A stretch of 64,000 nt of DNA from assembly GCA_900313005.1 (NCBI GenBank), contig ONZJ01000002.1:975001-1039000 (forward strand), written 5' to 3'. Numbering within the stretch: the stretch's first letter is position 1; each line of letters starts with the position of its first letter. This stretch comes from Rhodobacteraceae bacterium EL129 (GTDB lineage Bacteria; Pseudomonadota; Alphaproteobacteria; Rhodobacterales; Rhodobacteraceae). The notes beneath the pieces were generated by a model. It was given only the letters and a program-made list of their open reading frames with translations. It made no database searches and was not told where the DNA came from. The translations under genes and the position numbers were made by a program. Shown here piece after piece: positions 1-64,000 of this stretch.

Positions 1-485
1 AGGGTCGCGTCCGTGATATCCCCTGGATGCACCCCAACATTCGCTGGTCCATCGCCTGAAAGATCAAGCGTTTTGGCCCAACACTCAGGCTGCCCAGCCA
101 GGGCCTGCGCGCCATAGAGCATTGCAGCACCAAGCGCGGTGGAGGGGTCGTTGATATGGGCGCCCCGCGTGGTCAGCAGATGGGAGATAACGGTTTGGAT
201 CGCCTCGGGTGTGTCGAGCGCCACCCAATCAATCAACTGTCGTTGCTCATAGAGGCCGCTCCATTCAAACACCATCAGACGGACGGGTACTTTGGGGGTG
301 CTGAGCAGTGCATTTTGCACCTCAGAATCGCTTAGCGCCGCTGCCAACCCATCCAATTGCAATCGGTATTCCGCAGCATCAACTGAGCCTGATACATCCA
401 GCCCCAAGGCCAGCGCCTGACGGCACTCTGCTGTCGCGTGACCCGATATCAGGCCCAGCAGCAAAGCCCAAAACGCAGATTTCAC
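1..485 (-). CDS. DUF1194 (VWA-like) secreted protein, 3' part outside window
   Basis: The C-terminal part lies beyond the left edge of the window. It starts at a GTG (485-483) that overlaps the upstream gene's TGA by four bases (GTGA), which suggests translational coupling. The readable part has a short hydrophobic signal peptide, then ALALGLDVSGSVD, a VWA-like metal-site motif (DxSxS), and later a YGAQAL...LDLSGDG stretch. It is a clear paralogue of the gene just upstream (482-1201), with the same order of motifs, so the two look like a tandem duplication. It is probably exported to the periplasm. The function of DUF1194 proteins is not established. I am confident of the family and less so of the exact start. 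Confidence 0.8.
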   Translation of the reverse strand, partial: MKSAFWALLLGLISGHATAECRQALALGLDVSGSVDAAEYRLQLDGLAAALSDSEVQNALLSTPKVPVRLMVFEWSGLYEQRQLIDWVALDTPEAIQTVISHLLTTRGAHINDPSTALGAAMLYGAQALAGQPECWAKTLDLSGDGPANVGVHPGDITDAT

Positions 486-1201
486 CCAGGTTTTCCTGCG
501 GCGCTCTTGGGCCTGGGCCGCTCCAACCTGCCGAAGATGATGTCGTTCACCTCGCGGTAGAGCTTGCGGGTCATTGCGGATTGGAAATCTTCAAAACTGG
601 CGGCTGAAATGACAAAGGCATTGGGGCCGTGCAAAATACGGCTTTGATAATAGTGCAGAACATCCACATTCTGCGTCAGGATTGCCAGACCATTCACAGT
701 CACGTTCTCAAACGGGAAATTGGCATAGGCTTCGGGGGCATCATAGCCGTAGTTGTTGATTCCATCGCCCGAGACATCAATCACCTTGCGCGTGCAATCG
801 GGCGCACGGGTGAGCAGGGTCGCCCCATACCCCAAAGCCTGTCCCACGGCCGTGGGGAAATCATCATGGCTGCGCTCCATCTTGGCGAGCAAGCGCACCG
901 CTTCGTCAATGTCGTCCTCTGACCTCAAGCGCATCCAGTCCATGTGTAGCTTGTGCTGATTGAAACCGCTCCATTCGTACACTGCCAGGGCCACATCGCC
1001 CTGCGCCCCGCTCAGAATCGCATGGCGCACTTCGGGCGCATTCAGGGCCGAGGCCAAGCCGACCCGTTGCAGATCATATTCGACCTCATCCACCGACGAG
1101 GACACATCCAACGCCAAGGCCAAAGCCAGCCGACATTGCTGTGCCTGCACGGGCAGGGCAGTCATCAAGGCCACGCCCAGGGTAAACAGGATGGTTTTCA
1201 T
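482..1201 (-). CDS. DUF1194 (VWA-like) secreted protein
   Basis: This 239-residue protein has a signal peptide (about residues 1-20, ending VQAQ) followed by LALALDVSSSVDEVEYD, a MIDAS-like DxSxS motif typical of von Willebrand A folds. VIDVSGDGINNYG near residue 145 is the second conserved DUF1194 block. The length is usual for the family. It overlaps the upstream DUF1287 gene by four bases (ATGA) and the downstream paralogue by four bases (GTGA), so all three are co-transcribed. The role is unknown. The signal peptide and metal-site motif point to a periplasmic, possibly cation-dependent, binding protein (inference). Confidence 0.85.
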   Translation of the reverse strand: MKTILFTLGVALMTALPVQAQQCRLALALALDVSSSVDEVEYDLQRVGLASALNAPEVRHAILSGAQGDVALAVYEWSGFNQHKLHMDWMRLRSEDDIDEAVRLLAKMERSHDDFPTAVGQALGYGATLLTRAPDCTRKVIDVSGDGINNYGYDAPEAYANFPFENVTVNGLAILTQNVDVLHYYQSRILHGPNAFVISAASFEDFQSAMTRKLYREVNDIIFGRLERPRPKSAAGKPG

Positions 1202-1818
1202 TGGCTAAGCTCCCGTAGCTGCGTGACTGCATTGCCGTCCAGTCGGGCATGGACAACCATCTGATGCACAAAGAGAATGTCCTCGGTCTGAGTGCCATTG
1301 CCGATGTTATGTGTCACCAGCGGGCGGGTGCCATCCGCGCTGCGCTGATCCGATACAATTCCGATATGAGGCAGGTTCGATCCGTTTAGACGCCAGCTGA
1401 CAATATCCCCGGTCTGAAAATCATCAGGGGTGGTGCTGGGCTCTTGCGCGGCCCCGATACGGCGCAGCAAGGTTTCCAGATTGGGCACGCGGCGGTGGTC
1501 AATGTTTCGATCTGTTGTGCTGAGCCCCCAGATTTTGGGATAGCTGGAAAAGGCCGTTTTCATATCGCGATGGACCACCAGTTGCAGATCCACATCCCAG
1601 GCATCGCGCAGCGCGCGGATCACCACATCGGTGCAGACACCGCGATCGCGCGGGACATCTCCGCCGGGAAATTCCATGCCTTGATAGGATGGATCATAAT
1701 ACACCGTCATCCCGACTTGCGCCTGAGCGGCCTGTGCCAAGGCCTGCACATCCTGCGCGACCAGAGGGACGCCCGACGCCAGCCAGACCGTCAACAGATA
1801 TGCGCCAGATTTTACCAA
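1198..1818 (-). CDS. DUF1287 family secreted protein
   Basis: The DUF1287 signature is clear: VPRDRGVCTDVVIRA with a conserved Cys, DLQLVVHRDM, and GDIVSWRL...LPHIGIVSD with a conserved His. The Cys/His pair resembles NlpC/P60-like folds, but no reaction is established for the family. I chose the TTG at 1818 because it gives a compact signal peptide ([15 protein letters not shown]...) and follows a GGAA-like site. A longer in-frame TTG start at 1845 is possible but would overlap the glyoxalase gene more and has no clear ribosome binding site. The 3' end overlaps the DUF1194 gene by four bases. It is probably exported with the DUF1194 proteins. Confidence 0.8.
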   Translation of the reverse strand: MVKSGAYLLTVWLASGVPLVAQDVQALAQAAQAQVGMTVYYDPSYQGMEFPGGDVPRDRGVCTDVVIRALRDAWDVDLQLVVHRDMKTAFSSYPKIWGLSTTDRNIDHRRVPNLETLLRRIGAAQEPSTTPDDFQTGDIVSWRLNGSNLPHIGIVSDQRSADGTRPLVTHNIGNGTQTEDILFVHQMVVHARLDGNAVTQLRELSQ

Positions 1819-2234
1819 TGTCCGGTGTTTTCCATGCTGGCCCAAGGCTCTTGCGGGGGCAGGTTGTCGCCCTTTTGCAGCAGCTCAATCGAGATGTTGT
1901 CGGGGCTGCGCACAAAGGCCATGTGCCCATCACGTGGCGGGCGATTGATGGTCACGCCATTGTCCATAAGGTGTTGACATAGATCGTAAATATTCTCGAC
2001 CCGGTAAGCGAGATGGCCAAAGTGGCGGCTGTCCGAGGGCAAACCTTCGTCGCCGTCCCAATTGTAGGTCAACTCAACCGGGCACTCCTCCTGTCCCTCG
2101 GGAGCCATGAACACCAGCGTAAATCGCCCGCTTTCATTTTCCCAACGGCGGGTCTCTTTCAGGCCGAGCAGACTAAAAAAGGCCATTGAGGCCTCCAGAT
2201 CGCTGACCCTGACCATCGTGTGCAGATACTTCAT
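1812..2234 (-). CDS. gloA: Lactoylglutathione lyase (glyoxalase I)
   Basis: A 140-residue single-domain VOC protein that opens [19 protein letters not shown], the usual start of bacterial GloA. The expected metal ligands are present as H5, E54 (PVELTY), H74 (GHLAYRV) and E117 (SIELLQ). The known family reaction isomerises the methylglyoxal-glutathione hemithioacetal to S-lactoylglutathione in the cytoplasm. The ATG at 2234 follows a GAGGAAAG ribosome binding site. The gene heads a minus-strand operon with DUF1287 and two DUF1194 genes, an unusual set of neighbours for a detoxification enzyme. It is divergent from thyA. Confidence 0.88.
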
Positions 2235-2388
2235 TTCCGAGCGCCTTTCCTCATCGTTGCCATTGATCCTAAGGTCTTTGTGCCATCCGTCCAGTCCCCA
2301 CGCCGACTGCACACGGATATTTGCACTGGAAGAGGCAGGCAGACCTGTCCTATTCTGCGCCCGAGCAGCCAACCCCGGGGGGATCCAC

Positions 2389-3180
2389 GTGCATCAATAT
2401 CTCGACGCTTTGCGCACAGTGCTACGCGAAGGGGAAACCTCGACCGACCGCACGGGCACGGGAACCACGTCCTATTTCGGGATGCAATGCCGCTATCCAT
2501 TGGCGGATGGGTTTCCCTTGGTGACCACGAAAAAGCTGCACCTGAAATCCATTGTGCACGAATTGCTGTGGTTTTTGTCAGGCGATACCAACATCCGCTA
2601 TCTGCAGGACAATGGGGTTAGCATCTGGGACGAATGGGCCGATGAGAACGGGGATCTCGGGCCAGTCTACGGCCATCAGTGGCGGCATTTTCCAACCGCT
2701 CATGGTGAGGTGGATCAGATCGCCAAGCTGGTTGAGATGATCCGCAAAAGCCCGGACAGTCGCCGTCTGATCGTGTCAGCCTGGAACCCCGGCGAGGTCG
2801 ATCAAATGGCGCTGCCACCTTGTCACACCTTGTGGCAAGTGCGCGTAAATGCGGGAAAATTGCATCTGCAATTGTATCAACGCTCCGCCGATATGTTTCT
2901 TGGCGTGCCGTTCAACATCGCTTCTTACGCTTTATTGCAGGCGATGCTGGCCCATGTCACGGGATACGAGCCGGGGGATTTTGTGCATGCGATTGGCGAT
3001 GCGCATATCTACTCCAACCATATGGACCAGGTGACCGAACAGCTGGGCCGCACGCCGGAACCATTGCCCAAACTGCGGATCAATCGACAGGTATCGTCGA
3101 TCTTTGATTTCAAATTCGAGGATTTCACCTTTGAGAATTATAGCCCTCAGGCGGCGATCAAGGCGCCGGTGGCCGTATGA
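2389..3180 (+). CDS. thyA: Thymidylate synthase
   Basis: A 263-residue ThyA, full length compared with the E. coli enzyme. It converts dUMP to dTMP using methylenetetrahydrofolate. The nucleophile motif is [10 protein letters not shown], preceded by [12 protein letters not shown], with [17 protein letters not shown] and [12 protein letters not shown] for substrate binding. The start is the GTG at 2389, placed just after a G-rich Shine-Dalgarno (GGGGGGA); an upstream extension of the open frame is not conserved-looking. It overlaps folA by four bases (ATGA), the classic thyA-folA pair, in which folA recycles the dihydrofolate that ThyA makes. Confidence 0.95.
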
Positions 3181-3674
3181 TTACGCTGGTGGTGGCGCGG
3201 GCACGGAATGGGGCCATTGGCAAGGATGGGGACATTCCTTGGCATGCGTCTGAAGATCTCAAGATGTTTCAGGCGGAAACCATGGGCGGGGCGCTGATCA
3301 TGGGGCGCAACACCTGGGACAGTCTGCCGTTCAAGCCCTTGAAAGGGCGACTGAATATCGTGGTATCGCGTGATACGTCGCTGACCGAGCACGTATACTC
3401 GGATATTCCTTCCGCCATCGCTTTTGCCTATGCGCAGGGCTACACGCGGGTCTATGGGATCGGGGGGCAATCCATCTACGCCGAGATGTTGCCCCTGGCG
3501 GATCGTTTGATGTTAACCGAGGTTGACCTGGAGATTGACGAGGCTGATGCGTTCTTTCCCGAGATCCGCGAAAACGATTGGAGCGAACAGCGCCGCGCCG
3601 TGTTGCGCTCGGCCGCTCCGCATTGCGTGTTGCGGGATCTGATCCGTCGCCCAAAGGCGTCGCTGCGCACCTAG
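3177..3674 (+). CDS. folA: Dihydrofolate reductase
   Basis: A 165-residue DHFR that reduces dihydrofolate to tetrahydrofolate with NADPH. It opens [21 protein letters not shown] (read in two parts: the Met20-type loop, then the W after P), contains the catalytic acidic residue in [18 protein letters not shown] for NADPH, and [13 protein letters not shown]. It begins inside the thyA stop (ATGA), so it is translationally coupled to thyA. The C-terminal 25 residues are Arg-rich and do not resemble the usual DHFR end strand, so the last part may be divergent. Confidence 0.93.
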
Positions 3675-3781
3675 TGTCACTTGGGCGACACTGTGTTTTC
3701 AGCTCAACAAGAAATTGACATGTGATCCGGCATCCGTAGGATGACGGGCAAGCAAAAACACAACCACTAGATGGGGGCACC

Positions 3782-4072
3782 ATGAGTATCACAAAATCTA
3801 TGGCAGCAGCAGCCGCATTTGCAATGATCGCCAGCGCGGCAGTGGCCGAAATGAAGGTCTACCCCTATCACTCATCCGGCAACTATTGCCCCGACGGGTT
3901 GCAGCCTATCACCATCTCTGGCGTGATTTGCTGTGGGACGCCAAACACTAAACAGTCCTACCAGTCCGCGATGGCACATCCGACGCCCAAGAAAAAGCAC
4001 TACAAGAAAAAGCACAAGCACATGTCGCGCGCGGCTGACACCTGCCCTGAGGGGACCAAAGGCTGTTACTAA
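3782..4072 (+). CDS. Small secreted Cys-, His- and Lys-rich protein
   Basis: A 96-residue protein that I do not recognise. Residues 1-22 form a signal peptide ending AAVA. The mature part has C36 in YCPDG, a vicinal pair C50-C51, and C-terminal CPEGTKGC, separated by a very basic tract of His and Lys (PKKKHYKKKHKH). Two Cys-Pro-x-Gly units frame the protein. The arrangement would suit disulphides or metal binding in the periplasm (inference). The start follows a G-rich site (ATGGGGGCACC). It stands alone, followed by a good terminator at 4152-4177. Confidence 0.7.
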   Translation: MSITKSMAAAAAFAMIASAAVAEMKVYPYHSSGNYCPDGLQPITISGVICCGTPNTKQSYQSAMAHPTPKKKHYKKKHKHMSRAADTCPEGTKGCY

Positions 4073-4151
4073 AGCGTTTTGGGTTGTCATCGTGTCCCGG
4101 GAACAGCGCAAGATGCTGTAAGCCACTTTTCTTAAAGGACTAAATGGAAAA

Positions 4152-4177
4152 GGCGCCCTGATCTGGGCGCCCTTTTT
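4152..4177 (+). terminator. Rho-independent terminator
   Basis: GGCGCCC, a six-base loop (TGATCT), GGGCGCC, then CTTTTT. It ends the transcript of the small Cys/His-rich gene about 80 bases downstream of its stop and also separates it from the opposing cold-shock gene. Confidence 0.85.
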
Positions 4178-4271
4178 GTGCAGCTGATCACGTTTGCGGG
4201 CGAGACAAAGTCTTTGTTCGCTCCATTTCTGGAACGATGCAGACCCAACCGAAACGTGTCGTTTTTCGGGG

Positions 4272-4478
4272 TTACAGTAGCTTCAGATCGGCGGCCATCT
4301 GACGCCCATCCCGGCCGTCTTCCAGCTCAAAACTGACTTTCTGATTGTCAGCGAGGCCGGTCAGGCCCGATCTTTCGACGGCTGAGATATGAACAAAAAC
4401 ATCCTTGCCGCCATCTTCCGGTTCGATAAAGCCGAACCCCTTTGTGGTGTTGAACCATTTCACGGTGCCATTTGGCAT
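4272..4478 (-). CDS. Cold-shock domain protein (CspA family)
   Basis: A 68-residue protein made of one cold-shock domain. The nucleic-acid motifs RNP1 (KGFGFIEP) and RNP2 (DVFVHIS) are intact, and the opening [12 protein letters not shown] is typical. Such proteins bind single-stranded nucleic acid and act as RNA chaperones or antiterminators. A strong ribosome binding site (AAGGAGAAG) lies just upstream of the ATG. The leader contains two hairpins (see 4505-4542), as csp leaders often do. Several csp copies are usual in this group and this one cannot be assigned to a named paralogue. Confidence 0.93.
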
Positions 4479-4504
4479 GCCGCTTCTCCTTCTTGCGTGT
4501 CTTG

Positions 4505-4542
4505 CCCGGACAGGTCCGGGGTAAAAAGTGACCTAACGTCAC
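4505..4542 (-). promoter_or_regulatory. Structured 5' leader of the cold-shock gene (candidate)
   Basis: Two hairpins lie 27-64 bases upstream of the csp ATG: CCCGGA with TCCGGG (4505-4510 / 4515-4520) and GTGAC with GTCAC (4528-4532 / 4538-4542). csp leaders in other bacteria fold in a temperature-dependent way. Whether this leader does so is only a guess from position. Confidence 0.3.
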
Positions 4543-4641
4543 CCGGGCAATCATTGCACCGATCCGACAAAAAGCAAGGAAAACCCCGTGACCTTCGGTA
4601 TAGCCGGGGCTATTCATCAGCAAAACCAAGGGGGGGATGTG

Positions 4642-4956
4642 ATGATTTTGTATGGGCTGAAGAATTGCGATACGTGCCGCAAGGCGTTGAAAGCATTGCC
4701 AGATGTGGATTTTCGCGATGTGCGCGCGGATGGCATTGATCCATCGGTGCTGAAAATTGCCTATGATCACCTGGGGGATGCATTGCTCAATACTCGCTCG
4801 ACCACCTGGCGCGGGCTGGACGAGGCGGAACGTTCGACCGATCCAATGGCTCTGCTTCAGACGCATCCCACACTGATGAAACGCCCTTTGATCCAGGCGC
4901 AGGATCAGTTTTTTGTGGGGTGGAACAAAGACATAGAATCAAAGCTGCTTGGATAA
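4642..4956 (+). CDS. ArsC/Spx-family protein
   Basis: A 104-residue protein beginning MILYGLKNCDTCRKALKAL, the ArsC/Spx thioredoxin-like fold with a CxxC pair (residues 9 and 12). The family Pro-Leu-Ile segment is KRPLIQAQDQFFVGW. The length is right for the YffB/ArsC-like branch. It lacks clear arsenate reductase Arg patterns, so a redox or glutathione-linked role is more likely than arsenate reduction (inference). The start is ATG 4642, or GTG 4639 one codon earlier, behind AAGGGGGGG. It faces away from the csp gene. Confidence 0.82.
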   Translation: MILYGLKNCDTCRKALKALPDVDFRDVRADGIDPSVLKIAYDHLGDALLNTRSTTWRGLDEAERSTDPMALLQTHPTLMKRPLIQAQDQFFVGWNKDIESKLLG

Positions 4957-5004
4957 AGCCTTCCGCGTGAGTAGGGTGTGGGCACTGGTAGGGAGTAATG
5001 TGAC

Positions 5005-5373
5005 ATGCGCAATGCAGCGATGATTTTGGGGGTGATCGGCGGCGTGATGGCCATCGTTCTGGGTTTTTTCAGCTTTGGCTACACCGAGGCGATTGAGCGT
5101 TACGGTGAAATCGAAGGCCTGGCCGAACAGGTGGACCGTGTTGGATTGACCCGCACTGTCAGCTTTCTAACCCCACTTTTTGCCATTGCGGGGGGGGCCA
5201 TGTCGCCTTCACGGGCGCTGTGGGGTGGGATCCTTATGCTGATCGCCGCGGCGATGATGTTGTATACGTTCAAGTTTAACGTCTTCACCATGTTCCCTAT
5301 CGGGCTGACTGGCCTTGCTGGTGTTCTGGCCCTGGCTGGCGGCCGCCCGGATGAACCTAAGTCTCACTTTTAG
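5005..5373 (+). CDS. Small four-helix membrane protein (DUF4064-like)
   Basis: A 122-residue hydrophobic protein with about four membrane segments (residues 5-25, 50-65, 70-90, 95-115) and a polar stretch with EAIERYGEIEGLAEQVDR after the first helix. The layout resembles DUF4064-type proteins, but I cannot confirm the family. It has no clear enzyme motif. Its last 17 bases overlap the end of the opposite-strand DoxX gene, so the two transcripts converge. Confidence 0.65.
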   Translation: MRNAAMILGVIGGVMAIVLGFFSFGYTEAIERYGEIEGLAEQVDRVGLTRTVSFLTPLFAIAGGAMSPSRALWGGILMLIAAAMMLYTFKFNVFTMFPIGLTGLAGVLALAGGRPDEPKSHF

Positions 5374-5887
5374 ATTTTGGCGACAGCAGCCGGTCCAGGG
5401 ACAAAGGTCCGGCACCTTTGATCACCAGGACGATAAACAGGAAGATCCAGAAGGTGCGTTCGTCAATGAGCGCTATGGATGTGTCAAAGAACCCACCCAG
5501 TTTGGCGCCGTGACCCGCCACATCCACCACGGTTTGGACAAGCACGAAACCGATCATTGCCAATGCCGCGAGCCGCGTTAGAAAGCCGACGAGGATCAAT
5601 ACGGGCAGCACAAATTCTGCGACTGTGCCGGCAAAAATCACCAGGCGCTGAAACAGGCTCAATTCCCCAACGTTATAGAGCGCCTCTTCTGCGGCTTTGG
5701 GGAAGATCTGCCCAAACGCACCAGCAGACGGCGAAAAGATCGAACCGTCAATTTTGAGCATGGCAGAGTTCCAGAAATAGAAGAACAAAACCAAGGCAAA
5801 CACCACTCGCGCCAGCGTCGGCAGCAGCCAATCTGCGCGATCAAGCGGCTCAAAGATGGAATTGTACAGGGATGTCAGGGCGTTCAT
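5357..5887 (-). CDS. DoxX-family membrane protein of the bufferin operon (BufD-like)
   Basis: A 176-residue DoxX protein with four membrane segments (about residues 20-38, 65-90, 95-115, 140-158), including RVVFALVLFFYFWNSAMLKI and LILVGFLTRLAALAMIG, typical of the family. It is the last gene of a four-gene minus-strand operon and its ATG overlaps the stop of the DUF2063 gene by four bases. DoxX proteins accompany many DUF2282-DUF692 operons. The membrane role in bufferin biology is not firmly known; redox or export functions are possible. It overlaps the end of a convergent membrane-protein gene. Confidence 0.85.
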   Translation of the reverse strand: MNALTSLYNSIFEPLDRADWLLPTLARVVFALVLFFYFWNSAMLKIDGSIFSPSAGAFGQIFPKAAEEALYNVGELSLFQRLVIFAGTVAEFVLPVLILVGFLTRLAALAMIGFVLVQTVVDVAGHGAKLGGFFDTSIALIDERTFWIFLFIVLVIKGAGPLSLDRLLSPKSKSET

Positions 5888-6645
5888 GTCGGTTCTCCGG
5901 TAAATATGCGTGTGATCGCGCCATGGCCGAGCAGCAAGCCAAGAAGCTGACCGAGGTCAAAAGAAGGGTCTTCTTTGAGGGCGGCATCATTGGCATCTGA
6001 AAGGGCTTCGCCGCGCATCAATGCGGCCATTGCGACGGCGGCTGGTTCAGCCAATAGATGTGGCATCGGGTCAAATTCGGGGCGCAGCACCAGCACGGAT
6101 TGCGCCGCTTTGGGCGGTTGGGATGCGCCGTCCTCGGTGTTGAACACCCAGATACCATGGATCGGCCAAGGCGAGCGTTGCAAGATCGTGCTTGGGGCGA
6201 AATCAAAGCGCGCGGCGGCCATTTCTTCTGGCGTGAGCGCTTGCAGTTCGGCCGGGTCAATCGGCGTGGAATCTGCGGCGTGGTAGGACACTCGCAAGGC
6301 TTGTTCCAACCGCGCGACATCCGGCAAATAGCCGATATGTTCCAAGGGCTTAAACCCCTCCAGAAAGCCGGGCATTTCATCGCCATACTGCGAGAGCATC
6401 GGCACCTTGGGGGGGTGTTGGCGCAGAAGCACCGACGACACTTTCTTGAAGTTCTCTTCGCCGATCAGTTTTTGGATCACCGGGAAGCTGATTTCCAATG
6501 CCTCGGTCAGCGAGGAGGCCACATTGTTGCGATAGACCGCAAAGCGCGATCCGGCGGGCTGGCCTTGCCCATCGGACAGACCCTCCGGGACCGGCTGGTT
6601 TGGATCAAGCAGCGCGGTGTGAAATTTCAGCTGTGAGACAGTCAT
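5884..6645 (-). CDS. DUF2063 partner protein of the MNIO enzyme (BufC-like)
   Basis: A 253-residue protein with an N-terminal DUF2063 domain (about residues 1-95), including [19 protein letters not shown] and [13 protein letters not shown], the block formerly called a DNA-binding domain. In characterised MNIO systems this partner helps present the precursor peptide to the enzyme. The C-terminal part ([17 protein letters not shown] and on) is the usual extension. The start ATG 6645 overlaps the MNIO gene's TGA by four bases. A longer upstream reading of the frame exists but lies entirely inside the MNIO gene. Confidence 0.88.
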
Positions 6646-7499
6646 GCCGGCATCTTCTCCAGTGCGGCCGTGGCGCGCATGGCTTCGGCGGACAGGGCGG
6701 GCCAGTCGGGCACATCCGCATCCCATTCGATCAGCAGAGGCTTCGGGCCGGAACGTTCCAACGTGTAGTCCAGCAAAGTCCAGACCGGATCAGCCACCTC
6801 GCGTCCGTGGCTGTCGATCAGCAAAGGCGCACCGTGGTCGTCTTCGTCCTCGTCGTGGCCACCAAGGTGGATTTCGCCGACCAGATGCAGCGGAAAGGCA
6901 TCGACATAGGCACGTGGGTCCAGTTTCAGATTGGTTGCAGACACAAAGATATTGTTCACATCGAGCAGCAAGCCACAGCCTGTGCGTTTGGCAATCTGAT
7001 GCAGGAATTCGGTTTCCTCCATCGTGCTTTCTTCAAAGGCCAGATAGCTGGATGGATTTTCCAGCAGCATCTGACGGCCAACCACTTCCTGCACCTGATC
7101 AATGTGATTGGCGACGCGGGTCAGTGTGGCATCTGTATAGGGCAGCGGCAGCAGATCATTCAGGAAATGCGCGTCGTGGGTGGACCAGGCCAAATGCTCG
7201 GAAAAGCTGGCGGGTTGCAGCCAATCACATAGGTGTTTCAGACGGGCAAGGTGATCCTCGTCCAGGGGCATCTCGCCACCTATGGACAGGCCAACGCCGT
7301 GGACGGAGAAGGCAAAACGTTCGGCCAAGTGACGCAGTTGCGCCAGAGGGCGGCCACCGGCACCCATGTAGTTTTCAGCGTGAATTTCGAGCCATTCCAC
7401 AGGGGTCGCATTATCAAGGATATCGGCAAAGTGCTGAGGCTTGTAGCCGACCCCAGGGGCGGCGGGAAGTTCTGGAAATTTGTGGGATGTATCAAGCAT
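6642..7499 (-). CDS. DUF692 / MNIO multinuclear iron oxygenase (BufB-like)
   Basis: A 285-residue DUF692 protein, a TIM-barrel enzyme of the MbnB/TglH class that uses two or three iron ions and oxygen to modify cysteines in a partner peptide. Likely metal ligands lie in [53 protein letters not shown] and LIEWDADVP. In characterised bufferin operons the enzyme turns precursor cysteines into thiooxazole-type groups, which is the likely role here because a DUF2282 precursor is encoded just upstream. The start at 7499 lies 81 bases from the precursor stop, with a hairpin between. Confidence 0.92.
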
Positions 7500-7533
7500 G
7501 GCGGCAATGCTTTCATCAAAACTGAGGGGGTGA

Positions 7534-7556
7534 GATGCGCGAAATCTCCGCGCATC
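7534..7556 (-). promoter_or_regulatory. Hairpin between the bufferin precursor and MNIO genes
   Basis: An 8-bp perfect stem (GATGCGCG with CGCGCATC) and a 7-base loop lie in the 81-base gap between the precursor stop and the MNIO start. No U-run follows on the minus strand, so it is not a standard terminator. It could stabilise the precursor mRNA or lower readthrough, giving more precursor than enzyme (inference). Confidence 0.55.
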
Positions 7557-7580
7557 CCTATCGGTGTTAGACTGAAAATA

Positions 7581-7868
7581 TCAGCCTGGCAGATCACGGT
7601 CCAGCTCTTCGAGCGAACCCATACGGTCGCCGTCGAGTTCCATGGTTACACATGTGCCTGCGTCTACCAGTTTCCAGGCATTGCCTTGGTAATCAACGGT
7701 TGAGGAACCGGCACATGTTGTTCCTGCACCTGCTTTGCAGTCGTTTTCGCCAGCCAGCGATACGCCATAGCATTTTTCTTTGTCAGCAGCGACAGCTGTT
7801 GAAGTGTGAGCAGCCAGAGCAGCAGTTACGGCACCAGCGATTGCAACGGTTTTCATCATAGTCGACAT
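7581..7868 (-). CDS. DUF2282 precursor peptide (bufferin, BufA1-like)
   Basis: A 95-residue DUF2282 protein. Residues 1-27 form a signal peptide ending AVA, then the mature part with exactly four cysteines: C33 (EKCYGV), C44 (NDCKAG), C52 (TTCAGS) and C73 (AGTCV), the pattern of the bufferin precursors. From published work on this family, MNIO enzymes modify core cysteines and the exported product binds copper. Upstream of ATG 7868 is a good ribosome binding site (GGGAGAG). Order: precursor, MNIO, DUF2063, DoxX. The modified positions cannot be told from sequence. Confidence 0.9.
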
Positions 7869-8087
7869 TCGGGGTCTCTCCCTTAAAGGTTAAAGTCTAT
7901 CGCGGATCGGGGCGGTGGCAGGGGACGACTAGGTTTCTGCGTCACACCCCGTTTGGTTGCGATGACATAAAGATAACCTGTTTCACGTCGGGTGCACTTC
8001 ACGAGGCCGTTAGACACATGTGTGTTAGCGGATGTGAGCCGATGGTAAGACGGAAAGCCCTTGTTTTATTGGCGGGCAGGGCCGGTG

Positions 8088-8123
8088 GGCGAAACCCGTG
8101 TAACGAAAATTACGGGTTTCGCC
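8088..8123 (-). terminator. Stem-loop after thrS, weak terminator
   Basis: GGCGAAACCCGT pairs with ACGGGTTTCGCC, with TAA/TTA closing pairs and one unpaired base, 18 bases past the thrS stop codon on the minus strand. There is no long U-run after it, so termination may be partial. It sits between thrS and the promoter of the buf operon, which reads the same way. Confidence 0.55.
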
Positions 8124-8141
8124 GGTGATTTTCACCAAATG

Positions 8142-10088
8142 TTACAGTTGGTCCGGGGGGGTCGCATCGCGTGAAAGTGCGGATGTTACAGCCTCAAGCG
8201 GTTCAACCTTGGTGTGTTTCTCACCCAAGCGGCGGATTGTGACGGAGCGGTCTTCGACCTCTTTGGCACCACAGGCCAGGATGACCGGCACTTTGCCGAC
8301 CGAATGTTCCCGAACCTTGTAGTTGATCTTCTCATTGCGCGTGTCGGCCTCGGCGCGGATACCTGCAGCGCGCAGGGTCTCGACCACCTCGTGCACATAG
8401 TCGTCCGCATCCGAGATGATCGAGGCGACCACCACTTGGCGCGGGGCGATCCAGAACGGCAGCTTGCCCGCATGCTCTTCGATCAGGATGCCGATGAAGC
8501 GTTCAAAGCTGCCAAGGGTGGCACGGTGCAGCATGACGGGGCGGTGTTTGTTGCCATCTGCGCCGATATAGCTGGCTCCCAGCCGCTCGGGCATCACAAA
8601 ATCCACCTGATGCGTCCCACATTGCCAATCCCGGCCGATGGCGTCGGTCAGCACAAACTCCAGTTTCGGGCCGTAGAACGCGCCTTCGCCGGGGTTCAGC
8701 TCGTAGTCGCAGCCTGCCGCCAGTGTGGCGGACATCAAAGCGGCCTCGGCCTTGTCCCACACCTCGTCCGAACCGGCACGGGTGTCGGGCCGGTCCGAGA
8801 ATTTCACTTTGAATTGCTCAAAGCCAAGGTCTTTGTAGACCTCCGACAAGAAGCGAATGAATTCGGCGGTTTCAGATTCGATCTGATCTTCGGCACAGAA
8901 GATATGGCCGTCATCCTGTGTAAAGCCGCGCACGCGCATGATGCCGTGCAGCGCACCGGAGGGTTCATAGCGCGCACAGCTGCCAAATTCGGCCATGCGC
9001 AGGGGCAGGTCACGGTAGCTCTTCAGGCCTTGGTTGAAGATTTGCACGTGGCAGGGGCAGTTCATCGGTTTCAGGGCGTTGATGGATTTTTCGCGAGCAT
9101 GATCCTCGTCCACTTCGACGATGAACATGTTTTCCTGATACTTCTCCCAGTGGCCCGAGGCCTCCCACAGCTTGCGATCCACGACCTGAGGCGTGTTCAC
9201 CTCAACATAGCCACCCGACACTTGCTTGCGCCGCATGTAGTCTTGCAAGCCAGTGAAGATGCGCCAGCCGTTGGGGTGCCAGAAGATCTGACCGGGGGCC
9301 TCTTCTTGCATGTGAAACAGATCCATCTCACGTCCAAGGCGGCGGTGGTCGCGTTTCTCGGCTTCTTCAAGGAAGTGTAAGTATTTCTTCAGGTTCTCTT
9401 TGTTCTGGAATGCCACACCGTAGATGCGTTGCAGCATCTCGCGATCACTGTCGCCACGCCAATACGCTCCGGCCACGCTCATGAGTTTGAAGGCATCTGC
9501 CGGCAGTTGTCCGGTGTGTTGCAGGTGCGGGCCACGACAAAGATCCTGCCAATCGCCGTGCCAATACATGCGCAAGGGTTCATCACCCGGAATGGCATCG
9601 ATCAGTTCGACCTTAAAAGGCTCGTCTGCGTCCTTATAGTGTTGCACGGCGCGATCCCGCTCCCAGACTTCGGTTTTCACCACGTCACGAGCGTTGATGA
9701 TCTCTTTCATCTTTTTTTCAATCGCGCCCAGGTCTTCGGGGGTGAAGGGCTCGGCGCGGTCAAAGTCATAGTACCAGCCGTTTTCGATCACAGGGCCGAT
9801 GGTGACTTTGACGTCGGGCCAAATCTCTTGCACAGCGCGTGCCATGACGTGAGCGAAGTCGTGCCGGATCAGTTCCAGCGCTGGGGCTTCGTCTTTCATT
9901 GTATTGATCGCGATGGCGGCGTCTGCCTCAATCGGCCACTGCAAATCCCAATGTTGCCCGTCCAGCTGCGCGCTGATCGCCTTCTTGGCAAGGGAGTTGG
10001 AGATGTCTGCCGCCACTTCGGCCGCGGTGATGCCTGCGGCGTATTCGCGCGCATTGCCATCGGGGAATGTCAGGGAAATCTGGGCCAT
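8142..10088 (-). CDS. thrS: Threonine-tRNA ligase
   Basis: A 648-residue class II synthetase, full length. An N-terminal TGS domain (residues 1-60) is followed by the editing domain with [12 protein letters not shown] (about residue 76) and the catalytic core. Zinc-site and active-site stretches include [37 protein letters not shown] and [16 protein letters not shown]; a C-terminal anticodon domain closes it. It charges tRNA-Thr in the cytoplasm. The ATG at 10088 has GAGGAG upstream. The gene stands alone; no T-box or obvious leader peptide is visible. Confidence 0.97.
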
Positions 10089-10424
10089 ATGCTAGGCTCC
10101 TCGTCAGTTTGGCGCCCACGGAACGCCCGGTTGCGGGTATGTCGTTTGATCTGGCGCCTGTTTGGCGAGATGTCGCGCATATGTCAAGGATGCGCCCTGG
10201 GTTCAGGGAATGCGACTGGTAACCCAGGTAAGTGGCTGAGATGTATCGGGGAAAGGCGATGCGTGTGCAAGCGTATACCAATTCAGTGTGCAGACGTATG
10301 CCAAAAAGAGGGTAACTTATTGTCGCAGTTGAGTTTTTTGTATAGACATTTTTGATCGAAAACCTGATTTTGGTACATATCTCGACATCACTATCGTTCT
10401 CGCATCAGGGGAAGGAGCCCTCGC
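10089..10424. other. 336-bp intergenic region with an 18-bp direct repeat
   Basis: This gap separates the start of thrS (minus) from the start of the 78-aa gene (plus), so it must hold both promoters. The only structure I see is an 18-base direct repeat (10263-10280 and 10286-10303, 15 of 18 matches) with a 23-base period. No open frame with a ribosome binding site and no tRNA is apparent. Confidence 0.5.
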
Positions 10425-10661
10425 ATGGCCAAGTTTAACGACCAGATTGAGCTGAGTATTGAAGACATGGCACTGATCGAACGGGCGCTGCGCCATGAAA
10501 AGCGCGCTTTGGCCAATCGCGCCTTGGATACCGACACGTCCGAGATGGCCAATGGCGACGAAGATGATGACGCGGTCCGCCAAATCCACGATCTGCTGGG
10601 GCGCTTGCACAACCAAAAGGTTTTCTATCGCCCAAAAGGCGATGTTTACGTGGGCGGCTGA
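10425..10661 (+). CDS. Small acidic hypothetical protein
   Basis: A 78-residue protein, predicted helical, with LSIEDMALIERALRHEKRALANRA, a run of acidic residues (GDEDDDAVRQ) and a C-terminal PKGDVYVGG. I do not recognise a named domain; similar small proteins occur in this bacterial order (from memory, not searched). A strong ribosome binding site (GGGAAGGAG) lies 12 bases upstream of the ATG, and a terminator follows 30 bases after the stop, so it is probably expressed as a single-gene unit. Confidence 0.75.
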   Translation: MAKFNDQIELSIEDMALIERALRHEKRALANRALDTDTSEMANGDEDDDAVRQIHDLLGRLHNQKVFYRPKGDVYVGG

Positions 10662-10694
10662 ACCCGCTGACCGAAACTCGGAAAGACCGAACAG

Positions 10695-10715
10695 GGGCGG
10701 GCAACCGCCCTTTTT
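10695..10715 (+). terminator. Rho-independent terminator
   Basis: GGGCGG, loop GCAA, CCGCCC, then TTTTT. It ends the 78-aa gene transcript. Confidence 0.85.
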
Positions 10716-10738
10716 CTTTGGTTACATCGCATTGTGTC

Positions 10739-10798
10739 CCAATGTGTGCCATCGTACGCCAATGTATCCTAATGTTCACTGTAACACATTGTTATAAT
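10739..10798 (+). promoter_or_regulatory. Phased AATGT repeats and extended -10 promoter
   Basis: CCAATGT (10739), CCAATGT (10759) and CTAATGT (10769) recur at 20- and 10-base intervals, that is, on one face of the helix. They precede an extended -10 box, TGTTATAAT (10790-10798), about 100 bases before the 60-aa gene. The run looks like a promoter with an upstream protein-binding array; no regulator can be named. Confidence 0.4.
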
Positions 10799-10899
10799 TA
10801 AAGACTTTTCATCCCTGAAATCTCTGCTAACGCTGCACTTACGACCAGCGTGTCGTGCGGTGAATATCGCCCTACTTTCGCGTCAACAGGACATTGACC

Positions 10900-11082
10900 A
10901 TGGTGAACCAACCAAATCAGACGACCCCCCGCAACGACGGGTTCGAGCAGGCAGCAGTTTCAACACGTCCTTCCGTGAAAACAGCGGGCGAGGCATGGGT
11001 TCGGGCCGTGGCAGAAAGTGCCATTCCCGAGCGCGCCTGGACAATCAGCCGGATCGAAGCCTCTCTCGGCTCTATCGCGTGA
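10900..11082 (+). CDS. Small hypothetical protein
   Basis: A 60-residue reading frame, MVNQPNQTTPRNDG... ending WTISRIEASLGSIA. No family is recognised. It has codon use like its neighbours and follows an extended -10 promoter, but its ribosome binding site is weak (AGGACATTGACC). A competing frame over the same bases is rich in Arg and Ser and looks like a shadow. Real expression is uncertain. Confidence 0.45.
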   Translation: MVNQPNQTTPRNDGFEQAAVSTRPSVKTAGEAWVRAVAESAIPERAWTISRIEASLGSIA

Positions 11083-11168
11083 CGTAGCGGATGATCTGAC
11101 GGATCATCTTGCCAAACGGCGCGACATGCGGTGAACCTTGCGGCTGACAGCAGCCAAAGAGGATCCGC

Positions 11169-11927
11169 ATGGGCCAGCATCAAACATTGACGACGCCGCA
11201 AGGGCGCTCGATTGCCTATCATCTCAGTGCAGGTGAGGGGCCCTGCGTGGTGTTCCTCGGGGGGTTGATGTCCGATATGGAGGGCACCAAGGCCGTTCAT
11301 CTCGAGGCCTGGGCGCGTGCGCAGGGCAGGGCCTTTCTGCGGTTTGATTATTCCGGCCATGGCTTGAGTTCGGGAGCCTTCCAGGACGGTTGCATCGGGG
11401 ATTGGGCCGAAGACACCGCCGCCGTGCTGGATCAGTTGACGGATGGTATGGTTCTATTGGTGGGGTCCTCCATGGGCGGCTGGCAATCATTGCTGGCGGC
11501 AAAACGCATGCCCAAACGTACTGCAGGTCTCGTGACCATCGCCGCGGCTCCTGATTTTACCGAAGACAGCATGTGGGCCAGCTTCACGGATGCGCAGAAG
11601 GCTGAATTGGAGAGCGCAGGCCGTGTCGCCTTGCCCAGCGACTATGGCGAGCATTACATCATCACCAGGCGCATGATCGAAGATGGCCGCAAGCAGCTAG
11701 TATTGCGCGATCCCTTATCCTTGCCCTGTCCGACCCGGTTCTTGCAGGGTACCGCTGACAAGGATGTGGACATGTCCGTGGCACTGCGTTTGCTGGACCA
11801 TGCGGAAGGCCCCGATATCCGGTTGACCCTGGTTGACGGCGCGGACCACAGGTTTTCAGACAGCGGATGTTTGAAGCTGATCACAGAAAGCGTTGAAAAC
11901 GTGCTGAACAGCGAAGGCATGGTCTGA
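11169..11927 (+). CDS. Alpha/beta hydrolase (ABHD10-like)
   Basis: A 252-residue cytoplasmic alpha/beta hydrolase. The nucleophile elbow is GSSMGG (residues about 99-104), preceded by the oxyanion segment FLGGLMSDMEGTKA and FDYSGHGLS. The acid is likely Asp in GTADKDVD and the base His in VDGADHRFS. Layout resembles ABHD10-type acyl thioesterases, but the substrate is unknown. RBS is AAAGAGGATCC. It overlaps the next hydrolase by one base (TGATG), so the two are co-translated. Confidence 0.85.
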   Translation: MGQHQTLTTPQGRSIAYHLSAGEGPCVVFLGGLMSDMEGTKAVHLEAWARAQGRAFLRFDYSGHGLSSGAFQDGCIGDWAEDTAAVLDQLTDGMVLLVGSSMGGWQSLLAAKRMPKRTAGLVTIAAAPDFTEDSMWASFTDAQKAELESAGRVALPSDYGEHYIITRRMIEDGRKQLVLRDPLSLPCPTRFLQGTADKDVDMSVALRLLDHAEGPDIRLTLVDGADHRFSDSGCLKLITESVENVLNSEGMV

Positions 11928-12895
11928 TGCGCTGGATCAAACGCGCAGGCTTCACCCTGGCAATCCTCTTTTCGCTGATGTTTTTTCTGGGGCCTTACGA
12001 GCCCGTTGGTCACGACGCGAGCTTTAAGCCGGCCAAGTTTGGTGAAGGTGTGCAGGTGTACTTTGAAAGCATCGAATCTGCTTTTGACGACATTCGCCCC
12101 GACAGTGCCAAGCGGGTGATCTGGGCAGTGCAGAAGGAAACTCGCACGCCACTGTCCATCGTGTATTTACACGGCTTCTCAGCCAGTTCGCAGGAAATTC
12201 GGCCTGTGCCGGATGATGTGGCGGCGGCGCTGGGGGCAAACCTGGTCTACACCCGCTTTGCCGGGCATGGCCGGACGGGCGACGCGATGATCGACGGTGA
12301 TATGCAGGCGTGGATGCAAGACGCCGCTGAGGCCTTGGCCGCAGGGCGTGCTGTGGGGGATGAGGTCATCGTGATGTCCACCTCTACGGGCGGAACCGTG
12401 GCAGCCTTGGCTTTGTTAGACGCCGAAATGTCCACACAGGTCAAAGGGGCGATTTTTGTCTCGCCCAATTTTGGGATCAACAATCCTATGACCCCCCTGC
12501 TGACGATGCCGGCTGCGCGCCATTGGCTGCCCATTGTCGCGGGTCAGCGCCGCAGTTTTGAGCCTCGCAGCCCTGAACAGGCACAGGAATGGACGACCGA
12601 ATATCCAAGTGCGGCCGTCTTTTCCATGGCTGCGATGGTGAAACACGCCGCGAGACAGGACTATTCCGAGGTGCAGATCCCGGCGCTCTTTTACTATTCA
12701 GACGCCGATAAGGTCGTACGCCCGGATATCACGGACGCGATCCTGGCTGGGTGGGGGGAACACGCCACCCGCGTCACACCCATGCTGACAGAAACTGACG
12801 ATCCTTACGCGCATGTTGTGGCAGGTGATATCATGTCGCCGGGCAATACCGCGCACGCGACCAAAGCCATGCTCGACTGGATCAAAGGATTGTAA
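11927..12895 (+). CDS. Membrane-anchored alpha/beta hydrolase
   Basis: A 322-residue protein with an N-terminal membrane segment (residues 7-23, AGFTLAILFSLMFFLG), then an alpha/beta hydrolase fold. The nucleophile elbow is MSTSTGG (Ser in the middle), with HGFSAS before it and FAGHGRTGDAM after strand 4. The likely acid and base are the Asp in YYSDADKVV and the His in DPYAHVV. It is probably anchored to the cytoplasmic membrane with the domain outside (inference). It overlaps the upstream hydrolase by one base and ends four bases before a VOC gene. Substrate unknown. Confidence 0.83.
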   Translation: MRWIKRAGFTLAILFSLMFFLGPYEPVGHDASFKPAKFGEGVQVYFESIESAFDDIRPDSAKRVIWAVQKETRTPLSIVYLHGFSASSQEIRPVPDDVAAALGANLVYTRFAGHGRTGDAMIDGDMQAWMQDAAEALAAGRAVGDEVIVMSTSTGGTVAALALLDAEMSTQVKGAIFVSPNFGINNPMTPLLTMPAARHWLPIVAGQRRSFEPRSPEQAQEWTTEYPSAAVFSMAAMVKHAARQDYSEVQIPALFYYSDADKVVRPDITDAILAGWGEHATRVTPMLTETDDPYAHVVAGDIMSPGNTAHATKAMLDWIKGL

Positions 12896-12898
12896 AAC

Positions 12899-13327
12899 AT
12901 GGACCAACGTATCTCGCTCATTACCTTGGGTGTATCGGACGTAACCCGCTCGGCGGCGTTCTACGAGGCCCTGGGTTGGGCGCGCGTCGACACCACCGAT
13001 GGAGTGGTGGCCTTCGATTTGATAGGCCAGACTCTGGGTCTGTATCCCCGAGCCGAGCTGGCCCGCGATATGGGGCTGAAGGAAAGCGATCTGGGCGCTG
13101 GCGGGTCCACATTGGGCTACAACGTCCGCGACAAGGATGACGTGGCTCAAATTCTCGCCAAAGCCAAAGCCGCCGGAGCGCGTATTCTGAAAGAAGCGGA
13201 AGACGTCTTTTGGGGCGGGCATCACGGTTACTTTTCTGACCCTGACGGGCACATCTGGGAAGTGGCGCATAATCCGTTCTCGCCTTTGCGCGAAGACGGT
13301 GCGTTTCGCTGGAACGGTTACGGATGA
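12899..13327 (+). CDS. VOC-family (glyoxalase-like) protein
   Basis: A 142-residue protein with two beta-alpha-beta-beta-beta modules, opening RISLITLGVSDVTRSAAFYEALGW and ending GHIWEVAHNPF. The fold is that of VOC metalloenzymes and bleomycin-resistance proteins. The GHHGYFSDPDGHIWE block is the usual second-module signature. Substrate is unknown. It starts four bases after the upstream hydrolase and its stop overlaps the next gene by four bases, so it belongs to the same operon. Confidence 0.82.
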   Translation: MDQRISLITLGVSDVTRSAAFYEALGWARVDTTDGVVAFDLIGQTLGLYPRAELARDMGLKESDLGAGGSTLGYNVRDKDDVAQILAKAKAAGARILKEAEDVFWGGHHGYFSDPDGHIWEVAHNPFSPLREDGAFRWNGYG

Positions 13328-13956
13328 GGACACCGCGCAGCATGTGGAGCCTGGAGACCTTGGGCCGTGTGCGCCTGAGCCGTCATTTCTTCATGCGCGA
13401 TTTTCTCTATTCCGAGATTGGCAGCATCCACCAGATCCCCAATGTACCGGAAGACCCGGATCTGGCCATCGCGAATGGCCGTCGATTGTGCGAGGACTTA
13501 CTGGACCCGTTGACCGAAACCTTTGGGCGCATTGCGATACGGTCGGGGTACCGCAGCCCGACGCTGAACAAATATGGGAATGAAAACAAACTGAACTGCG
13601 CACGCAATGATGCCAACTATGGGCATCACATCTGGGATCGTCAAAGCGACGGCGGGGCAGGGGCGGGCACGTCTTTGGCGATACCGTGGTTTGCCGATCA
13701 GTATGAGCAGGGCCGCGACTGGCGTGATCTGGCGTGGTGGATCCATGACCATCTGCCCTATTCCGATCTGTGGTTCTTTCCCAAACTTTGCGCGATGAAC
13801 CTCAGTTGGCGTGAACATCCGCGGCGCACGATCTCAAGCTATATCGCCCCCAAAGGCATGTTGTTGCGCGCAGGGGCCACGCCCGCCGAGCCACCTGAGG
13901 CGCGTCGAACACGCTATGCTGATTTTCCGCCATTTCGGGGCATCCACTATCCGTAA
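13324..13956 (+). CDS. Peptidase M15-like protein
   Basis: A 210-residue protein. The central stretch (about residues 66-120) contains IRSGYRSPTLNKYGNENK, then NYGHHIWDR and GAGAGTSLAIPWF. SGYRSPxLN followed by a His-x-x-Asp pair resembles zinc D-Ala-D-Ala carboxypeptidases of family M15. Later residues (HLPYSDLWFFPKLCAMNLSW) are Trp-rich. No signal peptide is visible, which is odd for a cell-wall enzyme, so it may act on another substrate in the cytoplasm. Overlap of four bases with the VOC gene marks it as co-transcribed. Family call is moderate. Confidence 0.6.
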   Translation: MRTPRSMWSLETLGRVRLSRHFFMRDFLYSEIGSIHQIPNVPEDPDLAIANGRRLCEDLLDPLTETFGRIAIRSGYRSPTLNKYGNENKLNCARNDANYGHHIWDRQSDGGAGAGTSLAIPWFADQYEQGRDWRDLAWWIHDHLPYSDLWFFPKLCAMNLSWREHPRRTISSYIAPKGMLLRAGATPAEPPEARRTRYADFPPFRGIHYP

Positions 13957-14031
13957 GCCATTGACCCCGCGAATGCCTGTGGCATGGTGTCGGCGCTGGC
14001 AAATCACAGGGCAGAGGATCAAAAGCGCAAG

Positions 14032-14760
14032 ATGAATGAACCGCTGGTTTTCCTGCCGGAAATGATGTGTGACGCACGGGTCTTTGGGCCTCAACTGGCC
14101 GCGCTCAGCCCGCATTACACGTTGACAATGGCACCCCTCACCGGGGGAGACCGGATCGAGGAGATCGCCTCGCGTCTTTTGGACGCTTTGCCGCGCAAGT
14201 TTGCCCTGGCAGGGCTGGCGATGGGGGGATGTGTGGCGATGGAAATCCTGCGCCGTGCGCCGGATCGTCTGACACGCATCGCATTGATGAACACGACCGC
14301 ACTTGCTGAAACGCCGCAAACCGCTGCCGATTATGAGCCCAAGATCATCAAGGCGCGCTCGGGCCTTCTTGCCGATGCGGTGCCAGAATTCCTGTCGCCG
14401 GATCAATTGGCTAACGGACCTTACCGAAACGAGGTCATGGCGCTGGTCACGGACATGGCGGAAAACCTGGGTGTGGATGCGATCATCCGGCAAGCGCGCG
14501 CGCTGCAGCGTCGGCGGGATCAGCAGGTGGTGCTGCGAAAGTGCAAAGTACCTGCGCTGGTGCTGTGCGGCGAAGAGGATGGTATCGCGCCGATCAAACG
14601 CCACTCGTTCATGGCGGAGCTCATTCCCTATGCAGAGCTGAAAGTCATCGAAGGGGCAGGGCATTTGCCAACGCTGGAGCAGCCCGAGGCCACTACGGCT
14701 GCGATCCACGATTGGATCAAACAGCCTTTCGTGCTGCAAACACCTGCCAGCAAAGTTTAA
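14032..14760 (+). CDS. Alpha/beta hydrolase-fold protein with Ala at the nucleophile position
   Basis: A 242-residue alpha/beta hydrolase fold. The nucleophile elbow reads LAGLAMGGCVAME, with Ala63 (codon GCG, 14218-14220) where family members have Ser; a T-to-G change would make Ser into Ala. The acid (EEDGIAP) and His (GAGHLPTLEQP) are kept. It may be catalytically inactive, use a different residue, or serve binding only. Start ATG 14032 gives a normal N-terminus (MNEPLVFLPE); an earlier ATG at 13984 is possible. It lies 10 bases from the convergent phaZ stop. Confidence 0.8.
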   Translation: MNEPLVFLPEMMCDARVFGPQLAALSPHYTLTMAPLTGGDRIEEIASRLLDALPRKFALAGLAMGGCVAMEILRRAPDRLTRIALMNTTALAETPQTAADYEPKIIKARSGLLADAVPEFLSPDQLANGPYRNEVMALVTDMAENLGVDAIIRQARALQRRRDQQVVLRKCKVPALVLCGEEDGIAPIKRHSFMAELIPYAELKVIEGAGHLPTLEQPEATTAAIHDWIKQPFVLQTPASKV

Positions 14761-14769
14761 GCGACTGCG

Positions 14770-16083
14770 TTACGCAGCCTTGTTCTTGTTCGCGGGTTTC
14801 TTGATTTTGGCCTTGGTTTTGCGAGGGCTGGTGCGCTTGCGCGGGGCAGGGGCTTCGGAATTGGCGTCGATGAAATCCAACACAAGAGGTCGGATATTGT
14901 TGCGCCAGCTGCGGCCTGCGAAAATGCCATAGTGACCCGCCTGGGGTTCCACATAGCTGGCTTTTTTGGCGTCCGGTAATCCGGTCAGCAAATCCAGGGC
15001 GGCAATACATTGGCCGGGGGCCGAGATATCATCTTTGCCGCCTTCGACCGTTTTCACCGCGACAGAATCGATTTTACCTATGTCCACGCGCTTGCCGTTG
15101 ATGGAGAATTCATTCCGGGCCACTTCTGTGCCCTTGAAGATACGTTCGACGGTCGACAGATAAAACTCGGCCGGCATATCCATCACGGCCAGATACTCAT
15201 CATAGAACTTGTTGTGCGGATCACGATCGCTGGCTTCGCCTTGGGCGACGCGACCGATTTGGTCCATAAAGGCCTTGGAATGGCGTTCCATGTTCATCGA
15301 CATGAAGGATTGAAGCTGCAACAGGCCAGGGTAGACCTTGCGCCCCACGCCTTCGTATTTGAAACCAACGCGCTGGATCATGGTTTGCTGCAACTGGCCC
15401 ATGGTGACGCGGCGACCGAAATCGGTCACTTCGGTGGGTGCGGCGTCGGGGTCAACAGGTCCGCCAATCAATGTCAGGGATCTGGGTTGTGCGGTCGGGT
15501 CTTCCTCGGCCAGAAAGGCCGTGGCCACCAGTGCCAATGGTACCGGCTGGCAAACGGCAATGACATGCAGATCTGATCCCAGCTCGCGCATGAAATCCGC
15601 CAGATAGAGTGTATAATCTTCGACGTCGAATTTGCCTGCTGACACAGGGATATCACGGGCATTGTGCCAGTCAGTGACAAACACCTCGCAATCGGGCAGG
15701 AGCGACCGCACGGTTGAGCGCAGCAAAGTGGCATAGTGGCCGGACATGGGAGCCACCAGCAAAACGCGGCGGTCCATGTCTTCACGGCCCTGCACGTCAA
15801 AGTGGATGAGATCGCCGAAGTCGCGCTCAACAATGGTTTCGACATTTATCAGGTGGTCACGCCCGTCTTCACCGGTGATCGATTCGATGCCCCAGTCGGG
15901 CTTGGTTACCATGCGCTGGAACGTGCGTTCCGTCACTTCGCCCCAGGCCGCCATCCATTGGAAGGCAGGGTTTGGCGTCAGGCTGAAAATTGGATATGAT
16001 GCCATGGACAGGGCGGTCGCACCCAGCCACTGGTTCGTGTTGCGGAGGGTCTCCATCAGGTCGTAAGTGGCCATATAGCGCAT
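14770..16083 (-). CDS. phaZ: Intracellular PHA depolymerase
   Basis: A 437-residue PhaZ of the short-chain-length, intracellular class. Its nucleophile lies in VIAVCQPVPLAL: Cys178 rather than Ser, as in the intracellular depolymerases of Ralstonia type. The oxyanion and substrate stretch is LLVAPMSGHYATLL, and Asp and His are in the later half (VEPQAGHYGIF). The C-terminal 27 residues are very basic (Lys/Arg-rich), perhaps for granule or DNA contact. It mobilises stored PHA to hydroxyacids. It is divergent from phaC, with about 137 bases between starts. Confidence 0.92.
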   Translation of the reverse strand: MRYMATYDLMETLRNTNQWLGATALSMASYPIFSLTPNPAFQWMAAWGEVTERTFQRMVTKPDWGIESITGEDGRDHLINVETIVERDFGDLIHFDVQGREDMDRRVLLVAPMSGHYATLLRSTVRSLLPDCEVFVTDWHNARDIPVSAGKFDVEDYTLYLADFMRELGSDLHVIAVCQPVPLALVATAFLAEEDPTAQPRSLTLIGGPVDPDAAPTEVTDFGRRVTMGQLQQTMIQRVGFKYEGVGRKVYPGLLQLQSFMSMNMERHSKAFMDQIGRVAQGEASDRDPHNKFYDEYLAVMDMPAEFYLSTVERIFKGTEVARNEFSINGKRVDIGKIDSVAVKTVEGGKDDISAPGQCIAALDLLTGLPDAKKASYVEPQAGHYGIFAGRSWRNNIRPLVLDFIDANSEAPAPRKRTSPRKTKAKIKKPANKNKAA

Positions 16084-16183
16084 CTTGGTACTCCTTTAGG
16101 CCACCCGGAACAAAGTGTGGGACCTGATCACTTTCGTCGCATGGTCCCTCCCGGCCACTGACGATATAGGCACCACCTTAATG

Positions 16184-16194
16184 CTGCATAGCAG
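16184..16194. promoter_or_regulatory. PhaR-type operator upstream of phaC
   Basis: CTGC-ATA-GCAG, a perfect 4+4 inverted repeat with a 3-base spacer, 27 bases upstream of the phaC ATG in the phaZ-phaC divergent region. It matches the CTGC-N3-GCAG elements before phaP and phaR. Confidence 0.7.
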
Positions 16195-16220
16195 AAAAGT
16201 TAAAGGAAAAAGTTAAAAAC

Positions 16221-18017
16221 ATGTCGACGCAAACGGATAGCCCTACCGAAGATTTCCAAAAGATGAATGAAAATCTGGTGAAGGTCGAAGAACTGTCGCA
16301 GCGGCTGATCAAAGCGCTAACCGCCCGGAATCCGGCGAAACAAACGCTGAATGGGCCCTCGGATGATCTGTTTGCAAAGGCGTCTGCGTCCTATCTTTCG
16401 GAGTTCATGGAAAATCCCGGAAGGCTCTATGAGCATCAGGTTGAATATTGGGGTAAATCGGTACGCGCCTTCATGGAAGCGCAGCAAGCCATGCTGCAGG
16501 GCGGCGAAATTTTTGAAGAGGAAGACTTCCTGTCGGGTGATCCGCGCTTTGCCAATCCCATGTGGACATCGAACCCCTATTTCCACTGGGTTAAGCAGCA
16601 ATACGGGTTGAATGCCAAAGCCATCTGCCAGGCTGTGACCGATATTGACGATCTCGATTCGACCGAAAAGAAGCGGTTAGAGTATTTCTCGCGCCAGATC
16701 ATCGACATGATGGCGCCGACCAATTTCCTGGGCACCAACCCCGACGCGCTTGAACGCGCGATTGAGACCGAGGGAGAAAGTCTGGTGAGGGGCCTGGAGA
16801 ACCTTGTGTCGGATCTTGAGGCCAACAACGGTGAAATGGTGGTTCGTCTGGCAGATGACAGCGCGTTTGAGCTGGGCGAAAATGTGGCCACCACCCCGGG
16901 TGAGGTGATTTATCGAAACGATCTGATCGAATTGATCCAGTATCACCCCACAACCGAAAAGGTGCACGCCACGCCTTTGCTGATCTTTCCGCCTTGGATC
17001 AACAAATTCTACATCCTCGACCTCAAGGAGCAAAATAGCCTGATCAAATGGGTGGTCGACCAGGGGTATACTTTGTTTGTCGTATCTTGGGTGAACCCGG
17101 ATCGCAGCCACGTAGATGTTGGCATGTCGACCTATGTGGAAGACGGGTTTTTAACGGCCATTGAGAAGGTCAAGGAAATCACCAAGCAAAAGCAGGTCAA
17201 CACGGTGGGTTACTGCATCGCAGGCACCACGCTGCATCTGACATTGGCGTTGCTGGCCAAGCGGGGCGATAAATCGGTGAAGTCGGCGACATTCTTTACG
17301 GCGCTGACGGATTTCTCCGAACAGGGCGAATTTGTCCCTTTCCTGCAGGATGATTTCATCGACGGGATCGAGGAAGAAGTGAACACCCAAGGCGTGCTGC
17401 GTTCGTTCATTCTGGGACGCACCATGTCATTCCTGCGCTCGAACGATCTGATCTACAAGCCCGCGATCAAAAGCTACATGATGGGCGAGGCCCCACCAGC
17501 CTTTGACCTGCTGTTCTGGAATGGTGACGGGTCCAACCTTCCTGCAAAAATGGCCCGCGATTATTTGCGGGGATTGTGCCAGAAGAACGAGTTTGTCGAG
17601 GGTGGGATAGAGCTCTGCGGCGAAACCCTGCATGTCTCGGATGTCAAAGTGCCGATCATGGCCGTCACCTGCGAGACCGACCACATCGCGGCGTGGAAGG
17701 ATTGTTACCGTGGGTTCAAGCAAACCAATTCGCGCGATAAGATCTTCATCGTATCGGAAAGTGGTCATATTGCGGGGATCGTTAACCCGCCGTCTAAAAA
17801 CAAATATGGGTATTACACCAATGACGACCTGAGCGGGGATGCAGATGCCTGGCTGGCAGGGGCAAAAGAGCAAAAGGGGTCTTGGTGGCCTGAGTGGGAG
17901 GAGTGGTTGAAACCACGCTCGGGCAAGTTGGTCAACGCCCGAACACCGGGTGATTCCAACAACAAACCCATTGCGCCAGCCCCCGGAACCTATGTGCGAA
18001 AGAAGGCAACTCTCTGA
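16221..18017 (+). CDS. phaC: Class I polyhydroxyalkanoate synthase
   Basis: A 598-residue PhaC that polymerises (R)-3-hydroxyacyl-CoA on the granule surface. The nucleophile is Cys332 in VGYCIAGTTLHLTLAL; the acid and base are the Asp in CETDHIAAW and the His in SESGHIAGIVNPP. The lipase-like box reads G-Y-C-I-A, with Ala where many synthases have Gly. The N-terminal 200 residues are the usual PhaC domain. RBS is AAAGGAAAA. It sits opposite phaZ and upstream of phaP and phaR, the common order in Rhodobacterales. Confidence 0.96.
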   Translation: MSTQTDSPTEDFQKMNENLVKVEELSQRLIKALTARNPAKQTLNGPSDDLFAKASASYLSEFMENPGRLYEHQVEYWGKSVRAFMEAQQAMLQGGEIFEEEDFLSGDPRFANPMWTSNPYFHWVKQQYGLNAKAICQAVTDIDDLDSTEKKRLEYFSRQIIDMMAPTNFLGTNPDALERAIETEGESLVRGLENLVSDLEANNGEMVVRLADDSAFELGENVATTPGEVIYRNDLIELIQYHPTTEKVHATPLLIFPPWINKFYILDLKEQNSLIKWVVDQGYTLFVVSWVNPDRSHVDVGMSTYVEDGFLTAIEKVKEITKQKQVNTVGYCIAGTTLHLTLALLAKRGDKSVKSATFFTALTDFSEQGEFVPFLQDDFIDGIEEEVNTQGVLRSFILGRTMSFLRSNDLIYKPAIKSYMMGEAPPAFDLLFWNGDGSNLPAKMARDYLRGLCQKNEFVEGGIELCGETLHVSDVKVPIMAVTCETDHIAAWKDCYRGFKQTNSRDKIFIVSESGHIAGIVNPPSKNKYGYYTNDDLSGDADAWLAGAKEQKGSWWPEWEEWLKPRSGKLVNARTPGDSNNKPIAPAPGTYVRKKATL

Positions 18018-18051
18018 TTTAGTGGTATAAAATCCTTCTGAAAAATTTATG

Positions 18052-18114
18052 CTGCAATGCAGAAAAAATACTTGAAATGCCGCAGTGCAGCATGTATATA
18101 GTTTGCAGACGCAG
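18052..18114 (+). promoter_or_regulatory. phaP: phaP promoter with overlapping PhaR operators
   Basis: A near-consensus sigma-70-type promoter, TTGAAA (18072-18077), 17-base spacer, TATATA (18095-18100). CTGC-AAT-GCAG (18052-18062) lies just upstream, CCGC-AGT-GCAG (18080-18090) lies inside the spacer, and TTGC-AGAC-GCAG (18103-18114, N4 variant) covers the start region. PhaR bound here would block RNA polymerase; free PhaR would be titrated away by PHA granules, the known mode of this regulator. Confidence 0.72.
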
Positions 18115-18158
18115 AAAACAGCGGGCTGATCCGCTAACGCACACGAAGGATTATACCA

Positions 18159-18608
18159 ATGGCTAAAGCACAAGACATGAACACCGTCCTGAAAGACATC
18201 ATGGGCGCATTCCCCGTCGACACCAAAGCAATGGAAGACGCTGTAAAGAGCCAAGCTGCTCTGAACGAAAAACTCTCAGGCGTAGCCCTGGGTGCCGCTG
18301 AGAAATCCGCTGAGATTTCCAGCAAATGGACCAAAGACACTCTGGCCAAACTGAACGACATGAGCAAAGTCAAAGCAGAGCCTGCTGACTACGCCAAAGC
18401 GATGACCGATTTCGCGTCTGCTTCTGCTGAAGCCGCTGCCGAAAACATGGCCGCCTTCGCTGAAGTTGCGAAAAAAGTTCAGATGGACACAGTTGAACTG
18501 CTGATGGCCGCTGGCAAAGACATCCAAGCCGATGCCGCTCAAGCCGTCAAAAAAGCAACTGACGATGTGACTGCCGCTGCTAAGAAAGCAACCGCAGCTG
18601 CAAAATAA
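18159..18608 (+). CDS. phaP: Phasin, PHA granule-associated protein
   Basis: A 149-residue phasin of low complexity, rich in Ala, Lys, Glu and Asp, predicted to be entirely alpha-helical. It coats PHA granules and controls their size and number. It contains the phasin core around ALNEKLSGVALGAAEKSAEIS and ends in an Ala-Lys repeat tail (KKATDDVTAAAKKATAAAK). The long GC-poor leader holds a strong promoter and PhaR sites, so high, PHA-responsive expression is expected. It is followed by a strong terminator. Confidence 0.93.
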   Translation: MAKAQDMNTVLKDIMGAFPVDTKAMEDAVKSQAALNEKLSGVALGAAEKSAEISSKWTKDTLAKLNDMSKVKAEPADYAKAMTDFASASAEAAAENMAAFAEVAKKVQMDTVELLMAAGKDIQADAAQAVKKATDDVTAAAKKATAAAK

Positions 18609-18653
18609 GCAGTAGGTCGATCGGGGACCTCCCTCCCGGATCCTGACTGCGAA

Positions 18654-18679
18654 GGGCGAGCCGCACGGCTCGCCCTTTT
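18654..18679 (+). terminator. Rho-independent terminator after phaP
   Basis: GGGCGAGCC, loop GCAC, GGCTCGCCC, then TTTTC. A 9-bp perfect stem; it separates the highly expressed phasin gene from phaR. Confidence 0.92.
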
Positions 18680-18702
18680 CTTTTGCGGCGCAGCATACTA
18701 GG

Positions 18703-18713
18703 CTGCAACGCAG
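18703..18713. promoter_or_regulatory. PhaR-type operator upstream of phaR
   Basis: CTGC-AAC-GCAG, a perfect match to the N3 element, 26 bases upstream of the phaR GTG. The position suggests autoregulation of phaR. Confidence 0.7.
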
Positions 18714-18738
18714 CGATATGTTTTGGGAGGACCGTACC

Positions 18739-19293
18739 GTGGCTGACAGTGACAAACCGCTTTTGATCAAGCGCTACGCCAGTCGCAGGCTATATAATAC
18801 AGAAACCTCAGACTATGTGACGCTGGACGATATCGCCGAGTTTATCCGTGATGGCCGCGAAGTGCAGATCATTGATCTCAAATCGGGCGATGACCTGACC
18901 CGTCAATATCTGCTGCAAATCATCGCCGAACATGAAAGCCGGGGTGAAAACGTGTTGCCCCTCGGCGTGCTGACCGATCTTGTGCGCAGCTATCACAGTC
19001 AGGCCACCTCGATGGTGCCTGATTTTCTGGCCGCCAGCTTTGAAATGCTGCAAAAGGGCCAATCGCAGATGATGGAAAGCATGACCAAGACCAATCCGCT
19101 GTCCTCGATGCCGGGTATGGAAGCGATCCGCAGCCAGCAAGAAGCATTTTTGAAAGCCATGACCGGGGGAATGGCCCCAGGTGGCACCACACCGCCCCAA
19201 TCCGCCGAGGCCGAGCCTGCGGATGAAGGTTTGGATGACATCAAGAAGCAACTGGCTGAATTGCAGGACAAGCTGTCCAAACTCGGCAAATAA
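18739..19293 (+). CDS. phaR: PHA synthesis repressor PhaR
   Basis: A 184-residue PhaR. The N-terminal DNA-binding domain is unmistakable (LLIKRYASRRLYNTETS, then YVTLDDIAEFIRDG), followed by the PHB-accumulation-regulator domain (VLPLGVLTDLVRSYHSQ). A C-terminal Pro- and Glu-rich stretch leads to a short coiled coil (DDIKKQLAELQDKLSKLGK). It represses phaP and related genes and is released by binding PHA granules. The GTG start at 18739 follows GGGAGG. It carries its own CTGC-N3-GCAG operator. Confidence 0.94.
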   Translation: MADSDKPLLIKRYASRRLYNTETSDYVTLDDIAEFIRDGREVQIIDLKSGDDLTRQYLLQIIAEHESRGENVLPLGVLTDLVRSYHSQATSMVPDFLAASFEMLQKGQSQMMESMTKTNPLSSMPGMEAIRSQQEAFLKAMTGGMAPGGTTPPQSAEAEPADEGLDDIKKQLAELQDKLSKLGK

Positions 19294-19299
19294 GCCGAG

Positions 19300-20265
19300 A
19301 TGGTCGATAGCCCTGGTCGCATCACCCTTTGGGGGATCGAAGTTTTCATGGCTGCGGCCGATGAACGGTCAATCTCGGCTGCGGCAAAACGGCTGGGGGC
19401 CAGTCCTTCGGCTGTATCACAACAGCTGACCAATCTCGAAGGGGCCGTGGGCGCCACTCTGTTGCAGCGCAATTCCCGCCCCATCCGGCTGACCCCTGCA
19501 GGCGAGATCATGTATCGCCGGGCCCAGACCATTCTGAACGAAGCAGCACAAGTGCGCGCCGAGTTGGCGATGGCTGATCTGTCCATCCTGACGCGGTTCC
19601 GGCTGGGCATGATTGAAGATCTCGAAGCGGATGTCACGCCGCAGCTTTTGACCCATATGGCGGGTGAATTGAAAGCCTGTGAGTTTTATCTGGAAACCGG
19701 GGCCAGTCATTCGCTCTATGACCAGCTTGAAGCGCGGGCCCTGGATGTCATCGTGGCTGCCGAACTGGGGGCTGAAAGCGATTGGGTTGAAGTGCATCCT
19801 TTGCTGCGCGAGGGCTTTGTCGTTGCTGCCCCCAAAGGCGTCATTCACCGTGATGGCGACATCTTACGCCAGCTGAAACGCATGCCGATGGTGCAATACA
19901 CCCAGCGCCACTATGTGGGCCGATTGGTGAACGCCCATCTGGCGCGCCAGAATATCAACCTGACCCACCGGTTTGAGATTGACAGCTATCATGCCATTTT
20001 GGCTTTGGTGGCGCAGGGCACGGGCTGGACCATCCTGACCCCTCTGGCGTTGATGCGGGCACGGCGGTTTGCCGACAAGATTGACGTGATGGAGCTGCCG
20101 TTTGAACCCTTGTCGCGCACCATTTCCCTGACCGCACGCAAGGATATTCTGGCGGATATGCCCGCAAGGGTGGCCAAAACGTTGCGGCCCATCCTACGCA
20201 AGACCATCGTGGAACCGGCCATCGTCGAGCATCCGTTTCTTGCAGGCAGTCTGACGGTGTTCTGA
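19300..20265 (+). CDS. LysR-family transcriptional regulator
   Basis: A 321-residue LysR protein: N-terminal HTH (ISAAAKRLGASPSAVSQQLTNLEGAVGATLLQR, read in parts) and a C-terminal effector-binding domain. It starts 7 bases after the phaR stop, so it may be co-transcribed with phaR, although phaR has its own promoter. A convergent aminotransferase gene ends one base after its stop. The target is unknown; a link to the aminotransferase or to PHA metabolism is only a positional guess. Confidence 0.86.
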   Translation: MVDSPGRITLWGIEVFMAAADERSISAAAKRLGASPSAVSQQLTNLEGAVGATLLQRNSRPIRLTPAGEIMYRRAQTILNEAAQVRAELAMADLSILTRFRLGMIEDLEADVTPQLLTHMAGELKACEFYLETGASHSLYDQLEARALDVIVAAELGAESDWVEVHPLLREGFVVAAPKGVIHRDGDILRQLKRMPMVQYTQRHYVGRLVNAHLARQNINLTHRFEIDSYHAILALVAQGTGWTILTPLALMRARRFADKIDVMELPFEPLSRTISLTARKDILADMPARVAKTLRPILRKTIVEPAIVEHPFLAGSLTVF

Positions 20266-20266
20266 T

Positions 20267-21172
20267 CTAAGGTGCGACCACGGGCGTTCGGTAGCAATCG
20301 TCCTGCGTCATCTCCCAATAGGCCTGCCGCAATCCCAGGGCCACAGCACCTGCGGCCCCGTTGGAAAACTGTCTTTCATTGACCCGCGCCACCGGGATGA
20401 CGCCGCCGCCGGAACTGGATAAGAAGACCTCGTCGGCCTCCATGAACTCTGCGATGGGCAGATCACGTTCTTGAACGCTGAACCCTTGGGCGGCGGCCAA
20501 TTCCAGCACGGTGCGCCTGGTGATCCCATGGAGCACGCCTGCGTCTGGGGTGATGATTGTATTTCCCTTTACTGCAAAGACGTTAAAGCCCGGACCTTCC
20601 GTGATATTCCCGGCGTGATCAGGCAGCACGACAGTTTCAAATCCGGCTGTTTTGGCTTCAAACAGACCTTGAGTGAAATCCCCCCAGTGATAGTTCTTTA
20701 CCCGTGGATTGACGCTGTCTGCCGGTATCCGGTGCGTGGTGTCTGACAGCATGACATGCACGCCAGCTTCGGCGACTTCGGGGCGTACGACGTGGATGTA
20801 GGGCACGCACCAGGCGTAGAAATGATTGGCGCAATCACGTGGATCGCGGCTGCCGGGGATGACCGGCACGCCGCGCGCGGCGACCATGGCCACATAGGCG
20901 TCCTGAAGCCCCGAGGTGGCAACCATCTGGTGCAGCGCATGAATAATTTCTTCCCGCGAAAGGCCTACATCCATGTGGCAGGCTGTCAGCGAGGCTTCAA
21001 AGCGGTCCAGATACTCGTTCAGCCGGAAAAACCCATGGTCGCGCACAGGCACGACGTCGTAGGTGACATCAGAATGGGTCACAGCCCAATCGGTCACCCC
21101 GATGGTGGCGTTTTGGATGGGGACAACCTTGCCTTTGATCCACGCGGCCCCTTTGGTGAAATCTTGGTTCAT
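20267..21172 (-). CDS. Class IV (fold type IV) PLP aminotransferase
   Basis: A 301-residue protein of the branched-chain / D-amino acid aminotransferase class. Lys159 in VNPRVKNYHWGD is the PLP lysine, and the PLP-phosphate and substrate segments ETVVLPDHAGNITEGPGFNVF and GITRRTVLELAAAQG follow the family. It would transfer amino groups between amino acids and 2-oxoacids in the cytoplasm. Substrate cannot be told (branched-chain, D-amino acid or an (R)-selective amine are possible). It lies 31 bases downstream of the DegT-type gene and is probably in the same transcript. Confidence 0.87.
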   Translation of the reverse strand: MNQDFTKGAAWIKGKVVPIQNATIGVTDWAVTHSDVTYDVVPVRDHGFFRLNEYLDRFEASLTACHMDVGLSREEIIHALHQMVATSGLQDAYVAMVAARGVPVIPGSRDPRDCANHFYAWCVPYIHVVRPEVAEAGVHVMLSDTTHRIPADSVNPRVKNYHWGDFTQGLFEAKTAGFETVVLPDHAGNITEGPGFNVFAVKGNTIITPDAGVLHGITRRTVLELAAAQGFSVQERDLPIAEFMEADEVFLSSSGGGVIPVARVNERQFSNGAAGAVALGLRQAYWEMTQDDCYRTPVVAP

Positions 21173-21203
21173 GTGCCATGTAGCGCTGATGCCTCTGGCA
21201 AGG

Positions 21204-22418
21204 TCAAGTGCCGTAGGCCTGTGGCTCCAGTCCCATCACCTCGTCTGCGGCCATGAGAAGGACATCGGCAATGATGTCTTGCTCGGCATGGGTCAGGCGG
21301 GCGGGCAGGCGCACATCACAGGCACGCATCAACATGGCGCGGGTTTGGGGCAGCTCGGGCGTGTCACCGGGCAAGAATTGCCAGTTCCAAAAGGCGCGGG
21401 CATTATCGGTGCTTTGGCCAAAAACCTGCACTTTGACGCCACGTTCGGCCGCCGCTTTGACAAAGCGGTCTGTATCCTCGGCGTTCAGGTCTACCAGATT
21501 GAACTGGATCGAATCTGGTGCGCGCTCTTCTTGCGGTAAGGCAGGGGGGACGTGCAGCCAGAGCGAAGTGTTCAGACGTGCCGCCACGCGGTCATGGCCC
21601 AAACGCCCATCGCGGACACGGCGCGGAATTTCATTCAGCTGAGGGCGGATGATGGCTGCGGACAGGTTGGACATGCGCAGATTATACAGCGGGTGCTGGT
21701 TTTGATGGCACGCGAACGCTGCTTCAAGGTTGCTGTCCATCTCATTGAAATGCTTTGACCAATTGTGTTCATAGGCCCCTGACATGATCACGGCGCGTGC
21801 GACCAGATCAGCGTCGTCGGTGATTACAATACCGCCTTCACCTGCATTGACCAGTTTATAGGACTGAAAGCTGAAACACCCCACGCGGCCAATTGTGCCG
21901 ATGTTCTGGCCATTCCACGTGGTGCCAAGGCTGTGGGCAGCGTCCTCAACCACGGGGATCTGACGCGCATCACAGAGCGCCATGATGGCATCCATATCGG
22001 ATGTGTGACCACGCATGTGGCTGATGATCACAGCGCTGATGCCGGATTCAAGTTTGGCTTCGAAGTCTCTGAGATCAATGCGGTAATTGTCGCCCACTTC
22101 GCAAAGCACGGGTAGGCAATCCGCGTGAAGAACCGATGACGGGACAGCGGCAAAGGTGAAACCGGGGATCAGCACGCGGGCATCGCGCGGCAGCCCCAAG
22201 GCTTTGAGGGACAAGAACAGAGCCGCCGAACAGCTGGACACGGCCAAAGCGTAGCGTGAGCCCATGAGGGCCGCGAACTCTTGCTCCAACAGAGTAACAG
22301 GTGCCTCTTCTGGAGCCGTGTACCGAAAAAGATCGCCGGATTTCAGTAGTTTGTCGATTTCAACTCGGGCGGAGTCGGGGATCGGTTCCGCATCGTAGAC
22401 ATTGGGGGCTAAGGTCAT
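21204..22418 (-). CDS. DegT/DnrJ/EryC1/StrS aminotransferase-like protein
   Basis: A 404-residue PLP enzyme of the sugar aminotransferase class. Lys188 in CFSFQSYKLVNAGEGG is the PLP lysine, with AAHSLGTTW ahead of it and the fold type I pattern VLIPGFTFAAVPSS. Family members mostly aminate nucleotide-linked ketosugars, but no sugar-nucleotide genes are nearby, so a different substrate is likely. It lies among glutamine synthetase-like and oxidase genes, an uncommon setting. The start ATG at 22418 has a weak RBS. Confidence 0.85.
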   Translation of the reverse strand: MTLAPNVYDAEPIPDSARVEIDKLLKSGDLFRYTAPEEAPVTLLEQEFAALMGSRYALAVSSCSAALFLSLKALGLPRDARVLIPGFTFAAVPSSVLHADCLPVLCEVGDNYRIDLRDFEAKLESGISAVIISHMRGHTSDMDAIMALCDARQIPVVEDAAHSLGTTWNGQNIGTIGRVGCFSFQSYKLVNAGEGGIVITDDADLVARAVIMSGAYEHNWSKHFNEMDSNLEAAFACHQNQHPLYNLRMSNLSAAIIRPQLNEIPRRVRDGRLGHDRVAARLNTSLWLHVPPALPQEERAPDSIQFNLVDLNAEDTDRFVKAAAERGVKVQVFGQSTDNARAFWNWQFLPGDTPELPQTRAMLMRACDVRLPARLTHAEQDIIADVLLMAADEVMGLEPQAYGT

Positions 22419-22570
22419 GTTCGGAATTCCTGAAATTAGATTTCGGATTATCGGGATTCGTAATTGAAAATATGAGTAGACCCAAGTGAAATTTTAGTCA
22501 GCAATAGAATGAGCAAAGCCCTGCTTGGCCACCCAAAACGGTGGCGCATTCGTGTCCGAAAAGGAAGGGC

Positions 22571-23875
22571 TTACATCCCCAGCCGGTCGCGCATCGCGTA
22601 CCAGGTCATCGCCAGCACCAGAAGGGGCGAGCGCATCATGGTACCACCGGGAAAGACCGACGTAGGCACACGGGCCATGGTGTCAAACCCCTCAGCCTGA
22701 CCCGCGATGGCATCGGCCATCAGCTTGCCAGCGTGGGTGGCATTCCCCACGCCGTGCCCGGAATACCCCGAAGCCGACAGCATATTGGGCGCCACCCGCG
22801 CCAGATAGGGCATGCGTTTCATGGTGATTGCCAATGTTCCGCCCCAGCTGTAGTCGATTTTTGCATCCTTCAGATGTGGATAAATCTCCAACATCGGTTT
22901 GCGCACCGTCTGGGTGATATCGCGCGGGAATTTGTAACCATAGCTTTCTCCGCCTCCAAACAGCAGGCGTTTGTCGTGGCTGAGGCGGTAGTAATTCACC
23001 ACAAATTTTGTGTCGGCCACGGCGATGTCTCGAGTCACAATCTTGGCGGCTTCGTCCCCCAAAGGCTCGGTGGCAATGATGAAGTTGTTGATGGGCATGA
23101 CCCGGGCGGCCACCTTGCGATCAAGCCCGCCCAGATAGCCATTGCAGGCCAGGATCACGTGATCTGCGACCACGCGGCCTTGCCCTGTTTGCACCACCGC
23201 CTGAGCGCCGCGCTGAATGTTGTGCACTTCGGAAGCCTCATACACCTCCACGCCTGCTGTCGCGGCAGCACGGGCCAGCCCCAAGGCATAGGCCAACGGA
23301 TGCAAATGGGCCGCCCCCATGTCCAGAGAGCCGCCGTGATAGGTAGGCGAGGGGACCAAGGCGCGAAAGGCCTCGGCATCCATGTTCTCGATCTGATCAT
23401 AACCATAGTGGTTTCGCAGGTGTTCGGTGTGGGTGTGTTCATCGCGCATTTCGCGGTCGGAAAAGCAGGCGTGCGCAATGCCTGGCTTCAAGTGGCACTC
23501 AATCTTGTGTTTTGAAATCAGCGATTTCACCAGAGCTTTAGCCTCTTCTCCCTGATCCCATAGTTTTTTCGCGTCCTCTGGGCCAACCATCTTTTCCAGT
23601 GTTTCCTGATCCTGCCGCTGACCACTGCCCAATTGCCCGCCGTTGCGACCAGAAGCGCCAAACCCAACGCGGTGAGCCTCGACCAACGCCACTTTGTATC
23701 CGCGTTCGGCCAAATGCAGGGCCGACGACAGACCAGTGAAACCCCCGCCGACAACGCAGACATCCGCCGTTACTTCGCCTTTCAGCGTAGGAAAGGGCGG
23801 CAGGGCCTCGGCCGTGGCAGCATACCAGCTAGAGGGGTATTGCCCGGGGCTGTCATTGGCGTGGAGAAGGTTCAT
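22571..23875 (-). CDS. FAD-dependent amine oxidase (gamma-glutamylputrescine oxidase-like)
   Basis: A 434-residue DAO-type flavoprotein. The N-terminal dinucleotide site is ADVCVVGGGFTGLSSALHLAERGYKVALVEA (read in parts), and the C-terminal end contains YSGHGVGNATHAGKLMADAI, the flavin-binding end block. It resembles PuuB/OrdL, which oxidises gamma-glutamylputrescine with O2 in the Puu pathway. The neighbouring glutamine synthetase homologue and amidotransferase support that role. It is 52 bases downstream of that synthetase and likely in one transcript. Confidence 0.85.
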   Translation of the reverse strand: MNLLHANDSPGQYPSSWYAATAEALPPFPTLKGEVTADVCVVGGGFTGLSSALHLAERGYKVALVEAHRVGFGASGRNGGQLGSGQRQDQETLEKMVGPEDAKKLWDQGEEAKALVKSLISKHKIECHLKPGIAHACFSDREMRDEHTHTEHLRNHYGYDQIENMDAEAFRALVPSPTYHGGSLDMGAAHLHPLAYALGLARAAATAGVEVYEASEVHNIQRGAQAVVQTGQGRVVADHVILACNGYLGGLDRKVAARVMPINNFIIATEPLGDEAAKIVTRDIAVADTKFVVNYYRLSHDKRLLFGGGESYGYKFPRDITQTVRKPMLEIYPHLKDAKIDYSWGGTLAITMKRMPYLARVAPNMLSASGYSGHGVGNATHAGKLMADAIAGQAEGFDTMARVPTSVFPGGTMMRSPLLVLAMTWYAMRDRLGM

Positions 23876-23927
23876 AAGGGGATGCTCTTCAGGCAGGATA
23901 GGGGATCAGCAGGTTGGGCAATCAGGC

Positions 23928-25298
23928 CTAGACGTTTAACAGCAGATGTTCACGTTCCCAGGGGCTGATCACTTGCAGGAATTCGTCATATTCCGCGCGT
24001 TTGACGATGGAGTAGACGCGGCCAAATTCGGGGTGCAGGATTTGTTGCAGCTCCTCGGCCTCGTCAAACAGGTCCAGCGCTGTGGCCAGATCGCGGGGGA
24101 TGTTGCTTTCGCCTGCATAAGCGTCGCCCTTGAATTGCTTGGCCGGACGGATTTCGTTCTTCAACCCCAGCAGGCCACAGGCCAGCGAGGCGGCGATGGC
24201 CAGATAGGGATTGCAGTCCATCCCGGCCAGACGGTTCTCCACCCGGCGCGCCTTGGGGCCGGAGATGGGGACGCGAATGCCCGTTGTACGGTTGTCGCGC
24301 GCCCATTCCAGATTGATCGGTGCGGCGTTGTCTTTCACATAACGGCGATAGCTGTTCACATAGGGTGCCATGACGGCGATGGCGGCAGGCATATGGGTCT
24401 GCAGGCCACCGATGAAGTGATAGAACGCATCCGTTTCACCGCCCTGCGGGCCTGAGAAGATGTTCTCACCCGTCTCAATGTCCATGATCGAGTGGTGAAT
24501 GTGCATCGCAGAGCCCGGCTCTTCCTCGATGGGTTTGGCCATGAAGGTTGCAAAGGCGTCGTGGCGCAGCGCGGATTCGCGGATCAGGCGTTTGAAATAG
24601 AATACCTCGTCGGCCAGTTTCACCGGATCGCCGTGCAGCAGGTTGATCTCCAACTGACCGGCACCGCCTTCCTGCGTGATGCCGTCAATCTCAAAGCCTT
24701 GAGCTTCGGCAAAGTCATAGATGTCGTCGATCACCGGGCCAAATTCGTCCACAGCTGTCATGGAGTAGGCCTGACGTGCGGCCGCCGGGCGGCCTGAGCG
24801 GCCCATCATCGGCTCGATCTTCTTGGCCGGGTCCAGATTGCGGGCGGTGACATAGAATTCCATTTCCGGGGCCACGACAGGCTCAAGCCCCATGTCGCGG
24901 TACATTTTCACCACGCGTTTCAGGACGTTACGCGGGGAATAGTGGATCGGTTTCTTGTCACGGTCATAGGCGTCATGGATCACCTGCAACGTCCAATCCC
25001 CTGTCCAGGGGGCAGCCGAGGCCGTTTCCATATCCGGAATCAGGATCATATCGCGCTCAATAAACCCTTCGTCCTCATCTGCCGCTTCACCCCAGCCACC
25101 AGTGATGGTCTGGAAGAAGATGCTGTCGGGCAGATGAAAGTAATCCTGCCGGTCAAACTTCTTGGCAGGCACCGCTTTGCCACGCGCAATACCGGGCAGG
25201 TCCGAGACGATACATTCCACTTCGTCCAGTCGTTTGCCCTCCAGATATTCCTGGGCAGGCTGCGGCAGTTTCTTGATCCAGTTGGCCATATCAGGCAC
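23928..25298 (-). CDS. Glutamine synthetase family protein (gamma-glutamylpolyamine synthetase-like)
   Basis: A 456-residue glutamine synthetase fold. The N-terminal beta-grasp part is followed by catalytic stretches PEMEFYVTARNLD, GAGQLEINLLHGDP, AFATFMAKPIEEEPGSAMHIHHS (in parts) and RVENRLAGMDCNPYLA. It is shorter than GlnA and lacks the adenylylation site, as in PuuA-type enzymes, which join glutamate to putrescine or other amines with ATP. It overlaps the upstream amidotransferase gene by eight bases and is followed by the FAD oxidase, matching the Puu pathway order. Confidence 0.86.
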   Translation of the reverse strand: MPDMANWIKKLPQPAQEYLEGKRLDEVECIVSDLPGIARGKAVPAKKFDRQDYFHLPDSIFFQTITGGWGEAADEDEGFIERDMILIPDMETASAAPWTGDWTLQVIHDAYDRDKKPIHYSPRNVLKRVVKMYRDMGLEPVVAPEMEFYVTARNLDPAKKIEPMMGRSGRPAAARQAYSMTAVDEFGPVIDDIYDFAEAQGFEIDGITQEGGAGQLEINLLHGDPVKLADEVFYFKRLIRESALRHDAFATFMAKPIEEEPGSAMHIHHSIMDIETGENIFSGPQGGETDAFYHFIGGLQTHMPAAIAVMAPYVNSYRRYVKDNAAPINLEWARDNRTTGIRVPISGPKARRVENRLAGMDCNPYLAIAASLACGLLGLKNEIRPAKQFKGDAYAGESNIPRDLATALDLFDEAEELQQILHPEFGRVYSIVKRAEYDEFLQVISPWEREHLLLNV

Positions 25299-25968
25299 CT
25301 CGTTTCAGGACTTGGGCCATGCGTTCGGCAATGGCGGGGCTTTGAATGGGGTCGTTCAATTTGGTGGCTGCATCGGCAAGGATGTCGTCGGGAACAACGC
25401 CGGGGCCGCGGTATTTCAAAAGAAAATCAATCATTTCCGAGGTGAACTCTGGATGCGGCTGGATGGTGTAGACCTTGTCGCCATAGACCAGAGCGGCATT
25501 TTCGCAAAACCCGGAGGAGCCGACAACCTGCGCTTCTGAAGGCAGTTCGACCACCTGATCCTGATGCCAGGCGTTGAGGTTGCTGGTGTCGCCTTCAATC
25601 TCGTATTCCGTGCGGCCCACAGACCATCCGCCGTCATATTTGACGACCTTGCCGCCGAGGGCCTGTGCGATGATCTGATGGCCGAAACAGACGCCCACCA
25701 GTGGCACCCCTTGGGCGTAGACATCGCGGATGAAGGCCTCAAGCGGGGGGATCCATGGATGATCCTCATAAACTCCGTGTTTAGACCCTGTAATCAGCCA
25801 GCCGTTACATTCATCGGGCGAGGCGGGGATCACACCGCCTTCGCAATCATAGGTCACAAACTCAAAACCATGGCCGTCTAGAAGCCGTGCGAACATGGCG
25901 TCGTAATCGCCTAAGGCGTCTTTGACTTCGGGCACCGCGTGGCCGGTCATCAATATACCGATTTTCAT
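25291..25968 (-). CDS. Class I glutamine amidotransferase-like hydrolase
   Basis: A 225-residue class I GATase fold with the full triad: Cys94 (VGVCFGHQ), His172 and Glu174 (QPHPEF). Its placement with the synthetase and oxidase suggests it splits gamma-glutamyl products, like PuuD, although it differs in length and motif spacing. The start (25968) follows GGAG; the palindrome at 25980-25993 lies just upstream of that site. It heads the operon. Other roles for the family include general GMP-synthase-like amidotransferases. Confidence 0.82.
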   Translation of the reverse strand: MKIGILMTGHAVPEVKDALGDYDAMFARLLDGHGFEFVTYDCEGGVIPASPDECNGWLITGSKHGVYEDHPWIPPLEAFIRDVYAQGVPLVGVCFGHQIIAQALGGKVVKYDGGWSVGRTEYEIEGDTSNLNAWHQDQVVELPSEAQVVGSSGFCENAALVYGDKVYTIQPHPEFTSEMIDFLLKYRGPGVVPDDILADAATKLNDPIQSPAIAERMAQVLKRGA

Positions 25969-25979
25969 CGTAGCTCCGT

Positions 25980-25993
25980 AATTTGATCAAATT
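25980..25993. promoter_or_regulatory. 14-bp palindrome at the amidotransferase promoter
   Basis: AATTTGATCAAATT, a perfect palindrome 12 bases upstream of the amidotransferase ATG. An identical copy lies at 27410-27423. Shared position and sequence suggest one repressor that controls both transcripts. Confidence 0.75.
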
Positions 25994-26031
25994 CAGGCTA
26001 ACCCATTGCCGGACATCGGACAAGCCTGCCC

Positions 26032-27348
26032 TCAGGCCGTGCTGAGGTAGGTTTTCCAGTGGTCGGCCTCGTCTATTTCAGACATGAGGCGCAGCTCTTG
26101 GCGTTTGGTCAAGACCAGATTGCGAATGAGCTCTTTGGGGAAGATCGCGGCGATGGCCGGATTGGCCTCAAAGAGATTAATCGCGCTGGCCCAGTCAGGG
26201 GCCAATTGCGGCAGGTCCAGATCATAGGCGTTGCCCGACATGGGGGCAGGGGGTGTTAGGCTCTGCTCCACACCGTTGATGGCGGCACCCAAGATGGCCG
26301 CGAAGGTCAGGTAAGGGTTAATATCGCCGCCTGCCACACGGTGTTCGATGCGCCGGGCCGCCGGTGGGCCCCCGGGGATGCGCACGGCCGCCGTGCGGTT
26401 TTCATAGGCCCAGCACACGGATGTTGGCGCATGGGCGCCGGGCACGAGACGGGTGTAGCTGTTCGCGTGTGGAGCAAACAGAAGTGTGGAGGCCTGCATC
26501 GCTTCAAGACACCCCGCGACGGCGTGGTGCAACGTATCGGTGCCTTTGTCGCCGCCATCGTTGAAGACGTTATTACCCTCAGAATTCAGCACCGAGAAAT
26601 GCAGATGCATCCCGTTGCCGGCATCGGTCATGAAAGGCTTGGCCATGAAGGTGGCGGCAAAGCCGAACTTGCGCGCAAGGCCTTTGATCAGGGCTTTGAA
26701 CAGGAATGTGTCATCAGCGGCTTTCAAGGCGTCCTGGTGGTTCAGTGTGATCTCAAACTGGCCCACACCACTTTCGGAGGTGGTGGTCTGCGCAGGGATA
26801 TCCATTGCCGCGCAGGCCTCGTAGAGCGCCGAGAAGAAGGGGTCGAAGGCATCGAGATGCGACAGAGACAGCACAGCGGCTGATGCGACTCGGCGGCCCG
26901 TCTGGGGATTCATCACGGCCTCCAGGCGATCACCGCTGTCATCGACCAGTGTGAACTCCAGCTCGGTGGCGGCCATGACCGACCATCCGCGCGCCGCGTA
27001 GCGGGCCAGCACGGATTTCAGCGCGTGGCGGGGATCTCCGTCAAAGGGCGTGCCATCGTCGTGGTACATCTCCATCAGCGCCAGTGGTTGCGGAGTGTCG
27101 AGCCAAGGCACAGGTACCATCCCACGCTCGGTCGCGCGCATGATGCCATCGGCGTCACCGGTTTCAAACACCAGTGGGCTGTCGTCGATATCAAGGCCAA
27201 AGACATCCACATTGAGCGCCGAGAGCGGCATGCGCACAGCGCCCTTGTCCAGCTTGGGCGCGTAAGAGGCAGGCACCCGTTTGCCGCGCATCTGGCCGTT
27301 CAGATCACAGGCGGCGACGCGCATTGTGTCGAAAGAGGTTTGGTCCAT
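26032..27348 (-). CDS. Glutamine synthetase family protein (second copy)
   Basis: A 438-residue glutamine synthetase fold, related to but clearly different from the 23928-25298 protein. Key stretches: ATELEFTLVDDSG, SGVGQFEITLNHQD, KPFMTDAGNGMHLHFSVL and RIEHRVAGGDINPYLTFA. Probably a second gamma-glutamylamide synthetase, perhaps for another amine (ethanolamine, spermidine or isopropylamine in relatives). The ATG at 27348 is chosen for its GGGACGGGG RBS. A shared palindrome lies 62 bases upstream. It is followed by the amidotransferase operon on the same strand. Confidence 0.84.
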   Translation of the reverse strand: MDQTSFDTMRVAACDLNGQMRGKRVPASYAPKLDKGAVRMPLSALNVDVFGLDIDDSPLVFETGDADGIMRATERGMVPVPWLDTPQPLALMEMYHDDGTPFDGDPRHALKSVLARYAARGWSVMAATELEFTLVDDSGDRLEAVMNPQTGRRVASAAVLSLSHLDAFDPFFSALYEACAAMDIPAQTTTSESGVGQFEITLNHQDALKAADDTFLFKALIKGLARKFGFAATFMAKPFMTDAGNGMHLHFSVLNSEGNNVFNDGGDKGTDTLHHAVAGCLEAMQASTLLFAPHANSYTRLVPGAHAPTSVCWAYENRTAAVRIPGGPPAARRIEHRVAGGDINPYLTFAAILGAAINGVEQSLTPPAPMSGNAYDLDLPQLAPDWASAINLFEANPAIAAIFPKELIRNLVLTKRQELRLMSEIDEADHWKTYLSTA

Positions 27349-27409
27349 GATCCCCGTCCCAGGTTGGTTTTGCGCCAGAGTAAACGCAAGATCGGGGTAG
27401 GGGAAGTAG

Positions 27410-27423
27410 AATTTGATCAAATT
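27410..27423. promoter_or_regulatory. 14-bp palindrome upstream of the second synthetase
   Basis: AATTTGATCAAATT, identical to the copy at 25980-25993, and 62 bases upstream of the ATG at 27348. Confidence 0.75.
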
Positions 27424-27510
27424 ATTTCGAGCTGCGGCAATGGCCCTACAAATGTGCTAACCACCCGGCTGGCTAACAGGCCTGACGATGGCCTTCGATT
27501 GCACTGAATC

Positions 27511-27762
27511 TCACCTGCTTGGATCATCCCGGTCTGCATCCGGATCGGCCTGACCAATTCCCTTGAACACAGGCTTCAGCGGGATGATCCAGATAATCCC
27601 GAGCACTACAAACACCAGTAATTCGGTCAGAATGCCCAAACTATCAAACCGGGTGCGCAGCCAGTCGGTAAAATTCACCGCCACGATGATATAGGCCGGA
27701 AGCGCGATCAGCAGGATGATCAGCGCCCAGCGGCGGCGGGATTTGTAGCTCAACTGTGACAT
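27511..27762 (-). CDS. DUF2842 membrane protein
   Basis: An 83-residue protein with two membrane segments (about residues 12-30 and 40-62). The opening LSYKSRRRWALIILLIALPAYI is typical of DUF2842, a family of small alphaproteobacterial inner-membrane proteins of unknown function. Its ATG overlaps the purA stop by one base (TGATG), so it is translationally coupled to purA. Confidence 0.85.
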   Translation of the reverse strand: MSQLSYKSRRRWALIILLIALPAYIIVAVNFTDWLRTRFDSLGILTELLVFVVLGIIWIIPLKPVFKGIGQADPDADRDDPSR

Positions 27763-29057
27763 CAGTCCGCGAAGGGGTCGGTCACAAGAATGGTGTCCTC
27801 ACGCTCGGGCGAGGTCGAGAGCATGGAAACCGGGCATTGGATCAGCTCTTCCACGCGGCGCACGTATTTGATGGCCCCCGCAGGCAGGTCGGCCCAACTG
27901 CGCGCGCCCTCTGTGCTTTCGGACCAGCCGGGCATTTCCTCGTAGATCGGTTTGCAGCGAGCCTGTTCTTCGGCAGCGGTGGGCAGGTAATCCAAATTCT
28001 TGCCGTCCAACTCGTAACCCACACAGATTTTCAGCGTCTCAAAACCGTCCAGTACATCCAGCTTTGTCAACGAAATGCCTGTCACGCCTGAGGTGGCGCA
28101 GGTCTGGCGCACGAGCGCTGCATCAAACCAGCCGCATCGCCGTTGACGGCCAGTTACAGTGCCAAATTCATGGCCGCGTTCGCCCAGACGTTGACCATCC
28201 GCATCTTCCAGTTCTGTCGGGAAAGGACCTTCGCCCACGCGGGTGGTATAGGCCTTCACAATGCCCAGCACGTAATCAATTGAGGTGGGGCCGATGCCCA
28301 CACCTGTGGCTGCTTGACCTGCGATCACATTCGATGAAGTCACGAATGGATAGGTGCCAAAATCAATGTCGAGCAATGCACCTTGCGCGCCTTCAAATAA
28401 GATACGTTTTCCCGCTTTACGCTTTTCATTCAGCACCTTCCATACAGGGGCGGCATATTCCAGAATTTGCGATGCGATTTCTTTCAGTTGCGCGAGTAAG
28501 ACATCGCGGTCGATGGCCTCAATCCCCAGACCTTTGCGCAGCGGATCATGGTGTTGCAGAGCGCGGTCCACGCGGGCCGCGAGGGTGGCCTCATCGGCCA
28601 GATCAGCTACGCGCACAGAGCGCCGCCCGACTTTGTCCTCGTATGCAGGGCCAATACCACGACCTGTGGTTCCGATCTTGGTACCTTTGCTGGCAGCTTC
28701 CTCACGTGCGCGGTCCAGCTCGCCATGGATGGGCAGGATCAGCGGTGTGTTTTCTGCTATCATCAGCGTCTCGGGTGTGATCTCAACACCCTGTTCGCGG
28801 ATCGAAGCGATCTCATTGACCAGATGCCATGGATCCAGAACGACACCATTGCCAATGATGCTGAGCTTGCCGCCGCGCACCACACCCGAAGGCAGGGCGT
28901 TTAATTTGTAGACCTCGCCGTCAATGACCAGCGTGTGACCGGCGTTATGTCCGCCCTGAAACCGGGCGATCACGTCTGCGCGTTCGCTCAGCCAATCGAC
29001 GATCTTGCCTTTTCCCTCGTCGCCCCATTGGGCGCCCACGACAACCACATTGGCCAT
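27762..29057 (-). CDS. purA: Adenylosuccinate synthetase
   Basis: A 431-residue PurA, full length. It makes adenylosuccinate from IMP, aspartate and GTP, the first step to AMP. Motifs: [15 protein letters not shown] at the start, [11 protein letters not shown], the [14 protein letters not shown] loop and a C-terminal VRRVEEL...[12 protein letters not shown]. The start (29057) is standard. It precedes a DUF2842 gene and is divergent from secG. Terminal residues DPFAD are usual. Confidence 0.97.
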
Positions 29058-29274
29058 GCTGGACCTCTTTTATTGGTTCAAACCCGCGTCGGTATACGCA
29101 AGGCACGCGGCAGGGGGAACAGTTAAATGACCCGATCGCAAATATTCCTAAATGACAGCCCTTACCGCATCATCATTTGCTAAAAGCAAAGATGCGATGC
29201 GTTGCCGGGTTGCGGGAGGCGGCTGAATTGCATAGATAGCGGCTGAAACCAGAAAAAAAGCCTGAGCGTAGTTT

Positions 29275-29643
29275 ATGGAAAACGTAGTTCTGACCATTCA
29301 CCTTCTATTGGCCCTCGCCCTGATTGGCGTGGTTCTTTTGCAGCGCTCCGAAGGGGGCGGGCTAGGAATGGGCGGTGGAGGTGGCGGTGCCATATCCAGC
29401 CGGTCCGCGGCCACGGCCATGGGCAAGATCACTTGGCTATTGGCGTCAGCGTTTATCTGTACCTCCATTGCTCTGACCATTATCGCAGCTCAGAATTCGG
29501 CTGGCAGCTCGGTTCTGGATCGTATTGTGGACGCGCCCGCGCAAATCCCTGCGGATGCAGATTTGTCGTTGCCGGGTGCGGACGATGGTTTGCTGCCGCC
29601 CTCTGCAGGCGACACGGAGCCTTTGTTGCCAACGGCTGAGTAA
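29275..29643 (+). CDS. secG: Preprotein translocase subunit SecG
   Basis: A 122-residue SecG. Two membrane segments (residues 4-20 and 52-70) flank the loop LQRSEGGGLGMGGGGGG..., typical of SecG with its Gly-rich turn. The C-terminal acidic, Pro-rich extension (residues 83-122) is longer than in E. coli. SecG aids the SecYE channel in protein export. It is followed by a strong terminator; pyrG follows after 243 bases, the usual secG-pyrG order in this group. Confidence 0.93.
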   Translation: MENVVLTIHLLLALALIGVVLLQRSEGGGLGMGGGGGGAISSRSAATAMGKITWLLASAFICTSIALTIIAAQNSAGSSVLDRIVDAPAQIPADADLSLPGADDGLLPPSAGDTEPLLPTAE

Positions 29644-29668
29644 AACCTCTGCGAACCAGATTACGAAA

Positions 29669-29691
29669 GGCGCCCACCGGGCGCCTTTTTT
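29669..29691 (+). terminator. Rho-independent terminator after secG
   Basis: GGCGCCC, a 3-base loop (ACC), GGGCGCC, then TTTTTT. Confidence 0.9.
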
Positions 29692-29886
29692 CATTTAGAG
29701 CATAAGGAGTTATCCTACCAATACTTGCGGTTGACCAATTTGACGCAACATCATCTTGCGGTCGGGTTGCGCTACAACAGCGAATCCTTTATGTCTTAAA
29801 TCCCGTGGTACTGCGGTAGAATCGAGCGAGATTCGCGCTGATCAGGGCCTCAAAAAGAGCCAAGAATTCACGGGGGATGCCAACAG

Positions 29887-31530
29887 ATGGCGCGTTATAT
29901 TTTCATTACAGGCGGCGTTGTATCTTCCCTCGGTAAAGGGCTTGCGTCGGCGGCCTTGGGGGCGTTGTTGCAGGCGCGGGGATTTTCGGTCCGGTTGCGC
30001 AAGCTTGATCCTTACTTGAATGTAGACCCCGGCACGATGAGCCCGTTTGAGCACGGAGAGGTGTTCGTCACCGACGATGGGGCTGAAACCGATCTGGACC
30101 TTGGTCACTACGAGCGCTTCACCGGCGTGCCTGCGCGCATGACAGACAGTGTCAGCTCGGGCCGAATTTATTCCAACGTGCTCGAAAAAGAGCGCCGTGG
30201 AGATTATCTGGGAAAAACGATTCAGGTCGTCCCGCATGTGACCAACGAGATCAAGGAATTCATTGATATCGGAGATGACGAAGTCGATTTCATGCTGTGC
30301 GAGATTGGCGGCACGGTCGGCGATATCGAAGGTCTGCCTTTCTTTGAAGCCATCCGTCAGTTCAGCCACGACAAACCCCGCGGGCAGTGTATTTTCATGC
30401 ATCTGACGTTGCTGCCCTGGCTGGCCGCTTCGGGCGAGTTGAAAACCAAACCCACGCAGCACTCAGTCAAGGAGTTGCAAAGCATCGGGATCGCGCCGGA
30501 TATTCTGGTGTGCCGATCCGAGCAGCCCATCCCCGAGAAAGAGCGCGAAAAGATCGCTTTGTTTTGCAACGTGCGCAAAGAAGCTGTCGTCGCGGCCTAT
30601 GATCTTAAGTCAATCTACGAGGCTCCGCTGGCCTATCATCACGAGGGGCTTGACCAAGCGGTTCTGGATGCGTTCCAGATCAGCCCGGCCCCCAAGCCTG
30701 ATCTGTCTGTCTGGCAGGATGTGAACGATCGGATCCACAAAACGGATGGCGAGGTCAAAGTGGCCATCGTCGGAAAGTACACCCAGCTTGAGGATGCGTA
30801 TAAGTCGATCAAAGAAGCCCTGACACATGGTGGCATGGCCAACCGGGTGAAGGTCAACGTTGAATGGGTCGATGCCGAAATTTTTGATTCCGAAGAACCG
30901 GCCCCACATCTGGAAGGGTTCCACGCCATTCTGGTGCCCGGCGGGTTTGGAGAACGCGGCACCGAAGGCAAGATCAAGGCCGCTCAATATGCGCGTGAGC
31001 ATAAAATTCCATATCTCGGAATTTGTCTTGGCATGCAGATGGCTGTGATCGAAGCGGCCCGTAATTTGGCCGGGTTGACCGATGCCGGATCCGAGGAGTT
31101 TGACCATGAAGCGGGCAAGAAACGCTTTACGCCCGTGGTCTATCACCTCAAGGAATGGGTGCAGGGCAACGAGAAGGTCAAGCGTAAGGTGTCCGACGAC
31201 AAAGGTGGCACAATGCGTCTGGGGGCTTATGACGCTGTGTTGAGCAAAGGCTCAAAAGTGGCCGAGATTTATGGCACCACCGCAATAGACGAGCGTCACC
31301 GCCACCGGTACGAAGTTGACACCAAGTATCGCGAGACGCTTGAGAAAACCGGATTGGTGTTTTCAGGCATGTCTCCAGATGGGCGTCTGCCCGAGATCGT
31401 TGAATGGGCCGATCATCCGTGGTTCATTGGCGTCCAGTATCACCCGGAACTGAAATCCAAACCATTCGAACCACATCCGCTGTTTGCGGATTTCGTGCGA
31501 GCAGCAGTTGAGACATCGCGGCTGGTTTAA
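29887..31530 (+). CDS. pyrG: CTP synthase
   Basis: A 547-residue PyrG, full length. It converts UTP to CTP using ATP and glutamine. The N-terminal amidoligase domain opens [20 protein letters not shown] and carries [19 protein letters not shown]. The C-terminal amidotransferase has the nucleophile Cys in [11 protein letters not shown] and His in VQYHPEL. The start at 29887 gives the canonical [10 protein letters not shown]. Its last four bases overlap the end of the opposing DUF4274-type gene. Confidence 0.97.
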
Positions 31531-32147
31531 GTCAGTTTGACCTGAGGTAGGGTAATCATGTTTTCGCCACGCTGATCCGGATCAGGGTGATATTTCAAAT
31601 GTTCACGGCTCACGCCGAGATCTTTTAGCGGGCTCAGAACATCACTGATTAGCGTTTTTTGGCTGTTGTCCGGCAAGGCCACGGAGGCCGGTAGGTCTGG
31701 TTGTTCACCCAGTGCTTCCAGAATGCGCTCGTCTAGGATCCAGCGACCGCGCCGCCCTTCAGAGCGATCAAACCCTTGATACTTGAGCCATCGCTTCAGG
31801 CGCTTGGTGTCTTTCACGCCGTCGCCCGGTGTCGAAAGATAAAACCCGCTGTTCACACGCAGACAAATGTTGTCCAAAACACGTGCCGCAGCGCGATAAT
31901 CGTCCGGGACATCGCGTTTAGGCATGTAGTTAAAGCGTTCGGGTTCTCCATTCAGAAAGGCCGTCAAAGCCGAGCTGAGATCAATGGATTTCTGCGCCAT
32001 GACCCAGCCCAGAATCTCTTCTGGGTAAAGGGACCAGTCATAAACGCGGGCAACACGGCACAATTGTTCAGGGCTGGCGCGACGGGCCATCTCCTGATGA
32101 TCAACGACGGAGCCCTTCGCCCAGTCAAAACCGCTTTCTTCGTTCAT
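31527..32147 (-). CDS. DUF4274-like hypothetical protein
   Basis: A 206-residue protein. The N-terminal third includes [42 protein letters not shown] (read in parts), which resembles the DUF4274 pattern: a Trp-containing helix pair ending in a Ser/Thr-Ala-Leu stretch. The rest, with [20 protein letters not shown], is unfamiliar. No signal or membrane segment. The 3' end overlaps pyrG by four bases tail to tail. Function unknown; the domain call is moderate. Confidence 0.62.
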
Positions 32148-32457
32148 TCTTGTCTCTCCGACACCATTTTCGCCCCAGCGTTGGCATCTGTTTAGTGGCG
32201 TAATTTGCGGGCAATGGGGTCCAATTGTGGCCTGGCTTAGGCATTGACGCTTTATTGTTTCCGTTCCACGAATTCACTGGTGACGAAATCGAAGGCGATG
32301 GAGAGCTTACACACCAAAAGGCAATTGGGTGGCTCATGTGCAAGCCGCCAAATCCCTGCGAGATCTGGCCTGGAGCGGGAATATAGGTTTCTTAGAAGGT
32401 GACGAGAGGTGAATTCCCTCTTTACGCCCCGCGGGTGTTAATGCTTATCCTCTGATC
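32148..32457. other. 310-bp intergenic region, no gene identified
   Basis: This lies between the starts of two divergent genes, so it should hold both promoters. I see no good open frame, tRNA or strong hairpin. A purine-rich stretch before 32410 (GAAGGTGACGAGAGG) is the only notable composition change. Confidence 0.4.
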
Positions 32458-32910
32458 ATGTTTGAACGAATTCTCAGCGTGTTTGCCGCACCCGAACCAG
32501 ACCCTTTGCCAAAGCCAGATGCCAAGCTGGCGTTGGGCACCCTGATGGTGCGCGTGGCGAAGTCGGATATGGATTATCAGCTGTCCGAGATCAGCCGGAT
32601 TGATTTGCTACTGGCGCGCTTGAACCGATTGAAGCCGATCGAGGCCGCAAAAATGCGAGCCACCTGTGAAAAGCTGGATCGCGAAGCACCTGAAACGCAG
32701 GAATTTGCTCGCCTGATCCGCGAGACTGTCAGTCGGGCGGACCGCGTTGATGCGCTTGAGGCACTGTGGGAGGTCGTGTTGGCCGATGGGGTGCGTCGAG
32801 AAACGGAGTTGGCAATCGTCGAAGAGGTCCGTCAGGCCCTTGGTCTGACCGAGGAGGACAGCGCCCTCGCACGCGCCACCGCCGAAGGAGGCGGACCCAC
32901 CGCGGATTAA
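32458..32910 (+). CDS. TerB-like protein
   Basis: A 150-residue helical protein in the TerB/tellurite-resistance fold: the acid-rich helix AKLALGTLMVRVAKSDMDYQLSEISRID, then LIRETVSRADRVDALEALWEVVLADGV. TerB domains bind metal ions through acidic residues; here the positions are partly kept. It is the first of two tandem TerB-like genes and starts with FERILSVFAA. Function is unknown. The second copy is 40 bases downstream. Confidence 0.78.
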   Translation: MFERILSVFAAPEPDPLPKPDAKLALGTLMVRVAKSDMDYQLSEISRIDLLLARLNRLKPIEAAKMRATCEKLDREAPETQEFARLIRETVSRADRVDALEALWEVVLADGVRRETELAIVEEVRQALGLTEEDSALARATAEGGGPTAD

Positions 32911-32950
32911 GGGATTGGCGTGGGCCGCTGGCCTGCCTATATCTTTCCTT

Positions 32951-33391
32951 ATGATTGCAGATTTCCTCAAAAGGCTGTTAAAGCCCGAGCCCGAACAACT
33001 TGCTCCTCTGGACGCGCAACTGGCCCTTACATCGCTGTTGGTGCGTCTGGCCCGAGCGGATGGTTATTATGCCGCCGATGAAATTATCAGGATCGAAAAG
33101 ATTGCCATGTCGCGGTTTGGCCTGTCCAAGGGTGATGCCAGGGCCCTGCGCGAAGAGGCCGAGCGAGTGGAAGCAGATGCCCCCGACACCGTGCGATTTA
33201 CCCGCGCCATCAAAGAAACTGTTCCCTATGAGGACCGGGTGGGCGTGATCGAAGCGCTCTGGCAGGTGGCGTTGTCTGATGGCGAACGGGATCAGGACGA
33301 GGATGCGCTGGTGCGCCTTGTTAGCTCGCTAATAGGTGTCAGCGACATGGACAGTGCCAAGGCCCGCAAGAGCGTGAGCACCGGCATATGA
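32951..33391 (+). CDS. TerB-like protein (second copy)
   Basis: A 146-residue protein related to the preceding gene (ALTSLLVRLARADGYYAADEIIRIEKIA matches LGTLMVRVAKSDMDYQLSEISRID in place). The end is IEALWQVALSDGERDQDEDALVRLVSSLIGV. The start is ATG 32951; a longer frame is possible but the added residues look non-conserved. It overlaps the following PhnD-like gene by four bases (ATGA). Confidence 0.78.
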   Translation: MIADFLKRLLKPEPEQLAPLDAQLALTSLLVRLARADGYYAADEIIRIEKIAMSRFGLSKGDARALREEAERVEADAPDTVRFTRAIKETVPYEDRVGVIEALWQVALSDGERDQDEDALVRLVSSLIGVSDMDSAKARKSVSTGI

Positions 33392-34143
33392 TCGCCAGCC
33401 TGCCGATGTACGACAGGGCGGAAACCGCTAGGGCGAATGATCGGTTTTGGCACAACATCCGCATTCATCTGGGGGAGGGGCCTGAGGCCCTGACCCGTGA
33501 TGGGGATCTGTGGGATCAATGGCAATCACCTGATCTGATCTTTAGTCAAACCTGCGGCTACCCGTATCGGGCGCACCTGCACGGGGCGGTGACTTTGATT
33601 GGCACGCCGGACTACGGCCTGCCGGGTTGTCCTCCTGGCTATTACAATAGCGTGTTTGTGGTGCGCGATGGGGAAGTTGACCTATCGCTGACGGATTTCA
33701 CCGACGCACGCTTTGCCTACAATGAGGCTTTGTCGCAGAGTGGTTGGGCCGCCCCTCAGACCCATGCGCAAGCGAAGGGCGTGACCTTTCGCACTCTGGT
33801 GCGGACGGGCGGGCATTTGTTTTCGGCGCAGGCCGTTGCCCAAAAGCGCGCGGACATCGCGGCACTTGATGCGTTAACATGGGAATTGATATGCGAACAC
33901 GATGAGTTCGCCAGTGGTTTGCGCGTGTTGGAACGCACAACGCCTACGCCGGTGTTGCCTTATATCACGGCCGTGTCCCGTGATGTCCAAACCCACTTCA
34001 GGGCTGTCGCCGCAGCGATTGAGGATCTGTCGGACTCGGATCGTCAAATCCTGCATCTCAAGGGTATTGTGGCGATTCCCGCACAGGCCTATCTTGCCGT
34101 CCCCACACCCGCCAGCCCGGATGAGATCGCAAAGCTCGCGTAA
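33388..34143 (+). CDS. PhnD-like periplasmic-binding-fold protein without signal peptide
   Basis: A 251-residue protein of the phosphate/phosphonate-binding (PhnD) type: ASLPMYDRAETARANDRFWHNIR, then PDLIFSQTCGYPYR and YYNSVFVVRDG, as in PhnD family proteins. No signal peptide or lipobox is present (it starts MIASLPMYD), so it is likely cytoplasmic. Start overlaps the second TerB gene by four bases, which ties it to that unit. No permease or ATPase of a phosphonate transporter is near, so it is a stand-alone binding protein. Ligand unknown. Confidence 0.75.
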   Translation: MIASLPMYDRAETARANDRFWHNIRIHLGEGPEALTRDGDLWDQWQSPDLIFSQTCGYPYRAHLHGAVTLIGTPDYGLPGCPPGYYNSVFVVRDGEVDLSLTDFTDARFAYNEALSQSGWAAPQTHAQAKGVTFRTLVRTGGHLFSAQAVAQKRADIAALDALTWELICEHDEFASGLRVLERTTPTPVLPYITAVSRDVQTHFRAVAAAIEDLSDSDRQILHLKGIVAIPAQAYLAVPTPASPDEIAKLA

Positions 34144-34176
34144 ATTGACGTAGCGGCAAACCATCGCTTGGGCTTC

Positions 34177-34218
34177 CAAAACGGAGGTTTTGACATCCCT
34201 TTCGGGCCGTTAACGGCC
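34177..34218. promoter_or_regulatory. Stem-loop and 14-bp palindrome before the ABC operon
   Basis: CAAAAC-GGAG-GTTTTG (34177-34192) may end the PhnD-like transcript. GGCCGTTAACGGCC (34205-34218), a perfect palindrome, lies about 85 bases upstream of the ABC ATPase start and could be an operator. Confidence 0.4.
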
Positions 34219-34303
34219 TAATGGGACGTTTTGCAAGTTGCATTCGGGCGTTTTTTCGGCCCTAGTACCACCCTGTACGCTGTTAAACGCTTGGGAACCC
34301 GCC

Positions 34304-35080
34304 TTGTCTGAAGAACCTGCCGTCATCGAAATCCGCAACCTGCACAAGGCTTACGGCGCGCTTGAAGTGATCAAAGGCGTCGACATCACAGCCCGCAAGG
34401 GAGAAGTGATTTCGCTGATTGGATCGTCGGGTTCTGGCAAATCAACCATTCTGCGCTGCGCCAATCTGTTGGAGGACAGCCAGCAAGGGGACATCCTGTT
34501 CAAAGGAGAGCCTTTGAAATGGAAGGGCGAGGGGCTGAACCGCAGGCCCGCCGATCCCAAACAAGTCCTGCGTATCCGCACCAATCTGTCGATGGTGTTC
34601 CAGCAGTTTAACCTCTGGGCGCATATGAGCATTCTTGAGAATGTGATGGAGGCGCCCGTTACAGTCTTGGGTCGTGACAAGGCCGAGGCTGAAGCGGCAG
34701 CGCGCAAGTATCTCGACAAGGTCGGGATTGGCGACAAATGTGATGTTTATCCAGCTCAACTATCGGGGGGCCAGCAGCAGCGCGCCGCTATTGCACGCGG
34801 TCTGTGCATGGAGCCGGAGGCTCTGTTGTTTGATGAGCCCACTTCGGCCCTGGACCCTGAGCTGGAACAAGAAGTTGTCAAGGTGATCAAAGACCTGGCG
34901 TCCGAAGGACGGACCATGATGATTGTGACCCATGATATGAAAATGGCCGCAGATGTTTCGGATCACACTGTGTTCCTGCATCAGGGGCTGATCGAGGAAG
35001 AAGGCGCGCCGGATACACTCTTCGGCGCACCGAAATCTGAACGGCTGAAGCAATTCCTCAGCTCAACAATGGCCGTTTAA
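34304..35080 (+). CDS. Polar amino acid ABC transporter ATPase
   Basis: A 258-residue ABC ATPase of the HisP class. Walker A is GSSGSGKST, the signature LSGGQQQRAAIARGL, and Walker B LLFDEPTSALDPEL. The start at TTG 34304 (LSEEPAVIEIRNLHKAYG) gives the usual HisP length; an upstream frame to 34238 adds 22 residues that look non-conserved. It powers uptake of basic or polar amino acids with the genes that follow. Confidence 0.9.
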   Translation: MSEEPAVIEIRNLHKAYGALEVIKGVDITARKGEVISLIGSSGSGKSTILRCANLLEDSQQGDILFKGEPLKWKGEGLNRRPADPKQVLRIRTNLSMVFQQFNLWAHMSILENVMEAPVTVLGRDKAEAEAAARKYLDKVGIGDKCDVYPAQLSGGQQQRAAIARGLCMEPEALLFDEPTSALDPELEQEVVKVIKDLASEGRTMMIVTHDMKMAADVSDHTVFLHQGLIEEEGAPDTLFGAPKSERLKQFLSSTMAV

Positions 35081-35114
35081 AAAACTACCAAAAGATCTCA
35101 AGGGAGAGACTAAA

Positions 35115-35834
35115 ATGAACAAACTTATTCTTGGCGTATCAGCACTGGCGTTCACCGCCAGCATGTCGATGGCAATGGATGTGGTGCGCATGGGCACCGA
35201 GGGCGCTTACCCTCCGTGGAACTTCATCAATGACGCGGGCGAAGTCGACGGCTTCGAGCGCGAGCTGGGCGATGAGCTGTGCAAGCGTGCCGAGCTGACC
35301 TGTGAATGGGTCACAAACGAGTGGGACAGCATTATCCCCAACCTCGTCTCGGGCAACTACGACACAATCATCGCGGGCATGTCGATCACCGAAGAGCGTG
35401 ACGAAGTGATTGATTTCACTCAGAACTACACGCAGCCTGATCCAACCTTGTATGTCGCTATGTCAATGGACGCCGACGTCATGGGCGGTGTGATTGCCGC
35501 GCAAACCGGCACCATTCAGGCGTCACATATTGCGGACAGCGATGCAACACTGGTTGAATTCGCAACACCCGAAGAAACCATCGCAGCCGTACGCAACGGC
35601 GAAGCGGATGCTGTCTTTGCAGACGGGTCGTATTTGCTGCCCATCGCAGCTGAAGATGACAGCCTGATGGTTCTGGACAAGAAGGTCCTGCTGGGCGGCG
35701 GTGTCGGCATGGGCGTGCGCGAAAGCGACGGTGAGCTGAAAGCCAAGTTCGATGCAGCCATCGACAGCATGAAGGCGGATGGCTCGTTGAATGCGTTGAT
35801 CACCAAGTGGGAAATCGGCGAGACGTTTGAGTAA
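35115..35834 (+). CDS. Periplasmic amino acid-binding protein
   Basis: A 239-residue periplasmic solute-binding protein with a signal peptide (LILGVSALAFTASMSMA, residues 4-20) and the SBP family 3 pattern: VRMGTEGAYPPWNFINDAGEVDGFERELGDELCKR (in parts), then EWDSIIPNLVSGNYDTIIAGMSITEERDEVIDFTQ. It resembles lysine/arginine/ornithine or octopine binding proteins. It lies 34 bases after the ATPase gene and has a good RBS (AAGGGAGAG). Confidence 0.9.
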   Translation: MNKLILGVSALAFTASMSMAMDVVRMGTEGAYPPWNFINDAGEVDGFERELGDELCKRAELTCEWVTNEWDSIIPNLVSGNYDTIIAGMSITEERDEVIDFTQNYTQPDPTLYVAMSMDADVMGGVIAAQTGTIQASHIADSDATLVEFATPEETIAAVRNGEADAVFADGSYLLPIAAEDDSLMVLDKKVLLGGGVGMGVRESDGELKAKFDAAIDSMKADGSLNALITKWEIGETFE

Positions 35835-35858
35835 CTAGGCACTATCGGGGGGCAGAAA

Positions 35859-36161
35859 ATGAGATTCCCGTTTTTTGCCCCTCGAAAACCCAAAGCAGGA
35901 TTGGGTGTCTTTTGTGACGTGCGTTTGGCCGAAAATGCGGATGAGACCTGTGAAGGCTTCTTCGTCTGGGTCGCCGTCAGAACCCAAAACAAAGACGATG
36001 CGGTACGCGCCGCGATTGATTTCCTGACGGACGAAACTGTCACCTCGGTAGAGATACAAGAGGTCTCGGCTTTGATCGAAGATGATTTTGAAGACAGCCG
36101 CGAGACCCAGCAAATGGGCGGGCGTGCCTACTATGGCGGTGAAGACGGGGGACAGAACTGA
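35859..36161 (+). CDS. Small hypothetical protein within the ABC operon
   Basis: A 100-residue soluble protein inserted between the binding protein and the first permease. It is not recognisable: FFAPRKPKAGLGVFCDVRLAENADETCEGFFVWVAV then a helix-rich stretch (NKDDAVRAAIDFLTDETVTSVEIQEVSALIED, in parts). Its TGA is directly followed by the GTG of the permease (TGAGTG). The position suggests a role in, or regulation of, the transporter. No such gene is part of classical HisJQMP systems. Confidence 0.65.
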   Translation: MRFPFFAPRKPKAGLGVFCDVRLAENADETCEGFFVWVAVRTQNKDDAVRAAIDFLTDETVTSVEIQEVSALIEDDFEDSRETQQMGGRAYYGGEDGGQN

Positions 36162-37046
36162 GTGTTTTCTTACTGCGCAGATCCAAGCACCCTTGAGGGC
36201 CTGACATGGCTGTCGTGCTACCTGACCACAGGCAAGCACATGGGCTTTTACATGTCGTTTGGCACGGTGCTGTTGCTCTTGGCCATCACGGCGCCAACGG
36301 CGTTGGCGTTTGGGTTTGTAGGAGCCACTGCCGCACGGTCGCGGATTTGGCCGATCAATTGGATCGGAAAGGGTTATGTCGCTATTGTACGCGGTGTGCC
36401 TGATATCGCGTTTTTCCTCTTTTTTGTCATCGCGCTTGATCAGATGTTCGAATGGATGCGCCACAAGGTGAAATGCCCCGACTGGGATTTGCCCATCCGG
36501 CAAGGCAATGACTTTGTGGTCTGTCAGGCGGCTAAGCTGCCCCTGGGCGATAGCCCGCAATGGGTGCATGAGGTCTATGGATTTAGCCTGGCCATTCTGA
36601 CGTTTGCCATCGTTTTTGGAGCCTTTGCCGCCAACGTTCTTTTTGGGGCTATGCGCGCCGTTCCCCGTGGCCAGCTGGAAACGGCCGAGGCGTATGGAAT
36701 GAGCCGCAAGCAGACCTTCTGGCGCATTCTTGTGCCGCAGATGTGGGTTTTTGCCCTTCCCGGGTTAGGGAACCTGTGGATGGTGCTGATCAAAGCCACG
36801 CCGCTCCTGTTTCTGCTGGGGGTTGAGGACATCGTCTATTGGGCGCGCGAGCTGGGTGGCACCGCCAACCCGCGTTTTACAGAATACCCCCATGGCGATT
36901 GGCGCATCTGGTATTTCTCGGCGCTGCTGGTGTTTTATCTGGGTTTCACGAAAGTGTCCGAATTCTTCCTTGAAAAGCTGATGATCAAGCTGACCAAAGG
37001 TCAGGCCACGACGGGCGGAGAAACCCAAAGAAAGGCCGAAGCATGA
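36162..37046 (+). CDS. Amino acid ABC transporter permease (HisQ-like)
   Basis: A 294-residue inner-membrane permease with about five membrane segments (residues 24-50, 70-90, 140-160, 200-220, 255-275) and the EAA loop ETAEAYGMSRKQTFWRIL, where the ATPase docks. It is longer than HisQ because of an insertion around residues 96-128 (DMFEWMRHKVKCPDWDLP and on). Start is GTG 36162, directly after the preceding stop. It overlaps the next permease by four bases (ATGA). Confidence 0.88.
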   Translation: MFSYCADPSTLEGLTWLSCYLTTGKHMGFYMSFGTVLLLLAITAPTALAFGFVGATAARSRIWPINWIGKGYVAIVRGVPDIAFFLFFVIALDQMFEWMRHKVKCPDWDLPIRQGNDFVVCQAAKLPLGDSPQWVHEVYGFSLAILTFAIVFGAFAANVLFGAMRAVPRGQLETAEAYGMSRKQTFWRILVPQMWVFALPGLGNLWMVLIKATPLLFLLGVEDIVYWARELGGTANPRFTEYPHGDWRIWYFSALLVFYLGFTKVSEFFLEKLMIKLTKGQATTGGETQRKAEA

Positions 37047-37849
37047 GCTGTTTGCAGACCATACAGGACTATGGCCTGCGATCAGTGGGCTATGGGCAGC
37101 GGTTGTTGCCCAAAGAAGATTTTACCCTGTGCGAGCAATTCGTTCTGATCGGGTCAGGCATGATCTGGAATGTGTATTTCGGCTTTTTTGCCCTGATCGC
37201 GGGGTTCTTCCTGGCCACTGCTGTGGCGCTGGGCAAGGCGTCCAGCACAACCTGGATTCGCAAAACGGCCGAGTGGTTCGTTCTGATCTTCCGTGGATCG
37301 CCTCTCTTTATCCAGTTCTTCTTTGCCTATTTCGCTTTTTTGTCGCTCAAGGGCGTGTCGTCCTTTTTTGATCCCTTCACTGCCGCGTGGTTGGGTGCAC
37401 TGATTGTGCTCTTCCTGAACACCTCGGCTTACACCGGAGAGATTTTCTTTGGCGCGTTGCGCTCCATTCCCAAGGGAGATGTGGAGGCGGCAGACGCGTA
37501 TGGCTTCTCGGGCATGCCGCGCTTTCGCAAGATTGTCTGGCCCACCATGCTGCGGCTGGCCTGGCCTGCCTATACGAACGAGGCGATTTTTCTGTTTCAT
37601 GCCACAACGCTGGTATTCTTCACCGGGTTTCCCGCATGGCAACAGCGTGGCGACGCGCTCTATTATGCCAACTACTTTGCGGATAAGACGTTCAACCCGT
37701 TTGTGCCCTATCCGATCCTGGCGATGTATTTCATCATGATGACACTGGTGATCGTGGGGATCTTTGGGCTGATCAGCCGCCACTTGAACAAGCATCTCCC
37801 ACAAGAGGCGCGGATGACCAAACGCCCCCGGATGAACCTGATCCGCTGA
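37043..37849 (+). CDS. Amino acid ABC transporter permease (HisM-like)
   Basis: A 268-residue partner permease with membrane segments at about 30-60, 75-100, 110-130, 175-195 and 225-245, and the EAA loop VEAADAYGFSGMPRFRKIV. It pairs with the previous permease to form the channel. It starts inside the previous gene's stop (ATGA) and ends about 30 bases before the convergent gene's stop. Confidence 0.89.
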   Translation: MSCLQTIQDYGLRSVGYGQRLLPKEDFTLCEQFVLIGSGMIWNVYFGFFALIAGFFLATAVALGKASSTTWIRKTAEWFVLIFRGSPLFIQFFFAYFAFLSLKGVSSFFDPFTAAWLGALIVLFLNTSAYTGEIFFGALRSIPKGDVEAADAYGFSGMPRFRKIVWPTMLRLAWPAYTNEAIFLFHATTLVFFTGFPAWQQRGDALYYANYFADKTFNPFVPYPILAMYFIMMTLVIVGIFGLISRHLNKHLPQEARMTKRPRMNLIR

Positions 37850-37878
37850 TCCTAAGCGCCTCGCCGGTCAACTGGTCG

Positions 37879-38904
37879 TCACCCGCCGCAGATGCCCTGC
37901 AACCGCAGCCAGTCAGCATCGCTCAAGACAGCCGGAGGGGCTTCGGTGACAAAGGGATCCGCCTCGATCAGCCCCACTGTGGTTTCGCCCGAGATGTCGC
38001 GGGCATAGGCATAGGGTGTGGCTCGAATTTTCCAGGCGTGGAACCCTGCAAGCAAGACATTATCCGCCAGGGGTGCGCGCTGAGTGGTCAAAAGCGTCTC
38101 GGCGTAGGATTTCAAAACACCGTCGCGCATCTCGCCCGTGGCGAGCAGTCGGATGCTGGACTGCATACCACCGTGATCCAACACATCCCCCAAGGGATCA
38201 TGCAATTCGGCCCTCAGGCGTTCGGCAACCACATAGCCTGCCACGACGTCAGGGTCTTCGTAATCCTCGACCAGTGTCCGGCTCAGCAATACCGTCCCAC
38301 CGGGCAAATGAGTGGCTTTGTCTACACCTTGCCTTACGACTTTCAACTGCCCTGGCCCCTGAGGCGAAGGAATGCGATCTGCCAGGCGTTGCAGGACCGC
38401 CTGGCCGCCGGATTGATCGCAGGCCGGACCCGTCACTGACTGGATGTGCCCCAGAAGGGCCTTGCCGATTTCGGCGCGTTTGACCTGTGGCACGACCGAA
38501 ACTGCGTGATTGCGTGCAGCATCCGGCAACCAGAACACAACCAGCGCCACCACGACCGCAAGGCTGAGCCCCAACATCACCAGACGCACCCGGCCGGGAT
38601 GCGGGCGGCCCCGCTCAATCGCGCCGCGCAGCTTTTCGATGGCCTCGATCATCTCGATTTCGTTTTCGGCCACCTCAAGCGTCTCACCCGGGTCGCCGTC
38701 CGGGTGATAGAGCGCGGGACGCTGGCCCGGATTGGCCCGTTCGATGGCGGCCAGAGACCAATGCGCCAATGCGCGGTCGCGCGTGTCCGTGATGGTGAGT
38801 GTTGCATCTCCGATCGACACAATCACATCGGTGCGTTGCGCATCAGGTGCTGGGCGCCATAGCCCCGCCGCTTCGAGCCGCTGATATTCGTCAAGTGCTG
38901 TCAT
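37879..38904 (-). CDS. Membrane protein with a degenerate M48-like domain
   Basis: A 341-residue protein. Residues 1-100 form an acidic cytoplasmic part, 107-125 a membrane segment, and 140-330 a domain with HLPGGTVLLSRTLVEDYEDPDVVAGYVVAERL. In M48 metalloproteases LPGG and this strand lead to HExxH about 25 residues on; here the position reads A-E-R-L-R (227-231), so both zinc His residues are lost and the Glu stays. It is probably a non-catalytic relative. The substrate or partner is unknown. Convergent with the ABC operon. Confidence 0.68.
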   Translation of the reverse strand: MTALDEYQRLEAAGLWRPAPDAQRTDVIVSIGDATLTITDTRDRALAHWSLAAIERANPGQRPALYHPDGDPGETLEVAENEIEMIEAIEKLRGAIERGRPHPGRVRLVMLGLSLAVVVALVVFWLPDAARNHAVSVVPQVKRAEIGKALLGHIQSVTGPACDQSGGQAVLQRLADRIPSPQGPGQLKVVRQGVDKATHLPGGTVLLSRTLVEDYEDPDVVAGYVVAERLRAELHDPLGDVLDHGGMQSSIRLLATGEMRDGVLKSYAETLLTTQRAPLADNVLLAGFHAWKIRATPYAYARDISGETTVGLIEADPFVTEAPPAVLSDADWLRLQGICGG

Positions 38905-39000
38905 TGTCCGCCGGGCCTGCTCTGCCTCTTTTGCAGAACGTTAACACGGGTCTGTGCCTTCGGGCAATCGTGATGGGCTTGCGGGCAAGGCTGCAACATA

Positions 39001-39036
39001 AAACGCCCGGTTATCGTCTGGGACAACCGGGCGTTT
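39001..39036 (-). terminator. Terminator of ppaC
   Basis: AAACGCCCGGTT pairs with AACCGGGCGTTT (12 bp, 12-base loop) 20 bases past the ppaC stop on the minus strand, followed by a short T-run (TTTTA). Confidence 0.75.
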
Positions 39037-39056
39037 CGGGAACTTTGTACAGAAAA

Positions 39057-39977
39057 TCAGACTTTGAGGTTTGGAATGATCTGTTTTTTACGGCTCATAA
39101 CGCCAGGCAACACGACCGTGTCGCCTGAAACGGTGGCGTCAAAGCTCTTTTCTGCGACGCCTTTGGTTAGATCATTGGGAATCAGCATGGTGGCTTCCTC
39201 ATTGAGGATATCGACCACGAACAACAGCACCTGATCGACGCCGTCTTCTTTGGCCACGGCGGTCATGCTGTCCATCAAGCTGGCCTTGCGGTCAAGCACG
39301 GTGGCAGGAGCCGTGGTTTCCAGCACGGACACCCGGAAAGTGGTGTCGCCGACGCCGAATTCCTTGCTGTCCATACGCAGCAGTTCTGCATCCGAGAACG
39401 CCGAGACATCAGATTTGGCTGCAAACATCTCGGCTGCATATGCGCTGATATCGAGGCCCAGATCAGCCGCGAGCCTTTCGGCCACGGCGCGGTCATGCGG
39501 CGTGGTCGTCGGCGAGCGGAATTCCAGCGTGTCGGAGAGGATGCAGGTCAGGGCAGCACCTTTGACCCATGCGGGCATTTGGGCTGCGGCCTCTCCCATC
39601 AAGTCAACCATGATCGTCGCCGTACAGGCCAAGGGGCGCACTGTGATGTGAATGGGGCCTGCGGTTTCCAGACCGCCGACCAGTTTGTGGTGGTCGATGA
39701 TGGCTTGCACATCGGCGCTGTTGATATTCGCGGGCAGCTCGGCTGGGTTGTTGGTGTCCACGATCACGCAGGCCTGACCATCTTCCACATCCGAGATGAT
39801 GCGTGGCTTGGGCAGATCCCAGCGCTCCAGCATAAAGGCCGCTTCGGTGTTGGGCTCGCCCAGCAGGACAGCTTCGGCTGCGCCACCCAGGATGTCGTTG
39901 ATGTACCATGCCCAGAGGATGGGCGATCCGGTGGAATCTGTGTCGGGGGATTTGTGTCCGAAAACAAGTGTGGTCAT
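39057..39977 (-). CDS. ppaC: Manganese-dependent inorganic pyrophosphatase (family II)
   Basis: A 306-residue DHH-superfamily pyrophosphatase. The metal-binding motifs are GHKSPDTDS, VDTNNPAEL, DHHKLVG and a C-terminal MSRKKQIIP, where the Arg-Lys-Lys binds the substrate. It hydrolyses pyrophosphate in the cytoplasm. Family II enzymes are scattered in Proteobacteria; family I (Ppa) is more usual. The start ATG (39977) has an AAGGATC RBS. The stop is followed by a 12-bp terminator. Confidence 0.93.
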   Translation of the reverse strand: MTTLVFGHKSPDTDSTGSPILWAWYINDILGGAAEAVLLGEPNTEAAFMLERWDLPKPRIISDVEDGQACVIVDTNNPAELPANINSADVQAIIDHHKLVGGLETAGPIHITVRPLACTATIMVDLMGEAAAQMPAWVKGAALTCILSDTLEFRSPTTTPHDRAVAERLAADLGLDISAYAAEMFAAKSDVSAFSDAELLRMDSKEFGVGDTTFRVSVLETTAPATVLDRKASLMDSMTAVAKEDGVDQVLLFVVDILNEEATMLIPNDLTKGVAEKSFDATVSGDTVVLPGVMSRKKQIIPNLKV

Positions 39978-40075
39978 GGGGGAGATCCTTTTGGGAATAC
40001 ACTGTCGATTTTGCGCGCCTTATAGGCTTGCATGCGGGGCTTGTCACCCACCCCAACTGCGGCCAAATTGCAGGG

Positions 40076-40732
40076 ATGGAGAAACCTGCCGAAACCGCCC
40101 TGTATGCGCCTGTCAAATCTTGGTTGGAGGGGCAAGGGTATGTGGTGAAATCCGAAGTGGGCCCTGCGGATGTGGTGGGCATGCGTGGCGTGGACGAGGT
40201 GTTGATTGTCGAGCTGAAGACCACGTTTTCACTGACCCTTTTGCAGCAGGCCGTGGCACGGCAGGCGGTGAGTGAACAGGTGTATGTGGCTGTACCGCGC
40301 TGGAATGGTAAAGCCGGGTGGCGCACGTTCAAGGGCAACATTGGCTTGTGTCGGCGTTTGGGAATTGGTGTGCTGAGTGTTCGGCTGGAGGAGGCCGAGG
40401 TGCAGCTGCATTGCGAGCCGTCCGAATTTCGTCCCCGCAAATCCAAGGTGCGTCGAGCCAGGATGTTGAAAGAGTTTCACGCCCGCGACGGCGATCCCAA
40501 TGCAGGGGGCACACGAGGGCAGGTAACCACTGCCTACAAGCAGGATGCGATGCGCTGCGTGGCCTATCTCGCGGAGCATGGCCCCTGTGCTGGGGCCGTG
40601 GTGGCACGCGAGACTGGGGTCGCGCGCGCGACGTTGATCATGCGCGACAATTACTCGGGATGGTTTTTCCGTGTGGCGCGCGGGATGTATGCGGTGAGTG
40701 ATGCAGGCGCGCTGGCGGTGCAGGGAATGTAG
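40076..40732 (+). CDS. DUF2161 (PD-(D/E)xK-like) protein
   Basis: A 218-residue DUF2161 protein. The N-terminal half carries a nuclease-like core: a helix with PVKSWLEGQGYVVKSEVGPADVVG, then VDEVLIVELKTTFS, matching the D-x(n)-E-x-K metal site of PD-(D/E)xK folds. The C-terminal part is a winged-helix-like stretch (CVAYLAEHGPCAGAVVARETGVARATLIM). The start ATG 40076 gives the usual length; a longer frame overlaps ppaC. Function unknown; DNA binding or cleavage is possible. Its stop codon forms part of the repeat pair that follows. Confidence 0.78.
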   Translation: MEKPAETALYAPVKSWLEGQGYVVKSEVGPADVVGMRGVDEVLIVELKTTFSLTLLQQAVARQAVSEQVYVAVPRWNGKAGWRTFKGNIGLCRRLGIGVLSVRLEEAEVQLHCEPSEFRPRKSKVRRARMLKEFHARDGDPNAGGTRGQVTTAYKQDAMRCVAYLAEHGPCAGAVVARETGVARATLIMRDNYSGWFFRVARGMYAVSDAGALAVQGM

Positions 40733-40800
40733 ACCGGGCTTAGGCCCGGCACCCTATAACGCATTGCATTGGTCCAGTGCCGGGCTGAAGCCCGGCCTAC
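40729..40800. repeat. REP-like inverted pair between convergent genes
   Basis: Two 24-base units, 40729-40752 and 40777-40800, each with a C-rich palindromic core (CCGGGCTTAGGCCCGG; CCGGGCTGAAGCCCGG), are inverted repeats of each other (about 21 of 24 matches). The 24-base centre is TTGCATTGG-like. The arrangement resembles a BIME made of two REP units and would also fold into a strong double hairpin between convergent genes. Confidence 0.7.
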
Positions 40801-40807
40801 GCTGAGA

Positions 40808-41794
40808 TTATGGATCAAATTCCAGTCGCGTGATCGTAAACCCTTCTTGCGCCAGAAGGTTCAGCACGCCGGTTTGCCCCGGCAAATGCGCAGCCCCCAC
40901 GGCCATGAACACCTTTTGGCCCGTCGCTCGTTCCTTCAAACGCTCCACCCAGCCGATGTTACGGTCAGTCAGCATCTGTTGCTCCATCAGATCAAAATCG
41001 GCTTCAGCATCCGGCCCACCAAATTCCAGCGACACATGGCGCGAGTATTCCCATATGATCCCGGTTTCCTGCGCCAGATAGCGTTGGCGCAAGGTATAGG
41101 CCATGTCATCCGCATCCCCCGACCAGGCAAAGAATAGGCGGATCATGTCCAGTTGTTCTTCCTGAGGGAAGGAATCCAGCATGGTCAGCAATGCACGGTA
41201 ATCCTCAAGCGACTTGCTGGGGTTCTCAATCTCGGCGGCGTGGTTGCCGACTTTCATGTCGATGCCCTCGGCTTCCATTGCTCCCGCGCGGGTTTCGCAT
41301 GGGCCAATGCCCAGCATGATCGCAGCCCAAATAGGTTTGAACTTGGCGGCCATGAAGCCGGGAATGGCCCGTTCTTCCATCGCGGCCTTGTAGGTTTGCC
41401 AGTCTTCTTCGCCCAGAAGATCAATCAAGGTATCTCCTTGGGTGATGAACATGATCGACGGATCATTGGCGATTTCGGTTTGCAATTTTGCCTGATCATC
41501 GTTTGACACTTCAAGATAGACGACATCTGCGGCCTCGATTTGCGGGATCAGCGCTTGCAGGTGGGCGTCTGTTTGTTCGTGCGGGAAATGATAAGTGCCA
41601 AACATCGTGATCTGCGTCTGGCCTTTTTCGGCCCTCCACAACAGCCCATTGGGGTAGGGGGTGGCGCTTGCGCGCGCCTCAAGTTCGGCACGATCGTCTG
41701 CCGCCATCGCGGTGATCAAGTCTGTTCCGCCACAAGCTGCCCAAGCGGGTAACGCCTGTGAAATAGTTAACAATACCGCAAGAATAAGACGCAT
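40808..41794 (-). CDS. TraB/GumN family protein
   Basis: A 328-residue secreted protein with a signal peptide (LILAVLLTISQALPAWA) and the TraB/GumN (Tiki-like) fold: TMFGTYHFPHEQTDAHL, then FMAAKFKPIWAAIMLG and a C-terminal FMAVGAAHLPGQTGVLNLL. The conserved His and Glu residues of the fold are present. Some eukaryotic relatives are metalloproteases; activity in bacteria is unproven. It is convergent with the DUF2161 gene, with a repeat pair between. It stands upstream of the groESL region, transcribed away from it. Confidence 0.85.
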   Translation of the reverse strand: MRLILAVLLTISQALPAWAACGGTDLITAMAADDRAELEARASATPYPNGLLWRAEKGQTQITMFGTYHFPHEQTDAHLQALIPQIEAADVVYLEVSNDDQAKLQTEIANDPSIMFITQGDTLIDLLGEEDWQTYKAAMEERAIPGFMAAKFKPIWAAIMLGIGPCETRAGAMEAEGIDMKVGNHAAEIENPSKSLEDYRALLTMLDSFPQEEQLDMIRLFFAWSGDADDMAYTLRQRYLAQETGIIWEYSRHVSLEFGGPDAEADFDLMEQQMLTDRNIGWVERLKERATGQKVFMAVGAAHLPGQTGVLNLLAQEGFTITRLEFDP

Positions 41795-41885
41795 GAACCC
41801 AGCCTGTTACCTGTCAAAGTTAAGTTAATCTATTCCTGCGCCGTTCCTTTCGCAAATGAGATATGCAAAAATTTGAGCGAAGCTG

Positions 41886-41914
41886 TTGACTCACTTCGGA
41901 TCACTCCTTAGCTA
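41886..41914 (+). promoter_or_regulatory. Candidate groESL promoter
   Basis: TTGACT (41886-41891), a 17-base spacer, then TAGCTA (41909-41914), a weak -10 match. It lies just upstream of the CIRCE site. The -10 is only a fair match; an RpoH-type promoter could also lie here. Confidence 0.4.
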
Positions 41915-41921
41915 TGCGCCG

Positions 41922-41948
41922 TTAGCACTCGATTGCACTGAGTGATAA
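41922..41948. promoter_or_regulatory. CIRCE element (HrcA operator)
   Basis: TTAGCACTC, a 9-base spacer, GAGTGATAA: the CIRCE inverted repeat with one mismatch in the right half (consensus GAGTGCTAA). It lies 53 bases upstream of the groES ATG. HrcA bound here represses groESL in normal conditions. Confidence 0.9.
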
Positions 41949-42001
41949 CGGCCCCAACGAGGGGCCATTTGGGAGAAACTTTGAGCCAAGGAGCCAAAGC
42001 A

Positions 42002-42289
42002 ATGGCATTTACACCGCTCCACGACCGAGTGACTGTACGTCGCGTTGAAAGCGAAGAAAAAACAGCTGGTGGATTGATCATCCCCGAAAGCGCAAAAGAG
42101 AAACCAAGCGAAGGCGAAGTCGTCGCAGTGGGCTCTGGCGCGCGTGACGAAGATGGCAACCGTGTTGCTATGGACGTCAAACCAGGCGATCGCGTGTTGT
42201 TCGGCAAATGGTCCGGCACCGAGATCACTCTGGACGGCGAAGAGCTGCTGATCATGAAAGAGAACGATATTCTGGGTGTGATGTCGTAA
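42002..42289 (+). CDS. groS: Co-chaperonin GroES
   Basis: A 95-residue GroES ring subunit, full length: [34 protein letters not shown] (the mobile loop is [11 protein letters not shown]), then [11 protein letters not shown] and a C-terminal [11 protein letters not shown]. It caps GroEL. The ATG at 42002 follows CAAGGAGCC. It is the first gene of the groESL operon; a CIRCE element lies upstream. There is no sign of change from the family. Confidence 0.97.
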
Positions 42290-42330
42290 GACACGCCCCC
42301 CTATCGCTTCATACCAATTTTAACAGATAG

Positions 42331-43995
<1,665 letters not shown>

Positions 43996-44020
43996 GTCAT
44001 CCCCCAACTTGAACAAGAGA

Positions 44021-44048
44021 AAGGGCTGCCCATGGGCAGCCCTTTTTT
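44021..44048 (+). terminator. Rho-independent terminator after groEL
   Basis: AAGGGCTGCC, loop CATG, GGCAGCCCTT, then TTTT. A 10-bp perfect stem. Confidence 0.93.
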
Positions 44049-44098
44049 CTTTGAAAAACATAGCGGATGTGTTGGCGTGTGTTTGAAAGAGGTGGGGG

Positions 44099-44311
44099 TT
44101 ACTTCCCGTCTGGCTCGTACACCAGAATATCGGCGGGTTGGCACTCCAAAGCCTCGCATATCTTCTCCAGCGTTTCAAACCGCACGCCTTTCACCTTGCC
44201 GGATTTCAGCAACGACACATTCTGTTCGGTGATGCCAACAAGCTCAGCCAGCTCTTTGGAGCGCATCTTGCGCCGCGCGAGCATCACATCCAGGGTCACT
44301 ACGATGGGCAT
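44099..44311 (-). CDS. Short XRE-family transcriptional regulator
   Basis: A 70-residue protein that is one Cro/C1-type HTH domain: RRKMRSKELAELVGITEQNVSLLKSGKVKGVRFETLEKICEAL (read in parts). It is 23 bases downstream of a DUF2975 membrane-protein gene, the typical pairing (YozG-YoaT-like). The pair may control its own expression, with the membrane protein adjusting regulator activity (inference). Target unknown. Confidence 0.85.
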   Translation of the reverse strand: MPIVVTLDVMLARRKMRSKELAELVGITEQNVSLLKSGKVKGVRFETLEKICEALECQPADILVYEPDGK

Positions 44312-44334
44312 CTTCCAGTCCTTACGCCTTCGCT

Positions 44335-44910
44335 TCAGACAAATGCCTGATTTTCCTGATTGAGCCGAGCCGCTTCGAGCATAATATGGCTCACAGCGGT
44401 GATGACCAGACCAATCACAATGGCGTAGACATCGCTGTCGTCAATGGTAAGTGATCCATGCACGTCCGTTCTGAGGTGCCAGTAGCTGATCAACATGCTG
44501 CCCAGCAATCCGCTGAGAATGCTGACCGGTCCCATCAGCAATACAATCAGCCCAATGCGGCGCAACAGGCGGGCGGAGATTTCGGTGAACACACCTGTGC
44601 GCAGAAAGCCGCGAAACAGCTGGCGAACTTGCCACAGCATGATGACTCCCAAAAAATCAACGCTGCCCCACAGCAGTCCGCCAACGATTGTTTGCGGAAA
44701 AGTCATGGTCTGCATGTAGTCCGAGATTTCGAAGTCTTCTAGCAGGTAGGTGATGTATTCAGGGTCTCCGAACAGCATCTGACTGACCAGAAACCCGACG
44801 ATACAAATGGACAGTGCCAGTGCCAGTGAACTGATCCAAAACCCGAACCGCGACAAACGTGCAACGCGGCCAAGTGGATCAGGGGCTTTGGTGAAAACAG
44901 ATCGGCTCAT
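44335..44910 (-). CDS. DUF2975 membrane protein
   Basis: A 191-residue membrane protein with four membrane segments (about 22-46, 75-95, 115-138, 158-178) and a cytoplasmic N-terminus. The layout and the XRE gene just downstream identify it as DUF2975. Function is unknown. The upstream 90 bases are AT-rich with imperfect TTGTTT...AAACAA halves, a possible operator for the partner regulator. RBS is GGAGCG. Confidence 0.78.
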   Translation of the reverse strand: MSRSVFTKAPDPLGRVARLSRFGFWISSLALALSICIVGFLVSQMLFGDPEYITYLLEDFEISDYMQTMTFPQTIVGGLLWGSVDFLGVIMLWQVRQLFRGFLRTGVFTEISARLLRRIGLIVLLMGPVSILSGLLGSMLISYWHLRTDVHGSLTIDDSDVYAIVIGLVITAVSHIMLEAARLNQENQAFV

Positions 44911-45016
44911 ATTTGCGCTCCATTAAAATTTTGTTTGCAAAAATTATCGTAAAACAATAATAAATGCAACTACAGCGATGTTGCTGTGACGATAAAGACA
45001 TTTGCGGAGACATTCC

Positions 45017-45625
45017 ATGATCTATCGACAGTTATTTTTGTCCGGCGCGATTGCGCTGGGGCTCTGCGCACCTGAGGCAGAAGCACAGGACCGGTGGGCC
45101 GGTCTGTATGGTGGTGTGGCGCTCAGCGGCCATGACGTGAGCACCAAGATCCCCAACTCGGCGGTGCATTCCTACAGCGAGGATGTGGCCAGCTTAGGGT
45201 TTTATGGAGGTTACACTTTCGTGCGAGACAACGGATTTGCCTGGGGGCCGGATGTGTTGCTGACGGCCATTTCCAGTTCGGGCGGTGCGACGGATGCTGC
45301 GGTGGGGGCCACGACATTTGAAGGCTCGTTCGTGCTCAGCCCGCGTATCCGATTGGGCTATGCCACGGAAAAAGCGTTCTTCTATGGGCATCTGGGCTTT
45401 GGCATCACCGATCTGGGGATCGACGGTGTGGGCGATGGAACCAATATCACCATTGGAGGCGCGGCAGGCATTGGTATGGAATACGCCACAGGTGATTTAT
45501 GGTCGTTGCGGGTCGAGGCCACCACCTACGGGTTGGACAACGACGATCGTAGCATCAATGGCAGTCTGTTTGATCTCGATAGCGGTATCCAGCAATTCAC
45601 GCTGGGCATGAGCCGTAAGTTCTGA
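45017..45625 (+). CDS. Outer-membrane beta-barrel protein
   Basis: A 202-residue protein with a signal peptide (residues 1-23, ending AEAQ) and an OmpA-like/OMP_b-brl barrel: WAGLYGGVALSGHDV, repeated aromatic-Gly strands (GFYGGYTF, FFYGHLGFGITDLG) and a C-terminal Phe in MSRKF, as required for BAM insertion. Function unknown; such small barrels resemble immunogenic surface proteins of this order. It shares its stop with the next gene's start (TGATG), so a lipoprotein is co-translated. Confidence 0.82.
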   Translation: MIYRQLFLSGAIALGLCAPEAEAQDRWAGLYGGVALSGHDVSTKIPNSAVHSYSEDVASLGFYGGYTFVRDNGFAWGPDVLLTAISSSGGATDAAVGATTFEGSFVLSPRIRLGYATEKAFFYGHLGFGITDLGIDGVGDGTNITIGGAAGIGMEYATGDLWSLRVEATTYGLDNDDRSINGSLFDLDSGIQQFTLGMSRKF

Positions 45626-46203
45626 TGCACGGCTTGATGGTACAGGGTGTGGGGATGGCAGGGCTTTTGGCCCTGTCAGCCTGCAATGGTGCGCCCTTGC
45701 GGGATGCCTATGCGTTGCGCAAAGTCGATCCGGTAACCACTGATGTGCAAGCCCTGCGGGTCGCTGTCGCCGTGCCAGATACAATCAGGCCCACTCAGGA
45801 GGCCGTCGAAATGGTTGCGTCATTGACCTCACCAGGTGGGGTGGCGCAGATGTATACATTTGATCTGATCCCCATTCCCAACACGCCTGATCTGGCTAAA
45901 GTCGCGGAGGATCAGCCCGCAGATATGCAGGTCTATGGCTTCCGGATCGTGCCAGATGATATCGCCGCCTTTGAGGCGTTTCGCACCAAGGCCAGAGCCA
46001 ACAAAGAGGATGACGGGCAGGGATCACTCACCGTCGACCCCAAGCTGTGTCATGAGGGCGCAGCTCCACCAGACCCGCTGCCTCTGGTGATTTACCTCAA
46101 AACGGCTGAGCTGGACCGGTTTGTCGTTCTCAACAGCGTCAAGAACCTGCGAGAAGACGTGACAGACCAAGATCTGCGCATCGTCGCGCCACCTTGCAGC
46201 TAA
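45625..46203 (+). CDS. Small lipoprotein
   Basis: A 192-residue protein with a lipobox LSAC (Cys20) after a hydrophobic stretch (MVQGVGMAGLLAL). The mature part is unrecognised, with LRVAVAVPDTIRPTQEAVEMV and IYLKTAELDRFVVLNSVKNL. It is probably anchored to the inner side of the outer membrane beside the barrel protein encoded just upstream. No family assigned. Confidence 0.7.
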   Translation: MHGLMVQGVGMAGLLALSACNGAPLRDAYALRKVDPVTTDVQALRVAVAVPDTIRPTQEAVEMVASLTSPGGVAQMYTFDLIPIPNTPDLAKVAEDQPADMQVYGFRIVPDDIAAFEAFRTKARANKEDDGQGSLTVDPKLCHEGAAPPDPLPLVIYLKTAELDRFVVLNSVKNLREDVTDQDLRIVAPPCS

Positions 46204-46251
46204 CATCTGATCAGGCTTGCCCTTACTGGCACGCCCCACTACCACATTGCC

Positions 46252-47064
46252 ATGAAACTTTTGTTCCTCGGAGATGTGGTGGGGCGTGCCGGACGGCGGG
46301 CGATCACCGAGAACCTGGCCCGCCTGCGTGCCGAGTGGAAGCTGGATTTCGTTGTGGTCAACGGCGAGAATGCAACGGGCGGAATGGGGCTTAGCGGCTC
46401 TCATGCTAAGGTGTTGCTGGAGGCCGGGGCCGATTGCATCACCTTGGGGGATCATGCTTTTGACCAAAAGGATATGCTGCAGTTCATTCAGAACGAGCCA
46501 CGGATCATCCGGCCTCTGAATTTTGCCAAGGACGCGCCGGGGCGGGGGCATAAGGTTTTCGCAGACAAGCGTGGACGCAAGGTGCTGGTGACGCAGGTGC
46601 TGGGGCAGGTATTCATGAAACGTGCCTTTGATGATCCGTTTTCTGCTGTAGATACCGTTCTGCGCGCCCATACTTTGGGCGGTGGCGTGCACGCCAGCAT
46701 CGTCGATATCCATTGCGAAGCCACATCCGAGAAAATGGGTATGGGCCATTACTGCGATGGCCGTGCCAGCCTCGTGGCGGGCACCCACACGCATATCCCC
46801 ACGGGGGACGCACAAATCCTGCCCGGCGGTACCGGCTTTCAGGCTGATGCCGGTATGTGCGGCGATTATCTGAGTGTCATTGGCATGGACAAGGCCGAGC
46901 CCATGCGCCGCTTTGTCACCGGCATGGGCCGCGAACGGTTTACGCCGGCGATGGGCGAGGCGACCTTGTCGGGCATTTATGTTGAAACCGACGACAAAAC
47001 CGGCAAGGCCACAACCATCCGTATGGTGCGTCAGGGCGGCCGATTGGAACAATCCGGCCCATGA
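46252..47064 (+). CDS. Metallophosphoesterase of the YmdB/TIGR00282 type
   Basis: A 270-residue phosphoesterase: LLFLGDVVGRAGRRAI, VVNGENATGGMG, TLGDHAFDQKD, DIHCEATSEKMGMG and GTHTHIPTGDAQIL form the dinuclear metal site. Bacillus YmdB hydrolyses cyclic nucleotides and affects mRNA and development; the role in alphaproteobacteria is not established. It is cytoplasmic. It overlaps the following EamA gene by four bases (ATGA), so both are co-translated. Confidence 0.9.
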   Translation: MKLLFLGDVVGRAGRRAITENLARLRAEWKLDFVVVNGENATGGMGLSGSHAKVLLEAGADCITLGDHAFDQKDMLQFIQNEPRIIRPLNFAKDAPGRGHKVFADKRGRKVLVTQVLGQVFMKRAFDDPFSAVDTVLRAHTLGGGVHASIVDIHCEATSEKMGMGHYCDGRASLVAGTHTHIPTGDAQILPGGTGFQADAGMCGDYLSVIGMDKAEPMRRFVTGMGRERFTPAMGEATLSGIYVETDDKTGKATTIRMVRQGGRLEQSGP

Positions 47065-47993
47065 CTGCCGTCTCTTCCGGACGGGTGTTGTCCTTTGTCG
47101 CCCTCTTTGCGTTGGGGGTTGGCTGGGGGCTGACCATACCCATGGCCAAAATTGCTGTTAGTACTGGGCATTTACCTTTTGGGCTGATTTTCTGGCAACT
47201 CGTTGTTGTGGTTTTGTTTTTAGGCGCTCTGACCTTGCTGCGGGGTAAACCCGTCATGATGGGGCGCAGGTATTTGCGGCTGTTTGTCGTCGTGGCACTT
47301 TTTGGCGCTGTCCTGCCGGATATCTTTTACTACCTTTCGGCCATTCACCTGCCCGGCGGCATCATGGCCATCACCGCCACCTGTACAACGATGTTTGCGT
47401 TGCCCATTGCCATCTTTCTGGGCACTGAAAGGTTTGAGAATCTGCGGTTTCTGGGGCTGATCTTTGGGTTTATCGGTATTCTGCTGCTGGTGGCTCCTGA
47501 GGCCAGCCTGCCGATGGGCACATCAGCCTTCTGGGTTCTGATCGCGCTGTGTGGCCCGGCGCTCTATGCGACCGAAGGCAATCTGGTGGCTCATTGGGGC
47601 ACACAGGATCTGGATCCGTTGCAAGTTGTGCTGGGCGCTTCGCTGATCGGATTGATCTTTGCCGCACCGCTGGCACTGGTGACGGGGCAATGGATCAATC
47701 CGCTTGCGGGGTTTGGCAAGGCCGAGGCCGCGCTGGTCTGCGGCGCTGCCCTGCACGCCATCGTTTATGCAGGCTACGTCTGGCTGGTTGGTCGCGCAGG
47801 GTCCGTCTTCGCCGCGCAATCGGCCTATATCGTCACCGCCTTTGGCGTGTTGTCCTCCATGGTGCTGCTCTCGGAAAGCTATTCGCACTGGGTTTGGCTG
47901 GCTCTGGCCGTTATGATGCTGGGCATGTTTCTGGTGCAACCCCGACCCGCAAAGCGGGTTGCCCCTGCTGCGGGCTTGGGGGAGAGTGGATAA
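47061..47993 (+). CDS. EamA/DMT-family transporter
   Basis: A 310-residue inner-membrane protein with about ten membrane segments and two EamA repeats (residues about 12-145 and 160-300). The pattern LPIAIFLGTERFENLRFLGLIFGFIGI is typical. Substrate unknown. Start overlaps the YmdB-like gene's stop by four bases. Confidence 0.85.
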   Translation: MTAVSSGRVLSFVALFALGVGWGLTIPMAKIAVSTGHLPFGLIFWQLVVVVLFLGALTLLRGKPVMMGRRYLRLFVVVALFGAVLPDIFYYLSAIHLPGGIMAITATCTTMFALPIAIFLGTERFENLRFLGLIFGFIGILLLVAPEASLPMGTSAFWVLIALCGPALYATEGNLVAHWGTQDLDPLQVVLGASLIGLIFAAPLALVTGQWINPLAGFGKAEAALVCGAALHAIVYAGYVWLVGRAGSVFAAQSAYIVTAFGVLSSMVLLSESYSHWVWLALAVMMLGMFLVQPRPAKRVAPAAGLGESG

Positions 47994-48017
47994 AACACGA
48001 GACCGGGGCGTAGATCA

Positions 48018-49799
48018 GTGATCCAGTATTTTGAAATTTCCCAAAACGGCCAGGCGATGATCACGCTGCTCGTTGTCTTGGGTATGTTTGTGCTTTTTAT
48101 CCGTGAGGTCTATCCGACCGAAGTAGTGGCTATGTCGGGGGCGGCCCTGTTGCTGGGCATGGGCGTGCTGCCCTATGACGATGCGCTCAATGTGCTGTCC
48201 AACCCGGCACCCTGGACCATTGCTGCGATGTTTGTGGTGATGGGCGCGCTGGTACGAACGGGGGCTTTGGATGCCTTTACGGCCATGGCGGACCGACAGG
48301 CCAAGACCAACCCAAAGCTAGCGATTGCCATGCTGCTGGGGTTTGTCATCATCGCCTCGGCGTTCGTGTCAAACACACCCGTGGTGGTCGTGATGATCCC
48401 GGTCTTTGTGCAACTGGCGCGGTCGCTCGGGATGACGGCCTCGAAATTGCTGATCCCGCTGAGTTATGCTGCGATCCTGGGCGGCACTCTGACGTTGATC
48501 GGGACCTCGACCAACCTTCTGGTGGACGGTGTGGCGCGCGCCAATGGGCTGGCGCCCTTCACGATCTTCGAGGTCACGCCGCTGGGGATCGTTCTGGTGA
48601 TCTGGGGGATGATCTATCTGCGCTTTTTTGGCCCGTTCCTGCTGCCCGAGCGCGACAGTATGGCGGATCTTTTGTCCGACAAATCCAAGATGAAGTTCTT
48701 TACCGAAGCGGTGATCCCGCCTGAATCCAACCTTGTGGGTCGCGAAGTCACAGGCGTGCAACTTTTCAAACGCGAAGGGGTGCGGCTTATCGACGTCATT
48801 CGCGGCGATCTGTCGCTCCGGCGTAACCTCAAGGGCGTGACGCTGGATGTGGGGGACCGTGTGGTCTTGCGCACACAGATGACCGAGCTTCTAAGCCTGC
48901 AACGTAACAAGGAACTCAAGCGCGTCGATCAGGTGTCAGCGGTTGAGACTACAACGGTCGAGGTGCTGATCACGCCGGGCTGCAAGATGGTGGGCCGATC
49001 CTTGGGCGCGCTGCGCCTGCGGCGGCGCTACGGTGTCTATCCTCTGGCGGTTCATCGGCGAAACCAGAATATTGGCCGACAGCTGGATGATCTGGTGGTG
49101 CGCGTGGGCGACACGTTGTTGCTGGAAGGCGGGGCCGAGGACATTCAGCGACTGGCGCGCGAAATGGATATGGTGGACGTTTCACACCCCTCGGCGCGGG
49201 CTTTCCGCCGGGGTCACGCGCCCTTGGCCTTTGCGGCCCTTGCGGCGCTTGTAGTGCTGGCCGGTTTGGGGATTGCGCCGATTTTCCTCCTAGCGGTGAT
49301 CGCCGTGGCATTCGTGCTGGTTGTCCGCTGCATCGACGCGGATGAGGCGTTTTCCTTTATCGACGGACGCCTGTTGGCGTTAATCTTCTCAATGCTTGCC
49401 ATTGGGGCGGCCCTGCAGGCCTCGGGTGCTGTCGCTCTGATTGTTAATGCTCTGGCCCCTGGATTGTCTTTGCTGCCCGGGGTGCTGGTGATCTGGGCGA
49501 TTTACCTGCTGACCTCGGTGCTGACGGAAATGGTCTCGAACAACGCGGTGGCAGTGGTGGTCACCCCCATTGCCATCGGTTTGGCCGATGCGATGGGCAT
49601 TGATCCGCGTCCTCTGGTGGTGGCTGTCATGGTGGCGGCTTCGGCCAGCTTTGCCACGCCAATCGGCTATCAGACCAACACGCTGGTCTATGGGCCCGGC
49701 GGGTACAAGTTCACCGACTTCATGAAAGTGGGGATTCCGCTGAACCTCAGCATCGGCCTGCTGGCCTCCGCCATCATTCCGTTCATCTGGCCACTTTAG
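48018..49799 (+). CDS. SLC13/ArsB-like permease with RCK-C domains
   Basis: A 593-residue anion permease. About five N-terminal membrane segments (residues 15-180) are followed by two RCK-C/TrkA-C domains (about 218-300 and 305-385) and more membrane segments to the end. The GTSTNLLVDG and SNNAVAVVVTPIAIG blocks are the family signature. It likely moves anions such as sulfate or dicarboxylates. It is tail to tail with a paralogue (49878-51650), with a hairpin between. Confidence 0.87.
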   Translation: MIQYFEISQNGQAMITLLVVLGMFVLFIREVYPTEVVAMSGAALLLGMGVLPYDDALNVLSNPAPWTIAAMFVVMGALVRTGALDAFTAMADRQAKTNPKLAIAMLLGFVIIASAFVSNTPVVVVMIPVFVQLARSLGMTASKLLIPLSYAAILGGTLTLIGTSTNLLVDGVARANGLAPFTIFEVTPLGIVLVIWGMIYLRFFGPFLLPERDSMADLLSDKSKMKFFTEAVIPPESNLVGREVTGVQLFKREGVRLIDVIRGDLSLRRNLKGVTLDVGDRVVLRTQMTELLSLQRNKELKRVDQVSAVETTTVEVLITPGCKMVGRSLGALRLRRRYGVYPLAVHRRNQNIGRQLDDLVVRVGDTLLLEGGAEDIQRLAREMDMVDVSHPSARAFRRGHAPLAFAALAALVVLAGLGIAPIFLLAVIAVAFVLVVRCIDADEAFSFIDGRLLALIFSMLAIGAALQASGAVALIVNALAPGLSLLPGVLVIWAIYLLTSVLTEMVSNNAVAVVVTPIAIGLADAMGIDPRPLVVAVMVAASASFATPIGYQTNTLVYGPGGYKFTDFMKVGIPLNLSIGLLASAIIPFIWPL

Positions 49800-49817
49800 G
49801 TTCGAGCGAACGCGCGC

Positions 49818-49872
49818 CCCTTCTTCTTGCTGAAAATATCCCGGGGAGCGCGAGGGGCTGGCCCCTCGCTTC
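49818..49872. repeat. Intergenic stem-loop element between convergent permease genes
   Basis: CTGAAAATATCCCGGGG is followed by GCGAGGGGC-TG-GCCCCTCGC (49850-49869). From memory, similar stretches recur between genes in Rhodobacterales genomes; I could not check this. The perfect 9-bp stem would end both convergent transcripts. It may be a repeated family (REP-like) rather than a single terminator. Confidence 0.55.
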
Positions 49873-49877
49873 TGCCC

Positions 49878-51650
49878 TTATAGCGGCCAGAACACCAGAA
49901 TGGCCGGGATGGACACGGCCACCACCAAGATTTCCAGCGGCAGGCCCATGCGCCAATAGTCGCCGAACTTGTATCCTCCGGGTCCAAGGATCAACGTGTT
50001 GTTCTTGTGCCCGATGGGGGTCAGGAATGCCGAAGAGGCGGCAATCGCCACGGCCATGAGGAACGGATCGGGTGAAACTCCCAGAGACTGCGCCATCTGG
50101 ATGCCCACGGGGGCGGCGACAATCGTTGTGGCCGTATTGTTCAGCACATCCGACAAGCTCATCGTGACAATCATCAAAACGGTTAGAATGGCCCAGGCCG
50201 GCATGCCTTGAGTCCAGCCCACCAAAGTGCCCGCGATCAACTCCGTGCCACCCACGTCTTCCAGCGCTGCACCCAGCGGGATCATCGATCCCAAAAGCAC
50301 CACGACGGGCCATTCGATGTGGTCATAGAGCTCTTTCAGGGGCACGATCTGTGCCAGGACATAGGCCACAACCACCAACCCAAGGGCGATGGGCAAATAC
50401 AAAAGCCCCACTGATGCGGCGGCCACTGCCGCGGCGAACAATCCAATCGCAAGCCAGGTTTTGCTGTCCTGTGTCACGGCTAGCCCTCGGTCTGCTAGGG
50501 GCAGAGCGCCCAGCCAGTCCGTTACATCCGGGCCTTTGTCCTTGGGCACCAAGACCAGCAGGATGTCACCTGCCTCGATCACCGTTTTGCGGACCTGTTT
50601 GGTGATCTTGCGGCCCTGGCGTGACACCCCCATCAGCACCGAGCGTTGACGCCAATGTAACCCGATGCTCTGCGCCGTTTTGCCTGCGATGCGGCTTTCG
50701 GCCGTGGCCACTACTTCGATCAGATCGAGCCCTGAACCCTCTGCTTTCAACAACTCCTCGCGTTGTTGATCTGAAAAGGCCAGTTTCAGGGATGTGCGGA
50801 ATTCGTCCAAAGCGTCTGGGCTCGCTTCCAGCACCAGCACGTCGCCTGCGCGCAGCTGCGCGTTGAAGGCCGAGCCATAGCGCCGTTTGCCATCGCGTAT
50901 CAGGCCAATGATGGCCACGTCCGACTTCTCGGCCACCTCGTGAAGCTCCCTTACGCGCTTGCCCTCGTGATCCGATCCTTCAGGAATGGTCAGCTCAGCA
51001 ATATATTGCCCTAATTCAGAGGCTTGCAGCGCAACATCCTCGCGTTGAGGGATCAACCGCCAGCCGATGAAAGCCACGAAAAGCAGCCCGGCGATGGCGG
51101 TCACACCGCCGACGGGAGCAAAATCGAACATCTTGAACGGCGTGCCCAAGGCGTCTTCGCGGATCGAGGCGATGATGATGTTGGGCGGCGTCCCGATCAG
51201 GGTCACCATGCCTCCCAGAATGGTGCAAAAGCTGAGCGGCATCAGCGAAATACCTGGCGCACGTTTGGCCTTGCGGGCGGTTTGTACATCGACGGGCATC
51301 AACAGGGCCAGGGCCGCTACGTTGTTCATAAAAGCTGAAAGCACGCCGCCCACAGCGCCCATGATGGCGATATGCGCCCCCAGTGCGCGCGTGCTGTCGA
51401 CCAGCGTGCGAGTGATCAAGAAAACCGCGCCAGAGCGCACCAGCCCGGCCGAGACCACCAAGACCAGTGCCACCACCAAAGTGGCCGGGTGACCAAAGCC
51501 CGAGAAGGCGTCCTTGGTGGGAACAACACCCAGAACAACCCCCAACATGAGCGCGGAAAAGGCAACAATATCATAGCGGTAGCGCCCCCAAAGCAGCATT
51601 CCGAAAACGGCGCCGAAGAGGCTGAACAGGATGATCTGATCTGTGGTCAT
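49878..51650 (-). CDS. SLC13-family permease with RCK-C domains (paralogue)
   Basis: A 590-residue permease of the same class as 48018-49799, with the membrane part, two RCK-C domains (about 205-370) and the second membrane half ending ...[16 protein letters not shown]. Its [14 protein letters not shown] and [15 protein letters not shown] match the family. The start ATG at 51650 ([13 protein letters not shown]) follows AAAGGAAAGG; the open frame extends 17 codons further but the added residues look random. It is divergent from yebC. Confidence 0.86.
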
Positions 51651-51772
51651 GGGGTGGCCTTTCCTTTGGTGCAGCCAAACGCATTCCACCCGCAAGTGCA
51701 ACCGGGTTGCGAGGGGGGGCGCGGCTGGCCTATAGAGGCGGAAACGTCAGATTTACTTCGGAGACTTATGTC

Positions 51773-52522
51773 ATGGCCGGCCATTCCAAATGGGCAAATA
51801 TCCAGCACCGCAAAGGGCGTCAGGACAAAATCCGCGCCAAGATCTTCTCAAAATTCTCCAAGGAGATCACCATCGCCGCCAAGATGGGTGATCCGGACCC
51901 CGACAAGAACCCGCGCCTGCGTCTGGCGGTCAAGGAAGCCAAGTCGCAGTCCATGCCCAAGGACAACATTGATCGCGCGATCAAAAAGGCAATCGGGGGT
52001 GATGCGGAAGACTACGAAGAAATACGCTATGAAGGCTATGGTCCCAACGGCGTGGCAGTGATTGTCGAGGCGATGACGGACAATCGCAATCGCACGGCCA
52101 GCACGGTGCGTTCGACATTTACCAAGCACGGCGGAAACCTGGGTGAAACCGGCAGCGTCGGCTTCATGTTCGAACGTAAAGGCGAAGTCGCCTATAACGC
52201 CGAGGCCGGAGATGCCGACACGCTGATGATGGCCGCGATTGAAGCCGGGGCCGAAGACGTGGAAAGTTCAGAGGACGGTCACACAATTTGGTGTGCGGAT
52301 ACCGACCTGAACGATGTGTCCAATGCGCTTGAGGCCGAGCTGGGCGAAAGCGACAGCACCCGGCTGACATGGCGTCCGACCACGACCACCGAAATGGATC
52401 TGGAAGCGATGCAAAAGCTGATGCGTCTGGTGGATGCACTGGAAGATGACGATGATGTTCAACGGGTCACCACCAACTTTGAAGCCTCGGACGAGGTAAT
52501 GGCGCAGCTCGAAGAAGAATAG
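51773..52522 (+). CDS. YebC/PmpR-family transcriptional regulator
   Basis: A 249-residue YebC protein: [31 protein letters not shown] (the start, read in parts), [28 protein letters not shown] and [13 protein letters not shown]. These are cytoplasmic DNA- or ribosome-associated regulators; several have recently been linked to translation of difficult proline stretches. It is a stand-alone gene with a terminator. Confidence 0.95.
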
Positions 52523-52573
52523 CTGAGTTCAGGCGACGAAGGGACGAATACCGCCCCCTCATGTTTCATGCAC

Positions 52574-52602
52574 AGGCAGGCCCGGGCTGCCTGCCTTTTT
52601 TT
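52574..52602 (+). terminator. Rho-independent terminator after yebC
   Basis: AGGCAGGC, loop CCGGGCT, GCCTGCCT, then a T-run (TTTTTT). Confidence 0.88.
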
Positions 52603-52700
52603 CATCTGTGGACAGCGGCACATGGGGTGTGCGGCTCTGCCTGTTTGGTGGCATGGCGTCGCGTGCTAGGTTTGCGTTCGCTAGTCCCGAGGAGCATCCC

Positions 52701-53633
52701 ATGAGCTGGAACCCCACATTAGAGCCGCAGTGCCCGGGCGCCGGTGGTCTGGACCAAATTGAAACACTGATCATCCCGCGTGCGCGGGATTTAGGCGAAT
52801 TTGAAGTGCGCCGGGCCTTGCCGTCGCCCAAGCGGCAAATGGTGGGGCCGTTTATCTTCTTCGATCAGATGGGACCGGCTGAGTTTCTAACGGGCCAGGG
52901 GATTGATGTGCGTCCGCATCCTCATATCGGCCTCGGCACTGTGACCTATCTTTATGATGGCGAGTTTCAGCACCGCGACAGTCTGGGCACAAATCAGATG
53001 ATTTACCGCGGAGAGGTCAACTGGATGGTCGCGGGTCACGGGGTGACCCATTCCGAGCGCACTTCGGAGGCGACCCGAGCCGGGCAGAGCACACTTTTTG
53101 GCATTCAGACCTGGGTGGCCTTGCCCGAGGCTGACGAAGACCGCCCTGCCAGTTTTGAACATCACGGACAGGAGGCTTTGCCGTTTCTGGAAGGGGAAGG
53201 CAAGAAGCTGCGCCTGATCATGGGACGGGGTTGGGGCGCCCAAGCTCCGGTGAGCACATTTACGGATATGTTTTATGCCGATGTGGTGATGGACCCCGGC
53301 GCGCTGTTGCCCATGCCCGAGGATCACGAGGATCGAGGCGTCTATGTGACCCAAGGCGAGGTCGTTGTGGCGGGCGAGACGTTTGGTGCAGGGCAGATGA
53401 TGGTGTTCCGCCCTGGTGATGCCATCACGCTGAAAGCCGGGGCGCAGGGGGCGAGACTGATGGCGCTTGGAGGGGAAACCCTGAACGGGCCGCGCCATCT
53501 GTGGTGGAATTTTGTGGCCTCAAGCCAAGAAAAGATTGAAGCGGCGAAAGAGGCCTGGGCAAAAGGGGATTGGCAGGATGGACGGTTCCAACTGCCCCCC
53601 GGAGATACCGCTGAATTCATTCCGTTGCCTTGA
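52701..53633 (+). CDS. Pirin family protein
   Basis: A 310-residue bicupin. The N-terminal cupin holds the iron ligands in VRPHPHIGLGTVTYLYDGEFQHRDSLG and AGHGVTHSE. Pirins are metal-binding proteins; some act as quercetinases or redox-sensitive regulators. The start ATG 52701 follows CGAGGAG; the longer frame adds residues of unlikely sequence. It stands alone; the next gene starts 226 bases later. Confidence 0.93.
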   Translation: MSWNPTLEPQCPGAGGLDQIETLIIPRARDLGEFEVRRALPSPKRQMVGPFIFFDQMGPAEFLTGQGIDVRPHPHIGLGTVTYLYDGEFQHRDSLGTNQMIYRGEVNWMVAGHGVTHSERTSEATRAGQSTLFGIQTWVALPEADEDRPASFEHHGQEALPFLEGEGKKLRLIMGRGWGAQAPVSTFTDMFYADVVMDPGALLPMPEDHEDRGVYVTQGEVVVAGETFGAGQMMVFRPGDAITLKAGAQGARLMALGGETLNGPRHLWWNFVASSQEKIEAAKEAWAKGDWQDGRFQLPPGDTAEFIPLP

Positions 53634-53859
53634 CCAAAAGGAATGCGGACTGTCGCCCGCATGCGGGTTGTCTCGTCGTCCTGATGTCCTCCTCGGCGCA
53701 CGTGGAGAGGCGACGCTTTGACCCTCGATGGTGTGGTGGAGGGAAAGCCAGCGGATGCGATCACAGAGCTTTGAGCGTTTCGCGCTGGACATCTGAGCAG
53801 CAGCCGCGTTTTGTCGCCTGCATGACACACGAAGATTTAACCACCTGTGGGATCGCTGC

Positions 53860-54348
53860 ATGAGAGGGACCGCCTTTTGTCGTCCGATGCAGCGCAGTGA
53901 TGAAGCTGCGGTCGATGCTGTGTTGCAAGCAGCCTTTGGCGGCTGGGAAGAGGTGAAGCTGGTGGCGGCCTTGCGACGCGACGGCGTGATGGCTGGCGAG
54001 ATGGTATTGCCAGATGCCGAAGGTGGCATCGCGGGCTATTACGCTCTGTCCAGGATGCGTGCGCCGAAGGCTTGGCTGGCGTTGGCACCTGTGGCGATCC
54101 ATCCGGAGTGGCAGGGCCAGGGTCATGGACGTCGGATGATCGGCCAGCTGACGGCCTGGGCCATCGCAGCACGGCAGTTTGTTGTCGTATTGGGGGATCC
54201 TGAGTTTTACGAACGTGCGGGCTTTAGCCGGGGCCGGGCTGCAGCATTGCAGAGCCCGTATCCTGCCGCGCATATGTTGCTGGCAGGTCCCGGAGATGAG
54301 GTGCCCGCCGCAACGCTGAGCTATCCAAACGCGTTTGAGGGTCTCTGA
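53860..54348 (+). CDS. GNAT N-acetyltransferase
   Basis: A 162-residue GNAT. The acetyl-CoA loop is in VAIHPEWQGQGHGRRMIG (motif A, Q-x-x-G-x-G). The end with LGDPEFYERAGFSRG is typical of YhbS-like N-acyltransferases. The substrate is unknown. The 226 bases before it (53634-53859) hold a small ATGCGG/CCCGCAT hairpin but no gene. Three bases separate its stop from the next gene's ATG, so it is co-transcribed with an EamA gene. Confidence 0.84.
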   Translation: MRGTAFCRPMQRSDEAAVDAVLQAAFGGWEEVKLVAALRRDGVMAGEMVLPDAEGGIAGYYALSRMRAPKAWLALAPVAIHPEWQGQGHGRRMIGQLTAWAIAARQFVVVLGDPEFYERAGFSRGRAAALQSPYPAAHMLLAGPGDEVPAATLSYPNAFEGL

Positions 54349-54351
54349 CGG

Positions 54352-55239
54352 ATGCGTCTCTTTTTACTCACTGCGCTGACGATGATGGCCTTTGCCGGCA
54401 ACCCATTGTTGACCCGGGCCGGTGTCACCACAGGCGGTCTGGATCCGGTAGAATTTGCGGTGGTGCGGTTAGGGTCGGGCGCCATTGTCTTGGCGCTTTT
54501 GTGTCTGACCTTGCGCGGAGGACTTCGGTTAGGGGGCAAGGGGCGGCTGATTGGTGTGGCGTCATTGCTGTTATATCTCTTTGGGTTTTCTGCGGCCTAC
54601 AAGGGGCTCGATTCAGGGGTGGGTGCCCTGGTGCTTTTTGGCATGGTGCAGATCACCATGTTTGCCGGGTCGTTGCTGGTGCGCGAAGATATGCCCCTGC
54701 GCAGGTATCTGGGCGCTGGGCTGGCGATGGTGGGCCTTGGTTGGTTGCTGTGGCCTACCGGGGCCGCTGCCCTCAGCCCGGTGCACGGGTTGATGATGGC
54801 TGCGGCCGGTATTGGCTGGGGGCTTTATTCGCTGGCCGGGCGCAAGGAACCGGATGCGTTGCAAGCCACAGCTGCGAATTTCATTGTTGGCTCGGGGGTG
54901 GCGATTGTCATCGGACTTGTTGTCACCCAAGGCAGTTTGATCCGTATGGTCACCCAAGACGCAAGCGCGCTGGGCCTGTGGCTGGCGGTGACCTCGGGGG
55001 CGATCACTTCGGGATTAGGATACGCACTTTGGTATGCGGTCTTGCCGAAGCTGGCCGGATCGGTCGCCGCTGTAGCGCAACTGACCGTGCCAGTGATCAC
55101 GATGGCGGGCGGGATGCTGTGGCTGGGGGAGAGCCTCACATTGCGCTTCGTGCTGGCCTCGGTCCTTGTGATTGGTGGCGTGATCTTGTCGGTACGCCCC
55201 ACGCGTCAAGGCGGCAGCAAACGCTCCAGTGGGTCATAG
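54352..55239 (+). CDS. EamA/DMT-family transporter
   Basis: A 295-residue inner-membrane protein with about ten membrane segments in two EamA repeats. LFGMVQITMFAGSLLVREDMPLRRYLG and TVPVITMAGGMLWLGESLTL are typical. Substrate unknown. Its last 34 bases overlap the end of the convergent NUDIX gene. Confidence 0.86.
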   Translation: MRLFLLTALTMMAFAGNPLLTRAGVTTGGLDPVEFAVVRLGSGAIVLALLCLTLRGGLRLGGKGRLIGVASLLLYLFGFSAAYKGLDSGVGALVLFGMVQITMFAGSLLVREDMPLRRYLGAGLAMVGLGWLLWPTGAAALSPVHGLMMAAAGIGWGLYSLAGRKEPDALQATAANFIVGSGVAIVIGLVVTQGSLIRMVTQDASALGLWLAVTSGAITSGLGYALWYAVLPKLAGSVAAVAQLTVPVITMAGGMLWLGESLTLRFVLASVLVIGGVILSVRPTRQGGSKRSSGS

Positions 55240-55652
55240 ACCGCCGCATCGATCTTACTGTACGCCACCTCAATCAGGCAATCGGGTTTCAGGCGAATTT
55301 TCGACAACGCTTCACGGTCAAAGAACCGGCGAGAGGTCACGATGCCTTCGGGGTCTCGCCAGCTGTCGCTTAGAGCGCCTGACTGGATTTGACAGCGAAA
55401 GAAGATATCCACCTGATGAAAATTCTGATCCGGGTCGTGGAATTCGTTGATCAGGCAAGGGGCCCCGACGTGAATATCCAGCCCTGTTTCCTCAAACACC
55501 TCGCGTTTGAGGTTATCTGGCAGGGACTGGCCCGGCTCGGCCCCACCGCCGGGCGCGCACCACAGATCTGACTGACCGTCCGGGTAGGCGTTGACCAGCA
55601 AGAGTTGAGCCTGATGTACAATGACGGCACGGGTTGAGAGGCGAATAGGCAT
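55206..55652 (-). CDS. NUDIX hydrolase
   Basis: A 148-residue NUDIX protein. The Nudix box GGAEPGQSLPDNLKREVFEETGL (read in parts) carries G-x5-E-x7-REVFEE, matching the metal-binding box. It hydrolyses nucleoside diphosphate derivatives; specific substrate unknown. It is convergent with the EamA gene. Confidence 0.86.
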   Translation of the reverse strand: MPIRLSTRAVIVHQAQLLLVNAYPDGQSDLWCAPGGGAEPGQSLPDNLKREVFEETGLDIHVGAPCLINEFHDPDQNFHQVDIFFRCQIQSGALSDSWRDPEGIVTSRRFFDREALSKIRLKPDCLIEVAYSKIDAAVYDPLERLLPP

Positions 55653-55697
55653 ATGGCCTGTGTAGCGACTTCGTAGGTCTCTGGCGAGGGCGCGCGC

Positions 55698-56597
55698 CTA
55701 CGCCAACTCGGCAATCAGCCAATCGAGAAGGATTTGCGCTTTATCGGGCAATGCCCCGGCCCTTGGGGCGTAGAGACCCAATCCATCGGTCACCTGTACG
55801 GGGGTCACACAGGGCCGGATCAAAGCGCCGGTTTTCAGAAGGTGTTCGCAAGTGCGCTGCCACCCAAGGGCGATCCCGTGTCCCTCAATCGCGGCCTGCA
55901 TGACCATGGAGAAGCTGTCATAGGACAGATCCATTGATGTGTCGCGTGGTGGAAGCCGGGCCTCGATGTGCCAGTCCTCCCAGGTCATCCAATCTTGTCG
56001 CGTGGTGCGATGATGCAGAAGTTTATGGGATTTCAGGTCGGAGGGTGACAGTGCCGTGCCTGCAGGCAGGTAGGTTGGTGCGCAGACGGGAAAGATCGCG
56101 TCACGCGCCTTGTGCACGAGATGGGCGTGGCCTTGATCGCGATCAATGGATTGCAGGGCTAGATCATACCGGTCCTGGGCGTCGGACAGGGGTGTCGTGG
56201 ACACGTTGACGCGCAGGTCAATTTCGGGGTGGGCCAGATAAAAGCCCGAGAGGCGTGGCATCAGCCAATAGATCGCCTCGCATTGTTGCGCGCGCAGGAC
56301 GATTTCTCCTGTGCCGTCAGGCTGGCGCATGGCGTTTGAAATCGCTGCGATATCCCCAAACGCCATTTGAATCACGTGGTGCATACGTTTGCCTTCGCGG
56401 GTCAGGTATATGGCCCGATTGCGACGTTCAAAAAGCTGCGTGCCAAGGTCGGTTTCTAACGCTTTGATTTGTTTGCTGATGGCGGCCTGCGTCAGGCTAA
56501 GCTCCTGTGCGGCTTCGGTGATGCTCTGCAGGCGGGCCGCGGCCTCAAACGGGAGGAGGCTGGAGAGTGGAGGGAGAGATCTGCGCATACTTTGCAT
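55698..56597 (-). CDS. LysR-family regulator (GcvA-like)
   Basis: A 299-residue LysR protein: HTH in SITEAAQELSLTQAAISKQIKALETDLGTQLFERR (read in parts) and an effector domain ending DWLIAELA. It resembles GcvA. It is divergent from an EamA transporter and its start codon lies in a 23-bp palindrome (56592-56614), typical of LysR autoregulation and control of the divergent gene. Confidence 0.87.
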   Translation of the reverse strand: MQSMRRSLPPLSSLLPFEAAARLQSITEAAQELSLTQAAISKQIKALETDLGTQLFERRNRAIYLTREGKRMHHVIQMAFGDIAAISNAMRQPDGTGEIVLRAQQCEAIYWLMPRLSGFYLAHPEIDLRVNVSTTPLSDAQDRYDLALQSIDRDQGHAHLVHKARDAIFPVCAPTYLPAGTALSPSDLKSHKLLHHRTTRQDWMTWEDWHIEARLPPRDTSMDLSYDSFSMVMQAAIEGHGIALGWQRTCEHLLKTGALIRPCVTPVQVTDGLGLYAPRAGALPDKAQILLDWLIAELA

Positions 56598-56614
56598 AAC
56601 TCATAGTTAAGCAA
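56592..56614. promoter_or_regulatory. 23-bp near-perfect palindrome in the LysR/EamA region
   Basis: TTGC-A-TAACT-CAT-AGTTA-A-GCAA, an inverted repeat with two unpaired bases and a 3-base centre, overlaps the LysR start codon. It includes a LysR-type T-N11-A box and is placed to act on the divergent EamA promoter. Confidence 0.68.
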
Positions 56615-56689
56615 ATTGGATAATAAGTCAATTTTTCAATGGTATGGAATGCGATAGATAACTTATATGAAGAAACACAAGGCGATCTC

Positions 56690-57601
56690 ATGACTCTCTC
56701 TCCGGCCAAAGATAACACGCCGCTTGCCGTCATCGTGATCATTTTGACGGTTCTTCTGCTGGCGTTGGGCGATACGGTGATCAAAGGGGTCAGTACGCAA
56801 ATGCGACTGTGGCAGATCTTTGTGCTGCGCTCTGGTCTGGCGTTGCCGATCCTGCTGGTGATTTTGCGACTGCGTTACCCCGCAGTGCCGCTGATGCCGC
56901 AGGCCTTGGGGTGGGTTGTTCTGCGCAGCCTGATGCTGGTGATGATGTGGATAAGCTATTACGCCGCGTTGCCACATCTTGAGTTATCGGTGGCTGCAGC
57001 GGCCTATTACACTTTGCCATTGTTTATCACGTTGTTTTCGGCGTGGATTGTGGGGGAACGTGTCACGCCCATGGGCTGGCTGGTGGTTGTGACCGGGTTT
57101 GTTGGCGTGCTGGTGATACTGCGCCCGTCGTCCGAGGCCTTCATCCCTATCGCCTTGTTGCCGTTGCTGTCTGCCATTCTTTATGCGCTCTCGATGATCT
57201 TGACGCGCACGCATTGCCGGGCCGAGCATCCGTTGATCCTGTCCTTCGCTCTAAACCTTTGCTTTGTGGGTGTCGGTCTTGTCGCCACCCTTGTGCTCTG
57301 GGCTGTGGCGGAGCAGGGCGCGCAGATGGGATTTTTATCTCCTGAATGGGCGCAAATGAACCAAAATAGCCTGATGGCGCTGGGTGTGATGGTCCTGGCG
57401 GTCTTGTTGGGCAGTGTCGGGACTGCAATTGCTTATCAGATGGGGCGCTCTTCTACAGTGGCGACGTTCGACTTTACATATGTCGGCTTTGCAACGCTTT
57501 GGGGTGTCGCGTTCTTCGACGAACATCCAGATGTCTGGACCCTGACAGGGATGCTGCTGATTATCGTAGCAGGGGTGTTGGCCGTGCGCCGCGCCGAATG
57601 A
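56690..57601 (+). CDS. EamA/DMT-family transporter
   Basis: A 303-residue inner-membrane protein with about ten membrane segments in two EamA repeats. ATG 56690 (MTLSPAKDNTPLAVIVI) is chosen with AAGGCG upstream; an earlier ATG at 56639 lies in the intergenic region. The divergent LysR gene is likely its regulator. The substrate is unknown. Confidence 0.84.
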   Translation: MTLSPAKDNTPLAVIVIILTVLLLALGDTVIKGVSTQMRLWQIFVLRSGLALPILLVILRLRYPAVPLMPQALGWVVLRSLMLVMMWISYYAALPHLELSVAAAAYYTLPLFITLFSAWIVGERVTPMGWLVVVTGFVGVLVILRPSSEAFIPIALLPLLSAILYALSMILTRTHCRAEHPLILSFALNLCFVGVGLVATLVLWAVAEQGAQMGFLSPEWAQMNQNSLMALGVMVLAVLLGSVGTAIAYQMGRSSTVATFDFTYVGFATLWGVAFFDEHPDVWTLTGMLLIIVAGVLAVRRAE

Positions 57602-57658
57602 CGCAGGGTCATGTTTCCAGTACTTTCATCGACGCGCAAAACTTCCTATTTCATACCT

Positions 57659-58387
57659 ATGAGATATGCAGCCATAGCCCTTGCCCTGCTATTATCCATG
57701 CCCAGCGTGGCGCGCGCGGATTGCGTGGTCATGCTGCATGGGCTTTTGCGCTCGGACAGCTCGTTTCTGGTGCTCGAAGAGATATTGCGCCAGCAAGGCT
57801 ATACCGTCACCAGCCCCAAGTATGACAGCACCCGCGCCGAGATTGAGCGGCTGGCCGATGAGACATTGCCCGGAGCGGTCGCCGATTGCGAGGGTGACAA
57901 GGTGCATTTTGTGACCCATTCGATGGGGGGGATTCTGCTGCGCCACTGGTTGAGTCATAACAAGCTCGAGAACCTGGGCCGCGTGGTGATGCTGGCGCCA
58001 CCGAACAAGGGGTCGGAAATTGTGGATGAATTGGGCGGGCTTGAGCTGTTTGCCTGGATCAACGGCCCCGCCGGGCTGCAGTTGGAAACCGGGGATGAGG
58101 GCGTGCCGTCGCAATTGCCGGACGTGGATTTTGAACTGGGTGTGATCGCAGGGACGCGCACGCTGAACCCTTATTTTTCATCGCTGATCGAAGGGGTCGA
58201 TGATGGTAAGGTCTCCGTGGCCTCGACCAAGGTTGACGGCATGGCGGATCATCTGGAATTGCCGGTAACCCACACGTTTATGACCCATAACCCATTGGTG
58301 ATCGCACAGGTGCAGGCGTTTCTGGCCACGGGGGCATTTGATCGCAGCCTGACCGTGAATGGCCTGTTGTGGGGCAACAAGGAATGA
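57659..58387 (+). CDS. Secreted alpha/beta hydrolase (lipase-like)
   Basis: A 242-residue protein with a signal peptide ([19 protein letters not shown]) and a lipase-like fold. The nucleophile is Ser in [15 protein letters not shown]; the oxyanion side is [14 protein letters not shown]. Family members of this type include esterases and triacylglycerol lipases. The start ATG 57659 is chosen because it opens the signal peptide; a longer one at 57611 is possible. It overlaps phnM by four bases (ATGA). Confidence 0.78.
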
Positions 58388-59535
58388 GCCCACTTGCATT
58401 GCGGCTGACTGGCGCTGAGGTGTTGCGGCCGTCCGGCCTGACATCCGAGCCGCTTGTCCTTGCTGAAGGGCGAATCGAAGGTGAACTTAGTGGACTGCGC
58501 GACGTCGATCTGAGCGGATATATGATTCTGCCCGGCATCGTGGATGCGCATGGTGATGGGTTCGAGCGCCATCTGGCCCCACGGCGCGGCGCGATGAAGG
58601 ACATTGATCAAGGGTTGATTGCCGCCGAAGCCGAGATCGCCGCCAACGGGATCACCACCGCTGTCCTGGCTCAGTTTTACAGCTGGGAAGGCGGCATGCG
58701 CGGGCCGGAGTTTGCAACCCGCGTGTTTGAGGGCTTGGAGGTGATCACCGCGCGCGTGGTCACTGATTTGCACACCCAATTGCGGTTCGAGATACCGATG
58801 CTGGAAGACTATGACGCAATGCAGCAGATGGTGGCGCGGTTCGCCATTCCCTATGTCGTGTTCAATGACCATTTGCCTCATGAAGATCTGGCCAAAGGCA
58901 AGCGTCCAAAGCGATTGACAGGGCAGGCGCTGCGGATCGGGCGCAACCCCGAGAAACATCTGGCGTTCATGCAAGGACTACACGCTCGAATGGATGAGGT
59001 GGCTGAGGCCCTGGAGGGATTGACCGCGGCGCTGGCTGAAACAGGCATACGCATGGGCAGCCATGATGACAAAACCTCAACCGAGCGGGGCATCTGGCGC
59101 TTGCGCGGTGTTGATATTGCCGAGTTCCCCGAAACAGGCGCGGCGGTTGAGGCGGCGCACCACGCGGGCGACCCGGTGATCATGGGGGCCCCTAACGTGG
59201 TGCGGGGGGGATCGCACAACGGCAATGCGTCGGCCGCTGAGATGGTGATGATGGGCTATGTCACCGCATTAGCCTCGGACTACCACTATCCCTCATTACG
59301 CCGTGCGGCCTTTTTGATGGCCGATGGAGGTGTTTGTGATCTGGCCACGGCCTGGGGGCTGATTTCCTCCGGGTCTGCGGACATGCTGGGATTTGCGGAT
59401 CGTGGCAGGCTGGTGCCGGGGCAACGCGCCGATCTGGTTGTTCTCGACAAACAGACCCGCTCGGTCTGCGCCACTCTCAGTGCGGGGTGCGTGTCCTACA
59501 TGAGCGGCGAGGTGGCCGCCCGGTTGATCGGCTGA
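58384..59535 (+). CDS. phnM: Alpha-D-ribose 1-methylphosphonate 5-triphosphate diphosphatase
   Basis: A 383-residue amidohydrolase of the PhnM type. Metal-binding stretch is [18 protein letters not shown], with later [18 protein letters not shown] and [15 protein letters not shown]. PhnM removes pyrophosphate from ribose 1-methylphosphonate 5-triphosphate in the C-P lyase pathway. No other phn genes are nearby in this window, so it is an orphan. It starts inside the previous gene's stop (ATGA). RBS AAGGA. Confidence 0.86.
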
Positions 59536-59539
59536 ACCG

Positions 59540-60613
59540 CTACGCTTTCGAGGTGATCCGGTTCACATGACCCATCTTGCGGCCCGCTTTCACATCGGAT
59601 TTGCCATACAAATGCAGTGCTGTGTGTGTGTCAGCGGCAAGAGCGGGCACGCGGTCCATGTCATCCCCGATCAGGTTTTCCATCAACACATCGGCATAAC
59701 GTGTGCCATCGCCCAGAGGCCAGCCAGCTACGGCGCGGATGTGTTGTTCAAACTGATCGACGGTGCAGCCTTCTTGCGTCCAATGACCTGAGTTGTGCAC
59801 GCGCGGTGCGATCTCATTGACGATGAGGCCCTGGGCGGTGACAAATAGCTCAACCCCCATGACGCCCACATAATCCAGCTTGTTCAAAATGTTGGCGGTC
59901 AACAGCACCGCGTCCGAACGCTGTGCAGGTGTCAGACGCGCCGGGATGGTGGTGGTGCGCAAGATGCCCCCTTCGTGCACGTTTTCACCGGGATCAAAGC
60001 AAGCCACATCGCCCGTCAAACCACGCGCCCCGATCACCGAAACTTCGTGGCTGAAATCCACAAAGCCCTCATAGATCGCTGACGCCCCTTGCATATCCTC
60101 CAGCGCTTGTCCTGCGTCTTCGGGTGCCGAAATCCTTGCCTGACCTTTGCCATCATAGCCAAAGCGGCGGGTTTTCAGAATCGCGGGGATGCCAATCTCG
60201 GCCATGGCCTCGGACAGGTCCACCGCGTCGTCGACTGCGGCGAAGGGGGCAGTCCGCAAGCCGATGTCGTTCAGGAAAGCCTTTTCCACCAGACGGTCCT
60301 GACTGACGCGTAAGGCATCGCGACCGGGGCGCACGGGTTTGATCTCTTCCAGGATATCCAGTGCCGACGTGGGGATGTTTTCAAACTCGTAAGTGATCAC
60401 ATCAACGGCTTCTGCGAACCTGCGCAGGGCGTCTTCGTCTTCGTAGGCCGCCTGGATATGAGTGTTGGACACATGGCTGGCTGGGCAAGCGCCGCCCGGT
60501 TCAAACACACAGGTTTTGAACCCAAGGCGCGAGGCTGCGACAGACAGCATCCGGCCCAGCTGGCCGCCGCCTAAGATGCCGATGGTGGATCCGGTGGGCA
60601 GGATGTCAGTCAT
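59540..60613 (-). CDS. purK: 5-(carboxyamino)imidazole ribonucleotide synthase
   Basis: A 357-residue ATP-grasp enzyme: [22 protein letters not shown] (in parts), then [11 protein letters not shown] and [17 protein letters not shown]. It makes N5-CAIR from AIR, ATP and bicarbonate. The ATG at 60613 lies inside the purE 3' end (8-base overlap), so the pair is translationally coupled. The longer open frame upstream is out of place (inside purE). Confidence 0.95.
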
Positions 60614-61094
60614 CGCGTGGCTCCTCGGGGATCGAGGCTGACAGGGCCGTGCGCCACGCGTCCAGCCGCGCGGCCAGATCTGCATCCCCGTTTGCAAGGA
60701 TCGCAGCGGCCATGAGGCCCGCATTTGCCGCCCCCGGCGCACCGATGGCCATGGTGGCCACGGGGAAGCCCTTGGGCATTTGCAGGATGGAGTAAAGGCT
60801 ATCGACGCCCGACAAGGCCTTGGTCTGCACCGGTACGCCGATTACCGGCACCCGGGTTTTGGAGGCCATCATGCCGGGCAAATGCGCCGCGCCACCAGCG
60901 CCTGCGATGATCACCTGCAAGCCGCGCTCCACGGCGGTTTTGCCGTAGTCCCAGAGCCGATCTGGCGTGCGATGCGCCGAAACGATGCGGGTTTCATAAG
61001 CCACGTCCAGCTCATCAAGGATGCTGGCGGCTTCGCGCATGGTGGACCAGTCCGACTGGCTGCCCATGATGATCCCGATTCTAATGTCGCTCAT
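60606..61094 (-). CDS. purE: N5-carboxyaminoimidazole ribonucleotide mutase
   Basis: A 162-residue Pur[15 protein letters not shown] and [13 protein letters not shown] (with the catalytic His) and [14 protein letters not shown] are intact. It converts N5-CAIR to CAIR. The start ATG at 61094 follows AGGACAGG. Downstream purK completes the two-step conversion. Confidence 0.95.
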
Positions 61095-61365
61095 CGCCTG
61101 TCCTATCCGATCTGGCCATGTGATTTGGAAAGCGGCACTATAGCGATGCCCGCTTTTGTGGCAAGCGCGGATCAACGGAATGCAAGGAACGTGTCAAAGT
61201 CTGTTTGGAGCACAATAGTGGCGGATGCTGCAGTCTGTTGGAATTGGTATGATGCGGCGCATATCGGACAAGTTGAACGACTCTCGCTTGTCCGACGCCA
61301 CAATCCTTGATTTTGGCTTCAAGCTTTGTCAGCAAGACTCCCTGCGCGGCATCAACAATCTGCAA

Positions 61366-62280
61366 TTAGGTTCCCGTCTCTGCAAAGATTGGTCGCCGCG
61401 CTCTGAGCTCTTTTGCAATAAAATCCACCAACAGTCGAACGCGTGTTGTCTTCTGTAAATCGGAGTGGAGAAGTAGCCATATCGAGCGATCCGGAACAAC
61501 ATCGGTGCCGGGTATTCGAACCAGCTGGGGGTACAATTGAGCGATAAAACAAGGTAAGTAGCTCATCCCGGCCCCGTTTCGGATCATATGAGTAATGAGC
61601 GTTGGCGATCGGATGCAGTTTTTGACATCCGCCTTTGGGAACGGGCTACTCTTGACCCAGTCCATCGACCCCCGCCTGTTGCCCCAGCCCAGCCAACAAA
61701 GACCTTCGCCAAACCTTCCCGCCATTTCAAAGTGCCGCTCGAGATAGGCTTGGCTAGCGTAAATGCCTTGATCGTATTGAAGAACTTTTCTACCAACGAC
61801 ATCGTCATCGACATTATGCGCTACCCGGACAGACACATCTGTTTCAGAACGGTTGATGTTTTCAAACCGGTTTGTGACGGCAACTTCCAGTTCGATTTCA
61901 GGATATGTATCCCTAAACTCGACCAGGATTTCAGGCATTATCATCGAGGCGAATACAGTCGGGATGGATAGACGTACTGTACCCGTCGCCTCACGATCTA
62001 GTCCTTGCAATCTCCGTCGTCCCGACAAAACCGAGCGTTCGGCTTCTTCTGCAATGGGAAGAAGCGTTTCACCCGCCGAAGTCAGCGTCAAACCACTGTG
62101 CGAGCGATCAAAAAGCCGCACGCCATAACTGGCTTCAAGCGCACGCAAATTCCGATTTACAGTCGCATGGGTTCCGCCCAATACATCGGCTGCAGCCCGC
62201 AAACTGCCGGTGCGCGCGACTTCCAGAAAATAGGGGATCCGTGCCCAATCCAATTTATTCTCCCTCTCAAAATCATTCAA
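61366..62280 (-). CDS. LysR-family regulator, divergent from dehalogenase
   Basis: A 304-residue LysR protein: HTH in SLRAAADVLGGTHATVNRNLRALEASYGVRLFDRS (read in parts) and an effector domain. It is divergent from the haloalkane dehalogenase gene, with 133 bases between starts, so it is the likely regulator of that gene. Base composition here seems slightly more AT-rich than in the core. It responds to an unknown ligand. Confidence 0.87.
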   Translation of the reverse strand: MNDFERENKLDWARIPYFLEVARTGSLRAAADVLGGTHATVNRNLRALEASYGVRLFDRSHSGLTLTSAGETLLPIAEEAERSVLSGRRRLQGLDREATGTVRLSIPTVFASMIMPEILVEFRDTYPEIELEVAVTNRFENINRSETDVSVRVAHNVDDDVVGRKVLQYDQGIYASQAYLERHFEMAGRFGEGLCWLGWGNRRGSMDWVKSSPFPKADVKNCIRSPTLITHMIRNGAGMSYLPCFIAQLYPQLVRIPGTDVVPDRSIWLLLHSDLQKTTRVRLLVDFIAKELRARRPIFAETGT

Positions 62281-62325
62281 TTTCCCCGATCCTGAGCGGT
62301 GAAAACCTAGTGGGTTATTTTCGAT

Positions 62326-62347
62326 CCTCTATGTATCAAACATGAGG
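62326..62347. promoter_or_regulatory. Candidate LysR operator
   Basis: CCTC-T-ATGT-ATCAA-ACAT-GAGG: an imperfect inverted repeat (with one unpaired base) between the divergent LysR and dehalogenase genes, about 70 bases before the dehalogenase ATG. Confidence 0.45.
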
Positions 62348-62413
62348 GTAGCGGGTCAAATAAGAAACACCTAGATATGACGTACAACCGTATAATCCCC
62401 CAGGAGATAGGCT

Positions 62414-63367
62414 ATGAATCGAAGAGAGTTATTGATCTCAACCGCTGCAATCGGAGCTATGGTTATAAACCGGCCAGCGTGGGCGATGACAGGTAGTGAG
62501 TTCGGGTATGAAAAGTCGCGCCTTACTGTGCTGGGCAATGAAATGGCTTATGTGGACGCCGGTCAAGGGGAACCCGTCGTATTTCTTCACGGCAATCCGA
62601 CATCGTCATATCTGTGGCGTAACATTCTACCGGCAATCGAAAAAACACATCGTGTGATTGCGCCCGACCTGATCGGTATGGGTGACAGCAGCAAACCGGA
62701 TATTGTCTATACCTATCCTGATCACGTCGATCACTTGCACGGATTGCTCGACGCACTTGACTTGCAGAATGTCACATTGGTGGTTCACGACTGGGGTTCA
62801 GCGCTTGGTTTGGACTGGGCGGCCAAAAACGAGGACCGGGTCAAGGCCATCGCATTTATGGAAGCTATTTTGCCGCCGGGTGCGCCAATGCCAAGCTATG
62901 AGGCCATGGGTCCGTTTGGGGAGCTGTTCAAGGCCTGGCGGACACCGAAAGTTGGCGAAAAAATGATCCTGGAGGAAAATTTCTTTATTGACGAGGTTTT
63001 GGCAAAAATGGGTGTCGCCACACCACTCAATGCAGATGTTTTGGCTCACTACAATAGCTACTACCCAACATCAGAATCCAGGCGGCCACTGCTGCAGTGG
63101 CCCCGAGAAGTTCCAATCGGCGGAGAGCCCGCGCATAGCGTTGAGGCCGTAAATCGGTACTCTGAATGGTTTTTTGACAGCGATGCCCCTAAGCTGATGA
63201 TCCATGCAGAGCCCGGCGCGTTAATCCCACCTGAGGCTGCTGAGTATCTGAAAGCCAACCTCAAGAACCTGACGACAGTGAATATCGGCGCAGGTGTGCA
63301 TTACCTTCAGGAAGACAACCCTGATGCAATCGCATCTTCACTGTCGGAGTGGCTGAGCGCGATGTGA
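62414..63367 (+). CDS. Exported haloalkane dehalogenase (HLD-II-like)
   Basis: A 317-residue alpha/beta hydrolase of the haloalkane dehalogenase class. Nucleophile Asp126 and halide-binding Trp127 (VVHDWGSALG), Asn61 (HGNPTSS), acid Glu150 (FMEAILPP) and His296 (GAGVHYLQED) all match HLD-II enzymes. The N-terminus MNRRELLISTAAIGA looks like a twin-arginine signal, so the enzyme may act in the periplasm, unlike most characterised ones. RBS is AGGAG. The divergent LysR gene is its likely regulator. The actual halogenated substrate is unknown. Confidence 0.86.
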   Translation: MNRRELLISTAAIGAMVINRPAWAMTGSEFGYEKSRLTVLGNEMAYVDAGQGEPVVFLHGNPTSSYLWRNILPAIEKTHRVIAPDLIGMGDSSKPDIVYTYPDHVDHLHGLLDALDLQNVTLVVHDWGSALGLDWAAKNEDRVKAIAFMEAILPPGAPMPSYEAMGPFGELFKAWRTPKVGEKMILEENFFIDEVLAKMGVATPLNADVLAHYNSYYPTSESRRPLLQWPREVPIGGEPAHSVEAVNRYSEWFFDSDAPKLMIHAEPGALIPPEAAEYLKANLKNLTTVNIGAGVHYLQEDNPDAIASSLSEWLSAM

Positions 63368-63639
63368 TACCAGAAAAGTTTCACCTGGAATATTGCCCTC
63401 GAGTGGACTTGACCACGGTGCAACAAACGCGCTCCTAAGTGCACTGCAGAGATAACTGCCCGAAAACTTTGAAGTGGTCATCCAGCAAAACTGTCTGGAT
63501 GGCCACAGTCTGTTGTGTGCCCAAAAGCAGTCTCTTGAACAGAATGCAGCGAAAACCGACTTCGTCCGCGAAACTGCAGTTCGACCAATCCGGCGATGTT
63601 ACACATTCCAACCCAACGCCCAATGCAGTTGTTTCTGCC

Positions 63640-63864
63640 TCAGGCAATAATATCCGGGTACAGCCGGTCTTCGATCCGGGCGATGACGTCCTTGAGACGC
63701 AATTTTTGCTGTTTCAATCGCTTGATCGTCAGCGGATCGCGCGCGCCTTTTTCTTGAAGGGCCTCAATCGCCTCGTCCAGATCACGGTGCTGGCGGCGAA
63801 ATTCTTCTAGTTCGACCTGCAGCACCTCATCGGATTTCATCGACAGATCGCGATACAAGTTCAT
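63640..63864 (-). CDS. YdcH/DUF465-like small protein
   Basis: A 74-residue helical protein: HRDLDEAIEALQEKGARDPLTIKRLKQQKLRLKDVIARIED (read in parts), the YdcH/DUF465 pattern with two helices in a hairpin. Function unknown. The start at 63864 has AGGAATC upstream. An inner ATG (63840) is possible. The 272-base gap before it (63368-63639) contains no convincing gene. Confidence 0.85.
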   Translation of the reverse strand: MNLYRDLSMKSDEVLQVELEEFRRQHRDLDEAIEALQEKGARDPLTIKRLKQQKLRLKDVIARIEDRLYPDIIA

Positions 63865-64000
63865 GATTGGTCGATTCCTGTGTGGTCAGCCTGTTCCGGC
63901 ACCATAGACGTTTACGTCAATTTCTCAAAGCTCTTGCACTGTCGCGCGCGCATCCCCATATTTTGGTCATCGGGTCGCCATAAAGGGGCTTGATACTCTG

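Follow-up and report, generated by a model that had tools for sequence, protein, structure and literature searches.

Bufferins, copper-handling peptides of a recently described class, are very widespread. In the excerpts of the literature on which the following comparisons draw, Caulobacter possesses two buf operons, as opposed to the single copy found in Rhodobacteraceae bacterium EL129, and its bufferin-1 operon (CC3254-CC3257, or CCNA_03363-03366) displays the same order of DUF2282, DUF692, DUF2063 and DoxX genes as EL129. This operon is run by sigma-F, of which NrsF is the anti-sigma partner (PMC3511200, PMC8224329), from promoters of the form GTAACC-N16-CGAA (PMC3511200); copper raises the expression of Caulobacter DUF2282, DUF692 and DoxX genes, and mutation of sigF makes the cells sensitive to copper (PMC8224329). 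In the Buf1 peptide modification falls on the central cysteines, with a disulphide joining the outer two (PMC12452194). In Sinorhizobium meliloti, as in EL129, a small gene precedes the DUF692 and DUF2063 genes within a single operon (SMb20530-SMb20527), which is under the control of RpoE7, an ECF16 sigma factor (PMC6180224); the control region of EL129 is not of this sigma-F type. The GIG operon of Cupriavidus and Legionella has DUF2282/DUF692-type genes in common with EL129, and in Legionella the gig promoter is responsive to both gold and copper, with RpoS suggested (PMC5413113). The captophorins (fontiphorin, oxazolin/Hvf) share the MNIO enzyme and its DUF2063 partner, and their cysteine-derived 5-thiooxazoles have been measured on fontiphorin as a loss of 4 Da each (PMC13097082); in contrast to their Lys-Cys repeats, the EL129 precursor is of the four-Cys DUF2282 type, and EL129 BufC and DoxX match the NCBIfam models HvfC and HvfX only below the cut-offs. 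Published buf control, as represented in these sources, comprises ECF16 sigma factors (sigma-F/NrsF and RpoE7), besides the suggestion of RpoS in Legionella, and the word 'promoter' is absent from PMC12452194.

Our analyses show an operon of a known kind in EL129; what appears to be new is a conserved dyad in its control region, which is not of the published sigma-F type: unlike the sigma-F/NrsF regulon of Caulobacter, EL129 has no NrsF match and carries the dyad upstream of bufA. We consider it probable, taking all parts together, that the locus is a copper-holding bufferin-1 operon under a dyad-based control distinct from sigma-F.

The four genes lie on the minus strand of the window, i.e. 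the whole stretch of 64,000 nucleotides analysed. The initial annotation had described a complete operon of precursor, MNIO, DUF2063 and DoxX genes, and this was borne out by the open reading frames and by Pfam matches that exceed each family's curated cut-off: bufA1 (7868-7581), encoding the bufferin-1 precursor of 95 amino acids, whose placement in the DUF2282 family (PF10048, 84.1 bits) and cysteines at positions 33, 44, 52 and 73 are as had been stated; bufB (7499-6642), an MNIO maturase of 285 amino acids (PF05114, MbnB_TglH_ChrH, 350.4 bits); bufC (6645-5884), a protein of 253 amino acids joining the DUF2063 partner domain (PF09836, 76.8 bits) to a second, RRE-type domain; and doxX (5887-5357), a DoxX-family membrane protein of 176 amino acids that passes its cut-off narrowly (PF07681, 26.9 vs 23.6 bits). 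Four-base overlaps join bufB to bufC (6642-6645) and bufC to doxX (5884-5887), but a gap of 81 bp parts bufA from bufB, and the overlap-joined genes are the last three only. The upstream neighbour on the same strand, thrS (8142-10088; Pfam), is a synteny marker outside the buf system. One MNIO match and one DUF2282 match occur in the genome (3.94 Mb, 3 contigs), which is therefore a single-copy system.

For comparison we used the best 80 named MNIO matches, the closest of which belongs to Roseovarius (86%), so that EL129 is probably a member of this genus. Removal of similar sequences left 34 of the 80 loci, and across these and the window's own sequence the four cysteines (35/35) and the frame KC.G...AG.N.C.AG.GT.CAG....D.QGN are invariant; the four-Cys pattern extends to 139 of the 140 family loci, the exception being G189. 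The N-terminus of BufA1, read by eye, shows Lys-6, a hydrophobic stretch and A-V-A at 25-27, typical of a Sec signal peptide. Identity as a bufferin-2 precursor (BufA2) was rejected, with 20.9 bits against a cut-off of 60 for NF050166 and four cysteines instead of six or twelve. The structure model of BufA1 (pLDDT 59.7) was set aside, and comparison of the BufA and BufC sequences with those of the PDB returned nothing useful. BufB belongs to MNIO_BufB in NCBIfam (NF050167, 376.6 bits, cut-off 310) and is alignable to the structures 3bww, 8hci and 7dz9. Ten of its residues are invariant in 81 sequences (H67, H102, E147, D180, N183, H211, H215, D229, H231 and E258), and among these, from the alignments together with what is known of the family, we presume the iron ligands to lie. 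The predicted model of BufC (pLDDT 93.6) had TglI (8hci_A, 8hi7_A) and NGO1945 (3dee) as its sole three PDB matches at E <= 0.001, and these structures have been named for the BufC partner type (PMC12452194); the predicted combination of DUF2063 and RRE-type domains fits the bufferin-1 partner. The interpretation of the locus as a bufferin-1 operon is thus supported at the level of sequence.

In the mechanism that we propose, BufA1 would be made with a Sec signal and presented by BufC, through the RRE-type domain, to BufB in the cytoplasm, where this iron enzyme would oxidise the central cysteines C44 and C52 to 5-thiooxazoles, with about 4 Da lost each, and the outer C33 and C73 would pair as a disulphide. 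Once exported, the peptide would hold surplus copper in the periplasm; DoxX may help at the membrane. We infer this chemistry, as well as copper binding, export and the role of DoxX; metal buffering by the BufA1 peptide is suggested by analogy with characterised relatives.

The arrangement of the locus recurs widely. Same-strand bufA, bufB and bufC were found in 80/80 of the best named relatives and doxX in 79/80, the missing one (L066) corresponding to a contig that ends within bufC, and thrS matched on the same strand in 78/80. The order thrS-bufA-bufB-bufC-doxX is therefore nearly fixed among these relatives, and because of this recurrence the four-gene operon is not a product of chance. 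Sampled at one genome per genus, 140 of 198 genera in the family have DUF2282, and within the genus it is present in 29 of 60 genomes. Together with the near-fixed order, these counts make the operon itself ordinary, widespread and not rare in this group. The sequence-level features of the bufferin-type reading stand, but the operon is not the most distinctive part, contrary to the earlier suggestion: the control region, which falls outside the interval originally annotated, is more distinctive.

Side-by-side reading of the thrS-bufA gaps identified a shared block upstream of bufA, with the dyad consensus TNACR-N4-YGTG-N4-ACG-N4-YGTGA (29 bp) followed by a -10-like box. In the window the tandem dyad, a putative regulator site, is TAACACACATGTGTCTAACGGCCTCGTGA (7999-8027, minus strand; 7995-8038, 44 bp, with the flanking half-site), and the -10-like box TATCTT (7970-7975, minus strand) lies 23 nt past it. 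The profile of the block in 47 non-redundant sequences reads TCAC, TNACG, CGTGA, NACG, CGTGAATGG, followed, after some 20 positions of weak conservation, by a TANNTT box. Among 80 gaps from close, non-independent relatives (the window and 79 of the best 80 named loci, L135 being without upstream DNA), the dyad was present within 2 mismatches in 78, where shuffled gaps yielded 0.06 of 80 on average; the gaps without it are those of L138 and L096. TANNNT followed 21-27 nt past the dyad in 63 of these 78 loci vs 11% in shuffles. The dyad ends at about the expected -35 position, and no -35 box was seen there, features that fit an activator. We therefore propose that the promoter lacks any recognisable -35 box and that, just upstream of it on the tandem dyad, sits a putative DNA-binding regulator that would most likely act as an activator.

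The dyad occurs chiefly at buf. Its only exact match in the EL129 genome is the one at the operon; with 2 mismatches, 25 further places were found, all inside mechanical open reading frames of at least 80 amino acids on either strand, and as the same setting produced 14 matches to the reversed pattern, these were attributed to chance and a wider regulon in this genome was rejected. Exact dyads occurred in 56/198 family genomes (one per genus; reversed pattern, 0), and of the 57 exact places 52 have a DUF2282 gene no more than 600 bp off, the other 5 being away from buf. A slightly longer pattern with two added bases, which the window's own site fails, matched in 97 of 390 genomes of the order (reversed, 0), and the 30 order-level loci retrieved from such matches all sit at buf, in some cases with no thrS on the retrieved DNA. 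At the genus level, 25 of the 29 genomes with DUF2282 have the dyad next to it (<=1 mismatch). The exact dyad of L198 stands in the interval from bufA to bufB, preceded by a hairpin with a T run; upstream of bufA the only copy has 3 mismatches.

As to the exact dyads away from buf, one precedes a Met-rich secreted protein without a Pfam match (L203/L378) and one a secreted L,D-transpeptidase (L199/L379; YkuD in L379), where no -10-like box was seen after the dyad; both are weak leads. Those of L381 and L382, inside long open reading frames, and that of L380, in dehydrogenase coding DNA as read by eye, were discarded. Four one-mismatch dyads were also read (L374, L375, L376 and L377): in L375 the dyad has a -10-like box and was retained, its candidate target being a secreted protein with a twin-arginine-like start and no Pfam match, and that of L374, inside an open reading frame, was rejected.

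The relation of the dyad to sigma-F was assessed in EL129 and across the family. NrsF (PF06532) gave no match in the EL129 genome, the Caulobacter positive control being matched, and the sole GTAAC-N15..18-CGW match in the 350 bp scanned at the locus reads as the coding end of thrS; sigma-F control in this genome was consequently rejected. In the family, DNA upstream of DUF2282 was taken from 140 genera and, G157 being too short, sites were called in 139 loci (<=2 mismatches, sense strand, 450 bp upstream). The dyad was found in 93 of these (reversed pattern, 1/139), namely in none of the 15 loci where SigF or NrsF was matched next to buf vs 93 of the 124 others. Conversely, GTAAC-N15..18-CGW, which resembles the Caulobacter promoter form, was present in 14 of the 15 sigF/nrsF-linked loci (reversed, 0). 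With G122 (the same locus as L198) counted as positive, which brings the site-positive loci to 94/139, the dyad occurred in 2/23 genomes with NrsF anywhere vs 92/116 without it (p 1.5e-10, 139 loci), the two exceptions being G188, in which the NrsF match is below the cut-off and has two stops, and G214. The promoter pattern is not a clean test: it was also found in 24 of the 92 site-positive, NrsF-negative loci (reversed, 2), starting in the thrS coding end in 18 of these and elsewhere in 6, in 4 of the 8 loci whose genome encodes NrsF elsewhere (reversed, 1), and in 0 of the 24 loci without dyad and NrsF (reversed, 1). These 24 of the 139 loci indicate that a third mode of buf control may exist in the family. 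Our reading is that the buf operon of the family would usually not be driven by sigma-F/NrsF.

This mutual exclusion might reflect shared ancestry only, i.e. two old locus types, one with thrS and the dyad and the other located elsewhere with sigF-nrsF, and no swap of regulators, an explanation that we regard as possible at somewhat less than even odds. Indeed, thrS is present in the fetched DNA of 85/94 site-positive vs 11/45 site-negative loci, so that the dyad goes with the thrS-linked locus type and shared ancestry explains part of the distribution. However, the association persists within both types, at p 0.01 and p 0.006 computed on genomes that are not independent: among thrS-linked loci, those with NrsF comprise 2 with the dyad and 3 without, and those lacking NrsF 83 with and 8 without (p 0.01), the figures for other loci being 0 and 18 with NrsF, and 9 and 16 lacking it (p 0.006). 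Furthermore, in L138 (Pseudooceanicola atlanticus) the dyad is missing and sigF-nrsF occupies the thrS-bufA interval, a combination shared by G251; the arrangement in L138 counts for a regulator swap. The dyad is self-complementary and lies in the gap after thrS, as an RNA hairpin (a thrS terminator or a leader element) would, but it is also present at buf loci that have no thrS nearby, in L198 it stands behind a different hairpin, and the base identity of its half-sites is conserved, with the -10-like box at a steady distance, all of which makes an RNA element rather than a protein site on DNA highly improbable.

The identity of the regulator was approached through known copper systems. The half-sites TNAC...GTNA resemble the CopR/CusR boxes TGACA-N4-TGTCA (PMC12428095) and CTGACA-N5-GTAAT (PMC11195947), and EL129 encodes a single TIGR01387-like protein, whose 244 bits fall short of the cut-off of 279.2. 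A heavy-metal response regulator of the CusR/CopR type could bind the dyad, which would add the operon to the targets of a known copper two-component system. Despite the plausible half-site shape, such regulators do not track the dyad (E <= 1e-60; 34/94 loci with the dyad vs 15/45 without, p 0.85, among 14 candidates scored per genome); this candidate was set aside, and we hold the proposal to be quite unlikely. In the open reading frames around L138, L128, L114, L141, L214, L201 and the site-positive loci with no thrS nearby, the search for a regulator gene beside buf showed sigF-nrsF in L138 only and, by eye, a WYL-like protein beside G156. The stress to which the peptide answers could also be mainly gold, cadmium, chromate or oxidative stress instead of copper; the gold response of the Legionella gig promoter beside that to copper (PMC5413113) and the response of Caulobacter sigma-F genes to chromate and cadmium (PMC3511200) speak for it, but the Caulobacter sigF mutant is hurt by copper and the mutants are not more sensitive to dichromate or cadmium (PMC8224329, PMC3511200), and we judge it unlikely. 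We infer a dedicated regulator for the dyad, its activator role and a metal response. The more specific proposal that, in most buf carriers of the family, a new transcription factor replaces sigma-F/NrsF and senses envelope metal stress through a dyad nearly private to buf, with rare extra targets (L203/L378, L375, L199/L379), has in our estimation an even chance of being correct.

The dyad is not named in the titles and abstract openings of the papers listed on regulators, in a search of mainly open-access literature. Judged by title, DUF2282 with Rhodobacter and copper returned Pseudomonas work only and DUF692 with Roseobacter genome or isolate papers; among the matches listed, again by title, none of the Ruegeria pomeroyi copper and transcriptome literature concerns the buf operon, and PMC12452194 alone treats NrsF and bufferins. 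A sharply conserved dyad across many genera of a major marine family offers a direct way to search for a second regulator acting in this stress response, and allows one to test whether and how the operon switches its controller in evolution.

Beyond the 3' end of doxX, the last gene of the bufferin-1 operon (minus strand), two small genes without a Pfam match lie on the plus strand. The nearer one (window 5005-5373), encoding a small membrane-like protein, is convergent with doxX and overlaps its 3' end by 17 bp, and a relative was found on the strand opposite the operon in 61 of the best 80 named loci. The product of the second (3782-4072) is small, has a high Cys, Lys and His content and appears to be secreted; relatives occur near the operon in 7 of the same best 80 loci.

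Immediately 3' of thrS, the upstream neighbour of the operon, lies an inverted repeat (8088-8123) whose 12-bp arms match perfectly around a 12-nt loop. It occurs once in the window versus zero occurrences expected by chance; no T run follows it when read on the operon strand. Near the presumed start of bufA transcription, at about 7900-7970, the complementary pieces ATCGC...GCGAT, noticed by eye in several relatives, may form a leader hairpin.

Copies of the dyad, the conserved tandem site upstream of bufA, were also observed ahead of other genes in stretches from relatives' genomes, each case in a single genome: a Met-rich secreted protein (L203/L378), another secreted protein whose start is twin-arginine-like (L375), and an L,D-transpeptidase of the YkuD type (L199/L379).

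DUF2282-type precursors are also encoded in 250 plasmid records (e.g. NZ_CP103757.1 and NZ_CP030298.1), among which 60 are from Escherichia and 17 from Klebsiella. In the precursor studied here, the 3' end of bufA (7581-7616) encodes a C-terminal tail, outside the DUF2282 match, whose last residues are RDLP, and the corresponding ending R[DE][LIV]P closes the protein in 118 of the 140 family loci, sampled as one DUF2282-bearing genome per genus.
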